64,000 bases of DNA from Candidatus Martarchaeota archaeon. GTDB taxonomy: Archaea; Micrarchaeota; Micrarchaeia; Micrarchaeales; Micrarchaeaceae. This document shows positions 1-64,000 of this stretch, one piece after another. Positions within the stretch are counted from its first letter, which is position 1. Each line of letters starts with the position of its first letter. The stretch is taken from NCBI GenBank assembly GCA_023473425.1, contig JAMCYG010000021.1, positions 16,839-80,838 on the forward strand. The letters run 5' to 3'. The notes beneath the pieces were generated by a model. The model was not told where the DNA came from. It saw only the letters and a list, made by a program, of their open reading frames with translations, and made no database searches. The position numbers and the translations under genes are program-made.

Positions 1-81
1 ATAAATTGGCGGAGATTTTACTTATAAAACTATACTTATGCTGCATGCAAGAAAACGGTGTTTCGGATAGTTGGCAATAAT

Positions 82-1089
82 ATGAAGCGCAGAAGTGGGC
101 GCGGCAGCAAGCCCGCGCAGTCGTCGTTGCACAAGAGGCAATCGACAATAAAAGTGTGGCCTCTGTACATTGTTCTTGCTGCGCTTGTGGTTTTGTACAT
201 ACTATTTCAGGCGACTGCACTGTCGCTGGCCTTCGGGATAGCCGCGTTCGTGGTCATAGCCGCCATACTGTTACTTGAGATATCATTAGGCGTTAAGGAA
301 AGCGGCTACAGGAAAAGCATGCTGGAGTTCGCGGCTGTAATAATTGCAGTTGTAATATTCTGGCTCGCGCTAAGAATCGTGATGGGCACCAGTTCGCCGC
401 TTGATGTAGTGCCGAGTTGCAGCATGCTTCCAACTCTTTCAAGGGGGGACATGATACTGGTAAAAGGCGTGAACGCACAAGAGCTCAAGGCTCCGGTAGT
501 CGATGTGAGCAGCGCCCAGATGCAATCAATGCTGTCTAACATGGGCGCAGAGGACCTATCCTGCGTAGCATATAAGATAAACGGCGGCAGCGCGGTCGTA
601 TCACAGACCGTATATCCTGGATATTCAGTTGGACTTTACGACCCACAGTTCAATAAGATCGTCTCTGGACAGTCTGGCAACCTGATAAAGTATATATGCG
701 GTGAGAGGAACGTGACGTTCTCCAACGGCACAACTGAGCAGATCGCATACCTTACTGGAATAAGCATAGCTGGCACCAATATAACTGGCGACGCCGGCAA
801 CCCGATAATCGTGTACAAGACGCTGCTGCAGGACTCCTTCTACAAGGATGGCGACACATATGTCGTCCATAGGGTATATGCAGTGATAGACGCTAGCGGA
901 AACTACTATGTGCTTACGAAAGGAGACAACAACCCTGGTCTAGACATACAGTATGGCAATTATCCGATAGGTGAGGGCTACATAGAAGGCAGGGTGGTGG
1001 CTTCCATACCTTATTTAGGCTACCTGAAACTCATATTGAGCGGTGCCATAGCCCAGCCTGCCGGCTGCAACTACGTTATACAGCACTGA
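82..1089 (+). CDS. Signal peptidase I (archaeal/Sec11 type, S26B)
   Basis: Membrane serine peptidase that would remove signal peptides from exported proteins outside the membrane. A basic N-terminus is followed by three hydrophobic segments (about residues 26-43, 47-66, 82-100). The catalytic Ser is about residue 114 in SCSMLPTL. The second active residue is His, about 263 in YVVHRV, as in archaeal and ER enzymes where bacteria have Lys; Asp about 282 follows in KGDNN. Roughly 150 residues separate the Ser and His boxes, far more than usual, so the periplasmic-side domain carries a large insertion. I chose the ATG at 82; an in-frame GTG at 58 adds only eight residues. A TATA-like stretch lies near 20-29. 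Confidence 0.85.
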   Translation: MKRRSGRGSKPAQSSLHKRQSTIKVWPLYIVLAALVVLYILFQATALSLAFGIAAFVVIAAILLLEISLGVKESGYRKSMLEFAAVIIAVVIFWLALRIVMGTSSPLDVVPSCSMLPTLSRGDMILVKGVNAQELKAPVVDVSSAQMQSMLSNMGAEDLSCVAYKINGGSAVVSQTVYPGYSVGLYDPQFNKIVSGQSGNLIKYICGERNVTFSNGTTEQIAYLTGISIAGTNITGDAGNPIIVYKTLLQDSFYKDGDTYVVHRVYAVIDASGNYYVLTKGDNNPGLDIQYGNYPIGEGYIEGRVVASIPYLGYLKLILSGAIAQPAGCNYVIQH

Positions 1090-1377
1090 ATGCACTGAGC
1101 ACTGCAGCGGGTACCATGACAGTAAATGTAGGAAAGAATGCAGTGCTTCTTATCTGATGGCAATGCGCTAGGCGATGTGCGGCTGCAGGGTTCGGCCTGC
1201 AGCATGCGGACTTCCCTAATTCACTCCTTATTCCATTTCTTCATCGTAAATGCAATAGATATTTATAGCTTTCCCGCTATAATTACTATGCCGGCCCGCT
1301 CCCTGTAAAGCAGGTCAGCATGAAGGCTTTTCGGGCTTTCTTTTATTCGGTAAATTAAGTGTTATTTAGTGAGCATT
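1090..1377. other. Gene-free region with two hairpins and the eL30 promoter
   Basis: No credible ORF. Two inverted repeats are visible: a 9-bp pair, AGCACTGCA at 1098-1106 with TGCAGTGCT at 1139-1147, and a perfect 8-bp hairpin at 1182-1203 (GCTGCAGG, loop GTTCGG). Either could end the signal peptidase transcript or belong to an unrecognised RNA. A TATA box (ATTTATAGC, about 1260-1268) predicts a start near 1287, giving eL30 a leader of roughly 90 nt, long for an archaeon. The leader contains a small CCTG/CAGG hairpin. Confidence 0.5.
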
Positions 1378-1677
1378 ATGGCTAATCTTGCCAGCGATAT
1401 ACGTCTAGCTGTGGATAGCGGCGAAGTCGCGATTGGAATAAACAGCGTCATGGAGTCGATGGCCTCCGGCAAGGCGAAGCTAGTCATAGCATCATCGAAG
1501 AATAAGCCCGGGGCGCTCAGCGACATAGAACACGTCGCCAAGCTCGCTGAAGTCAAAGTCATAGTTTTCGATGGCGATCCCATACAGCTTGGAACAGTAT
1601 GCGGGAAGCCATACTCTGTGTCCGCGATATCTATAATAGACCAGGGCAACTCCAATATACTTGATGAGAATTACTGA
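1378..1677 (+). CDS. rpl30e: Ribosomal protein eL30
   Basis: Large-subunit protein of the L7Ae/L30e RNA-binding fold, 99 residues, normal for the family. Recognisable parts are GKAKLVIASSKNKPG near residue 33 (the RNA-contact helix region) and KVIVFDGDPIQLGTVCGKP, ending in the usual acidic tail. I chose the ATG at 1378; the GTG at 1369 would add three residues. It opens a block eL30-uS12-uS7-EF-2 on one strand with short gaps, the archaeal equivalent of the str operon. Confidence 0.95.
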   Translation: MANLASDIRLAVDSGEVAIGINSVMESMASGKAKLVIASSKNKPGALSDIEHVAKLAEVKVIVFDGDPIQLGTVCGKPYSVSAISIIDQGNSNILDENY

Positions 1678-1711
1678 ATTGCATTACTGAATCATAAATC
1701 ATGGTGATTTA

Positions 1712-2140
1712 TTGCCAAACGGCGAATTTGCTGCAAGAAAACTAGTAAGACAGAGGAAGCATCAGCGCATGCTAAAGAAGACCTTAAAGAGGAGGAAGCT
1801 AAAGCTGAAGCAGAAGTATGACGCAATCGGCACAGTGCCAAGGGCGAAGGGCCTTGTCCTACAGAAGATAATAGTCGAACAGAAGCAACCGAACTCTGGG
1901 CAGATAAAAGGTGTCAGGGTTCAACTGATAAAGAATGGCAAGATTGTGAGCGCCTTCTCGCCTGGAGACGGTACAATAAATCATATAGATGAGCACGATG
2001 AAGTCACTCTTGAGGGCCTTGGCGGCTCCCAGAGGGGTCAGATGGGCGCTATTCCGGGCTGGAAGTACAAGGTAATTGAAGTTAATGGTGCAAACCTGTG
2101 GCTCGTAAGGTGCGGCAAGAAAGAGAAGCCGAAGAGATGA
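1712..2140 (+). CDS. rps12: Ribosomal protein uS12 (variant decoding-centre loops)
   Basis: Small-subunit protein of the decoding centre that contacts EF-1A and EF-2, 142 residues. It starts at TTG 1712 with GGTG exactly 5 nt upstream. The fold is clear (VRVQLIKNGK, FSPGDGTINHIDEHDEV, KEKP end). Both signature loops deviate: the usual PNSA-x-RK loop reads PNSGQIK (residues 60-66), and the usual MGDIPG reads MGAIPG, with Ala113 replacing the near-invariant Asp. These are the surfaces that meet the decoding site and EF-2, whose gene lies just downstream and is itself unusual. Confidence 0.95.
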   Translation: MPNGEFAARKLVRQRKHQRMLKKTLKRRKLKLKQKYDAIGTVPRAKGLVLQKIIVEQKQPNSGQIKGVRVQLIKNGKIVSAFSPGDGTINHIDEHDEVTLEGLGGSQRGQMGAIPGWKYKVIEVNGANLWLVRCGKKEKPKR

Positions 2141-2149
2141 CGTGATCAG

Positions 2150-2929
2150 ATGGATCAGGAGAATGTTCCAAAGAGTATTGAAAGCGCAAATGTTCAGGCG
2201 CCCGAGCCAAAGGCGGATGCAAAGCCGAAGAGAAAGAGCGTACCAAGAAAGAAGGCAAGCGTCCAGGCAGCTGAGAATGCAGGCGATGCAGAGTCCCAGA
2301 GCGAAGATTCTCGAGTTCATTCCAGGAACACAGTCCTTCTATTCGGCAAATACAGCTATGACGTTAAGATAAGCGACCCGAGCCTGAGAAACTACGTAAA
2401 CCTTACGCCTCAAGAGTATCCAATGTCGTTTAGAAGGGGTAGTCAGAAGCAGTTTTCAAAGGCAGACATAAACATCATAGAAAGGCTCGAAAATTCCCTA
2501 ATGCGCGGCGGAACAGGCAGTAAGATAGGCGGGCACGTGATAAGGACTGAGGGGCGGCTTCAGGGCAAGAAGCAGAAGGTGCTTAAGATAATAGAGTCCG
2601 CATTCGACAGGGTGAGCCAGAAGACAAACCAGAACCCGATAGAGATTCTCGTCAGGGCGCTAGAGAACAGCGCGCCGATAGAGGATACCACTAGGGTGAG
2701 GTATGGTGGCATAATATCAAACGTCGCGGTCGACGTGAGTGCCAGTCGCAGGCTCGACATTGCGCTCAGAAACATAGCAATTGCAGCCATAGTTGGCGCG
2801 TTCAAGAAAAAGAGGAAGATAGACGAAGCCCTGGCGGACGAGCTGATTCTTGCTGCGAACAATGATGTGAACAGCTACGCGACCAAGCGCAAGAACGAGA
2901 TAGAGCGCATGGCTAGGAGTGCGAAGTAG
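2150..2929 (+). CDS. rps7: Ribosomal protein uS7 with long charged N-terminal extension
   Basis: Primary 16S rRNA-binding protein of the small-subunit head, 259 residues. The conserved core begins near residue 60 (VLLFGKYSYDVKISDPSL) and runs through GGIISNVAVDVSASRRLDIA to the terminal ATKRKNEIERMARSAK helix. The first 55 or so residues are low-complexity Lys/Ala/Glu/Ser, an extension beyond the family norm. The gene lies 9 nt after uS12 and overlaps nothing once EF-2 is started at 2955. Confidence 0.95.
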   Translation: MDQENVPKSIESANVQAPEPKADAKPKRKSVPRKKASVQAAENAGDAESQSEDSRVHSRNTVLLFGKYSYDVKISDPSLRNYVNLTPQEYPMSFRRGSQKQFSKADINIIERLENSLMRGGTGSKIGGHVIRTEGRLQGKKQKVLKIIESAFDRVSQKTNQNPIEILVRALENSAPIEDTTRVRYGGIISNVAVDVSASRRLDIALRNIAIAAIVGAFKKKRKIDEALADELILAANNDVNSYATKRKNEIERMARSAK

Positions 2930-2954
2930 CGCCAGAAATCACGAAGTGAGTAGT

Positions 2955-5147
2955 ATGGTAAGGAAAGAGTACATAGTAGAAGAAATAGCAAAGCTGATGA
3001 ACGACGTTGACAACATAAGAAACGTCGCAATCATCGCCCACGTACACCATGGGAAGACTACGCTTACCGATACCCTTCTGGTCAAGGTAGGCCTGATATC
3101 AAAAGCGGTATCTGGAGATGTACTCTACACGAACTTCGACGCAATCGAGAAGGAAAGGAAGATGACAATAAAGTCCGCCAACATCTCGCTCGGTTTTGAT
3201 TACAAAGGCAAGGATTACATAATTAATCTGATAGACACGCCAGGCCACGTCGACTTCGGTGGGCACGTTACCAGGTCAATGAGGGCTGTCGACGGAGTGG
3301 TAATAGTCATAGATCCTGTGGAAATGATAATGCCTCAGACCGAGACTGTGCTGAGGCAGGCCCTTCAGGAGCGCGCCAAGCCGGTCCTATTCATCAACAA
3401 GGTGGACAGGCTGCTCACAGAGCTCAGGTTGACACCGGAGCAAACGCAGGAAAGGATTGCGACGCTCATAAATGACGTAAACGATCTGGTAGACAAGTAT
3501 GCTCCAGAAGAGTATGTCGATGCTTGGAAAGTGAGCGTAGAGAAGGGAACGGTTGCCATGGGGTCCGCATATGAGCGGTGGGCAATGTCGAAGTACATCC
3601 TTCAAAGCAATAACGTTACATTCAAAGAGATATTCAAGTACACAGCTGAAGAGAACATACCAAAGCTGCAGGAGCTGGCGCCAATAGAAGACTCTATCCT
3701 TCCTATGATGATAGAGCACCTGCCTTCCCCGAAGGTGGCTCAGCAGTATAGGATACCTAGGATATGGCACGGGGACCTGAACAGCCCGGCTGGCAAGTCC
3801 ATGCTCGGCACCGACGCAAGCGCCAAGACCAACATGGTGGTTTTCGGCATAGTAGAGGACAGGCAGAGCGGAGAGGTAGCGGTAGGCCGCGTATTCTCTG
3901 GAGTGGCGAAGAAGGGTCTGGAAGTTCATATTTCTGGAAGCGAAAGCACTCAGAAGGTGCAGCAGGTCGGCATCTACATGGCCAAGGACAGGATAACTAT
4001 TGATGCAGTCCCGGCAGGCAACATAGCCGCGCTGGTCGGTCTGAAGAACGTTTCCGTTGGCGATACCCTGAGCGAAGAGCAGATCGAGCCCTTCGAGAGC
4101 ATAACCCACTACTCCAAGCCCGTGGTGACAAAGTCCATAGAGGCTAAGGATTCGAGGGACACTAGCAAGCTGATAGAGGCGCTGCACGATCTTTCGAAGG
4201 AGGACCCTACTATAAAGGTTGAAATAAACCAAGAGACAGGCGAGCACCTCGTCGCTGGAATGGGAGAACTGCACCTAGAGATAATAGAAACCAAGGTCAG
4301 GGACGAGTACAAGATACCAATAGTGTCCAGCGAGCCAATAGTTGTCTATCAAGAAACAATAGAGAAGAAGGTTGGTCCAATAGAAGGCAAGTCGCCGAAC
4401 AGGCACTCAAGGTTCTACATTACTGTAGAGCCGCTTAAGGAGTCGATACTCAAAGCCATAGACGAAGGCAAAGTCAGGGAAGGCAAGACCAAGGGCAAGT
4501 CCAACATAGAGGCGCTCATAGAGGCAGGCATGGAGAGGGACGTCGCAAAGGGTGTAGTCGACATCCGCAACGACTGCATACTGACTGATGTCACAAAAGG
4601 AGTCCAATACATGAATGAGGTAATGGAGCTGCTCATCGACGGCTTTGAGAGCGCTGTGAAAGATGGGCCGCTAGCAAGGGAGAAATGCACAGGCGTGCTT
4701 GTTAGCATAGTAGATGCCACTATACACGAAGATCCCGTGCATAGGGGTCCTGCGCAGATAATACCTGCCATAAGGAGGGCGATATATGCGGCAATGCTCA
4801 CGTCAGGCGTTGCATTGCTCGAGCCCAAGCAGAACTTCACGATAAGCATACCGCAGGACATGCTCTCCAGCGTGATAACAATGCTGCAGAGCAAGCGCGG
4901 CCAGGTAACAAACATAAGTCAGGAAAGGGAGGCCGCTACTATACAGGCCAAGATGCCTGTAGCAGAGGTCATAAAGGGATTTTCAAACGATCTCAGAGGC
5001 CTTACACAGGGAAGGGCGCTCTGGTCGCAGGAGTTCGCAGGCTATGAAAAGCTGCCAGCCCAGCTTCAGGACAAGATAGTCAGGGATATAAGGACGAGGA
5101 AAGGGCAGAATCCCGAACCGCCGAAGCCCGCTGACTTCACGGACTGA
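2955..5147 (+). CDS. fusA: Translation elongation factor 2 with atypical GTPase motifs
   Basis: GTPase that translocates the ribosome, 730 residues from the ATG at 2955, matching archaeal EF-2. All five domains are recognisable. The diphthamide target is His596 in the VHRGPAQ loop, and the modifying enzyme gene dph2 is also in this window. G4 is normal (NKVD), as is the switch-II DTPGHVDF. Two GTPase positions are not: the P-loop reads AHVHHGKTT (His31 where AHVDHGKT is near-invariant) and switch I reads ERKMT (Lys69-Met70 for the usual RGIT). GGDVTRAMRA has also become GGHVTRSMRA. Everything else suggests a working, essential gene. Confidence 0.97.
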   Translation: MVRKEYIVEEIAKLMNDVDNIRNVAIIAHVHHGKTTLTDTLLVKVGLISKAVSGDVLYTNFDAIEKERKMTIKSANISLGFDYKGKDYIINLIDTPGHVDFGGHVTRSMRAVDGVVIVIDPVEMIMPQTETVLRQALQERAKPVLFINKVDRLLTELRLTPEQTQERIATLINDVNDLVDKYAPEEYVDAWKVSVEKGTVAMGSAYERWAMSKYILQSNNVTFKEIFKYTAEENIPKLQELAPIEDSILPMMIEHLPSPKVAQQYRIPRIWHGDLNSPAGKSMLGTDASAKTNMVVFGIVEDRQSGEVAVGRVFSGVAKKGLEVHISGSESTQKVQQVGIYMAKDRITIDAVPAGNIAALVGLKNVSVGDTLSEEQIEPFESITHYSKPVVTKSIEAKDSRDTSKLIEALHDLSKEDPTIKVEINQETGEHLVAGMGELHLEIIETKVRDEYKIPIVSSEPIVVYQETIEKKVGPIEGKSPNRHSRFYITVEPLKESILKAIDEGKVREGKTKGKSNIEALIEAGMERDVAKGVVDIRNDCILTDVTKGVQYMNEVMELLIDGFESAVKDGPLAREKCTGVLVSIVDATIHEDPVHRGPAQIIPAIRRAIYAAMLTSGVALLEPKQNFTISIPQDMLSSVITMLQSKRGQVTNISQEREAATIQAKMPVAEVIKGFSNDLRGLTQGRALWSQEFAGYEKLPAQLQDKIVRDIRTRKGQNPEPPKPADFTD

Positions 5148-5171
5148 CAGTCGCATCTGGCGGTTTGCAAG

Positions 5172-5273
5172 CATTTATATATGTTGAGCAGCATTAGATA
5201 TTCTGCTGATTGTCTTGGGTGCATCCTGCGCCCCTAGTATATCGGATGAAGTTCTAGGACAGACGGTGAAAAT
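5172..5273 (+). promoter_or_regulatory. Promoter and about 70-nt structured leader of eL8
   Basis: A TATA box (ATTTATATATG, 5173-5183) predicts transcription from about 5205, leaving a leader of about 70 nt before the start at 5274. The leader holds a 6-bp hairpin, GGGTGC-ATCCT-GCGCCC (5217-5233), with CTGA before it (5205-5208) and GATGA after it (5244-5248). A strong ribosome-binding site, GGTG at 5265-5268, lies 5 nt before ATG. L7Ae can repress its own mRNA through a leader kink-turn in some archaea. I could not build a convincing kink-turn here. Confidence 0.45.
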
Positions 5274-5819
5274 ATGGCAACTTTCGCAAAGTTCGAAGTA
5301 TCAGATGAAGTCGTTCAGAAGACATACGAGGCCCTGCAGCAGGCAAGGCAGAAGGGCACCATAAGGAAGGGAGCCAATGAAGCCACAAAGAGCGTAGAAC
5401 GTGGAATGGCTAAGTTCGTAGTGGTCGCCACTGACGTTATACCACAAGAAGTTGTGATGCACATACCTATACTGTGCGAGCAGAAGGGCATACCGTTTAC
5501 ATATGTGCCGAGCAAGACTGATCTAGGCAAGTCGATAGGCATGAGCGTCTCCTGTGCTGCCGTAGCTGTGGAGAACGAGGGAGAGGCAAAAGCGAGCATA
5601 GCCGAGGTTGTTTCTAAAATAACCGGCATAGCTGCCCCCAAAAAGGAGGAGAAGAAATCCGAAGGCGCAGAGCAGAAGGCTGAGAAGAAAGAGAAGAAGC
5701 CGAAGAAGGCCAAAGCTGAGAAGGCTGAAGCTCCTGCTGCTCCTACTGTACCAGCAGAGGGTGCGAAGGCTGAAGCTCCGGCAGAAGCACATGCGGAAGC
5801 AGAGCCCAAGTCGGAATAA
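5274..5819 (+). CDS. rpl7ae: Ribosomal protein eL8 (L7Ae) with acidic/basic tail
   Basis: Kink-turn-binding protein of the large subunit, also a core part of C/D and H/ACA guide RNPs and archaeal RNase P. The first 120 residues are a complete L7Ae fold: KGANEATKSVERG, VVVATDVIPQEVV, IPILCEQKGIPF. A tail of about 60 residues of Lys, Glu, Ala and Pro (from about residue 122) exceeds the usual 120-residue length. It heads the common archaeal cluster eL8-eS28-eL24. The start has GGTG with 5-nt spacing. The C/D sRNA and fibrillarin elsewhere in this window are its likely RNP partners. Confidence 0.96.
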   Translation: MATFAKFEVSDEVVQKTYEALQQARQKGTIRKGANEATKSVERGMAKFVVVATDVIPQEVVMHIPILCEQKGIPFTYVPSKTDLGKSIGMSVSCAAVAVENEGEAKASIAEVVSKITGIAAPKKEEKKSEGAEQKAEKKEKKPKKAKAEKAEAPAAPTVPAEGAKAEAPAEAHAEAEPKSE

Positions 5820-5853
5820 ACAATAAATAATCTAGCGTTCATCGAGTGTTATT

Positions 5854-6144
5854 ATGGCTGATGCGAAACAACCGTCAAAACCGCAGGCGGCACCGCAGCC
5901 TGCGTCGCAGCCCGCACCTCAGCCTGCAGGATCGTTCAACGGCTTCCTCGCAGAAGTTATTGAGGTCAAGCAGAAGGTCAAGACTGGCATATATGGTGAA
6001 ATATACACGGTCTCATGCAGGATACTTGAAGGCAGGGACAGTGGAAGGATAATAAGGAGAAACCTCCTCGGCCCGATAAAGGCCGGCGACGTGATAAGGC
6101 TTCCAGACACAAGTAGGGAAGCCAAGGACATAAAAGTCAAGTGA
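5854..6144 (+). CDS. rps28e: Ribosomal protein eS28 with Gln/Pro/Ala N-terminal tail
   Basis: Small-subunit protein with an S1-like beta-barrel near the mRNA exit. The core (GEIYTVSCRILEGRDSGRII, RRNLLGPIKAGD, DTSREAKDIK) starts near residue 30 and is complete. About 26 residues of Gln, Pro and Ala precede it, which typical eS28 (about 65-75 residues) lacks. The ATG at 5854 follows AGTG with 5-nt spacing. It lies 34 nt after eL8 and 16 nt before eL24. Confidence 0.93.
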   Translation: MADAKQPSKPQAAPQPASQPAPQPAGSFNGFLAEVIEVKQKVKTGIYGEIYTVSCRILEGRDSGRIIRRNLLGPIKAGDVIRLPDTSREAKDIKVK

Positions 6145-6160
6145 CTCTGGGTGCTATGCT

Positions 6161-6325
6161 ATGAAATGCTCATATTGCTCAAAGGAAATACCAAAAGGCA
6201 CGGGCACGATGTATGTCACTAGAGCCGGTGCGATAAAGTACTACTGCTCAAGCAGGTGCTTTAAGAGTAACACTAAGATACACAGGAAGATAAATAAGAA
6301 GGAAGTTGCATCTCATAGCAAGTGA
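6161..6325 (+). CDS. rpl24e: Ribosomal protein eL24
   Basis: Zinc-binding large-subunit protein of 54 residues. It shows the eL24 pattern: MKCSYCSKEIPKGTGTMYV with Cys3 and Cys6, YYCSSRCF with the second metal pair (Cys29, Cys33), and a basic C-terminus. It is the third gene of the eL8-eS28-eL24 cluster. Confidence 0.93.
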   Translation: MKCSYCSKEIPKGTGTMYVTRAGAIKYYCSSRCFKSNTKIHRKINKKEVASHSK

Positions 6326-6414
6326 GCCATAAGTGGTGCCGCTTCAAATCTATATCTGGTGCCTGGCCTAATCCTTATCATGATGTCTAGCGCATGCCGG
6401 CCAAGTCCGCTTAC

Positions 6415-6936
6415 TCAGTCTTTCTTGCTTTCCCCTTCAGAGCCGCCCTTCTTTTCTATGAGCTTCTTTCCAAGTTCTACCCTATTCTCTATCTGCTTCT
6501 CTATATTCTGCAGGTCTTCGGGCTTGAGCACACGCTCCAGCATGAACTTTGAATAGCCCAGGGAAAGCTGCGACAGGTCCATGAGCATGGACTGCAGGTC
6601 ATTCACGTTGAACTTCATGTCCTTCATAGGCTTGATTATCTCTATGCCTGCCGGCGCATAGTTGAAAGATATGCTGACTAGCGAAAAGAAACTCTTGACT
6701 AGCAAGGTCACCTCTGCACTTGACACGAATATGCCTTTATTCTCGAGGGGCTCCTCAACCGCCCCATAGCAGTAGACGACCCCCTTTTCCTTAAGAAGGT
6801 GCTTGTTTATAAGGTCGACAAGCAGTGGCTGCAACTTGTCCTTCTCATTGCTCTGCATATCAAAATACATCTTAACTAGAACGCCGCCCTTTGCTATCGT
6901 TTCCTCCGTTACCTCGTCTACCTGGGATTTAACCAT
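6415..6936 (-). CDS. Conserved-looking hypothetical protein, 173 aa
   Basis: I do not recognise this protein. It is soluble, mixed alpha/beta by appearance, with no signal peptide or membrane segment. The C-terminal 50 residues are strongly helical and charged (LERVLKPEDLQNIEKQIENR...) and may form a coiled coil. The start ATG at 6936 has TGTG 5 nt upstream, the local ribosome-binding pattern, which supports it as a real gene. It lies 31 nt downstream of hisS on the same strand and may be cotranscribed with it. Confidence 0.75.
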   Translation of the reverse strand: MVKSQVDEVTEETIAKGGVLVKMYFDMQSNEKDKLQPLLVDLINKHLLKEKGVVYCYGAVEEPLENKGIFVSSAEVTLLVKSFFSLVSISFNYAPAGIEIIKPMKDMKFNVNDLQSMLMDLSQLSLGYSKFMLERVLKPEDLQNIEKQIENRVELGKKLIEKKGGSEGESKKD

Positions 6937-6966
6937 ACAATCACATACCTAACATTAACATCAGCG

Positions 6967-8256
6967 TCAAATTTGATTCTTTCCATCCTTAAGTCTTGCA
7001 GCCGCTTCCTCAGTCGTAAGCAGCTCCTCAGTTCCAGAAGATAAGTTCCTAAGTTTCACCTTCCCCAACTTCTCCTCCTCATCGCCTATTATTATCACGT
7101 AGCCGAAACGGAGCGCGTTCGCGTAGCCAAGCTGGTTGGCCAGGTTCTTTCCTGCCGTATTTATGTCCACGTTCAGCCCCATGGCCCTGAGCGCGTTCGC
7201 GGCTCCCAATGCATACTTAAAGTTGCTTTCCTTAACATGGGCCACGAAAACATCCGCATATGTATATACAGGCGCCATTTCGAAGCCCAGAGAATCCATG
7301 ACTCTGTCAACACCTATCGATATGCCGACGGCTGGCAGCTCCTTGCCCGCATACTTTCCTATGAGGTTGTCGTATCTCCCACCGCTGCCCATGGAATATC
7401 TCATTTCACCTTTCTTCTCCATCGTCTCGAAAACAACCCCGGTGTAGTAGTCGATGCCCCTTACAGTAGAGAAGTCTACTTCGATCTCGCCTCCAACCTT
7501 ATACATGCTCAGAAGGCTTAGCAGCTCACGCAGCTCTTTCACGGGCTCCTTGTCCTTCAGTATCCCTTCGACGTAGTCGAGGCGCTCTTCGTTAGTGCTG
7601 CCCTTAGCTATAAATTCCATTATGCCTTCGGCGCCTTCTCTTTCTAATCCCAGCTTAATGAGCTCAGCCGATACGCCGTCCTTGCCGAGCTTGTCGAGTT
7701 TGTCTATGGTGCGCATTACCTTTACCTGAAGCTTTTCAGGAATGCCGAACGCCGCAAGCGCGCCATTAAGTATCCTTCTGTCGCTTATCCTTATCATATA
7801 ATTTACTCCGAGCCTGTCATACGCGGTCATGGCTGCAGCTACGACTTCGGCATCGGTTACAATCCTCTTGCCGCCGACGATGTCCACGTCTGCCTGTGTT
7901 ATTTCCCTGTACCTGTTCTTCTGCGGCTCGTCAAGCCTCCATACCTTACCTATCTGATACCTCTTGAACGGCAGCGGAAGCTCCTGGTGCATGGCCATAA
8001 ACCTCGCAAGCGACATTGTCTGGTCATATCTGAAGCCGAGGTTCTCTACTGTAATCTCGAAAAGCTCTTTCTGGTTCTCTTCGCCCAGCGTCTTGTCACC
8101 TTTGAGGAGCGCGAGCGTTTCCACTGCGGGCGTGTCTATCTCATAGAACCCGAACGATTGGTATACCTTTTCTATAGTCCTGATAATACTACTCCTAAAT
8201 AGTGCCTCATTGGGCAGAAGGTCCCTTACGCCCCTTGGAAAAGGTACATCAGCCAT
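6967..8256 (-). CDS. hisS: Histidyl-tRNA synthetase
   Basis: Class II synthetase charging tRNA-His, 429 residues from the ATG at 8256 (MADVPFPRGVRDLLP, the normal N-terminus). An upstream in-frame extension to 8343 is not family-like and was left out. Motif 2 is VWRLDEPQKNRYREITQADVD, slightly changed from the usual VWRDE-x-PQ. Histidine motifs RGIDYYTG and GGRYDN are intact, and motif 3 is GVDRVMD. The C-terminal anticodon-binding domain (VFVAHVKE onward) is present. Length is normal for an archaeal enzyme. Confidence 0.96.
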   Translation of the reverse strand: MADVPFPRGVRDLLPNEALFRSSIIRTIEKVYQSFGFYEIDTPAVETLALLKGDKTLGEENQKELFEITVENLGFRYDQTMSLARFMAMHQELPLPFKRYQIGKVWRLDEPQKNRYREITQADVDIVGGKRIVTDAEVVAAAMTAYDRLGVNYMIRISDRRILNGALAAFGIPEKLQVKVMRTIDKLDKLGKDGVSAELIKLGLEREGAEGIMEFIAKGSTNEERLDYVEGILKDKEPVKELRELLSLLSMYKVGGEIEVDFSTVRGIDYYTGVVFETMEKKGEMRYSMGSGGRYDNLIGKYAGKELPAVGISIGVDRVMDSLGFEMAPVYTYADVFVAHVKESNFKYALGAANALRAMGLNVDINTAGKNLANQLGYANALRFGYVIIIGDEEEKLGKVKLRNLSSGTEELLTTEEAAARLKDGKNQI

Positions 8257-8371
8257 TGGATCAGCTATGGTAAGAGTGGTACGAGTATGGTACGAGAATA
8301 GATGTACTCTAATCATAATAAGCTTTCTCTGCGGCCTAGCCAAAATTGCCTAGTACTGGCCTGTGCACGCG

Positions 8372-8692
8372 TCAGATATTGCTCTTTATCCATTCAACGA
8401 GCATCTTCTTCGGTATAGCACCGACATTCTCGGCTTTGACGTTGCCTCCCTGAATTATCAGCGTGGTAGGTATGCTCATGATGTTGTACTTAGTGGCTAT
8501 GTTCTGGTTGTCATCCACGTTTATTTTCACGAACTTGGCTTTGCCTTCAAATTCCTTTGCCGCTTCTTCTATCTCAGGGGAATACATACGGCACGGACCG
8601 CACCATTCAGCCCACAGGTCTATTATCACAGGCAGTTTCGATTTCAGCACTTCCTTATCAAAATTCTCTTCATTTACATCAATCATGCTCAT
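8372..8692 (-). CDS. trxA: Thioredoxin
   Basis: Small cytoplasmic disulfide reductase, 106 residues. The active site is WCGPC (Cys31, Cys34), preceded by the family pattern VIIDLWAEW and followed by the cis-Pro loop IPTTLII. Start could be residue 1 or Met3. It is divergent from the C/D sRNA and histone. With the peroxiredoxin at 14.7-15.2 kb it could form a peroxide-detoxifying pair, an inference from function only. Confidence 0.95.
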   Translation of the reverse strand: MSMIDVNEENFDKEVLKSKLPVIIDLWAEWCGPCRMYSPEIEEAAKEFEGKAKFVKINVDDNQNIATKYNIMSIPTTLIIQGGNVKAENVGAIPKKMLVEWIKSNI

Positions 8693-8851
8693 TCGTCAGC
8701 ACCTTGTTTATGCATATTGCGCATCTGGCGCAATGCGTTATTATGTTATCGCTCACAAATATAAATATGACGCCCGCTCATGCGCTCTGCTGGTAAATCA
8801 TATGCAGCAAGAAGCACTATGAAAGGAATATAATTCTTTAAGGTAAAATCA

Positions 8852-8916
8852 CTTACAGTGATGACTAAAAGGTCCTGAGCAAGCGCTGTGATGAAGATCT
8901 TGAGTACTGATACTAA
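8852..8916 (+). ncRNA. C/D-box guide RNA
   Basis: All four boxes are perfect and correctly spaced: C GTGATGA (8858-8864), 10-nt guide, D' CTGA (8875-8878), 9-nt spacer, C' GTGATGA (8888-8894), 12-nt guide, D CTGA (8907-8910). A TATA-like element (TATAATTCTTTAAGG, about 8829-8842) lies a promoter's distance upstream. The D guide is complementary to UACUCAAGAUCU. Counting five nucleotides from box D puts the methylation on the second C of CUCAAGA, which would be C34 of a CAA-anticodon leucine tRNA. That target is a prediction. Confidence 0.85.
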
Positions 8917-8931
8917 TGCCGAGGCATTCCA

Positions 8932-9141
8932 ATGTCGAAGATACCTAAAAATGCAGTAAAAAAGCTTGTAAGGAAGAAAGGAATAGTAGTCAGCGATGAG
9001 GCGGCCGGTGCCATTGCAAAGATACTGGAGGCAAAGGCAGCCGAAATAGCCAAGTATGCTGTAGCCAGGGCTAAAAAGAAGGGAAGGAGTGCCATACTAG
9101 GCGAAGACATCGATACCTACAGGATAAAGCACGGCGATTGA
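8932..9141 (+). CDS. Archaeal histone
   Basis: Chromatin protein of 69 residues forming a single histone fold that dimerises and wraps DNA. Recognisable parts are the helix-1 start IPKNAVKKLVRKKG, the long central helix VVSDEAAGAIAKILEAKAAE, and the loop and third helix with RSAILGEDI. There is no tail, as in the HMf family. It starts at ATG 8932, about 16 nt after the guide RNA's predicted end, so the two may share a transcript. Confidence 0.95.
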   Translation: MSKIPKNAVKKLVRKKGIVVSDEAAGAIAKILEAKAAEIAKYAVARAKKKGRSAILGEDIDTYRIKHGD

Positions 9142-9244
9142 TACGAAGGTATATGAGTCACGGGGCCCTGCTGGCGAAATAAGGCTGGACTACTCTGTAC
9201 GCGGCAAGGAATACACTGTCCTCCTTGAGCATATCGGCGAGGGC

Positions 9245-9697
9245 GTGCTCTATTCAAGGTTCGATCGTGACGGTATAATCCTTTCGCGTTCCCTGGAAAA
9301 GGCAGCCGGCACTTATCCAAGCATGATGAGTGCCAATGGTTTCATGCTACCTGATGCAGAAGGGGTCGTCGAGGCTGTCAATGTGGACTACGTTCCTGTA
9401 AAAATAAACAGGAAATGTCCATCGTGCGGTGCGCCATCCCTTGAGAGGCGCGTATCTATAGCTGAAGGGAGCAAGGAGATTGTGCCTGCTGTGCCTAGAT
9501 ACAAATGCGCATCCTGCGGGCAGGAGTGCTATCATATCAGCGACGAGTATCTGGCTGATCTGGTTAGTGATGGAAAAGAACTGTTCTCGGATGCCGAAAA
9601 GGAGCAGCTAAAGAAAAATCCCGAGGAGTTCATGAATGAGCTGAAGGAATATATTTCACGGATATTCGCCATGAAAAACATAAAAAGGATTATATAA
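9245..9697 (+). CDS. Zinc-finger protein of unknown function, start uncertain
   Basis: I do not recognise the family. Two CxxC pairs (KCPSCG and KCASCG, about 25 residues apart) indicate one zinc site in the middle. The C-terminal third is helical and charged. The GTG at 9245 is the first standard start codon, but the reading frame is open back to 9128 and the upstream segment (GEIRLDYSVRGKEYTVLLEH) reads like protein. An ATT at 9137 overlapping the histone stop as ATTGA is one alternative. GGCG with 5-nt spacing weakly supports 9245. It follows the histone directly and is probably in its transcript. Confidence 0.75.
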   Translation: MLYSRFDRDGIILSRSLEKAAGTYPSMMSANGFMLPDAEGVVEAVNVDYVPVKINRKCPSCGAPSLERRVSIAEGSKEIVPAVPRYKCASCGQECYHISDEYLADLVSDGKELFSDAEKEQLKKNPEEFMNELKEYISRIFAMKNIKRII

Positions 9698-9749
9698 CTA
9701 TCAAATACTTGGTATAATCATAACCTAATTAAACAATTTGGTGTGGAAG

Positions 9750-9995
9750 ATGGCAATAATGCTCTCGGATCTGTACGGCAAGGACATAATAAGCAATACT
9801 GGCAAAAGGATGGGCAAAGTGGAGGACATAATACTCGATTTTGAGGAGGGAAAAATATCATCGCTCCTGTTAATGAAAGTCGACAACATAATAAGGAGCG
9901 AGAAGACCTCGTTGCAGTTAAAGAAGAACAGCGTCAGCTACTCCAGGGTAAAGAACGTCTCTGAGACCGTCATAGTCAGCGAAAGCGAAAAGTGA
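9750..9995 (+). CDS. PRC-barrel domain protein
   Basis: Small (81-residue) PRC-barrel protein: LYGKDIISNTGKRMGKVEDI followed by DFEEGKISSLL and a last strand SVSYSRVKNVSETVIV. Such domains occur alone in many archaea, with suggested roles in RNA metabolism or cell division; the function here is unknown. Start ATG 9750 has GGTG 6 nt upstream. It lies downstream of the zinc protein with an AT-rich 50-nt gap that may carry its own promoter. Confidence 0.88.
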   Translation: MAIMLSDLYGKDIISNTGKRMGKVEDIILDFEEGKISSLLLMKVDNIIRSEKTSLQLKKNSVSYSRVKNVSETVIVSESEK

Positions 9996-10071
9996 TTCCT
10001 GACTGATCCTTACTGACTATCAAGCTGCATGTTAAAAAGTGCAAACTGATTACTGATAGCAACAGAAGAGA

Positions 10072-10088
10072 GGCGGCTATGCGCCGCC
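10072..10088. terminator. Hairpin ending the exosome/rpoP transcript
   Basis: A perfect 6-bp hairpin, GGCGGC-TATGC-GCCGCC, next to A-rich sequence on the plus strand. Read on the minus strand it follows a T-rich run just after the rpoP stop. It sits between convergent genes and is a plausible transcription end or mRNA 3' end. Confidence 0.5.
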
Positions 10089-10101
10089 AAAAATAAAAAG
10101 C

Positions 10102-10233
10102 TCAATTTGTTGAGACTTCCCTGGCTATGCTGGAGCGCTCTTTGATAAGGATCTTGCCCCCGCAGTACTCGCACCTTACGAAGTTCTTCACTTCCTTTGT
10201 CTTCTTGCCGCATTTCTTGCATACGTAAGCCAT
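10102..10233 (-). CDS. rpoP: RNA polymerase subunit P (Rpb12-like)
   Basis: A 43-residue zinc-binding subunit of archaeal RNA polymerase. The pattern MAYVCKKCGKKT (Cys5, Cys8) and RCEYCGGKILIKER (Cys21, Cys24) is typical of RpoP/Rpb12. It is the last gene of the exosome operon, in its usual place downstream of eL43, though here a hypothetical gene intervenes. Confidence 0.9.
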   Translation of the reverse strand: MAYVCKKCGKKTKEVKNFVRCEYCGGKILIKERSSIAREVSTN

Positions 10234-10242
10234 GATATCGCC

Positions 10243-10677
10243 TTATTTCTTCCCATTCTTCTGGGCCGGACCTGATGCTGTTCCCATTGCAACGGTCCCG
10301 TTCTTGACATTGCCCTTAAGCCATCTTATGAAGCTTTTATGTACTGCATTGGTATCTGTGTTGACCACGCTGGTCTTTAGGTACTGCTCGTCGTTCGCTT
10401 CGACCTCTTTCTTGTAATCTTTCATTTCCGTGTACTGCACCTCCATCCAGTGTATGCACCCGTTCAGGTAATCCTTGATCACGTCCTTCGTGGGTGGCAG
10501 TGATGTGAATCCGAACAGTACTCCATCGCACCAGTACAGAGGCATGTTGCCCTGCGGCGTTGTTCTGCTCCTTATGAGCTCTTTCAAGTCGGTCTTTATT
10601 ACGTCGTGTACCACGAGCTCCTTTATAGGGGAGTATGTGACGCTGACATTAATGCCATTATCGTTGTTTGGTGCCAT
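10243..10677 (-). CDS. Hypothetical protein inside the exosome operon, 144 aa
   Basis: Not recognised. The protein is soluble, begins MAPNNDNGINVSVTYSPIKE and has a Lys/Gly-rich C-terminal tail. It has two cysteines (LYWCDG and NGCIHW) and no obvious motif. The start at 10677 lies 4 nt after the eL43 stop and its stop lies 9 nt before rpoP, so it is translated in the same tight operon. Position suggests a link to RNA processing or transcription, but the sequence itself gives no function. An upstream in-frame start at 10701 would overlap eL43. Confidence 0.8.
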   Translation of the reverse strand: MAPNNDNGINVSVTYSPIKELVVHDVIKTDLKELIRSRTTPQGNMPLYWCDGVLFGFTSLPPTKDVIKDYLNGCIHWMEVQYTEMKDYKKEVEANDEQYLKTSVVNTDTNAVHKSFIRWLKGNVKNGTVAMGTASGPAQKNGKK

Positions 10678-10681
10678 CAAA

Positions 10682-10927
10682 TCATCTGCCCTGCTTTGCA
10701 AGGTCGCTTATAAGCCTTGCCGCGAGTTCGCCTGCCGGTGTCTTCATCATGTATGCTCCTCCAGCATATGTGGCATTGCAATGCCTGCACTTCCATATGC
10801 TAGTGCCCACCCTTCTAACGGTCAGCCTGCCGCAAACATCACATCTGTACTTTGCCCTCTTTTCGGCTATAACCGATGCGTTCCTCTTCCTGATGCTCCT
10901 GCCGTACCTTATGCTAGCGTTAGCCAT
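10682..10927 (-). CDS. rpl37ae: Ribosomal protein eL43 (L37Ae)
   Basis: Zinc-ribbon large-subunit protein of 81 residues. It shows RYGRSIRKR, YRCDVCGR (Cys29, Cys32), SIWKCRHCNATYAGGAY (Cys47, Cys50) and TPAGE. It lies 4 nt downstream of rrp42, its standard position in the archaeal exosome operon. Confidence 0.95.
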   Translation of the reverse strand: MANASIRYGRSIRKRNASVIAEKRAKYRCDVCGRLTVRRVGTSIWKCRHCNATYAGGAYMMKTPAGELAARLISDLAKQGR

Positions 10928-10931
10928 TGCC

Positions 10932-11717
10932 TCACCTTTGCTCGCTGCCTATGATCTTCTTGAGCTCTGCATGTTTCTCAAGAGAGATCCTAGATAGTTC
11001 CTCTACTTCATCAATATTAAAGCTTCCGCTCTTGCCTTTCTGCATAGCGCGTATGAGCTTGCCATCATTTGCAACAGTCAGCCTTGCAGACATCGCGTTT
11101 TCCTCGTCCCCTGTCGGATCCAAGACTATCCTGTCTCCTATTTTTGCAAATGTCGTTGTTGCGACTACTCCATTGACCTTGAGCTTGTTAGTCCTGTCCT
11201 CCCTGTTCACGACTCCATTCTCGTACTTCGGCATCCTGGTGTCCATGAGTGCGGCCATGACTGCCATGCTGCTTGCATCGATAAGGTTGCCGTCATGGTT
11301 CAGCACATATACATCAACATAGACGTCCCAGCACTTGCCCTCCTCGAGGTAAAGACTTTCCAAGTTTATGCAGTTCGCAGCCCTTATCCCTCTGTCTACG
11401 ACCCTAGCCAGCTCTATTGCTTCTGGGCTCGGAGGCCCAGGCTCGAATTCCCTAGCTGCGCCAGGCCAGTACTCTGCTGACACTATCTGATTGCCCTGTT
11501 CTGGGGTGTCTTCCATAGGGCTCCCAAGCATGACCTTCACGCCTGCAAGTATCTTTGTGTCGCCGAGTTCCACCTGCGCCGAACCCTCAGCATTCTGTAT
11601 TATCCCTCTCTTTATGCTTATGTCCCTGAATGAGAGAAGGTCTCTCGAGTCTTGCCTCTGCCCCTTGTTTATGAGCTCCCTGATGTAATTGCTCTTAACT
11701 ATATCTATCGCTTCCAT
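10932..11717 (-). CDS. rrp42: Exosome complex subunit Rrp42
   Basis: RNase PH-fold subunit of the archaeal exosome, non-catalytic itself but forming the hexameric ring with Rrp41. 261 residues. Typical features: KGQRQDSRDLLSFRDI near the N-terminus, VVDRGIRAANCINLESL, CWDVYVDVYVLNHDGNLIDASS and TTTFAKIGDRIVLDPTGDEE. I started it at ATG 11717, which has GGTG 5 nt upstream; a longer form to 11759 overlaps rrp41 and is not family-like. Confidence 0.96.
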   Translation of the reverse strand: MEAIDIVKSNYIRELINKGQRQDSRDLLSFRDISIKRGIIQNAEGSAQVELGDTKILAGVKVMLGSPMEDTPEQGNQIVSAEYWPGAAREFEPGPPSPEAIELARVVDRGIRAANCINLESLYLEEGKCWDVYVDVYVLNHDGNLIDASSMAVMAALMDTRMPKYENGVVNREDRTNKLKVNGVVATTTFAKIGDRIVLDPTGDEENAMSARLTVANDGKLIRAMQKGKSGSFNIDEVEELSRISLEKHAELKKIIGSEQR

Positions 11718-11721
11718 GGTA

Positions 11722-12504
11722 TCACCCTGTAGTCTCTGCCTCGCTGCGGCCCTCTCCACTCCCTGCCTGCTGTTTCTCTGTATAAAACCTCTTCAGCGCA
11801 TCTTGCTGTGCGGCACTTATGGTCTTGCCCGCATTTATCACTTGCTGTATCCCTGTTTTGAGCTCCTCCATAGTAAGGTTGCCATCCATCTGAAGCAGGA
11901 GTATGTCTCCGCTCTTAGGCGATATGGCCATAGGCATGTCGCAATCAGAGTAGTTGTCCTCCAGCATGTTCAGGTCAAGTATAAGCTTGTCGCCAATCTT
12001 ACCGAAGCTAACTGCGTAAATCATATCCTTCATTGGTATTCCTGCATTCGCCAGGGCTACGGATGCCGCTGTTATTCCAGCAGCCCTAGTCCCGCCGTCA
12101 CTCTGGAGTATCTCTATATAAACGTTTATTTCGGTACCTGGAAACTCATTCAGCAGCACTACATTCTCGAATGCTTCCCTTGTCACCTTTGATATCTCTG
12201 TTGCGCGCCTGTTCGGGCCGGTTCGCCCATGGTCTGCCAGTCCTGAGAATGGCGCCATCTGGTACCTGCATTTTATGACCGCCCTTGCCGGGTCGGCGCT
12301 GTGCTTCGGTTGTGCTTCCATGGGGCCGTACACTGCGGCTATTACGCGGTTATTGCCCCATTCGAGATACGCAGACCCATCTGCGTTTTTTATCACTCCC
12401 GCCTCTATTCTTATCGGCCTCAGCTCCATGAGGTCCCTTCCGTCAAGCCTCTTTCCGTTCTTCAGCAGTTCTGGTTTATTCTTAGCTGATGCCAAATTAC
12501 TCAC
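11722..12504 (-). CDS. rrp41: Exosome complex subunit Rrp41 (catalytic)
   Basis: Catalytic RNase PH-fold subunit that degrades or tails RNA using phosphate or nucleoside diphosphates. 260 residues. Phosphate and RNA residues are visible: PNRR (Arg99/100), SDGGTR (Arg140) and the acidic pair in SDCDMP (Asp187, Asp189), at spacings like those of characterised archaeal Rrp41. The C-terminal tail is Glu/Ser/Gly-rich. The gene overlaps rrp4 by 8 nt and precedes rrp42 by 4 nt, implying translational coupling. Confidence 0.97.
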   Translation of the reverse strand: MSNLASAKNKPELLKNGKRLDGRDLMELRPIRIEAGVIKNADGSAYLEWGNNRVIAAVYGPMEAQPKHSADPARAVIKCRYQMAPFSGLADHGRTGPNRRATEISKVTREAFENVVLLNEFPGTEINVYIEILQSDGGTRAAGITAASVALANAGIPMKDMIYAVSFGKIGDKLILDLNMLEDNYSDCDMPMAISPKSGDILLLQMDGNLTMEELKTGIQQVINAGKTISAAQQDALKRFYTEKQQAGSGEGRSEAETTG

Positions 12505-13096
12505 CGTTTAACATTTTTTTAATCTTCTCCGTGAGCCCTGATGTATGGGCTTCCCTCTCTATCCTCCTTAGCGCGCTAACTGCGAGCCGCAGGTCGCCGT
12601 CATTGAGCCACACTAGGCCGTTCATCCCGACAGATATCCTGCACTTCGTCAGGTTCGCTATCTGGTCGATCATCGTGTTTCCCTTACCAATTACCCTTGG
12701 CACTTTGGTTGGCTTTATCTCAATTATCATGCCGTCTCCTAGCGGTTTCGGCCTTTCCAATACCACGCTGCTCTCACTCTCTACACGTGCTATCGATGCT
12801 TCTATCACGTCGCCTACCTTGAACCTGAATCTCTCGTACCTGCCTGATATTATTATTCCTTCGGTGTTGGTTGAGAGCACGACCTTATAAGTGTCCTTTC
12901 TGCCTATTTCAGATACGACTCCGACTACCTTTTCCCCCATCCTTGGCCTCCACGCACCCTCAAGGGATATGATGTTTCCGTTGCTGTCATCGTAAAGGCC
13001 GATTATCTTGGAGTATACTTTGCCGCCCTCCATATACGTGCCTTCCCTGCTGGCGGTTCTTTCAACACTTTGTCCTGGAAAAATTATTTCTCTCAT
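12497..13096 (-). CDS. rrp4: Exosome RNA-binding subunit Rrp4
   Basis: Cap protein of the exosome that recruits substrates. 199 residues in three parts: an N-terminal strand-rich domain (PGQSVERT...GKVYSKIIGLY), an S1 domain (GEKVVGVVSEIGRKDTYKVVL) and a KH domain with the GxxG-type loop VIGKGNTM near residue 147. The start at 13096 has CGTG 5 nt upstream. Confidence 0.95.
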   Translation of the reverse strand: MREIIFPGQSVERTASREGTYMEGGKVYSKIIGLYDDSNGNIISLEGAWRPRMGEKVVGVVSEIGRKDTYKVVLSTNTEGIIISGRYERFRFKVGDVIEASIARVESESSVVLERPKPLGDGMIIEIKPTKVPRVIGKGNTMIDQIANLTKCRISVGMNGLVWLNDGDLRLAVSALRRIEREAHTSGLTEKIKKMLNGE

Positions 13097-13138
13097 AATA
13101 TCACGTCATATCGATTTTGTACCATCTGCATTCTATCT

Positions 13139-13822
13139 CTAGCTCGTTATCTTTACTTGTGCCTTGCCCTGCGTTAAGGCGTTTATCTTGTCGAAGAACT
13201 CGTCTCTGAGTCCAGCTGGGAACTCCAGACTGACCTGGAGCGAGCCATCAGACAGCCACTTCTCGGATTTTATGTTGTAATGCTTCAGCGTGCCGAAGCA
13301 CCTGTTCGCAAACTCAGGAGGCACTGTAACATCCATGCTGACGTTTGTAAATTTTATCGGCAGTATGGTGCTTAGCTTCTTCACTATCTCCTCTATCTGG
13401 TCGCTGGCGCTCCTCATCGGATCTATGTATATTTTCGCCTGCTCTATCGCATTCGCGACCCTCAGCGGCGGATTGGGCGTATTTGTCCTTGGATCTATCG
13501 AGTTCCTGGAAATTATGTCTATGACCTGCTTCTTCTTCTCCTCAGCCAGCTTCTTCTGTTGGTCGGAAGTTATCGGCACGTGCCCTTTCTTGAGTATTGC
13601 GTCTACGACCTTGGCCAAGTCGCTCGTCCCGAATGCTGCTGCAATCTTGCTGTCGCTCTGCTTCTCGCCCTTTTTTGCATCCTTGAACACCTCTTCGGTC
13701 TCAAGTACGCTCAGCGGATCGCTGCGCACGCCGGTTATATACTCGTACGCCAAGTCGGCGTCTACAAGTATCTCAAAATCGTCGTTTCCGCGGCTGTATT
13801 TCGCAATAACAACCTTTGACAT
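13139..13822 (-). CDS. SBDS ribosome maturation protein
   Basis: Orthologue of the Shwachman-Bodian-Diamond protein, which helps release the anti-association factor from late 60S subunits in eukaryotes; it is conserved in archaea. 227 residues with all three domains: FYSH-like N-terminus (IAKYSRGNDDFEILVD...FKDAKKGE), helical middle (DIISRNSIDPRTNTPNPP) and a ferredoxin-like C-terminus. Start ATG 13822 has TGTG 5 nt upstream. It lies between psmA and rrp4, its classical archaeal location. Confidence 0.96.
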   Translation of the reverse strand: MSKVVIAKYSRGNDDFEILVDADLAYEYITGVRSDPLSVLETEEVFKDAKKGEKQSDSKIAAAFGTSDLAKVVDAILKKGHVPITSDQQKKLAEEKKKQVIDIISRNSIDPRTNTPNPPLRVANAIEQAKIYIDPMRSASDQIEEIVKKLSTILPIKFTNVSMDVTVPPEFANRCFGTLKHYNIKSEKWLSDGSLQVSLEFPAGLRDEFFDKINALTQGKAQVKITS

Positions 13823-13851
13823 TGCATCACATACTGTAAAAGGAGGCAAAA

Positions 13852-14547
13852 TTAGAGATATGTAGCTATCTTCTCAGGTCCGAACGCTTCGAACCCGTTG
13901 CTCCTAGTTATTATAGAAACATCAAGGTTATTCTCCTTTATCTTACTATCTGCACTCTTTTTTATGGCCTCTATCCCTAGTGCTATGGCATTGTCTATGC
14001 TCATGCCATCCTTATAGCCACCAGCTAGTATATCGCCTGCCTGCTTCTTTCCCATGCCTATCGCATCGGCTTTGTACCCCATTGGCGTTGCAGACGGGTC
14101 GACCTCAAACAGCATTGGAGAGGCGTTTATACCCCCTATGAGTAGCGAGACAGCATACGGCCTTACTCCGCCATACTGCGTGGCTACCTGCATGTCATCG
14201 GATATCTCCCTTGCAAGCGTCTCTACAGATTCTGTCTCGTTGTAGACCATCCTGTGGGTCTGCGTCTTGTTCCTCATGCTGCTTATCAGGTGCAGGCCGT
14301 CGGATACTATGCCGCTGTAAGTGGAGCCAATGTGCGAGTCCACTCTGAATATCTTCTGGAACGTTTGCGGTACTACCAGCGGTTCTGTTATATTTTTGTG
14401 GGCCGCAAGTACTATTGAGTCCTTCGCAACTATTCCGACAGCAGTTGCTCCCTTCCTGACAGCTGCCTTGGCATATTCCACCTGGAACAGCTGCCCGTCT
14501 GGGCTGAACATCATGCCTCTGTCATAAGCCTGTACGTTTGGATACAT
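13852..14547 (-). CDS. psmA: Proteasome subunit alpha
   Basis: Alpha ring subunit of the 20S proteasome that gates substrate entry. 231 residues. The family signature is clear: YDRGMMFSPDGQLFQVEYAK (with a Met in place of the usual Thr-Val), then GATAVGIVAKDSIVLAA and GGVRPYAVSLLIGG. Two ATG codons are adjacent; the second (14547) is 5 nt from GGTG, the local spacing. First gene of the exosome operon, with its own TATA box. No beta subunit lies in the window. Confidence 0.96.
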   Translation of the reverse strand: MYPNVQAYDRGMMFSPDGQLFQVEYAKAAVRKGATAVGIVAKDSIVLAAHKNITEPLVVPQTFQKIFRVDSHIGSTYSGIVSDGLHLISSMRNKTQTHRMVYNETESVETLAREISDDMQVATQYGGVRPYAVSLLIGGINASPMLFEVDPSATPMGYKADAIGMGKKQAGDILAGGYKDGMSIDNAIALGIEAIKKSADSKIKENNLDVSIITRSNGFEAFGPEKIATYL

Positions 14548-14615
14548 CATTTCACCATGTGATAAATGCCAGTTTTATGCTGCAAGAATCGAATTATAGT
14601 TTACTTTCTTATGAA

Positions 14616-14625
14616 TATTTATAAT
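14616..14625 (-). promoter_or_regulatory. TATA box of the psmA-exosome operon
   Basis: Minus-strand ATTATAAATA about 70 nt before psmA. It predicts transcription from about 14590 and would drive the whole psmA-SBDS-exosome-rpoP set, since no comparable element appears within the tightly packed genes. Confidence 0.6.
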
Positions 14626-14696
14626 GTTTTGCATGCTTTGAGGGAGGAGGGGAGATAGGAATAAAATGGCAGCAAAGACTATCTCCACGCTCGTTC

Positions 14697-15221
14697 TCAC
14701 TTTTTGACCTTGAGGGTCTCCTCCCCCGGCTTCCAGTTTACTGGACATAGCCCTCCTGATTGGAGCGCAAGCAATACCCTGAGCGTCTCATCAGTGCTCC
14801 TCCCGACGTTGTCGTCGGTGACTACCATATATTTTATTACGCCTTCAGGGTCTATTATGAACAGGCCTCTCAATGCGTTGCCTGTAGAAGCGTTCAGCAC
14901 GCCATACTTCGCTGCAATCTCGCCTTTCCTATCAGCAACCATCGGGTACTTTATGCCCTTAAGCCTCGGGTCGGCCTCGATCCATGCCTTATGCACGTAT
15001 TCGGTGTCGCAGCTAACCGATATTACCTCTGCGTTCTTGCTCTTGAATTCAGCATAATCCTTTGCGAACCCTTCCAATTCGGTCGGGCAGACGAAAGTGA
15101 AGTCGGCAGGATAGAAGAAAAGGACTACCCACTTGCCCTTGTAATCGGCAAGCCTCACTTTGGCAAAGTTATTGTCTTTGTAAGCCATAGCCTCGAAATC
15201 CGGTGCACGTATCCCTATCAT
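14697..15221 (-). CDS. 2-Cys peroxiredoxin (AhpC/Prx family)
   Basis: Thiol peroxidase that reduces hydrogen peroxide and organic peroxides. 174 residues. Peroxidatic Cys45 lies in PADFTFVCPTELE. The resolving Cys about 159 lies in GGLCPVNW, typical of 2-Cys enzymes. The catalytic Arg is in the NVGRSTDETLR region. I started it at the ATG at 15221, 6 nt from GGTG; adjacent in-frame ATG (15224) and GTG (15230) codons are alternatives. A tandem 11-bp repeat lies just upstream and may be an operator. Confidence 0.95.
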   Translation of the reverse strand: MIGIRAPDFEAMAYKDNNFAKVRLADYKGKWVVLFFYPADFTFVCPTELEGFAKDYAEFKSKNAEVISVSCDTEYVHKAWIEADPRLKGIKYPMVADRKGEIAAKYGVLNASTGNALRGLFIIDPEGVIKYMVVTDDNVGRSTDETLRVLLALQSGGLCPVNWKPGEETLKVKK

Positions 15222-15252
15222 CATATCCACCTATTTTAGTTGTTATTTGTAT

Positions 15253-15274
15253 CATTCTTCTAGCATTCTTCTAG
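15253..15274 (-). repeat. Tandem 11-bp repeat upstream of the peroxiredoxin gene
   Basis: Two perfect copies of CATTCTTCTAG (minus strand CTAGAAGAATG) in direct tandem, 15253-15263 and 15264-15274, about 30-50 nt before the start codon. One helical turn per unit and the location suggest a protein-binding site controlling the peroxide gene. The regulator is unknown. Confidence 0.55.
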
Positions 15275-15479
15275 TATTGTAATTGCCGCTGTTGCGCGCG
15301 CCTGCACGTCGAGCGGTTAGTCAGCTAAAATGAGCCAATAGTATTTACAGCAGTCTTAATTTTTAAGCTTTGCGTAGCGCCCGTTTAGCCAGATACAAAT
15401 TCTGACCGGATAGCATTTTTAAGTATGCAAGAGAATTAGCTATGGTGGTAGGAATGGGGAAACGAAATACAGGGCAAGG

Positions 15480-15806
15480 ATGTCTGAGCTAATAGCCAGG
15501 TTCCTGCGCAGCCACAGCGATGACCAGTCGTATGCTGCATGGGCTGCAGACCCAGAGAAGGCGCTCCTCGATCTCGTGGAATCTGACCATGAAGTAGCGG
15601 AAGCGGCCGCCTCAAATCCATCCATAGCGTGCATAAGGGTGCGCAAGAACGGCACATCGGTTGCCCATATAATAGCGAGGCACGGGGATCCGGAGGCTAA
15701 GATGCAGCTCTCTGCGCTGCCTAGGCGCATATTGGATATGAAGGACGAGAACGGGAACACGGTCTGGGATCTGCTCAGCATGAGCATAAGCTCGTCGTAC
15801 GTGTGA
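15480..15806 (+). CDS. Small ankyrin-like repeat protein, 108 aa
   Basis: The C-terminal half reads like one or two ankyrin-type units (NGTSVAHIIARHGDPEAKM then DENGNTVWDLL). The N-terminal half is helical (SELIARFLRSHSD... LLDLVESDHEVAEAAASNPS) and may hold a further degenerate unit. No signal peptide or membrane segment. It is flanked by 240 nt and 170 nt of non-coding sequence, so it is probably transcribed alone; TTTTTAAG near 15417 could be its TATA box. Likely a protein-binding module; partner unknown. Confidence 0.7.
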   Translation: MSELIARFLRSHSDDQSYAAWAADPEKALLDLVESDHEVAEAAASNPSIACIRVRKNGTSVAHIIARHGDPEAKMQLSALPRRILDMKDENGNTVWDLLSMSISSSYV

Positions 15807-15972
15807 GCATGGTACAAAATTACCAATACAAAATGCTTACTGCAACGTAGGTAGCAGGTGCAGTAGCTTCCGCAGTACATTCAAGCAAACTATTTCTTCG
15901 TCCTTATCTACAGCTGCAAAGAAATAATAATACTCACAACGCAGTTTATGAAGAATTTAAGCTGCATATTCG

Positions 15973-16824
15973 GTGCGTACAATAATAGAGATAAAAGACC
16001 TAAAGAAGCGCTATGGAGACGGGACTGTCGCGCTGAAGGGCGTGAACCTTAACCTTACCAAGCGCTTGACGACTGTCATAGGCAGGAACGGCGCAGGCAA
16101 AACTACCATGATGCGCATACTCTCAACCCAGCTGATGCCATCATCAGGCAAGGCAGTAGTTGACGGCCTAGACGTAGTCAGAGATGCCTGGATGCTCAGG
16201 AAGAAGCTGGTAAGCATACCGCAAGAAGCAAGCCCTATGGGATTCCTCACGCCGATGGAGCACCTAAAAACATATTTGATAGCAAGGGGCTCGACAATGG
16301 GCCAGGCGGCCAAGGACGCCGAGAACGCCCTGCGCACGCTTGAGCTTTGGGATGCCAGGAATACTCCTGCCGATGAGCTGTCTGGCGGCATGAAAAGAAA
16401 GATATTTGTGGCAATGGCGTTGGCGGCTAACGCTGAAGTGGTCTTCCTAGACGAGCCAACAACCGGCCTTGACCCCCTGTCAAGGCTAGAGGTATGGAGC
16501 GCAGTCAAGATGCTCAAAGGAACGGTCGTGCTTACTACGCACTACATGGAGGAGGCCCAGGAGCTCTCAGAAGAGATAGCCATGGTAGACCACGGCGAGT
16601 GCATAGGATTCGGTACCGTGCAGAGCCTGCTGAAGAAGTTCAGAGGCATGGTAAGGGCGGAGACCGGAGCGGATGGGGCAAAAGGCAGATATACAATTGG
16701 CAATACAAAGATAAGGTATGTGAAGTTGCGCGACGCCGAGCACTATGTGGACGAGGGCTACACAATAAAGCCGATAACATTAGAAGACCTTTTCGTAATA
16801 AGGGGTGTGGAGCTTGAATCTTAG
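15973..16824 (+). CDS. ABC transporter ATP-binding protein (ABC-2 type exporter)
   Basis: ATPase of an export system, 283 residues, starting at GTG 15973. Walker A is GRNGAGKTT, the signature is ELSGGMKRK, Walker B is VVFLDEPTTGLDP and the switch His is in TTHYMEEA. The C-terminal 70 residues form a DUF4162-like extension common in drug or polysaccharide exporters. It overlaps the permease start by 11 nt, so the two form one transporter unit. The substrate cannot be told from sequence. Confidence 0.95.
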   Translation: MRTIIEIKDLKKRYGDGTVALKGVNLNLTKRLTTVIGRNGAGKTTMMRILSTQLMPSSGKAVVDGLDVVRDAWMLRKKLVSIPQEASPMGFLTPMEHLKTYLIARGSTMGQAAKDAENALRTLELWDARNTPADELSGGMKRKIFVAMALAANAEVVFLDEPTTGLDPLSRLEVWSAVKMLKGTVVLTTHYMEEAQELSEEIAMVDHGECIGFGTVQSLLKKFRGMVRAETGADGAKGRYTIGNTKIRYVKLRDAEHYVDEGYTIKPITLEDLFVIRGVELES

Positions 16825-17536
16825 GTTCATCGGCGCGTTCACGTGGTACTATGGCATAAACTCCATTTCCAGGGGCCCATCGTACGTCCTGTCGGCAATG
16901 CTCTACCCGCTTGTATTCCTGTTTCTTATAACAATCTTTTCAGCAGGTAAGTTGATAGATTTTGCAGTTCTTGGGGGCTTCCTGTCGATTATAGCCACCA
17001 ATGCCATATACGGAAGTGCAGACGCTGCGTTCCAGCGCATACAGCTGAAGATACAGGATCTGTTTGTGGCCACGAGCCTGACTCCTTTCGACTATACTTT
17101 TGGCCTGACGTTCAGCTACCTTGCAACTGCGCTGCCAGGGCTATTGATATATGGAATCATAGGGGCATTGTTGGGTATATTTTCCGCCCTGCCTCTCCTT
17201 GCATTCGTCGGAATAATGCTATTGCTTCTGGTAGCGGCCATGTCGATAGCTGTTATAATAACTGGGCTCATAAAGCACGTGCGCAACCTATGGGGAGTCA
17301 TATCGATAGTGAGCGTCGTGCTGACAATGGTGCCACCGAGCTTCTATCCTTATGTAATACTGCCCAAATGGGCGCTCTACCTTCTGATGATATCCCCTGT
17401 GACTCCTGCCGCTATGCTGAGCCAGGGCCTCTTCGGTCTGGAAAAGATGCCGCTGTACGCGCTGCCGGTCCTTCTATTCGAGACAGCCGCATATTTTGCT
17501 ATAGCAATGCGCATGTCGGGCTGGCGCGAGAAGTGA
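16814..17536 (+). CDS. ABC-2 type permease
   Basis: Membrane half of the exporter, 240 residues with about six hydrophobic segments (for example VLSAMLYPLVFLFLITIFSA and LLAFVGIMLLLLVAAMSIAV). TTG at 16814 lies 6 nt after GGTG and is the best start; GTG at 16805 is three codons upstream. It is translationally coupled to the ATPase gene by overlap. Two copies of each subunit would be expected in the membrane complex. Confidence 0.92.
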   Translation: MNLRFIGAFTWYYGINSISRGPSYVLSAMLYPLVFLFLITIFSAGKLIDFAVLGGFLSIIATNAIYGSADAAFQRIQLKIQDLFVATSLTPFDYTFGLTFSYLATALPGLLIYGIIGALLGIFSALPLLAFVGIMLLLLVAAMSIAVIITGLIKHVRNLWGVISIVSVVLTMVPPSFYPYVILPKWALYLLMISPVTPAAMLSQGLFGLEKMPLYALPVLLFETAAYFAIAMRMSGWREK

Positions 17537-17664
17537 TAGGCATGCTGTGCAGCTGTTGGTGCAGCCGCGAGATGCATTCGTCACTGCATTCTCAATTCCA
17601 AATATCTGGCTCCTCCGATAAGGAATAAATATATGAACTAATACAGAAGGATGAAGGTGATACA

Positions 17665-18048
17665 TTGCTGAAGGTGAGAACTGTAGAATGCGATATAACC
17701 GACATACTTAGGAACAGGGATGGCAAAGTGACTATCCGCTTTAATCCGGAGGACATTGCTATCTTGCCTTCACAGTTAAACTATTCTGGCGAAGGAGAGC
17801 TGCGTCCTGTATATTCTGCCAAATTACTCAGAAGGGTTGAGGCTCTTGATGGCGATTCATGGAAGTCTTATCCTAGCGCCTCCTGGATAGGAGACAAGAA
17901 TACCATGGAGGCGTATACTGTGGCGCTGATTAAGCTTAGCGATGATAGTGTAGGAGTGATGGAATCACCTATCGGAATGCCGGATGCAAGGCTCATACTA
18001 GAGGCTGAGAAGGCAGGCATCCCTGCTGCAAGGATAGCGCAAAGGTAA
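17665..18048 (+). CDS. Hypothetical protein, 127 aa
   Basis: Unrecognised soluble protein. It begins at TTG 17665 with GGTG exactly 5 nt upstream. The N-terminal half is strand-rich and the C-terminus helical (DARLILEAEKAGIPAARIAQR). An ATAAATATA promoter element lies near 17624. It lies 4 nt before the Nudix gene, so the two are cotranscribed and may act together; no function can be assigned. Confidence 0.75.
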   Translation: MLKVRTVECDITDILRNRDGKVTIRFNPEDIAILPSQLNYSGEGELRPVYSAKLLRRVEALDGDSWKSYPSASWIGDKNTMEAYTVALIKLSDDSVGVMESPIGMPDARLILEAEKAGIPAARIAQR

Positions 18049-18052
18049 TCCA

Positions 18053-18556
18053 ATGCCAACAGATCAAACCGTAAATGTAGCGTCGAAAGTTAGCGTTTCA
18101 GCCGGAATCATTATGGTAATTAAGTCTCCTTCCGGTCCGAAAGTTGTGCTCATGAAGCAGAACAATGCGCACTATGAAAGGCCATGGGATTACGGGGAAG
18201 TGATAGATATAGGGCCAAAAGGCGGCATCGAGGACGGCGAAACACCTACCGATACTGCGCTCAGGGAAGCGAAGGAAGAGACCGGCCTTGCGGACTTGAA
18301 GCTCGATAAGGAATTCAGGGCCGAAGTAGAATACGAATTCGACCAGCCGACTAGTAATGGCAGTAAATTTCACATTAAGAAGAAGGCGATTTACTACCTT
18401 GCATACATAACCGAAGAAGACGTCAAGCGCATAAGGCTGTCTGATGAGCACGAGTCGCTCGAGATACTTCCAATAAATCAGGCGATGGGTCGCATAGAGC
18501 AGACCGCAGTCACGAAAATCAACGTTCTGAAGAAGCTAAAAGAGTATATCCATTAG
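18053..18556 (+). CDS. Nudix hydrolase
   Basis: Hydrolase of nucleoside diphosphates linked to another moiety, 167 residues. The Nudix box is complete: GGIEDGETPTDTALREAKEE followed by TGL, with the metal-binding Glu residues present. Upstream VVLMKQNNAHYERPWDYG matches enzymes acting on dinucleoside polyphosphates or capped RNA, but substrate assignment from sequence is not safe. It follows the 127-residue gene after 4 nt. Confidence 0.92.
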   Translation: MPTDQTVNVASKVSVSAGIIMVIKSPSGPKVVLMKQNNAHYERPWDYGEVIDIGPKGGIEDGETPTDTALREAKEETGLADLKLDKEFRAEVEYEFDQPTSNGSKFHIKKKAIYYLAYITEEDVKRIRLSDEHESLEILPINQAMGRIEQTAVTKINVLKKLKEYIH

Positions 18557-18583
18557 CCAGATGAAGTTCCACCAATCATACCA

Positions 18584-18598
18584 TCACTTTTTAAGTGA
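18584..18598. terminator. Hairpin between convergent genes
   Basis: TCACTT-TTT-AAGTGA, a perfect 6-bp stem with a 3-nt loop in the 145-nt gap between the Nudix gene (plus) and rnp2 (minus). The T-rich centre suits a bidirectional end of transcription. Confidence 0.4.
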
Positions 18599-18701
18599 AA
18601 TAACTCCAATCTATGGATGCTCAGTGTTTCCGCCCATCATACCATCGCCATTTCCCATTTTCAGTGTACCTTTTTAATGCTTGCCTATCGAAACTAGGGG
18701 G

Positions 18702-19025
18702 CTAGCTTTCAGGAGCGCCGCTCATTAGCCCTGTAACCGTGCCGGACCTCTTCAACGTGAACATCGCCATTCCTATGCCGTTGACTTTTTTGATCATTGC
18801 AAGCGCCACAATGAGCTTGCTCATGCCCTCTACTGTGCCGCTTATTATGAATCTGCTGCTCCCTTCACTCCTCTCATATTTGGGATTTACTACATGATAA
18901 TCTATCTCGCCTATGCACCTGAGCAGTTCGTCCTGCAGCGCGCTTCCAAAGTCGCGCCCAGCATTCGCATTTATGCTCTTGGTGCACTCCACAAGCAGGT
19001 AATGCCTCTTCTCCTTAATCATCAT
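18702..19025 (-). CDS. rnp2: RNase P protein component 2 (Pop5)
   Basis: Protein subunit of archaeal RNase P, which trims tRNA 5' ends; it pairs with Rpp30. 107 residues, family-typical: KEKRHYLLVECT at the N-terminus, DELLRCIGEIDYHVVNPKY and RFIISGTVEGMSKLIVALAM. It overlaps the upstream rnp3 gene by 11 nt, so the two are translationally coupled. Confidence 0.92.
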   Translation of the reverse strand: MMIKEKRHYLLVECTKSINANAGRDFGSALQDELLRCIGEIDYHVVNPKYERSEGSSRFIISGTVEGMSKLIVALAMIKKVNGIGMAMFTLKRSGTVTGLMSGAPES

Positions 19026-19551
19026 TGCCCACCAAATATCCGTTTATCTCGCTTATGCTGTAGCGCGCATACTGCTCGTCAGCACCTATAAGCTTGGCGA
19101 TCTCGATAATCTGTATCTTTGAGAGCATTTCATCGACTGAAGCGGCCATAGTCGCAAATGACACCCTTATCTTCCTCTTCTTCGCGAGCTTGAACAGCCG
19201 CGAAGCCCTGTAGAGCGCCTTGGTCCGCCTGGTGCCGTAGGAATTAGTTATGCTTTTCGTATCAATGCAGAGTATGCAGTCGTTCGCAGCAATCTCCTCC
19301 ATGAGCTTCCTGTCTATCTTGTAGCCGTCTATGTGCACGGCTGCCACGCCTTTCCTGACTAAGGCCGACAGCTTTCCTTCATCGGATCCAAAGGCGATTG
19401 CTTTGCCAATACTCTCCTTTATCACATGCTGCGCATTAGCGTCGATTATGCCTATATCCGAGCCGGCACGACCTACGCTTGTGAAGCCTAGCTTGGCTGT
19501 GAGATCTTTGCTCACATCGCACGAGTTAAGGACTATGTCATAGAAGTGCAA
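19015..19551 (-). CDS. rnp3: RNase P protein component 3 (Rpp30)
   Basis: PHP-fold RNase P subunit, 178 residues, slightly short for the family. Features: MHFYDIVLNS, SDIGIIDANA, CILCIDTKSITNSYGTRRTKAL, and the late helix RKIRVSFATMAASVDEMLS. It starts at TTG 19551 with GGTG 5 nt upstream. In many archaea these two genes lie in the exosome superoperon; here they sit about 4 kb from psmA, separated by peroxiredoxin and transporter genes. Confidence 0.92.
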   Translation of the reverse strand: MHFYDIVLNSCDVSKDLTAKLGFTSVGRAGSDIGIIDANAQHVIKESIGKAIAFGSDEGKLSALVRKGVAAVHIDGYKIDRKLMEEIAANDCILCIDTKSITNSYGTRRTKALYRASRLFKLAKKRKIRVSFATMAASVDEMLSKIQIIEIAKLIGADEQYARYSISEINGYLVGNDD

Positions 19552-19592
19552 TTATACACCTTGTGCAGCGCTACCTCTGAATGCGGCCTGTG

Positions 19593-20840
19593 CTACGCCT
19601 CTTCCCCCTCCACTTGCCCGTCGGCGTCGGATGAATGCTCTGCATTGCCGGTGCTAACGCCGAACAGCTCCCTATCCAAGGCATTCTTAGTCTTCTCGGG
19701 AGGGTATCTAAGCTTTATGAGCTTTGTATGGCCGCGTATGCCTGTGCTCGAATCGAACGAGTCTATTATACCCTGCATGACAAGTTCTGAGAGATACTTT
19801 CTGTACCATCTCTCGCTCTTCGGGCTCTTGTGCAGGCCAGCGGATATGCCTTTGTATCTGTTGTATATCTCACCGCTGAATATGTACGTGTCCACTCCAT
19901 CGACCAGCTTTTTGTAGGTGCCACCGCTCTGCGTCAGTTGTGCTATAGCGTATAGCACAAGCTTCTGGTGCTCCGGCAGCGTAGCTATTACATCGTATAC
20001 TATGTCGCTCTCGGACAGCTTTATTGCATCCTCCGCTTCCTTCTGGGTTATCTTGGTGAGCCCTCTCTCCTCCGCCATCTCCCCCGATCTTGTAAGTATC
20101 TTGAGCGAGAAGCGCGCGTCACCTCCCTCCTTGTAAGCCTTTGATGCTATTATGTGCAGCAGGTCATCAGATATGACATTCTCCTTGAAGCCCTTCATGA
20201 CCCTATCTTTTAGTATCATGTATATCTCGTCAGCATTGTACGGTGGGAAGACGAGCTCGGTTTCGTAGAGTGCTGAAAGGCTTCGTGGGTCAAGTTCCTC
20301 CTTGAATGACACTCTGTTTGATATCCCAATTATCGTCACGCCACCTGCTCTTATATCCGCATTCATCCTGGTTAGCGTGTATACGAGGTCATCCAGGTCC
20401 CTGACTACGTCTATCTCATCGAGCACAATAACCAGTATCTTATTGTCTTCTTCGACCCAGCTGGCTATCCTTTCATATAAGTCAACAGCCCCATAACCTC
20501 TCCTCGAATAAGTGGGGAGGTGGTCAGATATCACCTTGCTTAATACTCTGAACCTGGAATTGTATATCCTACAGTTCACGTATGATATCTTTGCCTTGCC
20601 GTTCGGTATCTCACTTACCTCTTTGAGCACATACTGTGCGCAAGAGGTCTTACCCGTGCCGGTCTTGCCGTATATAAATAGATTCCTGCCCCTCTCACCC
20701 TTGAGCGCCGGGGCTATTGCACGCTCGATGTTGTTTATCTCTTTCTCCCTGTACCTGAGCTTCTTAGGTATGTAGTGTGGCGAAAGGACTTCGCGATCGG
20801 CGAATATTGCAGACTCCCCAAGCATGTCTGTAAGTTGCAT
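19593..20840 (-). CDS. cdc6: Orc1/Cdc6 replication initiator
   Basis: AAA+ ATPase that binds replication origins and loads MCM, 415 residues. Walker A is IYGKTGTGKTS, Walker B is VIVLDEIDVV, sensor 1 is IIGISNRV, and the C-terminus holds the winged-helix DNA-binding domain (YRKYLSELVMQGIIDSF). The start MQLTDMLGESAIFADREVLS is typical. Archaeal origins often adjoin such genes, but the 104-nt upstream gap shows no convincing origin box. The MCM helicase gene lies at 37.6-39.6 kb. Confidence 0.97.
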   Translation of the reverse strand: MQLTDMLGESAIFADREVLSPHYIPKKLRYREKEINNIERAIAPALKGERGRNLFIYGKTGTGKTSCAQYVLKEVSEIPNGKAKISYVNCRIYNSRFRVLSKVISDHLPTYSRRGYGAVDLYERIASWVEEDNKILVIVLDEIDVVRDLDDLVYTLTRMNADIRAGGVTIIGISNRVSFKEELDPRSLSALYETELVFPPYNADEIYMILKDRVMKGFKENVISDDLLHIIASKAYKEGGDARFSLKILTRSGEMAEERGLTKITQKEAEDAIKLSESDIVYDVIATLPEHQKLVLYAIAQLTQSGGTYKKLVDGVDTYIFSGEIYNRYKGISAGLHKSPKSERWYRKYLSELVMQGIIDSFDSSTGIRGHTKLIKLRYPPEKTKNALDRELFGVSTGNAEHSSDADGQVEGEEA

Positions 20841-20943
20841 ACCCCCAACTCTTGGAAACTTTAAACATTACCGGCTAACGAAGAGTAATATGCATCACAG
20901 CTATAAATTATTTACTAATCTGCGCATGCCGCTTATATGCGCA

Positions 20944-21261
20944 TCATATCATCTTCGCTGCCTTGAGCTTTCCGATGTCCATCTGGCTGTATCTCCACAT
21001 TATGTCGCCGCGCTCATCGCCTTCTACCACCCACGGCTTCACTATAACGACATCACCTTCCTTTATCCAGAACCTCCTCCTCAGCCTGCCTGGTATCGAG
21101 CATAACCTGTCCTTTCCGTCGGTGCAGCGCACAAGGAACCTGGCAGCGCCAGCTATCTTCGAAACAGTGCCAAGTACCTCTCCTTCTTTCGGCCTTTTGA
21201 GCCTCTGCGACTCATCGTTTTCCGGTGCGCCTCTCCTCTTATCAAAATTGCTCTTCCTTAT
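20944..21261 (-). CDS. eif1A: Translation initiation factor aIF1A, apparent ATA start codon
   Basis: OB-fold factor that helps the small subunit select the start codon, 105 residues, normal length. The conserved body is complete: RLKRPKEGEVLGTVSKIAGA, then RCTDGKDRLCSIPGRLRRRF, WIKEGDVVIVKPW and GDIMWRYS. The frame is closed by TGA (21274-21276) and contains no ATG, GTG or TTG before the GTG at 21132, which lies inside the OB fold. ATA at 21261 sits exactly 5 nt after GGTG (21270-21267), the ribosome-binding pattern of its neighbours, and yields the expected short charged N-terminus. It lies 23 nt after aIF2-beta, in one operon. Confidence 0.9.
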   Translation of the reverse strand: MRKSNFDKRRGAPENDESQRLKRPKEGEVLGTVSKIAGAARFLVRCTDGKDRLCSIPGRLRRRFWIKEGDVVIVKPWVVEGDERGDIMWRYSQMDIGKLKAAKMI

Positions 21262-21284
21262 CGAAACACCTGGTCAACATCACA

Positions 21285-21707
21285 TCAGTAGCTCTTTACT
21301 CCATATCGCGCACCGCACGCTTCGCATACCAGCTGCAACATGCCTCTGCCTCCAGATTCCAAATGCGTGTCTGGTTTGTGGCATTCCCTGCATATCACGT
21401 ACGTTTCAAAATATGTGTGCATGCGCTTGTTTAGCTCATCGTTCTGGAACTTCCCGTTTATTATCAGCCTCTGGTCCTCGAAGCTGGTGGGCACAGCAAG
21501 CTCCTTGCTAAGGAATTTACCTATCTCCTGTGGCGTCCTTCTCGCCCTATCCGCTATGACCCCTATATTCCTTATTATCGTCTTCGTGCCCTGTATAATA
21601 GATTCCACATCAGGTATTTTGAAGTCTATAGACTCGGCACTCAGATGAGGCATGCGTTCGAATGCCCTGTCAAGAAGTTTTAAATAATCATCATTCTCTT
21701 CGCTCAA
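21285..21707 (-). CDS. eif2B: Translation initiation factor aIF2 subunit beta
   Basis: Beta subunit of the heterotrimeric factor that brings initiator tRNA, 140 residues. Domains: N-terminal helix (YLKLLDRAFERMP), central alpha/beta domain (RNIGVIADRARRTPQEIGKF, RLIINGKF) and C-terminal zinc ribbon (ICRECHKPDT... LVCEACGARY). It starts at TTG 21707 with GGTG 5 nt upstream. It is the first gene of a two-gene initiation-factor operon with aIF1A. Confidence 0.96.
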   Translation of the reverse strand: MSEENDDYLKLLDRAFERMPHLSAESIDFKIPDVESIIQGTKTIIRNIGVIADRARRTPQEIGKFLSKELAVPTSFEDQRLIINGKFQNDELNKRMHTYFETYVICRECHKPDTHLESGGRGMLQLVCEACGARYGVKSY

Positions 21708-21818
21708 CGCTACACCTTGCTTTTTATGATAGTAATACTATTCATTGTAGCATATAATATTAATGCTTGCGCACACGCTCCTAATGAAACCTATTTAAAC
21801 CAGAGACTGCTTTTATTA

Positions 21819-22085
21819 TATGTGGCAGATAGGCGGGAAGCTAAGGGTTTTCCGTACCGCAAATCCCTTCGGGCGGGCCAATGCTGGCTGAGTGCCATGC
21901 CGTGCCTGCGGGCTTGCATGGAAATGCTGACGCCCTGCCTCTGATGATAGTGTGACATGTGAATCGGGCCAGGCCGGAAGGAGCAACCTTAAGCGTGTCG
22001 TCGCTATGCTTCCGAGATACAGGGCCGAGTGGAAATGCAAACAACCCTCTTCCAGGGCATGGTGCAAGGCGGCTTCTGCCACACC
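21819..22085 (+). ncRNA. Signal recognition particle RNA (7S)
   Basis: Structural RNA of the SRP. The diagnostic helix-8 sequence is at about 21966-21993: CCAGGCCGGAAGGAGCAACC, the SRP54-binding asymmetric loop and GGAA tetraloop. The ends pair perfectly as helix 1: TGTGGCAGA (21821-21829) with TCTGCCACA (22075-22083), an arrangement typical of archaea. The TATA box TATTTAAAC (21792-21800) is correctly spaced for a start at about 21820. Length near 265 nt is slightly short for archaea (about 300). Confidence 0.93.
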
Positions 22086-22152
22086 TCGTGTTCTGGCATA
22101 AGTGCACGGAACGTTAATATATATTACATCGGTAAATGAAATGCTGTTATGT

Positions 22153-22251
22153 GCTGGGATCGCCTAGTGGAACCATAAGGCACTAAAGGGCGGCAGCCTG
22201 CTAAGCTGTTTGGCCGTTTGGCCTACGCGGGTTCGATTCCCGCTCCCAGCG
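22153..22251 (+). tRNA. tRNA-Ser (anticodon GCT), extra segment in D region
   Basis: The acceptor stem GCTGGGA/TCCCAGC, discriminator G, T arm GCGGG-TTCGATT-CCCGC and long variable arm (GGCC-GTTT-GGCC) are clear. The anticodon arm is GCAGC-CTGCTAA-GCTGT, anticodon GCT. About 12 nt too many lie between the acceptor and anticodon stems. Removing a stretch such as AACCATAAGGCA restores a standard serine D arm, so a tiny intron or a D-loop insertion is likely. A TATA element (TTAATATATATTA, 22114-22126) precedes it. Confidence 0.9.
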
Positions 22252-22289
22252 TATCCTTATCGCGTGGAGCCGGCGCTATCGGATTCCGG

Positions 22290-23573
22290 TCAGATGCCCG
22301 CAGCTGCCCCCATGCGCTGGCTCTCGATAAACGACGACATGGCGTTCAGCATCTCGCCGTACGACCACGCGAGCCACTCTATCGAGCCGTCGGCCTTGAC
22401 CTCTTCTGGAGTCTCGACATTGACCATGTCCTGCTCCGGCAACTCTTTTGCGAACTTGCTAGCCACGTAATCGATAATCCTCGTGCCTTTCTCCGTCTGG
22501 CCTTTCGATATCGCATAGTCAGCATACCTGAGGCCGAGGAGCAGCCACCTGCCACCACCGCGGTACGAATCGTGCTTGTATCTCACGGGCAGCACGTTGC
22601 CCGCGAACAGGTCTTCCTCTATTTTCCTTATTGTTTCTTCTTCTATTTTTGGGTCGCTGAGCGCCTTGCCTATGCCGAACTGCGAGAACAAGTAAATCTC
22701 AGAGCCGTCTACCCCAAAGTTAGTATCCGGCGAATCGGAAAACGGCTGCCTCTGGCTGTAAATTACACTGTCATGCACGAACATCTGTTTCAGGAAGGCA
22801 AGCCCGCCTCCGTCAAGCATGCTTTCGTCGATCCGCCAGCCTTTGCCCCTGAGCATCGTCTCCGGTCGCGTGTTCAGCGAATCGGAAATTTTCTTTATTG
22901 CTGCATATATCGCGCCGACGTCATATGCATGCAGCATCGTGCTCCTCTCTTCCCATGCGTCGGAGCATTCTGTCTTGATTATCTTTACCAGATACGCGAG
23001 CAGCACTTCCTTGTTTTCGTCAAGGAACGCAGACGTGTCTTGATATCCCTTAACGTTCATTTCATCGTAGAGGGAGCACACCAGCAACGGCACGGAGTCG
23101 TGCTGCAGCAGCCAGCTATGTGTTGCAGTTTCCTGCGCGCTGTCGTACTCGTGCAGGTTGCCATCCGCGGCAATCCTTGCAGGAACGTGATTGCTCAGCC
23201 TGAAGAACTCCCCATGGTTGGATAGATCGGTATTCAGCGCGTTGCGTATGCTCTTCATCCTCTTCTCGACAACGCCCATGTTGAATGAATTTATCCTGTG
23301 AGCCGCGTCTATCATCCGCTCCGCGAGTTCCTCATTGTCCTCGGCTATTATCCTGGATGATCTGAGGAGCGACATAGCAACGAAAGAGGAGTCCCTGAAC
23401 CAGTGCATGCTGTACCAGTCGAAGGTCTTTGAGGCCTTCATGAAGCCGCTTTCGGAAACCTGGGAGATAAGGTATTCAGCATAATGCTGCATTTCCTTCC
23501 TGTAAGAAAGAGCGAGCGTGGTGCTATCCGCAAGTGCGGCAGTGTCCGAAGACAGCGTCCGGCTCGCGAGCAT
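22290..23573 (-). CDS. GH15-like glycoside hydrolase (glucoamylase/trehalase type)
   Basis: Predicted (alpha/alpha)6-barrel enzyme of 427 residues acting on alpha-glucosides. Recognisable barrel segments: FDWYSMHWFRDSSFVAMSLL near the N-terminus, SWLLQHDSVPLLV, GSEIYLFSQFGIGKAL, YKHDSYRGGGRWLLLGLRYA and the C-terminal GSIEWLAWSYGEMLNAM that resembles the catalytic-base region of GH15. There is no signal peptide, so it would act in the cytoplasm, for instance on stored glycan or trehalose. It is shorter than full GH15 proteins, which carry an N-terminal beta domain. Start ATG 23573 has GGTG 5 nt upstream. Confidence 0.8.
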   Translation of the reverse strand: MLASRTLSSDTAALADSTTLALSYRKEMQHYAEYLISQVSESGFMKASKTFDWYSMHWFRDSSFVAMSLLRSSRIIAEDNEELAERMIDAAHRINSFNMGVVEKRMKSIRNALNTDLSNHGEFFRLSNHVPARIAADGNLHEYDSAQETATHSWLLQHDSVPLLVCSLYDEMNVKGYQDTSAFLDENKEVLLAYLVKIIKTECSDAWEERSTMLHAYDVGAIYAAIKKISDSLNTRPETMLRGKGWRIDESMLDGGGLAFLKQMFVHDSVIYSQRQPFSDSPDTNFGVDGSEIYLFSQFGIGKALSDPKIEEETIRKIEEDLFAGNVLPVRYKHDSYRGGGRWLLLGLRYADYAISKGQTEKGTRIIDYVASKFAKELPEQDMVNVETPEEVKADGSIEWLAWSYGEMLNAMSSFIESQRMGAAAGI

Positions 23574-23714
23574 CCTTCCACCGACCGAGGTCAGATAGGT
23601 TAGTGATGAGAAAAGGAATAAATACCTTCAGCAAAGGGATTTACGATTGCAGTAAAAGCAGGATACGAAAAAAGGAAAGAAAAAGAGAAAAAGAAAAAGG
23701 AAACTGGAACCAAG

Positions 23715-24980
23715 TCAATACCAGCCTCTCGTTTTCATGGCGCTAGCAACCCTCCCAACAGCTATTATATATGCCGCGGTCCTGGGAGTTACCTTCTTGC
23801 CTTTTCCATCATACTCCTTCTTGGTTGCCATCATGTCAGCATACGACTTAGTTATTATCTTGTCGAGTTTGCTGTATACCTCATCTGCGGTCCAGTAGTA
23901 GTGCTGTGTGTTCTGCACCCACTCGAAGTACGAGCCTATAACTCCGCCAGAGTTGACTAGGAAGTCCGGCGCATCGAAGATACCGCGTTCATGCAGTATC
24001 CTGTCTGCTTCAGGGGTCACAGGGCCATTGGCAAGCTCGAGGACGAGTTTAGCCTTTATCTTGTCTGCGTTCGCTCCTGTGATCTGGTTCTCTATTGCAG
24101 CTGGTATCAATATATCTACATCTGATTCGAGGAGCTGCTCGTTGGTCAACTTCTGGCCGCCTTCATAGCCAGATACGCTGCCTGTTTCTTCTTTCGCCTT
24201 TTCGAGCTTTGCGAGATCAAGCCCTGCAGGGTCATATACTGCGCCAGTTGAGTCGCTTATTGCGACAACGTTGGAGCCGAACAGCTGCTTTGAAAGTGTG
24301 TATGCAAACTTACCTGCATTACCAAATCCCTGCACTGCTATCTTGGCTTTCTTGAGATCTATGCCAAGGTTCTTTGCTGCTTCGCGCATTACGTACATAC
24401 CTCCCATTGCAGTGGAATCGTTCCTGCCTTCGGATCCCCAGACATCGAGCGGCTTGCCAGTTATGACATCGAACGCGCCATGTCTGACTATGTTGCTGTA
24501 CTCATCCATCATCCATGCCATTATCTGTGGGGTGGTGTATACATCAGGCGCAGGCACATCAATTTCTGGCCCGATGTATTTTCCTATTGCCCTTATGTAA
24601 CCGCGCGACAGCGCCTCTAACTCTGTGTCATTCATCTGTTTCGTGTCGCAGATTATTCCGCCCTTGGCTCCTCCGAACGGGATGTTGGCCAATGCTGTCT
24701 TCCAGGTCATCCATGCGGCAAGCGCCTTAACCGTATCAAGGTTCTCTGCTGGATGGAACCTTATTCCACCCTTCGAAGGACCCCTAGCATCGTTGTATTG
24801 CACCCTAAAGCCTTGGAAAACCTTTGCCTTTCCATCGCGCATCTTAACAGGAATGTTGACTACGAGTGTTCTCATAGGTTCCCTAAGCATCTGGTGTGCT
24901 TCCTCTTCTAGCTCCATGACTTTCGCAGCTTCATCTAGCTGCTGCTGTGCAATCTTGAATGGGTTTAGCTCTTCAGCCAT
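23715..24980 (-). CDS. gdhA: Glutamate dehydrogenase
   Basis: Interconverts glutamate and 2-oxoglutarate plus ammonia with NAD(P)H. 421 residues, normal for the hexameric archaeal enzyme. Active-site sequence is intact: [30 protein letters not shown] (catalytic Lys) and PAPDVYT. The Rossmann nucleotide site is [11 protein letters not shown], and the PAAIENQI and [13 protein letters not shown] strands are present. The start at 24980 has AGTG 5 nt upstream. It is divergent from the pilin-like gene across a 240-nt AT-rich gap. Confidence 0.97.
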
Positions 24981-25177
24981 TTTATCACTCTAATATAGCT
25001 CTCAACATCTTTTAATAAAATATCAAGATAAAAAATTACTTCACTACAAAACCTCATTACAAAATATATACCATATTCGCGCAGCCTATTGCGTTGCTGA
25101 TACCTATATTCATCACACCATACTATCGCATGAAATGCATCGCCGATAGCCGGAAAATGGCGAGAGTGCAGCATAAG

Positions 25178-25187
25178 ATTTAAATAA
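25178..25187 (+). promoter_or_regulatory. TATA box of the pilin-like gene
   Basis: ATTTAAATAA about 33-42 nt before ATG 25220. It predicts a start near 25208, leaving just enough leader for the GGTG ribosome-binding site at 25211-25214. Confidence 0.6.
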
Positions 25188-25219
25188 TATACTTTGATAT
25201 AGTTTCATAAGGTGGAGTT

Positions 25220-25690
25220 ATGATGAACTCTAAAATGACCGGTAAAAGAGCGCAAAGCGCTATGGAATACCTCATGACATATGGTTGGGCCATATTGATC
25301 ATCGCGGTTGTCCTCGGAGCACTGTATGTGCTTGGAGTGTTCAGCGGCACAACGTTCCTCGGAACATCATGCGTAGCTGGTGCTGGATATCAGTGCACGA
25401 ATCTGCTGCTTCACAACAATGCCCTGACATTCACGTTTGGCCAGGCCACTGGCAATACATGGGGCAATGTCATACTATATGCAGTGCCGAGCGGTTCAAC
25501 TTTCAGCACGTCTGATGCCAACACTGTAACAACTGCTACACTAGTCTCTGGGGGTACGATGTCTGCTAACATACCTGAAACCGTTACTACTGGTAGCAGT
25601 TGGTCTGGCTACATATATGCAGTATACTCTCAGGGATCCGTTTCGGGCCTAGAAGCTCAGGTAGCAACAGTGACGGCGAAGGCAACATAA
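25220..25690 (+). CDS. Pilin-like protein with class III signal peptide
   Basis: Surface filament subunit candidate, 156 residues. The N-terminus TGKRAQSAMEYLMTYGWAIL is a class III signal: basic region, then QSAMEYL at the head of a hydrophobic helix (about residues 12-36). In this class cleavage precedes the Gln so the helix stays as the assembly domain. The rest is Thr/Ser/Gly-rich and strand-like, with one cysteine pair (GTSCVAGAGYQC). It ends in a T-rich run (CTTTCTTTTCCTTTC) that probably stops transcription. GGTG sits 5 nt before ATG. Confidence 0.85.
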   Translation: MMNSKMTGKRAQSAMEYLMTYGWAILIIAVVLGALYVLGVFSGTTFLGTSCVAGAGYQCTNLLLHNNALTFTFGQATGNTWGNVILYAVPSGSTFSTSDANTVTTATLVSGGTMSANIPETVTTGSSWSGYIYAVYSQGSVSGLEAQVATVTAKAT

Positions 25691-25806
25691 CCGTTGCCTT
25701 CCTTTCTTTTCCTTTCTTTTTGAATTCTTTTTAATTCTCATACTTAGCGCACAAGCCAGGCATTCTAATATGTAAAACTAGTTTGAGCTGTGCCTTTCAG
25801 CCAGAA

Positions 25807-26733
25807 TCAGTATCCGGGAACTTCCTTCAGCTCTCCCTTCATCCTTATCACTTCCATCAATTCGTTCGCGCTGAGCAGTGGCGCCGCAGTCCTGTCTATA
25901 TCATCTATCGCTATTCTGGGGCATGCGGTGTTTACGAATGCGTCGAACTCCCTCATGTTGTTTAGGGACTCGAAATCAAAAGTATTACTGACAAGTATCT
26001 GCGCGTCGAGGCCTGCATCCTCAATCTTCCTTTTCAGCACCTTTCCTAGAGCCATATTGTGCTGGCCGTTCTTGGTGCTCACAAGTATGCCGAAGCGCCT
26101 AGATTTGAGGGCCGCAAGCACTTTGCCTCTGCTCCTCTTTGCATGCTTTTCCCTGTAAGAGTCCATGCTCTCTATTTTACTGTTGAACGGGTCAATTGCA
26201 AAAAACGGCTTGGTCGTTGCGAGCGCGGCTCCAAGCGGATGGAATATGCCCCCGCCAAAATACACGAACGCATCTACGTCTCTATCTATCGATGCGGCGC
26301 TGCCTATGTCGCAGCCCAATATCTGCCCTGGTTTCTTCGCGAATCCGTACGGCTTTCCTATCACTACCTTCTTGCCATTCTTCTCGAAGAATTCCTTGAT
26401 CTCTGACAGCTGGTGCACCTGCTGTATGGTCACGACTATACCTATGGTGCCGAAGTCCTTGAGCTGTGGCAGCGCCTTTTCAAGCATATTCATCGGCGCA
26501 TCTATGCTGTACTCCACGTATTCTACGTTGAATTCAACCTTGTTGAACTCTGCATGCCCGAAATGTATTATCTTGTCAGCGCATATGTTCTTTGCCTCGT
26601 CGATTGCCAAGTCGCAAGCACCGTAGGTCGGCGAGGCGGATATGAATACCTCATTTCCTTCACTCTCCAGCTCCTTGGCATGCCTGAGTGCTTCCTGTTT
26701 CAGCCCTTCAGGGAACTGAAGTAATATACGCAT
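25807..26733 (-). CDS. dph2: Dph2-type diphthamide synthase
   Basis: Iron-sulfur enzyme that transfers the aminocarboxypropyl group from S-adenosylmethionine to the diphthamide histidine of EF-2. 308 residues. The three cluster cysteines are all present in Dph2 context: Cys40 (TYGACDLA), Cys141 (ILGCDIGSA) and Cys271 (NTACPRIAIDD). Its substrate, EF-2 His596, is encoded at 2955-5147. The ATG at 26733 has GGTG 6 nt upstream. Confidence 0.94.
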   Translation of the reverse strand: MRILLQFPEGLKQEALRHAKELESEGNEVFISASPTYGACDLAIDEAKNICADKIIHFGHAEFNKVEFNVEYVEYSIDAPMNMLEKALPQLKDFGTIGIVVTIQQVHQLSEIKEFFEKNGKKVVIGKPYGFAKKPGQILGCDIGSAASIDRDVDAFVYFGGGIFHPLGAALATTKPFFAIDPFNSKIESMDSYREKHAKRSRGKVLAALKSRRFGILVSTKNGQHNMALGKVLKRKIEDAGLDAQILVSNTFDFESLNNMREFDAFVNTACPRIAIDDIDRTAAPLLSANELMEVIRMKGELKEVPGY

Positions 26734-26814
26734 GCATAGCACCTACTGCCGGGACCACCGGCGTATTTAGAAAGCAGAATATAAATCAGAAGACAAAGCA
26801 GAAAACAATGGTAG

Positions 26815-27333
26815 TCAGATTACCCTTATCTTGCACTTGCCTGACAGCTTCGTCGAAGCTTTCCTTAGCGCTTCATGGGCTGCTGCCCTATTGGCGGATG
26901 TCGTCTTTACCAGCATTATCGGCTGGTCTTTCTTTATCCTCGCGGCTACAGCTATCGGCTTGCCGAAGGCCATACTCATGCCCCTCGAAGTTCTGTCCGC
27001 ACCTGCGAACCCTCCGAGTTTGTGCTCCCTTATGACATTATGCGGATATATGAGTACCCTGAGAAGATAGTTCTCCGGCAGCAGCGATGCAAGATACTTG
27101 TTAGCGGCCTCTCTTGCCGACTCTATGGAATTTGATCTAAGCTGCATGTATCTATCGGCATTGAGCGTCATTGACAGATCGAACGAACTTTTGTCTGTGC
27201 CTGTCTTGAACACCTGTATGTGGTTTCTTGGCATTGCTTTTATGTAATTCTTCCTCGGTTTCCTGAGAGAATATCTTGCCCATGCCTGTGAATTGGAATC
27301 CCTGAAGGTCCTTGCTGGTCTTAGTCTTGCCAT
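26815..27333 (-). CDS. rpl10e: Ribosomal protein uL16 (archaeal L10e)
   Basis: Large-subunit protein near the tRNA A and P sites, 172 residues from ATG 27333 (MARLRPARTFRD). Conserved parts: RNHIQVFKTGTDKSSFDLSM, LRVLIYPHNVIREHK, GADRTSRGMSMAFGKP and the final KLSGKCKIRVI. An in-frame stretch upstream to 27447 lacks family similarity and covers the promoter side, so it is excluded. Confidence 0.95.
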   Translation of the reverse strand: MARLRPARTFRDSNSQAWARYSLRKPRKNYIKAMPRNHIQVFKTGTDKSSFDLSMTLNADRYMQLRSNSIESAREAANKYLASLLPENYLLRVLIYPHNVIREHKLGGFAGADRTSRGMSMAFGKPIAVAARIKKDQPIMLVKTTSANRAAAHEALRKASTKLSGKCKIRVI

Positions 27334-27496
27334 TGTAAACACTCGAGCATTGTTTAAGCTTAGAACAGAAAAGTTCGGTTCAGCGCTTATACTTTTGGAC
27401 AAAAAACTATAAAAAGGCAGTTGTTCCGGCTGCGTTTTCATGTGCAATGTTTTAAATAAATGAATTGAGATAAATCTACAACAATAGGGTGGTATA

Positions 27497-28537
27497 ATGG
27501 ATATAATAGACGCTGCTGCGGCAAAGCAGGATGAGGATTACACGCTCTTCCACGCAAAGATAGGCGTCTGCGGCGTGGGCGGAGGCGGCAGCAACACAGT
27601 GCAGAGGCTCACCAGAATGAATATTCAGGGCGCAGCTCTTATCGCGGTTAATACAGAGCAGAGGCACCTCAGCGGCATAGACTCCTCAGTCAGGAAGATT
27701 CTGATAGGCGGGCCGCTCACTCGAGGCATGGGCGCAGGCGGATTTCCTGAGATGGGCGCCAAGGCTGCTGAGTATTCCAAGGATGAGCTGGAGGATGCCC
27801 TGAAAGACTTCAATCTTGTATTCATAACTGCTGGAATGGGCGGCGGAACAGGCACTGGCGCAGCTCCGGTTATAGCAAACATATGCAAGAAGAACGGTGC
27901 CATAGTGATAGGTATAGTTACAGTACCATTCTCACTTGAAAGGGTAAGGTTGAACGTGGCGAAGCGCGGCATAGAGGAGCTAAAGAAGAACGTCGATACT
28001 TTAGTTGTGATAGATAATCAGAAGCTGGTCGAAGTGTATAAGAACCTGGCACTGGATCAGGCGTTCAGGATCGCAGACGAGATAACCTCAAGGGCGGTGC
28101 GCGGCATAACAGAAACAATTACTACGAGTAGTCTGATAAACCTGGACTTTGCCGATGTCAGGAACCTGATGCATGGCGGCGGCTTGGCTATGATAAGTGT
28201 CGGCGAGGCGCATGGTGCGAACAGGGTAGAAGAGGTAGTGAAGAATGCGCTTGACAACAGGCTCCTGGATGTTGACTATGAGACTGCAACCAGCGTGCTA
28301 ATGCACATAACAGGAGGGGATAACCTCACTCTCGGCGAGGCGAACAGCATAGGCAATCTTCTTACTGAAAGATTGCCGAAGAATGCAAATGTCACATGGG
28401 GCGCAAGGTTGGATCCCACATATGGCGACAAGATAGAGCTAATCGCGATATTCATGGGAGTGACCGGCAGCTCGGTGCTCGGAAGCGCCAGCGATAACGA
28501 AAGCAAGGGAGACCTGCTGGGCATCGGCGAGCTGTGA
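27497..28537 (+). CDS. ftsZ: FtsZ cell-division GTPase (FtsZ1-like)
   Basis: Tubulin-like protein that forms the division ring, 346 residues. The GTP site is complete: GVGGGGSNTV, GMGGGTGTGAAPVIA (tubulin signature), and the T7 loop SLINLDFADVRNLM with catalytic Asp residues. The C-terminal domain ends in WGARLDPTYGDKIELIAIFMGV. The short acidic C-terminus could carry the partner-binding peptide. GGTG lies 5 nt upstream. It is the first of three FtsZ genes in the window; its sequence is most like archaeal FtsZ1. Confidence 0.95.
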   Translation: MDIIDAAAAKQDEDYTLFHAKIGVCGVGGGGSNTVQRLTRMNIQGAALIAVNTEQRHLSGIDSSVRKILIGGPLTRGMGAGGFPEMGAKAAEYSKDELEDALKDFNLVFITAGMGGGTGTGAAPVIANICKKNGAIVIGIVTVPFSLERVRLNVAKRGIEELKKNVDTLVVIDNQKLVEVYKNLALDQAFRIADEITSRAVRGITETITTSSLINLDFADVRNLMHGGGLAMISVGEAHGANRVEEVVKNALDNRLLDVDYETATSVLMHITGGDNLTLGEANSIGNLLTERLPKNANVTWGARLDPTYGDKIELIAIFMGVTGSSVLGSASDNESKGDLLGIGEL

Positions 28538-28580
28538 CCTATTTTTTCCTATTGTTGCATTGTTGCAGAGATAAGCTAAA

Positions 28581-28598
28581 ATGGCGCATCCGCGCCAT
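28581..28598. terminator. Hairpin between convergent ftsZ and rad50
   Basis: ATGGCGC-ATCC-GCGCCAT, a perfect 7-bp stem with a 4-nt loop in the 66-nt gap between stop codons. Probably a shared transcription end. Confidence 0.5.
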
Positions 28599-28603
28599 GC
28601 TCG

Positions 28604-30919
28604 CTATATTTCTGACACTATAGTAGACCCATTAGCCTTCTTGTCCCTGTCGAACAGGTAAACCTTGGCAAGCCCTATCTGCTTCAGCGCTTCGTCATGT
28701 GTTATGACGAATATCTGCTCTACTATGTTGGGCAGGGTCTCAGTCAGCACGGATATCATCTTGTCCATTCCCGCAGAGTCTATGTTGTGCGTCGGCTCAT
28801 CTAGCATCAGTATCCTCAGGTTCGGTACTATCACCATTGACATCGCTATCCTTAAGGCTAAGCTGGCGATGCTCCTTTCGCCGCCGCTCGCTATCGTGTC
28901 TATAGGTATCCATTCGCTGTTGGAGTTTCCGCTCCGTCTCGCCTCCAGCACATAGTCATCCTTCATGGCGTCTAGCCTTACTCCATCATAGTCGCCATAC
29001 GGATACAGCTCAGGCCACAGTCCATACATCATCTCGTTTATCGAACCAACAAGCATGCTTCTGAGCTCAGCCTCTGTCTCAACTAGCGCGTTCTTGAACT
29101 TGTTCAGCTCGCCTAAGAGCTCTCTCCTTTTCTCAATCCTCTCCCTGGCCCTGCTTATCTCATTGAGTTGGGCCGTCTTGTCTGCTATCTGGCTTTCGAT
29201 ACTTGAAAGATACTTCTCGTTCCCGTCTGCTTTCGCGCCTAGTTCGGCGCTGTGGGTGCTGAGCTTCCTTAGCTTCTCCTGCGCCTCCGCCAGAAGTTCA
29301 TCGCTCGCTACTAGAGTGGCGATGCTTTTTCTCGCATTGGCTATCTTTTGCTGTGCATCCGACACTTCCGCCTCGTATTCGCTGCGCCTCGTTGCGCTCT
29401 CCTTCTTTGCTTTCAGTTCCATGGCCCTTTCAGCTACGTCCCTGAGCCTCTTGTTCGCCTCATCAAGTTTTGCCGAGAGGGTTTCCCTATCCTTTGCAAG
29501 CCTATCTGCCTCTGATCTTGCCTTCTTCGCTTTCTCATCGATACCATCGTACTCTTTCAGCTTGGTTTCCAGTGCCAAGGCATCGTTTTCCTCCTTCCTC
29601 AGCCTTTCGCGCTCTGCCTCCATGGCCTTTATGTCTGCAGATACTTTGCTTATTTCATTCTTTGACTCTGCTACTGCGCTTTCCTTCTCGGATATCAGCT
29701 TTTCCTTCATCTCCTTGTTAAGGGTATTGCCGCAGAGAGGGCACGTGCTGAAATGCTTCTTCAGTTCAGCGGCCCATTTCTCAGCTTCAGCCTTGGCGTT
29801 CCTCAGTGATGCCAGCTTCGCGTTCATATCGTTTATGCTGTTTGTCGAGGATTCGATGCCCTTTCTCAGTGCCTCAATGGTTCTTCCGCTGAGCAGCACT
29901 TTGAGCTTGTCGGCTGCTTCGTCACGCAACTTGATGCTCCTCTCCGCGCTATTGCTCTCTTCCCTTGCAGCCGCGAGTTCCCTCTCGAGATTCCTGGACT
30001 CAGAATTCAGCCGCTTTGCTTCCTCTTCGGCAATCCGCTGCTCCTCATACGCCTTTCCGAGGCCGATCTCTACCGCCTTTGCATCTATGCCCAGCTTCCT
30101 TATCTTTTCTATCTCTGCTTCTAGAGTCTTGGTCCTGCTTGAGAGGCCTGCTATCTCCTCCTCAAGCCTCTTCTTCTTCGAATAATCCTCCCTTACCCTG
30201 CTGAGCCTGTCCTCCGCAGATGCGACCTCTTTTCTTGCCATATCTGCCTCTGCCTTTAGCTTCCTCTGCACCTCCAGTAGCTCCGTCTTTTCCTTTACCA
30301 GTGAAGCTAGCTGTCCCTTTATCGCTGCTGAATCAGACTGTGCAAGCCCTTGCTCTTCACCACTTATCAATGCCCGTATGTTGTTCAGCACGCTGGTCGT
30401 GTGCTCTTCCGCAGTCGCGAAATGGTCCAAGCCAAGCATTCCATCTATTTGCTTTTTCCTGTCTCCCTTCATCAGGTCAAGGAAGTAGCTCATGTTGTTC
30501 TGCTCCGAGTATATGGCTCTAGAGAAAGTGTCATAATCAATTTTCAATATGCCCTCTATCTCTTCTGTGACCTTTGTAGGCTGTGTCTGGAACGGTTTGC
30601 CATTCTTCTCTAGCCTCGCGCTGGCAGTGCCGCTTTTCGGTATTCTCCTGCTTACTACATACCTGTCGCCTTCAGAGTCAAAACCCAGGGTCACTGCAGC
30701 ATAATCATGCTCATCCGGCACATTCCTTATGATGTCGCTCGTCTTGACCCTTTTGTGCTTCAGCGCTGGGAACGTCCCGAAGAGGGCGAAGGATATCGCG
30801 TCCATGACTGAGCTTTTGCCGGCGCCCATTAGGCCTATAAGCACGTTAACTCCCTTCTGGAATTTCAGCGTGCTGCTGCCATGGGTCTTCCAGTTGGTGA
30901 GCTCTATGTACTCAAGCAT
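28604..30919 (-). CDS. rad50: Rad50 double-strand-break repair ATPase
   Basis: SMC-like ATPase that works with Mre11 nuclease, 771 residues. The N-terminal ATPase half has Walker A GLMGAGKSS (usual Asn replaced by Met). Long coiled coils flank the zinc hook CPLCG near residue 392. The C-terminal half has signature SGGERS and Walker B ILMLDEPTHNID. I started it at ATG 30919 (MLEYIELTNWKTHG). Mre11, HerA and NurA, its usual archaeal neighbours, are not in this window, and the coils are shorter than in typical archaeal Rad50 (about 850-900 residues). Confidence 0.94.
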   Translation of the reverse strand: MLEYIELTNWKTHGSSTLKFQKGVNVLIGLMGAGKSSVMDAISFALFGTFPALKHKRVKTSDIIRNVPDEHDYAAVTLGFDSEGDRYVVSRRIPKSGTASARLEKNGKPFQTQPTKVTEEIEGILKIDYDTFSRAIYSEQNNMSYFLDLMKGDRKKQIDGMLGLDHFATAEEHTTSVLNNIRALISGEEQGLAQSDSAAIKGQLASLVKEKTELLEVQRKLKAEADMARKEVASAEDRLSRVREDYSKKKRLEEEIAGLSSRTKTLEAEIEKIRKLGIDAKAVEIGLGKAYEEQRIAEEEAKRLNSESRNLERELAAAREESNSAERSIKLRDEAADKLKVLLSGRTIEALRKGIESSTNSINDMNAKLASLRNAKAEAEKWAAELKKHFSTCPLCGNTLNKEMKEKLISEKESAVAESKNEISKVSADIKAMEAERERLRKEENDALALETKLKEYDGIDEKAKKARSEADRLAKDRETLSAKLDEANKRLRDVAERAMELKAKKESATRRSEYEAEVSDAQQKIANARKSIATLVASDELLAEAQEKLRKLSTHSAELGAKADGNEKYLSSIESQIADKTAQLNEISRARERIEKRRELLGELNKFKNALVETEAELRSMLVGSINEMMYGLWPELYPYGDYDGVRLDAMKDDYVLEARRSGNSNSEWIPIDTIASGGERSIASLALRIAMSMVIVPNLRILMLDEPTHNIDSAGMDKMISVLTETLPNIVEQIFVITHDEALKQIGLAKVYLFDRDKKANGSTIVSEI

Positions 30920-31016
30920 GCTACCACGAAGAAGCAAAAGCAACAGATAGAATACTCAAAAAAAGTATTTAATGCTGCGTTGTGAAGCGCGGCAATCCCA
31001 AACCTATGAGCCGAAG

Positions 31017-31262
31017 TCAGAGGAGCGTCTCCTCAGCGACCTCCACTTCGCTTATACTCTCAAGCTTCTTGAGCCTGTCTTCTATGTCTGAAGATCCGCC
31101 TGCCGAATCCTCATAGATGAACGAGACTTTTATTACCTTGATGCCAAAGCCTATATCCTCGCTCTTTATGTCGTTGGGGCCCATACCCTTTATTTCCTCT
31201 ACCGCCTTGTCGAACGCATCGTCTTTCGGGTACACTTTGAAAACAACAACTACCTTTGACAT
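31017..31262 (-). CDS. ef1b: Elongation factor 1-beta (aEF-1B)
   Basis: Nucleotide-exchange factor that recharges EF-1A with GTP, 81 residues, a single ferredoxin-like domain. Typical sequence: VVVVFKVYPKD, then IGFGIKVIKVSFIYED and a last strand ISEVEVAEETLL. It begins 1 nt after the stop of the zinc-ribbon gene, the standard archaeal gene pair. Confidence 0.93.
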   Translation of the reverse strand: MSKVVVVFKVYPKDDAFDKAVEEIKGMGPNDIKSEDIGFGIKVIKVSFIYEDSAGGSSDIEDRLKKLESISEVEVAEETLL

Positions 31263-31263
31263 T

Positions 31264-31434
31264 TTATGGCCCCTCGAATCCGCACTCCTTGCAGATATAT
31301 ACGTTTCCTATCTCCCTGCAGTGCAGGCACCTTATTATGGTGGCTTTGCCGCACTTCGGGCACTTGAACTCTGTGTAGTCGCTCGTCAGCTTGCCGCATG
31401 AAACGCATGTTTTGCCTGGTAATACATCAGCTAT
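31264..31434 (-). CDS. Zinc-ribbon RNA-binding protein, apparent ATA start codon
   Basis: A 56-residue protein with two zinc knuckles in the pattern conserved next to archaeal EF-1beta: CVSCGK, FKCPKCGKA, IRCLHCRE, YICKECGFEGP. No ATG, GTG or TTG occurs anywhere in its frame. An in-frame TAG is immediately followed by ATA (31434-31432), and GGTG (31443-31440) stands exactly 5 nt upstream. ATA is therefore the only start that fits both the frame and the ribosome-binding pattern. A TATA element (minus-strand TTTATAGAG) lies about 35 nt upstream. The function in the family is unknown; a translation role is usually inferred. Confidence 0.88.
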   Translation of the reverse strand: MADVLPGKTCVSCGKLTSDYTEFKCPKCGKATIIRCLHCREIGNVYICKECGFEGP

Positions 31435-31492
31435 CTAATCACCCTACAGAAAAATTCAACGTCTCTATAAATTCCCGTAAAGCTATTTAGCA

Positions 31493-33313
31493 CTATCTGT
31501 TCTTTCGACCGGCTTTTGGAGGCCTGCCCCTTCTCGGCTTCGCCATGCTGTGGGCGTGCATCGCTGCATACAATGCTATCAGAGATATTATGAGCGCAAT
31601 TATTGCAATGGCCGCCACTGCGCCTATCAGAGCGCTATTGCCTGTGTAGGATGGTTGTGGCGCTGCAGGTGCAGGTATCATACTGGAGCTTATCGCTGCC
31701 GTTGCTGCACTGACCTCATGTGCCAACATTGCTGTGGTATATGCTGAGTATGCATAGCCCAGCGCAGAACTCTGGTTGTTAGACATTTGGACCTCGCTGA
31801 TGTAGAACTTTGCCTCATTGGAATACTGCGTTGCCCATACGCCGTAGTTGGATGAGTCCAGCAGCGCTGAAGCTTCGCTAGCTATGCTTGATGCACTTGC
31901 ATTGCTCTGCGGAACGCTGTCCAGCCCTATAGCGTATGCCGCATCCATTGTCGCAAGCGCGTAATTGCCTTCACTATAAGCATTGTTGGCTGTGATGTAA
32001 TACATGCTGCTACTGTAGTTCTTAGCTGCGCTCAGGTACTTGTACGCTATCGGCTTCAGCTCTGTGCTGTTGAATGCCATTGCTGGTCCTGTGCTATTAG
32101 ATGCCGCATCATACATGTACTGTGCAGCAGTGCACCATCCGCTTGCTTCGCCTGCCAGACCGACGTCTGAGAGCACCTGGTCGCTGTCAAGCGTGGAATT
32201 ATAGAACGACAGTGTGCTGTTAGCCGTGTATTCACCCCACGTCTGCCTCAGTTCGCCTCCGAGAATATACTCATAGTTGCCCGAAGTAAGTTGTGGCTGT
32301 ATTATGCTCGTGCAGTAGTTCGAGACGTTCTGTATCACTGCTTTGCCCGAGCTCCTGCTCACTGAATTGTGGTTGAAGTAATATGCATTTATGTACGTCA
32401 GGAACGCAATGTCATCCCCAAGGTACTTGTATCCCTTGCCGGCAATCTGCTTGCTCTGATTCAGCATAGCCATCATATTGTTCGCAAGGCTGCTGAACCT
32501 GCTGTCCTGCGAGAGCGTGCCTATCTCAGCCTTGCTCAGAGCTATTGTCTGGTTTGTAAGGTAATTGAAGCCCTGCGTGTTGCAGTCGTTGCTGCACGAT
32601 ATACTAGCATTCTGTATGCTGCCTACATGGTAATCTGTGTACACGCTGTAATTCGTCATTCTGGTGTATGGATTAAATGACTGATTGAGCGCGTATGCCT
32701 CTAGCTGTGACATGTTCTGCACCTGCACCAATGGCAGTGCGAACCTCTGCTGGACTAGGTAATAAAGCTCATTCTCGCTCGTGCCATTCGGAACGTAGGG
32801 CACGAAAGCATACTTAATGCCGAGTGCCGCAGCAGCGCCCATCTTATCATACACTCCGCCTATCGGGCCCACAGTGCCATTCGGCGATATTGTGCCGGTG
32901 AGTGTTATATTGCTGTTTATCTGTCTGTGCGTAAGAGCAGATACGGCTAGCAGCGTCATGGCCGCGCCTGCGCTTGGTCCAGACACACTGGTGTTGAAAT
33001 CTGCTATCTCATATGTGAAGTTGTAGTTGCTCTGGTTTACGCCTAGCGATCCTGTTGCATACTGCACTGCTGTCTTTGCCGAGTCCAGCGTCGACGATGC
33101 TACACTCGATGGCCCTATGACGCTTACATTTCCAGTTCCGCGCGTTACGGTTAGGGTTATAGTGGTCAGTGTGCCGCTGTTGTTCAGCACTATCACTGCA
33201 GGCGCATGCACGCTTGCAGTGCCTATCACTGCGCCTGCTGCTCCTACAACCGGGACCATATAAGCGGCTGCGAGAACCGCCGACATTACTAGTAATATAA
33301 TATTTGCCTTCAT
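31493..33313 (-). CDS. Secreted, membrane-anchored Lon-type serine protease (S16)
   Basis: 606 residues: N-terminal signal segment (about 1-25), then an S16 protease domain with catalytic Ser114 in SGPSAGAAM and Lys157 in GVYDKMGAAAA. The 43-residue spacing equals that of Lon. No AAA+ ATPase domain is present. A long extracellular Asn/Ser/Tyr-rich helical region follows (about 200-540), then one membrane helix (AAIAIIALIISLIALYAA) and a basic tail. Archaeal Lon normally has the ATPase in the same chain, so this is an ATP-independent surface or periplasmic protease anchored by its C-terminus. Substrate unknown. Confidence 0.88.
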   Translation of the reverse strand: MKANIILLVMSAVLAAAYMVPVVGAAGAVIGTASVHAPAVIVLNNSGTLTTITLTVTRGTGNVSVIGPSSVASSTLDSAKTAVQYATGSLGVNQSNYNFTYEIADFNTSVSGPSAGAAMTLLAVSALTHRQINSNITLTGTISPNGTVGPIGGVYDKMGAAAALGIKYAFVPYVPNGTSENELYYLVQQRFALPLVQVQNMSQLEAYALNQSFNPYTRMTNYSVYTDYHVGSIQNASISCSNDCNTQGFNYLTNQTIALSKAEIGTLSQDSRFSSLANNMMAMLNQSKQIAGKGYKYLGDDIAFLTYINAYYFNHNSVSRSSGKAVIQNVSNYCTSIIQPQLTSGNYEYILGGELRQTWGEYTANSTLSFYNSTLDSDQVLSDVGLAGEASGWCTAAQYMYDAASNSTGPAMAFNSTELKPIAYKYLSAAKNYSSSMYYITANNAYSEGNYALATMDAAYAIGLDSVPQSNASASSIASEASALLDSSNYGVWATQYSNEAKFYISEVQMSNNQSSALGYAYSAYTTAMLAHEVSAATAAISSSMIPAPAAPQPSYTGNSALIGAVAAIAIIALIISLIALYAAMHAHSMAKPRRGRPPKAGRKNR

Positions 33314-33380
33314 CACACCACAGTATCTTACCTTTAGGCAACCTCAGGTATTTATGTATTGTTTGGCATTCCATATTTTG

Positions 33381-34385
33381 CTATTCCTGCTTTGTTCGCG
33401 CCTTGTTTCCGCTGTTGCCCTTTCCGAAGTTCTCGAGTTTCGTTGCCCTATTCCACAGCTTGTCGAAGTGCTCGGCTGCCTGCCTGTAGTTCACCGAGAC
33501 AATATGCTCGCTCTTTCTGTTTATTATGTTAATTGGCGGTATCTTGTACGCTTTGCTGTCGTCGAGTATGAGCCTTTCGTGCTGGGCAGCTATATCTTCA
33601 TCATTCATTATCCTTATCTCAAATCCTATGCCCGAGTTTGCAAGTTCTGCCTTGAATTCTGTGTAGTCGCGCCTCAGCGAGTCGCCTACTCTGTCGGTCG
33701 AGGCGAGAATCAGTATGCTCTTGAATTTCGGGCTGCTCCTGCTCACCAGCATCGATAGGTTCTGTACCGCTTTCGAATCGAAATGCATATCCAGTATCTT
33801 AACGTCCCCAGAGAAGCTGCTAAACAGCCTTTTAGCTATGAGCTCCATGTTGCTGTACGGTTTTGTCGGGTCTATCTCGAGGGACCTAATCGCCCTGCTG
33901 TGCGGAGCGGCTGATTTAGCATAGCCATCGTATAGCAGATACCCTCCAGAAAATATGCAGATGAGCGCGCCGACGTATGCAGCTAGCAGCATGTCGAGCG
34001 GCCCTGAGAAGTGGAAGTTCTCTGTTATGAGCGTCACCATAAGGAGAAATACTATCCCTATCGTTACCATTATTATCTGCAGTGTGCGCCCCTTGCTGGA
34101 CCCGAACATCCAGAATGCGCCTATGCCAAGCATTATTATGGGCAGGAACAGCATTGCATATACTATGTGGAGGCCCAGCCTGAACGTGCTGATTGTTGCA
34201 GCTAGTGCCGGCACCACCGTGTTTGCGGCGCTGGATATGTTATACACACCCACTGCATCTATCACGCCGCTGTCATAGCCTAAAGAGTACGAGAAGCTCT
34301 CTACGAAATAGAATACGCTAAGCAGTGCTATGAGCCCGCCAATCACGGCGAGTATAGGCAAGTAGAAACCCGACTCCCTCTTCAT
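33381..34385 (-). CDS. Four-helix membrane protein with cytoplasmic domain, unknown
   Basis: Not recognised. 334 residues from Met at 34385. Four hydrophobic segments fill the first half (LPILAVIGGLIALLSVFYFV; IVYAMLFLPIIMLGIGAFW; IIMVTIGIVFLLMVTLI; LLAAYVGALICIFSGGYLL). The second half is soluble, alpha/beta, with repeated pairs such as SILILAS and FEIRIMNDEDIAAQHERLIL resembling the histidine region of phospholipase-D-like or TrmB-type folds, though I would not assign it. It ends in a Lys/Arg/Asn tail. It lies upstream of the Lon-type protease on the same strand, 67 nt away. Confidence 0.75.
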   Translation of the reverse strand: MKRESGFYLPILAVIGGLIALLSVFYFVESFSYSLGYDSGVIDAVGVYNISSAANTVVPALAATISTFRLGLHIVYAMLFLPIIMLGIGAFWMFGSSKGRTLQIIMVTIGIVFLLMVTLITENFHFSGPLDMLLAAYVGALICIFSGGYLLYDGYAKSAAPHSRAIRSLEIDPTKPYSNMELIAKRLFSSFSGDVKILDMHFDSKAVQNLSMLVSRSSPKFKSILILASTDRVGDSLRRDYTEFKAELANSGIGFEIRIMNDEDIAAQHERLILDDSKAYKIPPINIINRKSEHIVSVNYRQAAEHFDKLWNRATKLENFGKGNSGNKARTKQE

Positions 34386-34503
34386 GAGCATATTTCTCTA
34401 TCAAGTTATTTAAATTGAACCAAACATTTCGCACAGCACTGCAGCCTTTGCGGCACTGTATATCCTATACATGCTATTTATTCTTTGCAAGATATATCAT
34501 ATT

Positions 34504-35925
34504 ATGAAATACCCTTTCAGGTTCGAGAATGTCCGGCCGTTCCAGAAGGAGATGATGGACGATATATTTTCTGCCATGAAGTCCAGGAACGACATACTGC
34601 TCAATGCACCTACAGGGGTCGGCAAGACTGATGCATCGATCAGCGCCGCGCTTGCATTCGCAATAGAAAACGGGCTCGACGTGCTTTTCCTGACCCCGAA
34701 GATATCCCAACACAGGATAGCCCTCGAGGCTCTTTCCGGGATAAAGAGCCAGTTCTACAAGGATCTTAAATTCGTCGACATAGTGGGCAAGCAGAAGTTG
34801 TGCACAAACCCTGCAGTAAACCTGCTGGAGGGAGAGATGTTTTACAAGAGGTGCGAGAGCCTAGTAAAGCAGGGCAAGTGCAGCTACTACAAGCGGTTCA
34901 AGGAATACACGAAGGGCGACAGCGTACCAGAAGAAATATCATCCAGCGCCTTCCAGGGGCACAACAGCATGCTCGCCGCGGCATACGATATTGGAGCATG
35001 CGCCTACGAGATGTCCATGCACCTTGCAAAGAGCGCTAATGTGATTGTGGCGGATTATTCGCATATTCTTAATCCGGGCGTGAAGGTCCCATTCCTTAAG
35101 AAAGTATCACACTCGCTGCATGATTGCATCATAATATGGGATGAGGCCCACAATATAATAGAAGCCGCGAGTTCGTACTTTAACAACTCTATAACAACAA
35201 GGACAATAGATTTAGCCGCTAGAGAATTAGCGGCGACGGGTAGCAGCATAGACCTGGACTATCTCGGATTTTCGCTTAATTCTATGGCGCAGAAGCTACT
35301 ATCTGCTAAGGGCTCGGCGTTCGTTGAGGTCGGTATGCTTCCCGAAAGCATAACATCTAATCCGGAAATACCTAAGAGCCTGGAGAAGGCAGGCTTAGAG
35401 TATCTCGAAAAGACTGGCATGAAGCGCTCTGCCGTGCTGCGCATTGCCCGGTTCATAGAATCGTGGGGCGACGCTGACGAATCCCTTGTTAGGATAATCT
35501 CCAAGAAGGGCGGTGTGCTGAGGCTTTCGATAAACTGCCTGTATCCATCTAAGGCCCTTAATGTGTTCGATGATGCATACGCCAACGTGTTCATGAGCGC
35601 CACGCTCGCGCCGCTGCGCATGTACTCTGACATGTTTGGCATACCGGAAGCGTCTGCGAAGCACTATGCGTCTCCGTTCTCGCCATCCAACAGGCTTGCC
35701 ATAATAGATGACAGCGTTACGACAAAGTACACGAGCAGGTCTGTTGATGAGTACAAGCGCATAGCTGAAAGGGTCGAGAAGGCTGCAAGTAGGATACCTG
35801 GCAATGTTGCTGTATTCTTCCCTAGCTTTGCGATACTTGAAAACGTGAGAAGATACATGACGATCAAGTCGAGCGTGCAAAGAAGAGAGATGCGCAGTAT
35901 TGAGACCGAGCGCATGAATAGATGA
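34504..35925 (+). pseudogene. xpd: XPD/Rad3-type DNA helicase, N-terminal part (frame broken)
   Basis: Superfamily 2 helicase with an iron-sulfur domain, acting in DNA repair or recombination. This part (473 residues) holds Walker A APTGVGKTD (Lys41), the four cluster cysteines (Cys100, 117, 126, 166) and the DEAH box (213-216). The frame ends at a TGA created by a 214-bp tandem duplication. If one copy is removed, 34504-36553 becomes a single 611-residue helicase, exactly in frame. So the gene is recently broken, varies in the population, or was misassembled. ATG 34504 gives the standard MKYPFRFENVRPFQ start. Confidence 0.85.
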
Positions 35926-36130
35926 CAGCGTTACGACAAAGTACACGAGCAGGTCTGTTGATGAGTACAAGCGCATAGCTGAAAGGGTCGAGAAGGCTGC
36001 AAGTAGGATACCCGGCAATGTTGCTGTATTCTTCCCTAGCTTTGCGATACTTGAAAACGTGAGAAGATACATGACGATCAAGTCGAGCGTGCAAAGAAGA
36101 GAGATGCGCAGTATTGAGGCCGAGCGCATG
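35703..36130 (+). repeat. 214-bp imperfect tandem duplication in the helicase gene
   Basis: Copy 1 spans 35703-35916 and copy 2 35917-36130. They differ at only two positions that I can see (T/C in the GGATACCYGGC stretch and A/G in GAGRCCGAG). Because 214 is not a multiple of three, the second copy shifts the frame. No inverted repeats or insertion-sequence features flank it. Confidence 0.95.
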
Positions 36131-36553
36131 ATAGAGTCCCTGCGGAAGGAGCACAACGGCATCATGCTTGGCGTTATGGGCGGCAGCCTTAGCGAAGGGG
36201 TCGACTATTCTGGCAACATGATAAAGGGAATAATAATAGTTGGCATACCTCTTGCGCCTCCGGACCTGGAGCTCTCCGCAAGAATATCATACCTGGACAA
36301 GAGATTCGGGGGCAAGGGGAGCGAGTACGGCTACACAATACCTGCCATGAGAAGAGTCATACAGGCTGCTGGCAGGGCCATAAGGAGCGAGAGCGACCGC
36401 GCCACTATAGTATTCATGGACAGAAGGTACAAATGGCACACATATTCTTCAATGATAAAATCATCGTTCGGTCTATCAAGCCCAGCAGACTATCTTGCCG
36501 TGATAGAGGATTTCTGGAAGGCTGAAAAAGCTAAGGTTAGAAGAAGGGCATAA
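36059..36553 (+). pseudogene. xpd: XPD/Rad3-type DNA helicase, C-terminal part
   Basis: Second helicase domain continuing the gene above, 164 residues from a GTG that is internal in the intact protein. It carries motif V (GGSLSEGVDYSGNMIKGI), the IVGIPLAPPDLELSARISYL stretch and motif VI QAAGRAIRSESD, which supplies the arginine fingers. Without the N-terminal part it cannot hydrolyse ATP. Its last 17 nt overlap the convergent presenilin-like gene. Confidence 0.85.
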
Positions 36554-37523
36554 GCAGCATGTATACTCCTATTGATATGAGTATGCCGAATAGCAAAGGC
36601 GGTATGGCAGGCAATGCCCTCCTATAGTTGCGCAGTATCATCATGGTTATGAACAAGCCAAGCACTGCGCCGAGTATTATGAATATACTGAATGTGAAGC
36701 TCAGGTAGACTTTGTATGCAGATACGGCAAGCATCAATGGCATTGCAAGATCTCCGGTTCCGAGCCCTACGCTCGCGCTCACAGGTGCGTACTTGCTTAT
36801 GTTGAATCGCTTCGCGATTCTGCCCCACGCCTTATCTCCCTTCGCTGCTTTGATGTACGTGCTGTACTCTTCCTTGCTGAGCATGCCGAACGGTACTGCT
36901 TCTATGTCGTTCGCCGTAACCATGAATGAGAGGTTCATGCTTATCGCTGCATTTGCTATTGTTATCATGTGCTTAGTTATGAACACCGCTATGAAGTCGT
37001 ACACCGCAAGTATTATCATGAATATCAGTGCGGCAGTAAAGCTGAAAGTTATGCCAAGTATCGTGCCGACGCCTATGCTGGCTATCATTGCAGTTGTGTT
37101 TCTGAGCCTGGGGATCTTGTTCTTTGCGAAGACCAGTAAAACCCCAATGGCTGCTCCTGCAGCATACTCCCACACACTGCCACTGCCGTACAAGAACCGC
37201 ATGACTCCGCCGCCAGGTATGCTGAGCAGCATGCCGAACATGTAGAGCGACGCTATGAATATTATGTAAGCCTCGAGGAAAAGAAACAGCTTGTTGCCCT
37301 TATATATCCTGCTTATTATCACGAACATGGCGCTGAATGCGACTATGTAAATTATCAGCAGCGCAGCGCTGGAACCACTGCTTACTGCTTGCACCTGCGT
37401 TATCTCAGAATAAGTCACTCCTGAGTATGCGCTGACAGCGAGGAAAAGCCCGCCGAACTGGACGATTGCAAATATCGCCATTATCTGGACAAGTTGCCTG
37501 TGCTCTATCCTCTTGAGTTCCAA
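36537..37523 (-). CDS. Presenilin-like intramembrane aspartyl protease
   Basis: Polytopic protein of 328 residues with about nine hydrophobic helices. It carries the three marks of the presenilin/signal-peptide-peptidase family: YD in LAVYDFIAVF (Asp176), GxGD in GLGTGDLAMP (Asp258) and a C-terminal PAL-like segment ALPAIPPL (303-310). It would cut membrane helices of other proteins, such as leftover signal peptides. The prepilin peptidases that cut class III signals are relatives with GxGD active sites, and pilin-like genes occur in this window, but a link is inference. Confidence 0.9.
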   Translation of the reverse strand: MELKRIEHRQLVQIMAIFAIVQFGGLFLAVSAYSGVTYSEITQVQAVSSGSSAALLIIYIVAFSAMFVIISRIYKGNKLFLFLEAYIIFIASLYMFGMLLSIPGGGVMRFLYGSGSVWEYAAGAAIGVLLVFAKNKIPRLRNTTAMIASIGVGTILGITFSFTAALIFMIILAVYDFIAVFITKHMITIANAAISMNLSFMVTANDIEAVPFGMLSKEEYSTYIKAAKGDKAWGRIAKRFNISKYAPVSASVGLGTGDLAMPLMLAVSAYKVYLSFTFSIFIILGAVLGLFITMMILRNYRRALPAIPPLLFGILISIGVYMLLMPFF

Positions 37524-37559
37524 TCTACCGACCTGACTTCCGCAGCACTTCGCAGCCCA

Positions 37560-39623
37560 TCATTCAGCTTCGTGCTTCACGGTCTTATACATGCCTGCCT
37601 TTGGCATGTAGATATCTCCACTCCTTTCCAGTTCCTTAACATATTTATTAACTAGGTCTGAAGTCATGCCTGCTTTCTCCGCCTCTTCATACAGCTGCTT
37701 GTTGCTGGCATACCCCTCCTTCTCTTCAAGGTCTTTTATTATATTGAGCAGTATATTGAGCTTGTCTACCTTCTCCTTCGGCATTCCTGTTAGTATTACG
37801 TCTATGTCTCTCCTACCAGAGCTGTCCATCGACAGAGTCTTGAACATGAATTCGGTCAGGGCTATGGCCCTCTCGGCATCAGAGAGCTCCACTGTGTCTG
37901 CGAGCCTGCTCTTCGCGCTGGCCTCCGCGAGCCTTATCAAGCCTTCTATTTGCCTGGGGGTTATCGGTGTGGCACCCTGTCTCTTGCCCATCTTCCTAAG
38001 TTCGACGTAGTACTCTTGTATCCTATTCGCGGCTTCCTTACCTAGCCTCGGATGTATGTTCGTCTTCGCGTACGCGATGTATTTCCTGAGCAGCTCCTTA
38101 TCTATAGGCGGTTTCTCGACCTGCTCATATTCGCTTAGCTGCGCAAGTTTGGCGCCGGCTGCCTCATGCTGTATCAATATGTGCCTTGCGATGTTCGTAT
38201 CTAGGTCCTCATCCATTATATCCTTCACTGGGAATATAAGGTCGAACCTGGAAAGCAGGGTCGGCGGTATGTCGAACTGGTCGGCAGGGTACATATTCGG
38301 ATCGAACCTGCCAAACTTCGGATTTGCCGCGGCGAGCACTGCTGTCCTGGCGTTGAACGTTGCTATTATGCCTGCCTTCGCGACACTTATAGTCTGCGAC
38401 TCTAATGCCTCGTGGAGAGCCGCCCTGTCTTCATCACCGAGCTTGTCAAACTCGTCGATGCAAACGACGCCGCCATTTCCCAGAACCATCGCTCCGGCTT
38501 TCAGGGTCCAACCTCCCTCTGAAAAGTCATCCCTCTCAGCAACCGCGGTCATTCCGCCGCCTGTCACTGATTTGCCGCTGACATATATCCCCTTTGGCAC
38601 CATTGTTGCTACAGACTGGAGCACCCTTGTTTTCGCGCTTCCGGGGTCACCTATGAGCAGCATATGGATATCGCTCCTTATTAGGCCACCATCCACTAAC
38701 AGCTTGCCAGGCGTGCCGCCAAATAGTTGCAGCACTACCGCCTGCTTTATCTCATCATAGCCATATATCGAAGGCACGATAGACGCTGATATCTTCTCGA
38801 ACGCTCTAGGATCCTTCGAAAGCTCCATTATCTGCCTTTCCTCCTCTTCGTTTATCTCTATCTCGGCAAATTCCTTCTGCCTTGGAACTATCGACACAGT
38901 ATCCAAGTACATCGTGTACATCGATATCTCTTCCTTGCCGCGCTTGTTCCTTCTAGGCCTTATTCGCAGCACTCCTGTTATCTGTATCCTGTCTCCTGGT
39001 ATGATGGTGTTGACCAGGTCGTCTTCGAGCCACACCTCCAGCTGCCATGTCGGCGTGCTGCCCCTAAGCTTCTCGAGAGGATCTTGCACTGCTATCTTCT
39101 GCAGGTTTATGAACTCCGATTCTGCCGGATCCTGCTTCATAGACCTTCTCTTGCACTGGCTGCATATCTCGCTCACAGGGTCAGTGCCTATCCTTACCTT
39201 CAGCACGTTACCACAGTAGGTGCACTTGTAAGTGCCTATCTTGACCTTTGGTATTATCTCTGACCTCTTCACACTGAGGGTGTCCAGCGACACCATCTTT
39301 CCTATGTACTCTGCCCCGACATCTTGAACTAGCGGGTTGTTTATGCTGAGGTTATGGAACCTGACGTGGACCTCGTTGCCTGCCGTAACTATGTCGCCGA
39401 GTTTGTCCTTTAGTGACATGTTCGCTGCTTCCAGCACCTGGTCTGGCCTCTCCACCAGCTCGCTTGCGAGCTCCGGGTCGAACTTCTGCAAGTCAGTTAT
39501 ATCGACCTTGAGGCTCCTCGTCTCAGGAAATGCTATGACTATGTCGCCTATCTGCTCTTTGTAGTAGCTCTCGAGGAAATCATCGAATTTCTGCTTCAGC
39601 GCATCGATGACTGCATCTGCCAT
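37560..39623 (-). CDS. mcm: MCM replicative DNA helicase
   Basis: Hexameric helicase that unwinds DNA at the replication fork, 687 residues. N-terminal domain with zinc site CTYCGN...CSQCKR. The AAA+ core has Walker A GDPGSAKTRVL, Walker B VVCIDEFDKL and the arginine finger LLSRFDLIF. The C-terminal winged helix (KGYASNKQLYEEAEKAGMTS region) is present. It starts MADAVIDALKQKF at 39623. Loading by Cdc6 (20 kb) is expected. Confidence 0.97.
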   Translation of the reverse strand: MADAVIDALKQKFDDFLESYYKEQIGDIVIAFPETRSLKVDITDLQKFDPELASELVERPDQVLEAANMSLKDKLGDIVTAGNEVHVRFHNLSINNPLVQDVGAEYIGKMVSLDTLSVKRSEIIPKVKIGTYKCTYCGNVLKVRIGTDPVSEICSQCKRRSMKQDPAESEFINLQKIAVQDPLEKLRGSTPTWQLEVWLEDDLVNTIIPGDRIQITGVLRIRPRRNKRGKEEISMYTMYLDTVSIVPRQKEFAEIEINEEEERQIMELSKDPRAFEKISASIVPSIYGYDEIKQAVVLQLFGGTPGKLLVDGGLIRSDIHMLLIGDPGSAKTRVLQSVATMVPKGIYVSGKSVTGGGMTAVAERDDFSEGGWTLKAGAMVLGNGGVVCIDEFDKLGDEDRAALHEALESQTISVAKAGIIATFNARTAVLAAANPKFGRFDPNMYPADQFDIPPTLLSRFDLIFPVKDIMDEDLDTNIARHILIQHEAAGAKLAQLSEYEQVEKPPIDKELLRKYIAYAKTNIHPRLGKEAANRIQEYYVELRKMGKRQGATPITPRQIEGLIRLAEASAKSRLADTVELSDAERAIALTEFMFKTLSMDSSGRRDIDVILTGMPKEKVDKLNILLNIIKDLEEKEGYASNKQLYEEAEKAGMTSDLVNKYVKELERSGDIYMPKAGMYKTVKHEAE

Positions 39624-39760
39624 GAGCACCCCTCATATAATATTAGTACAACTAATTAAAGTATTCGCAGTAAAGAAGTTGTAAAAGAGGTTTGCGGGGA
39701 AATAATAATAAGGTATATACAATAACTTTGTAGCGGAAGGTGTCGGTACAGGATGGTTAA

Positions 39761-41425
39761 ATGGCTAAGAAAATTATTACGTCTGCATTGCCCTATTCAT
39801 ATGCTATCCCCCACCTGGGCAATTTTGTGGGATCTGTGCTCCCTGCGGATGTGTATTTTAAGTACCTGAAGATGAAAGATGAGGATGCTATATTTATATG
39901 CGGGTCGGACCAGCACGGCACGGCTATAGAACTGCAAGCGCTAAAAGATAAAGTTGATCCAGAAGTACTATCAAATAGTTTTCATGAAAAAATCAAGTCC
40001 CTTTTCGAAAGCATGGGGTGCACTTTCACATATTATGGCAAGACCCACACAGCAGAAAACAAAACAGTCGTGTATGAAATATTTAAGGCGCTGGAAGCCA
40101 ATGGCTTTATAGGTGAAATAGAAAGCATACAAGCGTACTGTAATATAGACAAACATTTTCTTGCAGACAGGTTCATCGAAGGGGAATGCCCTTTCTGTCA
40201 CGGGCTAAAAGCAAGAGGCGATCAGTGCGATACGTGCGGCAGACTGCTGGAGCCTGACCAAATAATAAACCCGCATTGCACAATATGCGGTAATTCAGAT
40301 ATAACTTTCAAGAAAACAAAGAATCTCGCGCTCTTACTAGACAAACTTCAAAACAGAATAAAAGAGTTCATTGAGACTACAGGTGAAAAGAGTGAGAACA
40401 ACTGGAGCAAAAATGCAATTAACGAGTCACTCGGCCTCATAAAAGTCGGCTTAAAACCTAGAGATATAACTAGAAACATGAAGTGGGGGTTTCCGGTAAA
40501 TGATGAAAGGTTCGGGGATCTAGTTTTCTATGTTTGGTTTGATGCGGTAATAGGATACATAGGGATTACAAAGGAGTGGGACCCAAGTAGGTGGGAAGAG
40601 TATTGGAAAAGTAGCGACACGGAACTTATACAGTTCATGGGCAAAGATAACATAGAGTTCCATACAGTCGTATTTCCAGCCATACTTATAGGCTCAAACT
40701 TAGGGTATATAATGCCAAGCAGCATAAAAGCGTATGAATACCTCACTTCAAAAACCGTGAAATTTTCTAAGAGCAGCAAGATAGGATTGAATATTGAAAA
40801 TGCACTCGCAATACTACCTTCTGACTATTGGAGGTTCTCATTAATGTACATGTGCCCTGAGAATTCTGATAGTGAATTTTCTATCGATTTGCTCAGCGAG
40901 ATAATTAACAAGATAATGAATGATAAAATAGGAAATCTCGTTAATAGAGTTCTGGTTTTATACAAAAATAACTTAAGCCTCCTCAGAAGTAGGATCGGTA
41001 ACAGCATGCTAAATCCAGAAATAAAAAAGTATAAGGAGCAGTATGACAGCCACTTCTCTAAACTGAACATAAGAAATGCGCTTTTGACCATAGTGGAGCT
41101 TGCAACGTTCGGTAATGCACTACTGAATACAAGTGAACCGTGGGCCCTTGCGAAAATGTCAGGTTCTGACCAAAGCAAAAAGGACGCATTTGTAAATGTC
41201 ATGAGCGATTTGTTAAAAGTAGTATACAGCATTGGTATACTGCTCTGGCCTTTCGCACCAAGGGCATCTTCAAGCATACTTTCATACTTCGGCATAGAGA
41301 ACGAACCGAATTTCAGCATGTTAGAAGACGATATAAATCTGATAGCAGGCAAGGAAGTAGCTCCTATATTCCAGAAAATAAGCGATGATCAATTAGCCGA
41401 GCTAGGCAAATTTTCTACACTATAA
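39761..41425 (+). CDS. metG: Methionyl-tRNA synthetase, atypical composition
   Basis: Charges tRNA-Met, 554 residues. Class I signatures are PYSYAIPHLGNF (HIGH-like) and VKFSKSSK (KMSKS-like). A double zinc knuckle lies between them (CPFCHG...CDTCGR...CTICGN). The C-terminal anticodon domain is helical. It has no fused EMAP/tRNA-binding domain; a separate one is at 42418-42744. By hand count one 60-base sample here is 38% GC against 55% in the adjacent MCM gene, and codons are visibly A/T-ending, a sign of acquisition from another genome. Confidence 0.95.
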   Translation: MAKKIITSALPYSYAIPHLGNFVGSVLPADVYFKYLKMKDEDAIFICGSDQHGTAIELQALKDKVDPEVLSNSFHEKIKSLFESMGCTFTYYGKTHTAENKTVVYEIFKALEANGFIGEIESIQAYCNIDKHFLADRFIEGECPFCHGLKARGDQCDTCGRLLEPDQIINPHCTICGNSDITFKKTKNLALLLDKLQNRIKEFIETTGEKSENNWSKNAINESLGLIKVGLKPRDITRNMKWGFPVNDERFGDLVFYVWFDAVIGYIGITKEWDPSRWEEYWKSSDTELIQFMGKDNIEFHTVVFPAILIGSNLGYIMPSSIKAYEYLTSKTVKFSKSSKIGLNIENALAILPSDYWRFSLMYMCPENSDSEFSIDLLSEIINKIMNDKIGNLVNRVLVLYKNNLSLLRSRIGNSMLNPEIKKYKEQYDSHFSKLNIRNALLTIVELATFGNALLNTSEPWALAKMSGSDQSKKDAFVNVMSDLLKVVYSIGILLWPFAPRASSSILSYFGIENEPNFSMLEDDINLIAGKEVAPIFQKISDDQLAELGKFSTL

Positions 41426-41507
41426 TTTAGTTTTGCTATCTGTTTTATCCAATATATGAGCAAAGTTAGCAAGAATGGGTTTCTGTTCCAGACGGCAGCA
41501 TGAAGCG

Positions 41508-41801
41508 CTATCCCACTACTGCAAAATCGCCGCCAGCCTCTGTTTTATGATTCGAATGCTCCGGCCTTTCGTTGGTGAACTCTATCTTGAACACGCTGGG
41601 GCCGCCGCTATGGTCCACCGTTATCTCGCTGAAGAACCTATCTAGGCGCTTCTCATCCCCAACAGCTATTATACTTACGCTGCCGTCGATCTCGTTCTTT
41701 ACGCTCCCAGATATGCCTAGCCTCGTTGCGGCTTCCTTTACAAGATGTCTATAACCAACACCTTGAACAATGCCATGAACCCTCGCGTACATGGTCTTCA
41801 T
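41508..41801 (-). CDS. acyP: Acylphosphatase
   Basis: Small hydrolase of acyl phosphates, 97 residues. Catalytic Arg18 lies in HGIVQGVGYRHLV and Asn36 in SVKNEIDGSV, both matching the family. A final Ser/His/Lys-rich stretch extends slightly beyond the fold. It overlaps the carbonic anhydrase stop by 4 nt, so it is cotranscribed with it. Confidence 0.93.
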   Translation of the reverse strand: MKTMYARVHGIVQGVGYRHLVKEAATRLGISGSVKNEIDGSVSIIAVGDEKRLDRFFSEITVDHSGGPSVFKIEFTNERPEHSNHKTEAGGDFAVVG

Positions 41802-42376
41802 GCTATCTCCAATATATTCAATTTCCCAGTATCTATGTCGTATAGCCCTATTGCTACCTCGACCATACCCTCTTCAGCAGCTTTCTTTATTATGCTGCTC
41901 TGCATGAGGGCGGTCTTCTGCGCTCTTGCATTATCTAGTATGGCGTTTGTGAGGTCTGTAGCGTTCTCCTGGTTGCTGGAAATGTTGTCGTATATGCTGC
42001 GCACTAGCCTGCCTAGTGCATTATCCTCGTCTGCGGATTCAGCGGACCCCGCCGCAAGCATCTTCTGCGCCTCCGTTACCGCGCCGCACTTGGTGTGCGC
42101 CATTATCAATATCTTTTTAGCCTCGAGGTGCGCCACCGCATACTCTATCGATGCAAGCGCTGCATCGTCTATAACTCCGCCTGCAAGCCTTATTTCAAAT
42201 ATATCTCCGAGTTTCGAGTCCGCCACTATGGTCGGGGCAGTCCTCGAATCCGAGCACCCTACAACCACATATTCCGGATGCTGCCCTCTGCTTAGCACCT
42301 TGAAGTCCTCATTAGTCCTGAGGAATCTCCCATTCCTCTCGATTAGGTTTGCAAAATCTTTCTCTATCTTAACCAT
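41798..42376 (-). CDS. Beta-class carbonic anhydrase
   Basis: Zinc enzyme hydrating carbon dioxide, 192 residues. Metal ligands and the catalytic dyad are visible: Cys41, Asp43 and Arg45 in CSDSR, His94 and Cys97 in AHTKCGAV. I started it at ATG 42376 (GGTG 5 nt upstream), not the in-frame codon at 42394. It sits between a tRNA-binding gene and acylphosphatase on the minus strand. Confidence 0.94.
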   Translation of the reverse strand: MVKIEKDFANLIERNGRFLRTNEDFKVLSRGQHPEYVVVGCSDSRTAPTIVADSKLGDIFEIRLAGGVIDDAALASIEYAVAHLEAKKILIMAHTKCGAVTEAQKMLAAGSAESADEDNALGRLVRSIYDNISSNQENATDLTNAILDNARAQKTALMQSSIIKKAAEEGMVEVAIGLYDIDTGKLNILEIA

Positions 42377-42417
42377 AAAAGCACCCATTAGCAACAGAAT
42401 TCATGCAGCACGTGTGA

Positions 42418-42744
42418 TTAGTGTATCTTTGATCCTGGAGCTATATCCTTATCTGTTGTTAGCAGTGCTAGGTCGCTTTCAGTTTCAGCCGCAAGAAGCA
42501 TGCCGTTGGAGGGAAAGTTGGCCACACGCTTTGGCTCTAGGTTTGCAACCACTATTATGCGCCTGCCGATTAATTCTTCCTTCGCATATCTATCGGCTAT
42601 GCCTGCCACTATCTCCCTCGGATTCTCCTCGCCTATGTCTACCTTTAGGACGTACATGGGCTTCCTTGCGCCCTCAAGGTCCCTGGCTTCGAGTATCTTG
42701 CCTACCTTGAGTTCGACCTTCTGGAAATCCAATATATTTATCAT
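42418..42744 (-). CDS. Free-standing tRNA-binding (EMAP/MetRS-C) domain
   Basis: OB-fold protein of 108 residues equal to the C-terminal tRNA-binding domain of many methionyl-tRNA synthetases: VELKVGKILEARDLEGARKP, then REIVAGIADRYAKEELIGR, IIVVANLEPKRVANFPSNGM. It probably assists the MetRS encoded 1 kb away, which lacks this domain. Start 42744 has GGTG 5 nt upstream. Confidence 0.92.
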   Translation of the reverse strand: MINILDFQKVELKVGKILEARDLEGARKPMYVLKVDIGEENPREIVAGIADRYAKEELIGRRIIVVANLEPKRVANFPSNGMLLAAETESDLALLTTDKDIAPGSKIH

Positions 42745-42853
42745 TTCAGCACCTGAATCAACAGCAAGAGATATAACGCATAGTAAGGAATAAATAATGG
42801 ACGGGATAAACTAATAATGCTGTTTTTATCAGTATTTCATCAGCGTGATTAAG

Positions 42854-43246
42854 ATGAGCGGAAGAATGCATGGAAGGTCAAGAACCAAGAGCTCTGGCAA
42901 TGGCAAGAGAGTGTCCAAGTTCAGGGATAAGAGGAGGAGCGAGATAGGAAATTTTCCCGCAGAGACGAAGATGGGAGCAAGCAAGGGGATTTCCAGCATA
43001 AGGAGGCGCGGAGGTAGCATTACCGCAAAGCTCAAGAGGGCTGCAGAGGTCAACCTTCTGACGAAGGATGGCTACAAGAAGATGGCAATAAAGGGAGTGC
43101 TCGAGTCCAAGGACAACAAGAACTTCGCTAGGCTTAACATAATAACTAAGGGCACAATCATAAATACAGATCTTGGCAAAGCAGTTGTGCTGAACAGGGT
43201 AGGAAGGGACGGCACGATAAATGCCCGGCTGCTGGAACAGCAGTAA
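42854..43246 (+). CDS. rps8e: Ribosomal protein eS8
   Basis: Small-subunit protein of 130 residues: basic N-terminus (MHGRSRTKSSGNGKR), KFRDKRRSEIGNFPAETKMG, IRRRGGSITAKLKRA and a C-terminal beta domain with KGTIINTDLGKAVVLNRVGR. I used ATG 42854; a GTG three codons upstream is possible. The following gene starts 24 nt downstream. Confidence 0.94.
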   Translation: MSGRMHGRSRTKSSGNGKRVSKFRDKRRSEIGNFPAETKMGASKGISSIRRRGGSITAKLKRAAEVNLLTKDGYKKMAIKGVLESKDNKNFARLNIITKGTIINTDLGKAVVLNRVGRDGTINARLLEQQ

Positions 43247-43270
43247 GACTGATTCGCAAAGCGTGATCCA

Positions 43271-43723
43271 ATGGCGGAAAGGGTCTATGTCTGTGATAAT
43301 TCTGAGCTCAATTCGCTTAAGTCCAGACTAGAGTTTGATCCAGCATTGAGTCCGGACATCGTATCTAGTGGGCCCGACAAGCCAGACAGCAAGATGAGCG
43401 AAGAGGAGAAGAGGGCAAATGCCGAAGGCGCGGCAAGGAGGGAAGAATTCCTCAAGAAGCTCTCAGAAGACAAATATGCCGATCTCATCTTCGTAAGGCA
43501 GGAATACTCCATAAGGGATGGTGCAATTTCGGGTCTCGACAAGGATAAGTCCTATATCTACATAAGCGCTTCAGAAGAATTCTTGGACAAGGCGGAGAAG
43601 ATGTTTGCCGAAAGGTTCAAGAGCGTCAGAAGGGCTCCGAAGGAGCAGGAGGATAAGCTGCTCGCAACTATAAAAGATGAAAAAGACAAGGGCAATGCAG
43701 GCTTCGGCGCCATATTCGGATAA
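43271..43723 (+). CDS. Hypothetical charged protein downstream of eS8, 150 aa
   Basis: Unrecognised. It is strongly charged, with an acidic/basic helical middle (SEEEKRANAEGAARREEFLKK) and a C-terminal domain with alternating strands and helices (DKSYIYISASEEFLDKAEKM). No signal peptide or cysteine pairs except one Cys near the start (YVCDNSE). It is 24 nt after eS8 on the same strand and probably in its transcript, so a translation-linked role is possible but unsupported by any motif. Confidence 0.75.
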   Translation: MAERVYVCDNSELNSLKSRLEFDPALSPDIVSSGPDKPDSKMSEEEKRANAEGAARREEFLKKLSEDKYADLIFVRQEYSIRDGAISGLDKDKSYIYISASEEFLDKAEKMFAERFKSVRRAPKEQEDKLLATIKDEKDKGNAGFGAIFG

Positions 43724-43750
43724 TCCTTACATCTATCGCCAATCGCCAAG

Positions 43751-44656
43751 TCACTCAATTTCATTCTCTGATAGATATAAGAGTATTGCTTCTTCGATAA
43801 GCATCTTGTTCTTGGCCTGATCCCATACCACACTTCTCGGCCCGTCGAGCACCTCTGAAGTTATCTCCTCGCCGCGGTGCGCAGGCAGGCAATGCATGAC
43901 TATCGCGTCATCATTCGCATACTTCAGCATGCCTGCATTGACTTGGTACGGCGCGAATAGCGCTTCCCTCTGCTTTGCTTCGGACTCCTGCCCCATGCTT
44001 ACGAAGGTATCGGTATATATCACATCCACGTCGCTAAGTCCCTCTTTTGGGTCGCTGTATACATCTACGCTCCCGTACTCTTTCGCCTTCGTATAATATA
44101 CAGGGTTTGGCGGGTATTCCTTCGGGCCTATCAGCGATATGTCAACGCCCATCTTAGTGCCTGCCAGCATGAGAGAGTTTGCTGTGTTTGCTGCTATGTC
44201 TCCTACGAATGCTAGCCTGACGCCCTTGAGCGCCTTTTTCGCATCCCTTACAGTGTAAAGGTCGCTAAGCGACTGGCACGGATGCTCGAGGTCAGTGAGC
44301 GCATTTATAACCGGTATGGTTGCATTTGTTGCCAGCTCTACTATGTCCGAATGCTTCTTCAGCCTCGCGACAAGGTAGTTAGCATACCCGCTTATAACCT
44401 TTGCCGTGTCGGAAAGGCTCTCGCCACGAGAGAGCTGAGTAGTTAGGCTATCCAGATATATCGATTTCCCGCCGAGGTGCGCCATAGCCGCCTCAAACGA
44501 GATTCTTGTCCTTGTAGAAGGCTTCTCGAAAAGCAGCACCATAACCGAGTTCGATTCGACGGATACCTCCATCTTACCTGCTTTTATCCTGTCAGCTATG
44601 TCGAAAATCTTCTGTATCTGCTCCGCAGAAACATCATCTATGCTTATGAAATTCAT
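43751..44656 (-). CDS. argF: Ornithine carbamoyltransferase
   Basis: Transfers carbamoyl phosphate to ornithine, giving citrulline. 301 residues. Carbamoyl-phosphate site: KPSTRTRISFE. Other motifs: DLEHPCQSLSDL and, in the ornithine domain, HCLPAHRGEEI with the catalytic Cys. The aspartate carbamoyltransferase signatures differ, so OTCase is favoured. No other arginine-pathway gene lies in the window; in a reduced genome it might run in the arginine deiminase direction, which cannot be decided here. Confidence 0.95.
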   Translation of the reverse strand: MNFISIDDVSAEQIQKIFDIADRIKAGKMEVSVESNSVMVLLFEKPSTRTRISFEAAMAHLGGKSIYLDSLTTQLSRGESLSDTAKVISGYANYLVARLKKHSDIVELATNATIPVINALTDLEHPCQSLSDLYTVRDAKKALKGVRLAFVGDIAANTANSLMLAGTKMGVDISLIGPKEYPPNPVYYTKAKEYGSVDVYSDPKEGLSDVDVIYTDTFVSMGQESEAKQREALFAPYQVNAGMLKYANDDAIVMHCLPAHRGEEITSEVLDGPRSVVWDQAKNKMLIEEAILLYLSENEIE

Positions 44657-44751
44657 CAGGTACCACCAACCATAGCGCTCGTGCGCTCTGCCTTATTATG
44701 TGCCAATAAAGAGTTAAAATGTTTGCTGTCAATATACCATGACGTGAAAAA

Positions 44752-45390
44752 ATGGATTTGTTTGCTAAAGTAGTAATCGCAGCAGTCATAATGGGCGTTA
44801 TACTCGGCGCTTTCTTCCTGCTCAAGTACACATACAGTGCGCCGCTAACTCAGGCACAGGCAGAGCAGGTGGTGCTCAACGACCTCAAAGCGCACTCACC
44901 TGGAGCAATAATCAACGTCATAAATGTAAGCAGCTCTAATCTGAGGAACGACAGCTGGAATATAGTAGTGAACATGGTATACAATTCGACGCGCCCATGC
45001 CCGACAATATTGACTGAGAGCTTTGATTATCCTGCACTCGGGCTCTCACCAACGGTGTACAGTGTGTACTCTGACAATTGCAACGTGTACGGCGGAGGCA
45101 GCCTTCCCGGAAGCTACAATTATGTGATAGGATCGCCATACATCGCCATAGCGCAGTCTTACGCGCAGAACTACACTCAGGTAAAAGATTATGTGTCAAC
45201 TTATGGCTACAATGCGACCAGCGTCCATGCGAAATTCTATGACACTATACCTGCGAACTTCACCCCACTCAACAAGAACTTCTCCAATTCATGGCTAATA
45301 AACTACACGGCGAGCGGCGCGACACAGAGCCTTTTCGTTATAATGTCCGCGAATGGCATAATAACCAACAGCTATACAGAAAACAGCTGA
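44752..45390 (+). CDS. Membrane-anchored extracellular protein, unknown, 212 aa
   Basis: One N-terminal membrane helix (VVIAAVIMGVILGAFFLLKY, about residues 6-25) followed by an Asn/Ser/Tyr-rich extracellular domain with many N-glycosylation-type sites (NVSS, NST, NYT, NFS). Two cysteines (RPCPT, DNCNV) could pair. No family recognised. It probably belongs to the same class of surface proteins as those at 53.5 and 61.8 kb. Confidence 0.75.
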   Translation: MDLFAKVVIAAVIMGVILGAFFLLKYTYSAPLTQAQAEQVVLNDLKAHSPGAIINVINVSSSNLRNDSWNIVVNMVYNSTRPCPTILTESFDYPALGLSPTVYSVYSDNCNVYGGGSLPGSYNYVIGSPYIAIAQSYAQNYTQVKDYVSTYGYNATSVHAKFYDTIPANFTPLNKNFSNSWLINYTASGATQSLFVIMSANGIITNSYTENS

Positions 45391-45682
45391 ATAAATCGCT
45401 AAGCCCCTGTGCAATTTTACACTATACCTAGTTTTCCTCGCAGTTCGCGGCATACATCAATCATTTCGACGTCAATACGGTAAAAATCACGGCGCTCGGG
45501 GTGTAGAGCGCTGTGAATTCAGGTATCTGCTCATTTATCTTGGTATAATAAATTTATTTTGGTAAATAGAATTATACCTTTTGAAATAGTGTGAAATCCC
45601 ATACAAGCCTTGAGTATCTCTATTGGAGAGAGCCAACAAAGATTTTTAAATATTCCTTAATCATTTATAACAGGCGATTGGT
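45391..45682. other. Gene-free region with a strong hairpin and the ftsZ promoter
   Basis: No ORF of note. A 10-bp hairpin (one G-U pair) spans 45488-45515: CACGGCGCTC, loop GGGGTGTA, GAGCGCTGTG. It could end the upstream transcript or belong to an RNA leader. A TATA box TTTTTAAATATT (45643-45654) lies about 30 nt before ATG 45683, implying a nearly leaderless ftsZ mRNA. Confidence 0.5.
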
Positions 45683-46738
45683 ATGAGCGATCTCATGAGC
45701 GACGTATTGGGGCAGAGTAAGGACGACATCGGGCAGTATGGTTCCGACCATGTGAAGATTGTCACAGTTGGAGCTGGCGGCGCCGGATGCAATATGGTAA
45801 ACAGGCTTGTCAAAGCCGGGGTTAAGGGCACCGAATTTATCGGCGTTAACACTGATGCACAGCAGTTTAAGATTATAGATGATCGCGTCAAGAAGGTTCT
45901 GATTGGAAAAAGCATAACGAAAGGGCTCGGCGCCGGAGGCGAACCTGCAGTGGGTCAGAGGGCAGCAGAAGCCGACAGGCAGCTCATAGAGCAGGAGCTC
46001 GCAACAGCGCAGCTCGTGTTCCTGTGCGTTGGGGAAGGAGGCGGAACTGGTACGGGTTCGGCGCCGGTCATCGCTCAGATCGCAAAGGAGCAGGGCGCAA
46101 TAGTGGTCGCAATGGCGACTTACCCGTTCAACCTCGAAAGGGTTAGGAAGGTAAAGGCAGAAGAAGGCATACAGAAACTCAGGAAGCACTGCGACAGCGT
46201 CATACTTCTTGATAACAACAGGCTAGTGCAGCTTGCACCAAACCTGCCGATGGACCAGGCATTCGGCCTCGCAGATGAGATACTTGCAAAGGCAATAGGC
46301 GGACTCGTCTGGACCATAACACAGCCAAGCCTGATAACAATAGACTTCGCAGACGTGAGATCTATCATGGGCAACGGCGATGTCGGCTTCATATCAGTTG
46401 GAACCGGCAAGGGCAATGACAAGGTTGCAGCTGCAGCTGATGGTGTCCTGAAGAACAGGCTGCTCGATGTCTCATTCGAAGGCGCTTCCGGAGCGCTGAT
46501 ACACATAACTGGCGGATCATCGCTTTCGATAGGCGACGCGATATCTGCCGGAGACATGATAACTGACCAGATGGACCCCAAGGCGAACGTGAAGTGGGGA
46601 GCTAGGATCATACAGGGCTACGAGGACAAGATAGAAATCGTGGCGATAGTGACTGGAGTCAAGGGAGCCAGTATAGTTGGCAGGCTTGAGGAAAAGTCAT
46701 CCAATGCCCCGTATAACGACCTTGAGCTGATAGGCTGA
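45683..46738 (+). CDS. ftsZ: FtsZ cell-division GTPase (FtsZ2-like)
   Basis: Second FtsZ, 351 residues. GTP site: GAGGAGCNMV, GEGGGTGTGSAPVIA and the T7 loop SLITIDFADVRSIMGN. The stretch MATYPFNLERVRKVKAEEGI and ITGGSSLSIGDAISAGDMIT are FtsZ-like, and the pattern is closest to archaeal FtsZ2, which acts in constriction in haloarchaea. It is followed after 54 nt by a third FtsZ. Probably nearly leaderless. Confidence 0.95.
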   Translation: MSDLMSDVLGQSKDDIGQYGSDHVKIVTVGAGGAGCNMVNRLVKAGVKGTEFIGVNTDAQQFKIIDDRVKKVLIGKSITKGLGAGGEPAVGQRAAEADRQLIEQELATAQLVFLCVGEGGGTGTGSAPVIAQIAKEQGAIVVAMATYPFNLERVRKVKAEEGIQKLRKHCDSVILLDNNRLVQLAPNLPMDQAFGLADEILAKAIGGLVWTITQPSLITIDFADVRSIMGNGDVGFISVGTGKGNDKVAAAADGVLKNRLLDVSFEGASGALIHITGGSSLSIGDAISAGDMITDQMDPKANVKWGARIIQGYEDKIEIVAIVTGVKGASIVGRLEEKSSNAPYNDLELIG

Positions 46739-46792
46739 AAAGCCTTTCAGCATTTTATCCCTTTCATTATTTTCTGTTAAAAGGGTGGCAAG

Positions 46793-47815
46793 ATGGAGAA
46801 CTACGCAGATTATGAAGACTTTTCAGTCAGAGCGGCAGTGGTAGGGGTAGGCGGAGCGGGCAGCAACCTGGTCAACAGAATGCACTCTCAGGGTATCAAG
46901 AGTGCTTCTACGATTGCGATAAATACCGATGCCAAGCACCTAAGTATGATAGGTGCGGACAAAAAGCTGCTGATCGGCAAGGACGTGACTCGAGGCATGG
47001 GCGCCGGAGGATTCCCGGAAGTCGCAGCCAAGGCTGCGGACGTGAGCCGGGTCGACATCGCAGATGCGATCAAGGACTACAACTTGATATTCATGGCTGT
47101 AGGATTGGGAGGCGGCACAGGCGGGGGTGCAGGTCCGATTGTGGCGGAGATGGCCAAGGAGAATGGTGCGCTGGTTATAGCTTTTGCCACGTACCCATTC
47201 TCTTTGGAAAGAAGCAGGAAGGCCAAGGCGGATTGGAGCCTTGAGAGGCTATCCAGGAGCGCGGACAGCGTCATACTAATAGAAAATGACCGCTTACTCA
47301 CATATGCGCCGAACCTGTCGATAGACAAATCGTTCGAGCTGGTTGACAACATTGCGTCGAATGCGGTGAAGGGCATAGCAGATGCGATTAAGTTTCCGAG
47401 CCTGATAAACATAGATTTCTCAGACCTAGGGTCAGTTGTCAGGGATTCAGGCATAGCTATGATAAACATAGGCTTCGGCACTGGCAGCGACAAGATAAAC
47501 GGTGTCATAAATTCGACACTGAAGCACCCGCTGCTCAATGTAGACATGTCTGGCGCGAAGAGCGCGCTGGTCCACATAGCAGGCGGCACATCGCTCACCA
47601 TAGACGAGGTGACTCGCGTAGGCGCCGGAGTGACCCAAAACCTTGATGACAACGCCAATGTAATATTCGGCGCCAGGCTGAACTCTGAAATGCAAGACCA
47701 GATAAGAGTGATGTCTGTTGTCACCGGTGTCAAGCCCCAGTTCGACTATCCTGTCAAGATGTCGAGGAGTACCGAAACAGACTACAGCTTCCTTGAAGGG
47801 CTCGAGAGCATTTGA
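46793..47815 (+). CDS. Third FtsZ homologue with altered signature
   Basis: FtsZ/tubulin-family GTPase, 340 residues. Start: GVGGAGSNLVNRM. The tubulin signature reads GGGTGGGAGP instead of GGGTGTG, and the T7 loop reads SLINIDFSDLGSVVRDSG. GTP binding looks possible; the Thr-to-Gly change near the phosphates may alter hydrolysis or polymerisation. GGTG is 5 nt from ATG. It lies 54 nt after the second FtsZ, presumably one transcript. Confidence 0.93.
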   Translation: MENYADYEDFSVRAAVVGVGGAGSNLVNRMHSQGIKSASTIAINTDAKHLSMIGADKKLLIGKDVTRGMGAGGFPEVAAKAADVSRVDIADAIKDYNLIFMAVGLGGGTGGGAGPIVAEMAKENGALVIAFATYPFSLERSRKAKADWSLERLSRSADSVILIENDRLLTYAPNLSIDKSFELVDNIASNAVKGIADAIKFPSLINIDFSDLGSVVRDSGIAMINIGFGTGSDKINGVINSTLKHPLLNVDMSGAKSALVHIAGGTSLTIDEVTRVGAGVTQNLDDNANVIFGARLNSEMQDQIRVMSVVTGVKPQFDYPVKMSRSTETDYSFLEGLESI

Positions 47816-47936
47816 GCCTGTCTTTTCCTATTTCTTTTTTAGCTAAATATACATCATTGGGCTCTCGACCGTCAAGCTATATATACTTTCCTAGCAAATG
47901 ATTCATGTTCTATTCTAAAGTCTGAACGGTTGTATT

Positions 47937-48329
47937 ATGGAAGGCGAGATAAGACACATTTCGATGAAGGAGCTGAAGCGCGGCAGCTACGTGCTTATAG
48001 ACGAGGAGCCCTGCAGAGTGGTAGAAATAGAGACCAGCGCGCCCGGCAAGCACGGTGCGGCGAAGATGAGGGTCACTGCGATAAATATATTCACTACCAG
48101 CAAGAAAACGCTGATAAAGCCGAGCGACGCATCTATTGATGCGCCTGTGATAAACAAGAAAAAGGTTCAAGTGGTCTCCATAACTGGCAGCAATGCGCAG
48201 CTCATGGACATGGAGTCATATGAGGTGTTCGAACTTCCAATGGATGACGACATGAAGGACAAGCTCCAGCCGGGCTCTGAAGTAGAAATAATAGAGACGA
48301 TGGGGAAAAGGGCGTTCTACAAATCGTAA
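47937..48329 (+). CDS. eif5A: Translation factor aIF5A
   Basis: Factor that helps the ribosome through difficult peptide bonds, 130 residues. The hypusine/deoxyhypusine site is Lys38 in SAPGKHGAAK. Domain 1 is SH3-like and the C-terminal OB domain contains DMESYEVFELPMDDD. GGTT lies 5 nt before ATG. It is followed by eS24 and eS31. Confidence 0.95.
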   Translation: MEGEIRHISMKELKRGSYVLIDEEPCRVVEIETSAPGKHGAAKMRVTAINIFTTSKKTLIKPSDASIDAPVINKKKVQVVSITGSNAQLMDMESYEVFELPMDDDMKDKLQPGSEVEIIETMGKRAFYKS

Positions 48330-48351
48330 ATGTGACAGATTAGTGATGAGC

Positions 48352-48687
48352 ATGGACATAAAAATAATAAGCCAGGGCGAGAACAAACTGCTTCATAGGA
48401 AGGAGATAGAGTTCACGATAACAGGATTTGAGTCGACTCCTTCAAAGGCGGAGGTCCACAAGGAGCTCTGCAAGAAGCTCAACCTTCTTCCAGACAGCAC
48501 AATCATAACGAACCTCAAGCAGGCGTTCGGGATGAAAGAGTGCTCCGGGACCGCGCATTCGTACGAAAACAAGGAGCAGATGGCAGCAGAGCCTAACTAC
48601 TCCAAGAAGAGGATGGAGAAGTCACTCGGAGCCAAGAAGGAGGGTGCGGCAGAAGCCGAGCAGAAGGCAGAAGACAAGGCAGAGTGA
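48352..48687 (+). CDS. rps24e: Ribosomal protein eS24
   Basis: Small-subunit protein, 111 residues from ATG 48352 ([18 protein letters not shown]). Conserved: [42 protein letters not shown]. The C-terminus is an Ala/Glu/Lys-rich low-complexity tail of about 25 residues. ATG 48346 and GTG 48343 are alternative starts two or three codons upstream. Confidence 0.93.
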
Positions 48688-48707
48688 TAATAAAAAAGTG
48701 CATTCAC

Positions 48708-48851
48708 ATGGCCGACAAGAAGGAAAAGGAGAAGAAGCCAAAGGAGTACAAGCCCGGGAAGATGTGCCCGAAGTGCGGGAGCAAGATGGCGGACCACAAG
48801 AACAGGCTGAGCTGCGGCAAGTGCGGTTATACTGAGTTCAAGCATGATTAA
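48708..48851 (+). CDS. rps27ae: Ribosomal protein eS31 (S27ae)
   Basis: Zinc-ribbon small-subunit protein, 47 residues: Lys-rich start, then [19 protein letters not shown] and [11 protein letters not shown] with four Cys (20, 23, 36, 39). It follows eS24 after 20 nt, the usual archaeal pair. No ubiquitin fusion. Confidence 0.92.
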
Positions 48852-48859
48852 GGTGTATT

Positions 48860-49597
48860 GTGCTGGCGGCATCACGCAGTACCAAAATGCGTAAATCAGG
48901 TCGTGTGCATAAGCGTGCCCCGCGCGGCCGCATGGCTGCTGCAGCTGTATCCTCGCCTGAGAAGCCCATAGTAAAGTACATGTTCTATGCGGCGCTTTCT
49001 GTTTCAGTAATAGCATTGCTCATGACATATTACATGTATGCCATAGGCACTGTCAGTTTGACTGATGCAAACACATACTCGACAATATATCTTGAGATAT
49101 CATTCTTCCTCGTAGTATTCTCGTACATGCTGGCAAGAGGGAACACCCTTCGCAGCATAGTATCGCAGCTCGGTCTTTCGAAGGGCAAGGCCCGCGGCAG
49201 GTTTCTGCTGATCGGACTTCTGCTCTTCGCGGCTATGTTTGGGCTGGAAGTAGGGATTGGGCTGTTTTCCACATACACCCACATAACGCTCCCGACTAAC
49301 GTAATGAAAGTACTTGGCGGCATGCCGATGTACTTCTATGTGTTTTCATTCCTAGTAGTGCCTTTTACAGAGGAAACGCTATTTAGGGGATTCCTAGTGC
49401 CGCGAATAGGCATAATACCTGCGGCTCTGCTGTTTGCGATTCTCCATTCAGGTTACGCCTCAATATCAGAATTCGCTGCTGCGTTAGTGTTTGGGCTGCT
49501 CGCCGGATACATATTCAAGAAGACCAAATCTCTCTATCCCTCAGTGCTCGCGCATGCCCTTGTAAACCTGCTTACCGTAGCCGTGCTTTTCTTCTGA
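48860..49597 (+). CDS. CPBP-family intramembrane metalloprotease
   Basis: Membrane protein of 245 residues with about seven hydrophobic segments. Zinc-protease motifs of the CAAX-protease/bacteriocin-processing family: FTEETLFRGFLVPR (Glu-Glu-x3-Arg), ILHSGYAS (His) and LAHALVNLLT (His-x3-Asn). N-terminus basic. Start is probably GTG 48860, 4 nt after GGTG. Substrate unknown; in archaea these proteins may process membrane or secreted proteins. Confidence 0.9.
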   Translation: MLAASRSTKMRKSGRVHKRAPRGRMAAAAVSSPEKPIVKYMFYAALSVSVIALLMTYYMYAIGTVSLTDANTYSTIYLEISFFLVVFSYMLARGNTLRSIVSQLGLSKGKARGRFLLIGLLLFAAMFGLEVGIGLFSTYTHITLPTNVMKVLGGMPMYFYVFSFLVVPFTEETLFRGFLVPRIGIIPAALLFAILHSGYASISEFAAALVFGLLAGYIFKKTKSLYPSVLAHALVNLLTVAVLFF

Positions 49598-49620
49598 ACT
49601 ATGTTATACGTGGTGATCAT

Positions 49621-50403
49621 GTGCTGAAGACCATAGTGGTCGTCGTTGAGCCGGAATACCAGATAAACCTCGGCCACATCGCAAGGACCGCAAAGAACTT
49701 CTGGGTAAGCGAGCTGAGGCTAGTCAATCCGAAGTGCAAGTATAATGGAAAGCGCGCGCTACAGTATTCCAAGCATGCGCGTGATCTGATAGAGAAGGCC
49801 AAGTTATACAGCAGCATGGAAAGCGCGACAAAGAATACGCTATGCATAGGCACCACCGGCATATGGCACAAGTCTAACGCATCCTTCTACAATGTGTATG
49901 GCATGGAAGAGTTCACAAATAGCTTCTCGAAGCAGCTGCGCACTGCCAGAAGCCTGGCAGTGGTGCTAGGGAGGGAGGGGACGGGCCTGAGTAGGGAAGA
50001 ACTGAAGTTATGCGATGCTACGATAAGCATAGAGGCAAATCCGAAGTATCCGATACTGAACATATCACACGCGCTCTCGATAGTACTTTATGAAATATCC
50101 AAGATAAGGATGCAGGATAAGGCTGCCGAGATCGACAGATCGCTAGCAACTAGCCGCGAAATAGATGCCGCTGTTGAGATATTCCGCAAGCTTGTCGGCA
50201 CGAAGAGCCACATAAGGGATAAGGATGCCGTCGTAGCCGGCTTTAGGCACATGCTAGAGAGATCCGTGCCAACAAGGAAAGAGCTGAAGGCGCTCTCGGT
50301 AGGTCTTGCAGAGCGCGGGGCAGCGCCGAATTCCGGGAAATCAGCAAACAAAAATAGCAGCAGAATCAATGATAAAAAGAATAACAAAAGGAATAGGAAA
50401 TAA
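49621..50403 (+). CDS. trmJ: TrmJ-like SPOUT RNA 2'-O-methyltransferase
   Basis: Knotted methyltransferase, 260 residues. SPOUT motifs: EPEYQINLGHIARTAKNF, LGREGTGLSREEL and YPILNISHALSIVLYEI. The C-terminal third is a helical dimer extension ending in a Lys/Asn-rich tail. Archaeal TrmJ methylates position 32 of tRNAs. Start GTG 49621 with GGTG 5 nt upstream. Confidence 0.92.
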   Translation: MLKTIVVVVEPEYQINLGHIARTAKNFWVSELRLVNPKCKYNGKRALQYSKHARDLIEKAKLYSSMESATKNTLCIGTTGIWHKSNASFYNVYGMEEFTNSFSKQLRTARSLAVVLGREGTGLSREELKLCDATISIEANPKYPILNISHALSIVLYEISKIRMQDKAAEIDRSLATSREIDAAVEIFRKLVGTKSHIRDKDAVVAGFRHMLERSVPTRKELKALSVGLAERGAAPNSGKSANKNSSRINDKKNNKRNRK

Positions 50404-50463
50404 GAAGGGTAGACAACCCTAATACCTTAAAATACCTTAATATAGTGTATCAGCAGAACAAGG

Positions 50464-50853
50464 TCAGATCGGCCTTGCCTGGGTCGATGCCGGCTTCCTG
50501 CTCTTTATTATCTTGACTCTGGCAGGAGTGACGAGCAGCTTTTCCGGGTCTATCTTGGCAATGTCGCCGTTTATCTTTCCAAGATGCTCCCTCAGCTTGT
50601 CTATTATCCCCTTGAGCGTCTGCGGCCTCTTCGCTATGTCGGATATGTTGAGCAGTATTATGTTCTTCTTGCCGAGCTCCTCCTCAATTACCTGAAGGTC
50701 GGATTCCTGCTGGAGATTTATCGGTTTCACGTAGAAGTCCGCAGGCTCATTCATGACGTCGACGTCCTCCATTTCGGCTGAACCCATGTACTCCTCTATG
50801 TCAAGGTCTTTGCCCGTACCGAGAGACTTGCCTAATCTATCGAAAATGCCCAT
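50464..50853 (-). CDS. sepF: SepF-like membrane anchor of FtsZ
   Basis: 129 residues. The N-terminus MGIFDRLGKSLG can form a membrane-binding amphipathic helix, followed by an acidic linker and the SepF domain (ADFYVKPINLQQESDLQVI, KKNIILLNISDIAKRPQTL, IKGIIDKLREHL, GDIAKIDPEKLLVTP). Archaeal SepF tethers FtsZ to the membrane. Three FtsZ genes are in the window, two of them about 3 kb upstream, so the division module is nearly clustered. Confidence 0.9.
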   Translation of the reverse strand: MGIFDRLGKSLGTGKDLDIEEYMGSAEMEDVDVMNEPADFYVKPINLQQESDLQVIEEELGKKNIILLNISDIAKRPQTLKGIIDKLREHLGKINGDIAKIDPEKLLVTPARVKIIKSRKPASTQARPI

Positions 50854-51013
50854 AATTTCACCTATGTCGCCCTTAGCTGTTTATCAGATGCGCATTATTA
50901 GTTTTTAATACTTTCCTTGAAATGCGAATTGGGGACGCGTAGCCGTTTATCGGCGTAAATATCCGGCATGCAAATGAAAGGTTAAAAATGGTTTCTACCA
51001 TTATATAAATGCA

Positions 51014-51382
51014 ATGGAGGTAAAAATCAAGCGCGTCTACGAGAAATACGACGTAATAGACGGCATGAGAATACTCATTGACCGGCTCTGGCCAAGAGGG
51101 GTTAGGCATGACGGTTCTAAGGTCGATCTCTGGCTTAAGGACGTTGCCCCTAGTACTGAACTCAGAAAATGGTTTTCCCACGATCCGAAGAAGTGGGTCG
51201 AATTTCAGAAAAGATACATAAAAGAGCTGGATGGCAATCCTGCTCTCGACAAGCTAATTGGTATAGCTAGGCAGAACGACACAATAACGCTATTGTACGC
51301 CACTACAGATACGGCGCATAACAGCGCCATAATACTGAAGCAGGTGCTCGAGAGCAGGCTGAGCCGTTCGGATAATGACTGA
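51014..51382 (+). CDS. DUF488 family protein
   Basis: 122 residues with the YeaO-like pattern: IKRVYEKYDVIDGMRILIDR, LWPRGVRHDGSKVDLWLKDV, APSTELRKWF, KWVEFQKRYIKEL and TITLLYATTD. The family's biochemical function is not established. The start ATG 51014 follows an AT-rich TATA-like stretch (CATTATATAA, about 50999-51008), so the mRNA may be leaderless. Confidence 0.88.
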   Translation: MEVKIKRVYEKYDVIDGMRILIDRLWPRGVRHDGSKVDLWLKDVAPSTELRKWFSHDPKKWVEFQKRYIKELDGNPALDKLIGIARQNDTITLLYATTDTAHNSAIILKQVLESRLSRSDND

Positions 51383-51408
51383 TATCCATAAAACAAAACG
51401 GTGCGGGC

Positions 51409-51780
51409 TTGCATTACATAATCCTGGACACGAGCTCAATACTATTCGCTGCTGCCAACAAGAAAGATGCGTTCAAGGCCATAGAGGCCAAGTTTCCGAA
51501 CTGCAAGATAATGATATCCACCGGCGTGCTGCGTGAGCTGCGCGGCATATCTTCCAACGCTGGCAGGAGAGGCGCGGCCGCTAAGTTATCGCTGGAGATG
51601 TTAGGATATAAAAAGGTTAATGTAGATAATGTATCTGGCAATGTTGACAGCTGGATTTCAAGGAAGGCATCTTCTCCAGGCGTTCGCGCCATCGTCACAA
51701 ACGACGATCAACTTGCCAGGAAGCTTAGGGGAGGCGGGGCTGCCGTCTTCAAGATTTCGAGGGAAGGATTCCTGAGATGA
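51409..51780 (+). CDS. PIN-domain ribonuclease (Fcf1/Nob1-like neighbour of rpoE)
   Basis: 123 residues; acidic metal-binding residues in ILDTSSI (Asp7), VLRELRG (Glu43) and TNDDQLARKL (Asp98/99). It starts at TTG 51409 with GGTG 5 nt upstream. In many archaea a PIN protein of this type lies upstream of rpoE and spt4, as here, which suggests an RNA-processing role instead of a toxin. No antitoxin gene is adjacent. Confidence 0.88.
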   Translation: MHYIILDTSSILFAAANKKDAFKAIEAKFPNCKIMISTGVLRELRGISSNAGRRGAAAKLSLEMLGYKKVNVDNVSGNVDSWISRKASSPGVRAIVTNDDQLARKLRGGGAAVFKISREGFLR

Positions 51781-51800
51781 GCTGAAAATAGAGGGATAAC

Positions 51801-52397
51801 ATGTATATGGTGCACACGATAAAGGACACGTTCAAGATGAGTCCGGAGTATTTCGACCAGAACATAGAGGAAGTAGCCGTCAAGATACTGAGGGGGAAGT
51901 ATGAGGGCACCATAGACAAGGATCTAGGCGTTATAGTGGTCATATTTAATGTGAGAAATATAAGCGACGGTGCAATATTGCCCGGGGATCCTGCCACCCA
52001 CCATGATGTGGAGTTCGATGCTCTGACCTACATGCCGCAGGTCGATGAAGTCGTAGAGGGCAAGGTAACCGACCTGGTGGACTTCGGTGCATTCGTGCGC
52101 ATAGGGCCGATGGAAGGCCTCGTCCATGTTTCGCAGATAGCCGGCGAGTACATATCGCTCAACAGGAAGATACCTGCGTTCGTTTCAAAGCAGGGCAGCA
52201 GATCGCTCAAGAAAGGAGACTTGGTATATGCGAAAGTGTCCACAGTCAGCATGAAGAACTCAATAAAAGACTCCAAGATCGCCCTCACCATGAAGCCGGA
52301 AGGGCTCGGCAAGGTCGATTGGATAGGCATGCCTGCGCCGAAGCAGCGCATGGTCAGGAAGGGCTCTGGCTCTAAGAGGAACCAGAGAAGGATGTAA
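51801..52397 (+). CDS. rpoE: RNA polymerase subunit E' (Rpb7-like)
   Basis: Stalk subunit, 198 residues. N-terminal RNP-like domain (FKMSPEYFDQNIEEVAVKIL), then an S1 domain (GKVTDLVDFGAFVRIGPMEG, LVHVSQIA). It ends with a basic tail (KGSGSKRNQRRM) slightly longer than usual. It binds RNA and supports initiation with its partner subunit F. It precedes spt4 by 15 nt. Confidence 0.95.
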   Translation: MYMVHTIKDTFKMSPEYFDQNIEEVAVKILRGKYEGTIDKDLGVIVVIFNVRNISDGAILPGDPATHHDVEFDALTYMPQVDEVVEGKVTDLVDFGAFVRIGPMEGLVHVSQIAGEYISLNRKIPAFVSKQGSRSLKKGDLVYAKVSTVSMKNSIKDSKIALTMKPEGLGKVDWIGMPAPKQRMVRKGSGSKRNQRRM

Positions 52398-52412
52398 GGA
52401 TAGGTGATATGA

Positions 52413-52607
52413 ATGCCAGAGGAAAAAGCCTGCAAGGCATGTAGGATGATAATAAGCCACGGGGACGTGTGCCCGCTGTGCGGCTCCACAGACCTGACTA
52501 ACAAGTGGAACGGTTACATAATACTGTTTAACCCTGAGAAGTCCTACGTCGCCAAGAAGCTCGGATTAAAAGTTAACAGTGTCTTCGCGCTGAACATAAA
52601 GGAATGA
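52413..52607 (+). CDS. spt4: Transcription elongation factor Spt4 (RpoE'')
   Basis: 64-residue zinc protein that pairs with Spt5 for transcription processivity. Zinc ligands Cys7, Cys10, Cys20, Cys23 (ACKACRMI, DVCPLCGST), then NKWNGYIILFNPEKS and SVFALNIKE. Start ATG 52413 with GGTG 6 nt upstream. Last gene of the PIN-rpoE-spt4 operon. Confidence 0.94.
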   Translation: MPEEKACKACRMIISHGDVCPLCGSTDLTNKWNGYIILFNPEKSYVAKKLGLKVNSVFALNIKE

Positions 52608-52624
52608 AATGCGAAAGATAAAAG

Positions 52625-52649
52625 GGTGAGCGGCTCATACCGCCCGCAC
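52625..52649. terminator. Hairpin between convergent spt4 and FKBP genes
   Basis: GCGG-CTCATA-CCGC (52630-52643) with imperfect outer pairs, followed on the plus strand by the T-rich run ATTTTTCTTCTTTT. A good candidate for the end of the spt4 operon. Confidence 0.45.
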
Positions 52650-53363
52650 TCATTTTTCTTCTTTTCCTTCTTTCTCTTCCGTCTTTTCTACAGCCTTCTC
52701 GTATTCCTCCTTCACATTTACCTTGCTTATTCCATCTATGTAGGAGAACGATGCAGCAATCACATTTGCCCTGCCTATAAAGTAGTCTATGTTCTTGCTG
52801 ACCTTTGCGCCATACTCTAGAGTGGCGCTGCTGCCAGATACGCTAATGCCCGTCGGCTCTGCTGCATACGTCCTGCCAAGAGCTGCTATCTTGTCCTCAG
52901 GTTTGTCAAGCTTGCGAACCACCTTTACCTCATACTCTACTGTATGGCCTGCAAGCTCGTGGTTCAAGTCTACTACCACTCTGCCAGAATTGACACTCTT
53001 GACTATCGCATGGGCATCTTCTAGGTCGACATGCATGCCCGGATACGGGTTTATATTCCTTGCCTTGAACTCAGAAAGCGGCATAACTCGTACAAGATCC
53101 TCCTGCCTGACTCCGAACGCATCCTCGGGGCCGAATGTGAATCTCTTTGTCGAGTTGAGCTCCATCTTGCGAAGTTCACGGTCGAGGCCGCTTATTATGC
53201 TGTGCGTCCCGAGTATGACCAAGGCGGGCCCATACCTTATATCCTTGTTGTAGGCGCCTGCATCCTTGGCATGCTGCTCTGACGTTGTGGATATGAGGGA
53301 ATCGCCCTCCTTATCCCATGTATCATACTCTATTTCCAAAAAGTCCCTATCGTTGAAAGGCAT
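52650..53363 (-). CDS. FKBP-type peptidyl-prolyl isomerase (SlyD-like)
   Basis: Cytoplasmic prolyl isomerase and chaperone, 237 residues. FKBP domain with inserted flap: FLEIEYDTWDKEGDSLIST, GPALVILGTHSIISGLDREL, RFTFGPEDAFGVR and DLNHELAGHTVEYEVKVV. The C-terminal half adds a domain seen in archaeal long FKBPs and ends in a Lys/Glu tail. Start ATG 53363 has AGTG 5 nt upstream. Confidence 0.93.
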   Translation of the reverse strand: MPFNDRDFLEIEYDTWDKEGDSLISTTSEQHAKDAGAYNKDIRYGPALVILGTHSIISGLDRELRKMELNSTKRFTFGPEDAFGVRQEDLVRVMPLSEFKARNINPYPGMHVDLEDAHAIVKSVNSGRVVVDLNHELAGHTVEYEVKVVRKLDKPEDKIAALGRTYAAEPTGISVSGSSATLEYGAKVSKNIDYFIGRANVIAASFSYIDGISKVNVKEEYEKAVEKTEEKEGKEEK

Positions 53364-53507
53364 TGTATCACTCTATATGCTGTTCCTCTGCCTGATGACC
53401 AGAAACAGAATAGAATTAAAAATGGGAGGCAATAAATATATATTGCTTGCATTATGCATTGCCTCCAAGCGGCCTGCAGGCCGCTGCAGAGCAAGTCAGT
53501 GCTTTAT

Positions 53508-54125
53508 ATGGAAAACTCAAAGAAAAAAAGGATCATACTGCTCGGCGGGTCGCTCTTCGTAGCATTCATGTTCATAACTTCGATAGGCGGATTCGGAAAC
53601 AACAACTCGGGCACGCAGTCTACCACAACAATATCTGCGTCTTCCGGCACATATCACGTGCAGGGCTATGTCAATGCAACAATATCTGGATATTCGCAGG
53701 ATGTATATCTGAACACCACGAATCTCTCGTCAGCAGGCAATACCACAGTCGAATCGCTTCTGCAGTCGATGGAGAACAATGGCACGATATCAAACTATAT
53801 AACAGAGCCAGGCGGCTTCTACGCATACATGTCTACGGCTACCCCATATACACTGCAGGAATACCTGAATAAGATTAATGAGACTAGGAACGCTACTGTG
53901 GTGGCACAGGCGATGGTAAAGCTGCCCACCGCGATGAATCTCACATATTACTCCAACAGGCTTTACGTTGTGTCACCTTCGGCCCTTCAGCCAGTCGCGC
54001 TTTCGCCGCTGCCGCCGCCGAATTCTTCAATAAGGCTATTCGTTTCTGCATTGGTTGTACCTGGTAGCACCGGATTCCTGGTGTACAATAACGGCACATA
54101 CCAGATGGAGCTGCAGAAGGCATGA
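53508..54125 (+). CDS. Membrane-anchored extracellular protein, unknown, 205 aa
   Basis: Basic start (MENSKKKR), one hydrophobic helix (IILLGGSLFVAFMFITSI) and a Ser/Thr/Asn-rich extracellular domain with several N-glycosylation-type sites (NAT, NTT, NGT, NET). No family recognised. I placed the start at the ATG at 53508; an in-frame TTG/ATG region upstream lacks a signal-like sequence. It lies 37 nt before gltX on the same strand. Confidence 0.7.
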   Translation: MENSKKKRIILLGGSLFVAFMFITSIGGFGNNNSGTQSTTTISASSGTYHVQGYVNATISGYSQDVYLNTTNLSSAGNTTVESLLQSMENNGTISNYITEPGGFYAYMSTATPYTLQEYLNKINETRNATVVAQAMVKLPTAMNLTYYSNRLYVVSPSALQPVALSPLPPPNSSIRLFVSALVVPGSTGFLVYNNGTYQMELQKA

Positions 54126-54162
54126 CACTCAAGTTTACCAATATATTGCAGCATTCGATTAA

Positions 54163-55407
54163 ATGGCGTTGAATATGTCGGAAGCCGAAGACAAGATTGC
54201 CGAAGCCGCAAAGAAGTTTGCGCTGAAGAACGCACGCGATTACGGTACAGCACAAGCATCTATAGTAATAAACAAGATATTCGCGGAGATACCGGATGCA
54301 AAGAAGCTCGGCTTTAAAGCCCTGAAAGCCATAGTCGACAGGGTGGTGGGCGAGGTGAACTCCCTCTCGAAGGAAGAGATAGAGGCTGAGGCTGGCAAGT
54401 ATGTCTTTCCAGAGAAGGAGCAAAGGGAGGGCCTTCCGGACCTCCCATGGGCTGATGCCGGCACCTCTGCCAACACTAGATTTGCGCCCAACCCGAGCGG
54501 CTACCTGACTATCGGCCATTCCAAGATTGCCATCCTGTGCGACGAGTATTCAAAGAAATATCCGGGCAAATTCTTCGTCAGGTTTGAGGATACGGATCCG
54601 AAGACTAAGGAGCCGAAGATCGAGGCATATAAGGCCATCGTAGATGATCTCGAATGGCTCGGATGCAAGATAGCCGGCATATTCAAGCAGAGCGACCGCC
54701 TCGAAATATATTACAAGTATGCGAAGCAGCTCCTCGAATCCGGCAAGGCATATGTATGCACCTGCACAAGAGAAGAGATGCAGAGAAATAGGAAAGAAGG
54801 GATAAGCTGCGCATGCCGCAGTGCTAGCGCGGAGGAGAATCTCAGTAGATGGGAGAAGATGCAGTCCGTTTTTAAGGAGGGCGAAGCTGTGGTAAGGATG
54901 AAGACAGACATGCAGCACCCGAATCCATCTGTAAGAGATTGGCTGATGCTCAGGATTATAGACAAGAGCCATCCGCTCACTGGCAACAAGTATAGGATAT
55001 GGCCCCTCTACAACTTCTCTGTTGTGATAGACGACCACGACATGGGAATAAATCTAGTGATAAGGGGCAAGGAGCACGAGATGAATAGCACGAAGCAGAA
55101 GTACCTCTACGACGCTTTGGGCTGGGAGCAGCCACATACCCTTGACATTGGAATACTCAAACCCTCAAAGGATATATCGCACAAGTCGGACATAAAGAAA
55201 GCCATACAAGAGGGGAGGCTGACTGGATGGGACGACCCACGCGCTCCGACCGTTGCGGGATTCAGGAAGAGGGGCATATTGCCCGGTGCGATAAGGGAGT
55301 ACGTAATTAGTTCTGGGATAGGCAAGAACGATTCCTATCTCGACATAAAGAAGCTCGAAGCAATAAACAGAAAGCTGAGAGCCGATGCAGGTGTGGACGC
55401 TAAATAA
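54163..55407 (+). CDS. gltX: Glutamyl-tRNA synthetase lacking the anticodon-binding barrel
   Basis: Class I synthetase, 414 residues. It has the archaeal N-terminal helical region (EEEIEAEAGKYVF-type), the catalytic core with NPSGYLTIGHSK (HIGH), RFEDTDP, and the second active-site loop DISHKSDIKKAI. It stops at KKLEAINRKLRADAGVDAK, just where the two beta-barrels that read the anticodon should begin (normal archaeal length about 550-580). The stop is followed at once by a convergent gene, so no remainder lies downstream. It may be a genuinely minimal enzyme, or the barrel may be encoded elsewhere. Confidence 0.93.
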   Translation: MALNMSEAEDKIAEAAKKFALKNARDYGTAQASIVINKIFAEIPDAKKLGFKALKAIVDRVVGEVNSLSKEEIEAEAGKYVFPEKEQREGLPDLPWADAGTSANTRFAPNPSGYLTIGHSKIAILCDEYSKKYPGKFFVRFEDTDPKTKEPKIEAYKAIVDDLEWLGCKIAGIFKQSDRLEIYYKYAKQLLESGKAYVCTCTREEMQRNRKEGISCACRSASAEENLSRWEKMQSVFKEGEAVVRMKTDMQHPNPSVRDWLMLRIIDKSHPLTGNKYRIWPLYNFSVVIDDHDMGINLVIRGKEHEMNSTKQKYLYDALGWEQPHTLDIGILKPSKDISHKSDIKKAIQEGRLTGWDDPRAPTVAGFRKRGILPGAIREYVISSGIGKNDSYLDIKKLEAINRKLRADAGVDAK

Positions 55408-56233
55408 AGCTCTTTTCGAACTTCTCAAGCTCATCCTGCAGCAGATCTATGCTGCCTATATGCACGACTTTACTTACTTCACTAATTATATGCTTTGTGC
55501 CTTCCATGTCGCCTCTCTTTAGCGTTGCAAGCGCATAGTAAAACATAGCGTTGGCAGAGAAGTTCTCCATTACCAGCATTTCCGTAGCGTCCTTATCGAG
55601 CGCCATATAGTCGCGGGTGGCCGCATCATGCATCATCTTCGCGTACGCGGCAAGATATGCATTGCCAGACTTGCCCACTAGAGTCAATGCACTTTTTGCG
55701 GCCCTCTGGTTACCCATCTTGGTATAGCACAGAAATAGAAGGTATGCTGTACCTGGGGTAAGTCCGGATGCTATTGCAGCGTTGCATACATTTATGGCTT
55801 TGGAGAGAAGCAGTTTCGCATTGCTGACCAGTAAGGCGCCTTTGCTCCTGTATGCGATGTTCTCTTCCATGAATCCCTCCCTATCATACCTTATCTGCGC
55901 AATTGCGGCGTTCGATTGCTTTATACGCACAAGGCTTTCCGCATATAGGAATCCAGGGTCATGGTATTTTGCGAATGCATCCTCATACAACTTCGCAGCT
56001 CCATCAAAATCGCCTTTTCCCATGGAGCCCTTGATCGACATGATAGTCTGGAACAGCTCTGCATTCCTCTCAGAGAAGGTAGCCTTATCCTGCTCTATCG
56101 GCATCTCGCATGTCGAGCATATGCCTCTTCTGTTGATCGTGATGGTCTCAGTGCCGCAGTATCCGCAAAACAGGTTCACACCGGAAGACTTCGCGGACTT
56201 TAGCGCGGATGTCAATCCTCCAAGTTTGGCCAT
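55400..56233 (-). CDS. Zinc-finger protein with TPR-like helical repeats, unknown
   Basis: 277 residues. One N-terminal zinc knuckle (Cys23, Cys26, Cys39, Cys42: FCGYCG, ICSTCE), then helices in TPR-like order (MGKGDFDGAAKLYEDAFAKY, GFLYAESLVRIKQSNAA, TAYLLFLCYTKMGNQRAAK, ANAMFYYALATLKRGDMEG). Likely a protein-binding scaffold. It overlaps the convergent gltX stop by 8 nt. Function unknown. Confidence 0.8.
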   Translation of the reverse strand: MAKLGGLTSALKSAKSSGVNLFCGYCGTETITINRRGICSTCEMPIEQDKATFSERNAELFQTIMSIKGSMGKGDFDGAAKLYEDAFAKYHDPGFLYAESLVRIKQSNAAIAQIRYDREGFMEENIAYRSKGALLVSNAKLLLSKAINVCNAAIASGLTPGTAYLLFLCYTKMGNQRAAKSALTLVGKSGNAYLAAYAKMMHDAATRDYMALDKDATEMLVMENFSANAMFYYALATLKRGDMEGTKHIISEVSKVVHIGSIDLLQDELEKFEKSFI

Positions 56234-56286
56234 ATCAATCAGTTTTAAGCTTCACTCTAAATCCTTTTCTATCCTATTTGGGACCG

Positions 56287-56946
56287 TCATTTCTTCCTCA
56301 TTACCATGAAGAGGTGCATCTCGTCATATGGCTCGAGCCTGATGGTCTCTACCACTTCAAACGTGTCCGACACCTCTGCCTTTACTTCGTCGAAGACGTC
56401 CTCTGGCTTCCTAGATATATCTATGCTCTGCGACTTTATTGCGAAGTATGCATAGCCTCCTTCCTTCAGGAATGCCGCGTTCTTCTTTATTATTCCTGCT
56501 TGCTCCTTTGCAGACACATCCTGATACAATACGTCGCATTGATGCACCATGTCTCTGTAATTTTCTATGTATCTTGCATCGGCGAGTATAGGCAGCATGT
56601 TCTTCCTGATTGAGCACACTTCTATTAGGCTTCTCATGTTCCTCTCCGAGAGCTCCACACAGTACACTCTCCCCTCATTTCCTACTATATCGCTTACGTG
56701 GCTAGATGTCGTTCCTGTTGCCGCGCCGAGATATAGGACAGAATCTCCGCTCCTGATGTGCATATTCTTCATTCCGTTGAGGATAGCCGCAGACAGCTTG
56801 CTCCTGTAGGGATTCCATGACCTGTACTCAACACCTTCCATCTCGAAGAGCTCCTCGCCATATACCTTGTGCCTTTTGGCTAGGTTTACAGTCAGCACTT
56901 TCCCATCATAGATGTATACCCCGTCGAATAGCTTTTTCGGCTGCAT
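56287..56946 (-). CDS. flpA: Fibrillarin, C/D-RNP 2'-O-methyltransferase
   Basis: Methylates RNA sites chosen by C/D guide RNAs. 219 residues from ATG 56946, which follows GGAGGT. Fibrillarin pattern: VYIYDGKVLTVNLAKRHKVY, EYRSWNPYRSKLSAAI and SAM site VLYLGAATGTTSSHVSDIV. Catalytic-region residues fall in LADARYIENY and VLYQDVSAKEQAGI. The in-frame stretch to 57153 is not family-like. Nop5, usually adjacent in archaea, is not in the window; L7Ae (5.3 kb) and a guide RNA (8.9 kb) are. Confidence 0.94.
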   Translation of the reverse strand: MQPKKLFDGVYIYDGKVLTVNLAKRHKVYGEELFEMEGVEYRSWNPYRSKLSAAILNGMKNMHIRSGDSVLYLGAATGTTSSHVSDIVGNEGRVYCVELSERNMRSLIEVCSIRKNMLPILADARYIENYRDMVHQCDVLYQDVSAKEQAGIIKKNAAFLKEGGYAYFAIKSQSIDISRKPEDVFDEVKAEVSDTFEVVETIRLEPYDEMHLFMVMRKK

Positions 56947-57056
56947 GTTACCTCCAATTGTGCATGGATTATCCAGAACGGTTCCGAATACTACAGAGAT
57001 ATTAATAGATTTCCGAATATAAATATATCTAGTCGAATATAATTCCGGCGGTGTAC

Positions 57057-59294
57057 ATGGCTGACAATCTAGTGCTGCAGAAGCTCTTTGACGAGTTGCT
57101 TCCGATAGCCAACAGTGGTTCCGACAAGGTAGACATTTCAGCCAGGTTCTCATTGCTGATAAAAGACTTCTTTGGGCTTGACCACGCAGCTATGGGTGCA
57201 GTCAGCGGCTCAACCACAAGCACGCTTACTAACTACCTGGTGAACACCAAGAAACCATATATTGACAACCAGCTGAGCGAGTACTCCTCTTTTCCGGAGC
57301 TAATAAACAGGCACGCGCAGGGCTATGGCAGCTGCGCCATGGTTCCAGTAATGGCGAATGGAAGGGTGACGCATACCCTTGAGCTATGCTCAAAGATGCA
57401 GGACAGGTTCAGCCAGGACATGGTTGATAGCATATACATCGCGGCGCATCTAGTCGGCTACGCAATAAACTACAAGTCGGAAGCAGCTAGGAACCTCAGC
57501 TTAGCGGAGTACTTCAATGCATCATTTGACGGCGCAGGAATGCAGGTTCTTGCATCTCAGGCCAACAAGGTAGTGAAGGCGAACGCCAGAGCCCGCAAAG
57601 ACTTCCCGGAGCTGAATAATGGCTTCTCCGACGTGAAGAAGATATTTGGAATAGATTTTCAGGAGGTTGAGGCTGAGAAGAGGAAGGCATATGCACTGAG
57701 CATCGAAGTGCTCGGAAGGATGCGGAAGTACTCGGCCATAGCTACCCTGGTCAACAAATCGCTTATGCACATAAGCATAGCAGATATAACTGACACTGAA
57801 ACCCTGAGAAGCCTGCAGAGGCTGATAGGCAGCAGCAACGACGTAACAATCGCATCAATCAACAGCAGCATGTCAATCACCGGCGCATCGGACAATTTCG
57901 AGCACATTTTCGGATACACACCGCAGATGCTTGAAGGGATAAACTTCGTGAACCTGGTCAAAGAGCCTGATCGTGCCAGAGTGAAAGCAGCCCTGAAGGA
58001 GCTGCTCGCTAATGACTCAGGAAGCACATCGCTATACGCTGAAATAGTGTCAAACAGCACTATGCCAATCTACTCTAAGCTAATAGTTATGAGATCCGAG
58101 GGCGGAGCCATGCTGCTGATAGCCAGGGCCGACAGCGAAAAGTACCTCGAAGCGGTCACTGATGGCCTGTATGGCTTTCTGGAGAGCACTTCAGACATAG
58201 CAATAATATCCACCGACATCGGCTATATAGACAGCTGCAACATGCCTGCAGAGAGCGTTTTGGGATATGCGAAGGAGGATCTGGTCGGCAAGGAGCTGAG
58301 GACAATATATGAGGACGAAAAGGTGCTTGACAGAGACCTGTCATATGCAAAACGCTTCGGGAAGGTCGACAACTCTTATGTGAACGTAAAGAGGAAAGAT
58401 GGAGAGAGTGTCCCGGCCACGCACTCGATAAGGCTGTTCAAGAAAGCCGACGGCAGTGTCAGCTACATAATACTTGTTAAGGAGCTTCTCACGAAAAGGA
58501 TGCTTAGCGACCTAGAGATGAAGCTGAAGAACAGTCAGAATGAGCTTGCAAAGCTGAAGAGCGTAGGAGACCTCAAGTCACAATTCATCTATAACATATC
58601 GCACGAGCTCAAGACTCCTCTTACCAACATAGAGGGATTTGCAAAGCTGATACGGAACGGGGAATTCGGAGAGCTGAGCTCGGAGCAGAAGGAGTACCTG
58701 AGCACGATAATAGATGAGTCTGCTAGGTTGATGCTCATAATACAGCAGGTCCTGGACGCCGCAAAACTGGAGTCGAACAAGGTGAAGCTCGACATACGCG
58801 AGATTAATCTCCGTGACTTGTACGAAAACCCAACCATAAAGTCGTTAGAGGAAGCCGCTATCAACAAGGGGCTTGAATTCAAATGGAACGTTGACTACGA
58901 TGTGCCGCCGATCATGGCTGACCCGAACAGGCTCATACAGGTGTTTGTAAACCTGATAGGGAACTCCATAAAATTTACAGACAAGGGCGGCATAACGGTA
59001 CACATATTCAGGAAGACGAGAAAGAGCATAGAGTTTGATGTTATCGATACTGGCATAGGCATCAGCCCTGAAGACAAGAGAAGGCTGTTCAGGGAATTCT
59101 ACCAAGCCCCAAAGAAGGAGCTGGTCATGCAGCCTGGGGCAGGCACGGGTCTGGGGCTCTCGATAACAAGGGAGATACTCTCATTGCACCACGGCAAGAT
59201 AAGGGTCGATTCAGAGCCGGGCAAGGGGAGCAAGTTCTACTTCATACTGCCTGTTGCATACAAGCAGAGGAGATCAAAAGCCGCAGCAAAATGA
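57057..59294 (+). CDS. Cytoplasmic sensor histidine kinase (GAF-PAS-PAS-HisKA-HATPase)
   Basis: 745 residues, no membrane segment. Order: N-terminal GAF-like domain (about 15-145), helical linker, two PAS domains (about 265-370 and 375-480; GYTPQMLEGINFVNLV and GYAKEDLVGKELRTIY), coiled coil, then HisKA with phospho-acceptor His516 in NISHELKTPLTNIEGFAK. The ATPase domain has N box NLIGNSIKF, G1 DTGIGIS and G2 GAGTGLGLS. It would sense an internal signal such as redox or a small ligand. A response regulator lies 62 nt downstream. Full two-component systems are rare in reduced DPANN genomes. Confidence 0.95.
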   Translation: MADNLVLQKLFDELLPIANSGSDKVDISARFSLLIKDFFGLDHAAMGAVSGSTTSTLTNYLVNTKKPYIDNQLSEYSSFPELINRHAQGYGSCAMVPVMANGRVTHTLELCSKMQDRFSQDMVDSIYIAAHLVGYAINYKSEAARNLSLAEYFNASFDGAGMQVLASQANKVVKANARARKDFPELNNGFSDVKKIFGIDFQEVEAEKRKAYALSIEVLGRMRKYSAIATLVNKSLMHISIADITDTETLRSLQRLIGSSNDVTIASINSSMSITGASDNFEHIFGYTPQMLEGINFVNLVKEPDRARVKAALKELLANDSGSTSLYAEIVSNSTMPIYSKLIVMRSEGGAMLLIARADSEKYLEAVTDGLYGFLESTSDIAIISTDIGYIDSCNMPAESVLGYAKEDLVGKELRTIYEDEKVLDRDLSYAKRFGKVDNSYVNVKRKDGESVPATHSIRLFKKADGSVSYIILVKELLTKRMLSDLEMKLKNSQNELAKLKSVGDLKSQFIYNISHELKTPLTNIEGFAKLIRNGEFGELSSEQKEYLSTIIDESARLMLIIQQVLDAAKLESNKVKLDIREINLRDLYENPTIKSLEEAAINKGLEFKWNVDYDVPPIMADPNRLIQVFVNLIGNSIKFTDKGGITVHIFRKTRKSIEFDVIDTGIGISPEDKRRLFREFYQAPKKELVMQPGAGTGLGLSITREILSLHHGKIRVDSEPGKGSKFYFILPVAYKQRRSKAAAK

Positions 59295-59356
59295 GCCGAT
59301 CGGAAGCCTCTGCAAAAGCATATTATTCTTCTTTCACAAATAGGTCTGGTGACCAA

Positions 59357-60619
59357 ATGCCCGAGACCAGCGGTGAACTGAAGAACGACCTCCTTTCAAA
59401 GATAAACGAGAGACAGCAGATTTCCTACAATGAACTGAGGGATGACGCCTTCTCGAACGGCGTACCTGAAGCAAACTTGAAGGCCACGCTCGCTGAGCTG
59501 GAGAAGGAGAAGGCCATAGCCTCTAGGTCGGCAGGCGGAATGATGACATACTACATACTGGCTGATGGGACGGATAAGCTGCGCAAGGTCCTGATAGTTG
59601 AGGACGATCCAAACATTAACAAGCTGATGGCGCTCTCCATAGGCAAGGAATACGATATATCGCAGCTGTACGATGGGGGCCAGGCACTGCCGTTCATCAG
59701 GAAAGAGCATCCAGACCTGGTTGTCCTTGACCTAATGCTGCCGAACCGCGACGGCCTGGACATATGCCAGACTATAAAGAGCGACCCTGACCTCAAGGGC
59801 ACGATAGTCATAATAGTTAGCGCAATGGACCCTACCAGCAACAGGTTCAAAGGCATACAGTACGGAGCCGACTACTACATAAAGAAGCCCTTTGACCCAA
59901 TAGAAGTAAGGAGCCTGGTTACTCTGTTCCTCAGGAAGAAGGGCAAGCGCTTCGACCCACTGATAGACCTGCCTGATGAGGAGAGGATATCTGAAGAGGT
60001 TGAAAAGGCCATAAAGGCAGGGGCCGACAATGTCATGGGCGTAATAAAAATAAACAATCTCGCGCAGTACGTCCAGCAATTCGGCGAGAAGTCGGGCATA
60101 GTGATACTCAGGCTGATATCCCAGCTGCTGCAGGACATGGTGAAAGACGACAACCAGAATGCGTTCGTCGGATTCCTGAACAACGAATCTTTCGTCATAG
60201 GCGGCGCGCGCGGGATGGTCTCAAGCATAGTGAGCAAGATAAAGGAGGAGTTTTCGGCGGTCCTGCCGTTCATACTCCAAGACGAGGGGTACAAGCCGAT
60301 AGACGTCGACATAGAAAGCCTGTTCGAAGCGAAGGAGATACCGAAGCTCTCGCTCTCGTATTCGGAGCTGGACAAGGAAAGCATAATGGAGAAGAGAAAT
60401 AGCATACTCAGCGAGAGGGGTGCATCATCTAGGGACATAGGGTCTTACACTTACGAGGAACTGCAGAGGCTTCTCGAGAGCGGTGAGTACAAAGACAAGG
60501 AGTTCGACATAAAGATAACCAGGGACGACAACGGTGTCAAGATAAACGTTGGCACGCAGCCGAAGCAGCCCCTGCAGCCTCAGCCACGCGACGCTAATAA
60601 CGATGATTTCACGCTGTAG
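59357..60619 (+). CDS. Response regulator: winged helix, receiver and degenerate GGDEF
   Basis: 420 residues. N-terminal winged-helix-like segment (ELKNDLLSKINERQQISYNE), then a receiver domain with Asp125 (VVLDLMLPNRDG), VSAMD and KKPFDP (Lys). The C-terminal domain has the shape of a GGDEF cyclase (FDPLIDLPDEERISEEVEKA, GIVILRLISQLLQDMVKDD), but the GGDEF motif reads NNESF, so cyclic-di-GMP synthesis is not expected. It ends in a Gln/Pro tail. I chose ATG 59357 because GGTG is 5 nt upstream; an ATG at 59291 overlapping the kinase stop is the alternative. Confidence 0.9.
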   Translation: MPETSGELKNDLLSKINERQQISYNELRDDAFSNGVPEANLKATLAELEKEKAIASRSAGGMMTYYILADGTDKLRKVLIVEDDPNINKLMALSIGKEYDISQLYDGGQALPFIRKEHPDLVVLDLMLPNRDGLDICQTIKSDPDLKGTIVIIVSAMDPTSNRFKGIQYGADYYIKKPFDPIEVRSLVTLFLRKKGKRFDPLIDLPDEERISEEVEKAIKAGADNVMGVIKINNLAQYVQQFGEKSGIVILRLISQLLQDMVKDDNQNAFVGFLNNESFVIGGARGMVSSIVSKIKEEFSAVLPFILQDEGYKPIDVDIESLFEAKEIPKLSLSYSELDKESIMEKRNSILSERGASSRDIGSYTYEELQRLLESGEYKDKEFDIKITRDDNGVKINVGTQPKQPLQPQPRDANNDDFTL

Positions 60620-60629
60620 ATGACTCACT

Positions 60630-61172
60630 ATGGCACCAAACCGAAGAGCGCAGGCTGCGCTCGACTTCCTGATTTCATACGGCATAGCCATAGTGATAAT
60701 AACAGCAGCACTATTCATAATTGCAAATCTCGGCGCATTCAATGCTACTATATCCCCGGAGAGCTGCACACCTGCACCTTCGTTCAGCTGCGTCTCCTAC
60801 AGCCTAAATACGACCGGTGCCCTTAGTGTGGTATTGCTCCAGGCGACTGGCGGCACGATAACGATAAGTGGAGTAGCATGTTCGGCTGGAGTTAATTCTA
60901 CGGGCAACGCTCCGGCCACTGGTAACGTGCATGTCCTACCGGATAGCGGAGCAAGTGTCGTGTACTACCCTGCTAACGCTATACAGAATCCATCGCTTCC
61001 CACGAGCAATGCTACATTAGTATCGGCATACTGCTATAGAGCCGGAGGGGCCAAGGCTTCTGGCGCTCTTGGTAACACCTTTACTGGTTATATCTGGCTC
61101 AATTACAGCTATTCCAACCTGCCCGGCTACACTGTGGAGCAGGTTGCATCGTTCAGCGTGAAATATACGTGA
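60630..61172 (+). CDS. Pilin-like protein with class III signal peptide
   Basis: 180 residues. The N-terminus MAPNRRAQAALDFLISYGIA resembles the QSAMEYL-type class III signal (cleavage before QAALDFL), followed by a hydrophobic helix to about residue 35. The rest is a Ser/Thr/Asn-rich extracellular domain with paired cysteines (ESCTPAPSFSC, VACSAG, AYCYRAG). Only 10 nt separate it from the response regulator, so it may be cotranscribed with the two-component genes. Confidence 0.8.
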   Translation: MAPNRRAQAALDFLISYGIAIVIITAALFIIANLGAFNATISPESCTPAPSFSCVSYSLNTTGALSVVLLQATGGTITISGVACSAGVNSTGNAPATGNVHVLPDSGASVVYYPANAIQNPSLPTSNATLVSAYCYRAGGAKASGALGNTFTGYIWLNYSYSNLPGYTVEQVASFSVKYT

Positions 61173-61176
61173 TTGC

Positions 61177-61746
61177 ATGATATTATGCATGACAGGGATG
61201 CCTGGCTCTGGTAAGACAACTGCTGCACGCATTCTAAAGGCTCACGGCTTCACGGTAATAGAAATGGGCGCCTTTGTACGACGGCTCATGGTAAAGGAGC
61301 ACGTTCCTGTAAATTCAGTAAGCCTGCGCAGATTTTCTTCCGAACTGAGGGCTAAGCACGGGCCGGCGGCTGTGGCAAAGCTTGCAGGGAGAGTCGCGCA
61401 GAGCGCGAAAGGAGACGTTGCTATAATAGGCATACGGAGCCCGTCTGAAATACGCAGCCTTAAGGAGCAGCTTGGCCAAAAGGTCTCGATTCTTGCCATA
61501 TCCACTCCGACAAAAGAAAGGTATGAGAGGCTGGAGGAGCGGGCTCGCAGTGATGATGCTGCAATGAAGAGCGGGCTCGTCAAGCGCGACCGCATAGAGG
61601 CCAAATGGGGTATAAGGAACGCTATATCAATGGCAGATATGATAATATCAAACGAGGGCTCCAAAAAGGAGTTCGAGAGGAACATAGTTGAACTGGTGGA
61701 ATTGGTAAGGCGTGCAGGGTCCCATAAAAGGCGGCGCTCCGTCTGA
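61177..61746 (+). CDS. UPF0200-type P-loop nucleotide kinase
   Basis: 189 residues with Walker A TGMPGSGKTT at the N-terminus, VIEMGAFVRR and VAIIGIRSPSEI in the order of archaeal UPF0200 kinases related to dephospho-CoA and adenylate kinases. The actual substrate of this family is uncertain. It ends in a short basic tail. It lies 4 nt after the pilin-like gene, in the same apparent transcript. Confidence 0.88.
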   Translation: MILCMTGMPGSGKTTAARILKAHGFTVIEMGAFVRRLMVKEHVPVNSVSLRRFSSELRAKHGPAAVAKLAGRVAQSAKGDVAIIGIRSPSEIRSLKEQLGQKVSILAISTPTKERYERLEERARSDDAAMKSGLVKRDRIEAKWGIRNAISMADMIISNEGSKKEFERNIVELVELVRRAGSHKRRRSV

Positions 61747-61788
61747 TTTTTAACCTTTGCCTGACAACAGATAATCAAGGCGTTGAAT

Positions 61789-62616
61789 ATGAGATACATG
61801 TCTGCTGCTATTCTTGCTGTCATGGTGCTGCTATCATCGACAGCTGCAGCTACAGCGTATGTTAGTGTTATAGAACCCTACAACCTCACGGTGCACAACA
61901 ATGGTACTGTATATCTTGGCAAGGTCGGGCCTGGCCAGACATTCAATATAACCATATCATCTGCAACGAAGAGCGCAAACGGCACACTTTACGAATATGG
62001 TTGGAATGAGCTCAGCGTATCCGGAACGCCAAGCGGCTGGGTTACTGAAAATTCTGCACTTAACACAAAGTACCTTACTGCTCAGATAACGCCATCTAGC
62101 GTCGCCGCTAACGGGACGTACAGCTTTAACCTCTCTGCAATAAACACTGGCAACTATTCTAAGCTTGGTAGTGTCAGATTCAAGGCGTATGTTAATGTCA
62201 CGCCGGATGTGTTTAGCATCAATGTAAGCCCCACCGAGCTGATAGTGGGGCCTGGCCAGCCTGCAACTATATACGTTACGATAAACAATACAGGAGTGTC
62301 GGACAGCCCGTTCAGTGTAAGCATGGCTGGACTGTCTTCGTGGAACCTCACCGAGAGCGTAATAGCACTTCACCATACGCAGAAGCGCTTCACATATGCA
62401 GTTTACGAGTCTGTGCCCGGTACATACCACACGATACTTCACGTCAGCTCCGCGCAGAGCCCTGCGATAAGCAAGGACGCTAAAATAACTATAGTGGTCA
62501 GGGCAGGCATAGCCAACGACTATATTGCCCTAGGCGGGGGCCCTGTCGCATTCCCAATAATCTACGAGCCGATATATGCGATTCAGTACCTGATAAGCCT
62601 GGCATTAAGGCACTGA
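61789..62616 (+). CDS. Secreted protein with beta-sandwich repeats, unknown, 275 aa
   Basis: Signal peptide at residues 1-24 (RYMSAAILAVMVLLSSTAAA). Two Asn/Ser/Thr-rich beta-sandwich-like units follow; the second (VSPTELIVGPGQPATIYVTI, NNTGVSDSPFSVSM) resembles CARDB or NPCBM-associated domains of surface proteins. A weakly hydrophobic C-terminal stretch (GPVAFPIIYEPIYAIQYLIS) could anchor it. Several N-glycosylation-type sites. An in-frame TTG at 61783 is an alternative start. Promoter-like TTTTTAACC near 61747. Confidence 0.75.
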   Translation: MRYMSAAILAVMVLLSSTAAATAYVSVIEPYNLTVHNNGTVYLGKVGPGQTFNITISSATKSANGTLYEYGWNELSVSGTPSGWVTENSALNTKYLTAQITPSSVAANGTYSFNLSAINTGNYSKLGSVRFKAYVNVTPDVFSINVSPTELIVGPGQPATIYVTINNTGVSDSPFSVSMAGLSSWNLTESVIALHHTQKRFTYAVYESVPGTYHTILHVSSAQSPAISKDAKITIVVRAGIANDYIALGGGPVAFPIIYEPIYAIQYLISLALRH

Positions 62617-62682
62617 ATTGCCACTAATAAATATCTTTGTATGCAAAATAAGTGCATGGCGCATATTACGCCAGCTTCTCAT

Positions 62683-62754
62683 GCCCGCTTAGCTCAGTGG
62701 TAGAGCGACTGGCTGTTAACCAGTAGGTCGCAGGTCCGATCCCTGCAGCGGGCG
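62683..62754 (+). tRNA. tRNA-Asn (anticodon GTT), C at position 55
   Basis: Acceptor GCCCGCT/AGCGGGC plus discriminator G, D arm GCTC-AGTGGTA-GAGC, anticodon arm ACTGG-CTGTTAA-CCAGT (anticodon GTT), T stem GCAGG/CCTGC. The T loop reads TCCGATC, so the near-universal T55 is C. A TATA element (TAATAAATATC, 62625-62635) precedes it. A tyrosine recombinase gene begins 68 nt downstream, so this tRNA is a candidate integration site. Confidence 0.95.
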
Positions 62755-62821
62755 ATGGCCTTCAAGTACGACCCCTACGGGACAAGATATAAATATCCAT
62801 CTATGGCACAATGTCACCCCG

Positions 62822-64000
62822 ATGACAAACGACATCGACTATTGGCAAAGGATGGCGAACCGCCTCTATGACAGGGTTTTAGCGGACGTGCGCATAATTG
62901 CGCAAAATCGGCGCTATATCGAAGACCACGTAACATTGCTAAAGGCCAAGAATATGCACGCACGTAGCGTTATACGGCATATCTACGGCATTCTAAAGCT
63001 GATGGAGGCCCTGGGTTATGATAAAGATCTCAAGGAGGCGACAAAAAGGGATATGGAAAAGGCCGCTGCGTTCATAAACTCCTATGATCCGCCATATAGC
63101 ATGGAATCCAGGCTCCATTTCCAGGCGGTCTGGAAGGTTTTCTACAAGGAGCTGTTGGGAGAAGGAGTCTATCAACCTCCATGCGTAGCCTGGATGAAGA
63201 TAACGAACAAGACCAGAAAGAACCTTATGCCAGACAACATACTCACGGAACAGGAAATCGTTAAGATGCTGGATGCGGCCACCAACCTGAGGGACAAGTT
63301 CTTCCTGAGCCTGTTATACGAAACAGGCTGCAGGATTGGGGAGATAATGGGAGTCAGGAAGAAGGACTTAGACCTGACAACCCAGCCAGCAAAGCTCACA
63401 ATAACAGGCAAGACTGGCTGGAGGAAGGTACCGTTGCTCATGTCAGTATCGCTGGCTGTAACCTACCTGAACACCATAAAAGGCCTAAGGGACGACCAGA
63501 TAATCTGGAGGCAGATAGGCAGCAGCAAGGGCAAGGATAAGCCTATGACTGATGACTCCGCAAGGAAGCTCCTAAGAGTTATAGGCCACAGGGCAGGCAT
63601 TACAAAGCCCATCAACCCACATGCCTTCAGAAAGGCAAGGGCATCTCATCTTGCTAACAAGCTTTCAGACCAGCAGCTCAGGGCCTACTTCGGCTGGGTG
63701 CCAAGCAGCAATATGGCAGATTACTACATCAGGGTAAGCAACACGGCCCTGGACAACGCCTATCTGGAGATAAACGGCATAGAAGTAAAGAAGGAGGCAT
63801 ATCAGGCAATGCTGAAGCCAAAGATGTGCATCCGCTGCAGCTTCTCGAACAGCCCTGACATGCAGTTCTGTGGAAGATGCGGCTCTGCGCTTGACACTCA
63901 AACGGCTATCCAGATGGACGAAGACAGGAAGAACATAGACAATGCGCTCAATGCCTACATAAAGAGTTCAGATCCCAAGGCACTGAAAGAGGAGCTTTCG
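62822..64000 (+). CDS. Tyrosine recombinase/integrase with C-terminal zinc ribbon (partial)
   Basis: At least 393 residues; it runs past the window end. An N-terminal helical DNA-binding domain is followed by the catalytic domain: Arg171 in YETGCRIGEIMGV, His267 and Arg270 in PHAFRKARASHL, a Trp-containing FGW loop in the fifth catalytic position, and nucleophile Tyr301 or 302 in MADYYIRVS. A zinc ribbon follows (MCIRCSF...QFCGRCGS). Pattern resembles archaeal integrases. A TATA box at 62787-62794 about 30 nt upstream implies a leaderless mRNA. Its place just after tRNA-Asn suggests it marks one end of an integrated element extending to the right. Confidence 0.9.
   Translation, partial: MTNDIDYWQRMANRLYDRVLADVRIIAQNRRYIEDHVTLLKAKNMHARSVIRHIYGILKLMEALGYDKDLKEATKRDMEKAAAFINSYDPPYSMESRLHFQAVWKVFYKELLGEGVYQPPCVAWMKITNKTRKNLMPDNILTEQEIVKMLDAATNLRDKFFLSLLYETGCRIGEIMGVRKKDLDLTTQPAKLTITGKTGWRKVPLLMSVSLAVTYLNTIKGLRDDQIIWRQIGSSKGKDKPMTDDSARKLLRVIGHRAGITKPINPHAFRKARASHLANKLSDQQLRAYFGWVPSSNMADYYIRVSNTALDNAYLEINGIEVKKEAYQAMLKPKMCIRCSFSNSPDMQFCGRCGSALDTQTAIQMDEDRKNIDNALNAYIKSSDPKALKEELS

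Follow-up and report, generated by a model that had tools for sequence, protein, structure and literature searches.

Probable Shine-Dalgarno-dependent initiation at AUA in two translation genes, aS21 and aIF1A, of Micrarchaeota

Among described systems, the closest to the one reported here is bacterial infC, which encodes the fidelity factor IF3, starts in many species at AUU (AUC in Streptomyces), a near-cognate AUN codon serving negative feedback, and is usually mis-annotated (PMC5472188). Streptomyces sigR, which has a GTC start and is repressed by IF3, likewise uses a non-standard start as a control point and was overlooked by annotation (PMC5472188). Archaeal aIF1 promotes discrimination against non-canonical start codons and acts together with aIF1A, which itself participates in start-codon selection (PMC6237735). 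The zinc-knuckle 30S protein aS21 of Pyrococcus abyssi was described by Coureux et al. 2020 (PMC7005279). We found no description of AUA starts in archaea in the open-access literature, and conserved initiation at AUA, AUU or AUC in archaea has, as far as that literature shows, not previously been described.

The window analysed here is a 64,000-nucleotide stretch of Candidatus Micrarchaeota DNA from a draft assembly of 734,731 bases in 27 contigs; of this genome, stretches totalling ~400 kb of 735 kb were covered, the window included. The relatives compared are Candidatus Micrarchaeota, a few of them named Mancarchaeum or Marsarchaeota, with the cultured Ca. Micrarchaeum sp. A_DKE among them. 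The features considered are the following.

20944..21261, minus strand: aIF1A, matching PF01176, with an ATA start at 21261-21259 and no standard start upstream of it or close by
21267..21271, minus strand: Shine-Dalgarno sequence AGGTG of aIF1A, 5 nt before the ATA (AGGTG-TTTCG-ATA)
31017..31262, minus strand: aEF1B (EF-1beta), with an ATG start; the control gene in the start comparison
31264..31434, minus strand: aS21 (HVO_2753-like double zinc-ribbon 30S protein), 56 codons plus TAA, with an ATA start at 31434-31432
31435..31437, minus strand: in-frame stop TAG abutting the aS21 ATA
31438..31443, minus strand: Shine-Dalgarno (SD) sequence GGTGAT of aS21, complementing the 16S tail AUCACCUC, with 5 nt between GGTG and ATA
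31466..31471, minus strand: TTTATA, a possible TATA box inside the intergenic block before aS21, recognised by sequence comparison only

The original prediction had described a zinc-ribbon gene ahead of EF-1beta whose ATA start follows an in-frame TAG, and the locus bears this out. On the minus strand, from 31434 to 31264, ATG, GTG and TTG occur at 0 of the 56 codons; the ATA (31434-31432) directly follows the TAG (31437-31435), and GGTG lies exactly 5 nt before it, within a GGTGAT (31443-31438) that ends 3 nt 5' of the start. Read 5' to 3' on this strand, the 5' end of the gene is ...TTTATAGAGACGTTGAATTTTTCTGTAGGGTGATTAG ATA GCT GAT GTA TTA CCA GGC AAA ACA TGC..., and since the TAG stands right before the ATA, no in-frame start further upstream is possible. 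The frame closes with TAA at 31266-31264. GGTGAT is complementary to the 16S tail of the window's own genome, ...ATCACCTC. The encoded protein reaches 52.9 bits with PF07754 (cut-off 33.2) and 66.5 with PRK14890 (cut-off 61), its residues C10, C13, C25, C28, C39, C48 and C51 are invariant columns across 12 relatives, and it is homologous to the archaeal 30S chains 6sw9_C (E=1.9e-09) and 6tmf_W (E=8.4e-10). Chain C of PDB entry 6sw9, a P. abyssi 30S complex, is aS21 by our own identification, judged from the chain's name in the entry. By homology, the gene at 31434-31264 is thus assigned to the 30S ribosomal protein aS21. Like P. abyssi aS21 and the HVO_2753 family, its product is a double zinc-ribbon protein of a kind found in the archaeal small subunit (PMC7005279); what is new in the Micrarchaeota gene is the start codon, the protein itself being known. 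The downstream gene, aEF1B, matches PF00736; its ATG lies 1 nt past the aS21 stop codon, and it may be translationally coupled to aS21.

The intergenic block before aS21 (31492-31444, minus strand; TGCTAAATAGCTTTACGGGA..TTATAGAGACGTTGAA) is near-identical in the sister species. The spacing of the TATA-like element within it would put the transcript start about at the aS21 SD, leaving a very short leader. In the aS21 leader, the stability of RNA structure did not exceed expectation (z -0.75). Elsewhere in the same genome, the match to 16S rRNA (L088, G000:C23:20333-22343) spans 2,011 bases against a model of 1,478 positions, which suggests an insertion or intron. For an SRP RNA in the window (21824-22080, plus strand), the top-scoring model is that of the bacterial large SRP RNA, barely over its cut-off (60.9 vs 60).

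When aS21 starts were assigned from SD position and alignment at 81 homologous loci, 43 were ATG, 32 ATA, 3 ATT and 3 ATC, with GTG and TTG at 0; 38 loci thus carry an AUH start (AUA, AUU or AUC; H = A, U or C). At 13 of these 38, no standard start exists between the flanking stops. The N-termini align column for column, I-ADVLPGK in the window against M-ADVIPGK in genome G005. A second, per-genome set obtained by another search, whose genomes overlap the first, gave 35 ATG, 17 ATA and 1 TTG, the lone TTG being in G058. Even within genera the start differs, with ATA in G003, G029 and G006 against ATG in G028, G004 and G031, respectively. On the best topology of an aS21+aEF1B tree, which rests on few columns and resolves poorly, there are 19 changes between ATG and AUH, at least 5 of them forced by well-supported branches. 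In 22 genomes of other families outside the order, most aS21 genes start with ATG; GTG and TTG occur as single cases, and G082 and G095 use AUU. The control gene behaves differently: aEF1B starts at the same loci (80 relatives) are 78 ATG and 2 ATT (Fisher p=8e-12 vs aS21), and the AUH to GUG/UUG ratio of 38:0 in aS21 stands against 11:83 among non-AUG starts genome-wide (p=1.5e-23), raw p-values that overstate independence because many of the database rows are related. Because the aS21 layout is repeated at the orthologous site in many genera, it is more than a chance arrangement. The two apparent ATT starts of aEF1B (AGTGATTAA-ATT) are at L233 and L238, where aS21 starts with ATC.

The start codon and the strength of the SD vary together. 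In AUH aS21 genes the match to GAGGTGAT is 7 bases at 17 loci, 6 at 15 and 5 at 6, and GGTG lies exactly 5 nt before the start at 35 of the 38; with AUG starts the match is mostly 3 to 5 and shorter than with AUH (Mann-Whitney p=1.3e-10), a comparison in which SD strength and start call are partly dependent because start assignment uses the SD. Independent of that assignment are the 13 AUH frames lacking a standard start, which offer no AUG, GUG or UUG alternative in frame. Between independent pairs on well-supported branches the longer SD goes with AUH (~3.8 vs 0.0; n=5 pairs, a number too small to reach significance, sign test p ~0.125 to 0.5).

The second gene in the window with the GGTG-N5-ATA layout is aIF1A, with its ATA at 21261 (minus strand), so that the claim of two such genes in 64 kb stands. 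A scan of both strands of the window for GGTG, GGAG, GAGG or AGGT followed after 4 to 7 nt by ATA at the 5' edge of open reading frames of at least 50 codons returned seven rows at five sites, among which the conserved genes are these two, aS21 and aIF1A. Across 55 genomes aIF1A starts with ATG in 38, ATA in 9, TTG in 7 and ATT in 1, with AUH over-represented among the non-AUG starts (p=6e-5). In G012 the ATA comes right after an in-frame TGA (GGTG-TTTGA-ATA), and its genus-mate G035 has GGTG-TTTTC-ATG. AUH in aS21 and AUH in aIF1A do not co-occur in every genome. The gene of aIF1 (SUI1) starts with ATG in 26 of 30 cases. An AUH start for aIF1 was rejected: the other 4 calls (2 ATA, 1 ATC, 1 GTG) fall 1-3 codons ahead of the position where the start aligns, in two cases an ATG is visible either immediately or two codons further on, and all 4 were taken as scoring artefacts.

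Genome-wide, non-standard starts of this kind are sparse. In ~2 Mb from ten genomes, triplets positioned at an SD of at least 5 bases, with cases having an upstream standard start removed, were ATG 233, TTG 59, GTG 24, ATA 7, ATT 2, ATC 2 and ACG 2. The 7 ATA exceed weakly the 3.1 expected from codon frequency (p=0.03), and AUA starts make up ~2% of SD-led genes; initiation at AUA is thus rare and specific to certain genes. The proposal that AUA is a used start codon in this lineage is supported for aS21 and aIF1A, but not for AUA as a general start codon, and the genome-wide excess that the original prediction called for is present only weakly. What carries the case is orthology, with AUH starts clustering in these two genes. 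Sporadic cases occur in other genes. PheT starts with ATA behind GGTGAT in G010 (L402) and with ATG behind a weaker SD in its genus-mate G033 (L403). Rrp42 has ACG after AGGTGATTTT in G031 (A_DKE, L410) and G108 (L411) and ATG at the site in the genus-mate G093; in the cultured A_DKE no standard start is near the ACG. In the window's own genome, a HIT protein starts with ATA behind a strong SD (L076, position 400, plus strand; ATG in G009, of another genus). Three further candidates were named from their sequence: a pilin-like protein (ATT; L073, position 2564, minus strand) and a GT4-like glycosyltransferase (ATA; L083, position 9879, minus strand), both of this genome and both with a strong SD, and PyrB of G006 (ATA).

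We hold with high confidence that AUA is the real start of aS21, and it is very probably, on sequence grounds, that of both aS21 and aIF1A, because it is conserved at the homologous position across genera, alternates with ATG in sister species and goes with a stronger SD. ATG at the aS21 site in related genomes had been named beforehand as evidence against AUA, and about half of the relatives do have it; however, the ATG/ATA alternation together with SD compensation favours its use. Since the window comes from a draft assembly, its ATA might be an error of sequencing or assembly, or the gene might have decayed, but the chance of this is negligible: the same AUA is found in independent assemblies, from the same genus (L169/G001) and from many others, and the protein is still conserved. 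It is very improbable, too, that translation begins at some other triplet of the frame, such as GTA or TTA, given that only AUA has GGTG at a distance of 5 nt and lines up with the homologues' AUG, or that AUA is recoded as methionine throughout. AUA is indeed unusually common (72% of Ile codons), but internal AUA pairs with AUY over AUG in 22 of 24 informative columns, for which reason an alternative code was rejected, and a tRNA-Ile(UAU) is present (L258, G000:C8:4641-4715; also L254 and L267). By these comparisons internal AUA reads as isoleucine and is presumably decoded by this tRNA, a type that, of 167 archaeal genomes, only 2 were reported to carry (PMC6000648). TiaS (PF08489) was found in 0 of 21 genomes and recovered in 4 of 4 control archaea, and a TiaS- or agmatidine-based reading of AUA was rejected on this ground.

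Termination-reinitiation, in which the GUG of the SD opens a three-codon mini-ORF whose UAG or UAA stop overlaps the AUA and the ribosome restarts there, might explain the out-of-frame GUG with an early stop at 28 of the 38 AUH loci. The overlapping stop, however, arises by itself whenever G or A comes after AUA, and 7 loci, AUU and AUC starts among them, lack it; at 3 the GUG is in frame. We rejected this improbable mechanism, which would in any case leave AUA as the start. A more serious contender, a real possibility if somewhat short of probable, is that AUA is a genuine start reached by neutral decay, the strong SD buffering the loss of AUG with no regulation involved. AUA is one transition from AUG, a good SD precedes every AUH start, and sporadic AUA, AUU and ACG starts in unrelated genes would fit such decay. 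Yet decay should also yield GUG and UUG, which outnumber AUH 83 to 11 genome-wide and are absent from the 81 aS21 loci, and in many genera AUH recurs in aS21, with AUG retained in the neighbouring aEF1B. This reversal suggests selection for third-position variants of AUG and, more specifically, for a weak AUN start, the class that bacterial infC uses for feedback.

The explanation that we prefer, and consider likely as a whole, is that aS21 initiates at AUA with compensation by its SD, the weak AUN start perhaps being kept for stringency feedback. The sequence comparisons present AUA as a genuine near-cognate start that depends on the SD and is found mainly in two translation genes. The initiator tRNA is conventional (anticodon CAU, A1-U72, GGG/CCC stem), and therefore its pairing with AUA would be mismatched at the third position; the SD duplex, near-complete and at optimal spacing, would anchor the 30S subunit there and offset the weak codon. 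One may speculate further that the AUN start is retained in aS21 and aIF1A so that its usage would depend on initiation stringency, creating a feedback like that of infC, a role that we infer and regard as just short of probable. For aIF1A, a start that depends on stringency would be sensible, since aIF1 discriminates against non-canonical starts together with aIF1A. For aS21 we know of no role in start-codon fidelity, and its link to stringency feedback is unproven.

By analogy, and only tentatively, this may be an archaeal counterpart of infC control, evolved independently of bacteria, in which the output of aS21 and aIF1A would report and correct initiation stringency. It would differ from infC in that, in archaea, a ribosomal protein and aIF1A take the place of the fidelity factor IF3, in that the feedback is here a proposal, and in that aIF1, the usual archaeal discriminator (PMC6237735), has an ATG start in Micrarchaeota. 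Compared with sigR, both codon and gene are different, and the regulation of sigR was shown experimentally whereas the Micrarchaeota case is known from sequence.

Gene callers limited to ATG, GTG and TTG would miss or truncate essential translation genes across the whole phylum, and where aS21 is missing from an annotation, this would be an artefact of such gene calling. Rrp42 of A_DKE, with its ACG start, is directly testable, the strain being cultured. A single gene that starts with AUG in one species and with AUA in its sister forms a natural comparative system in which to ask to what extent SD pairing can stand in for the start codon, and whether weak starts serve feedback control in archaea.
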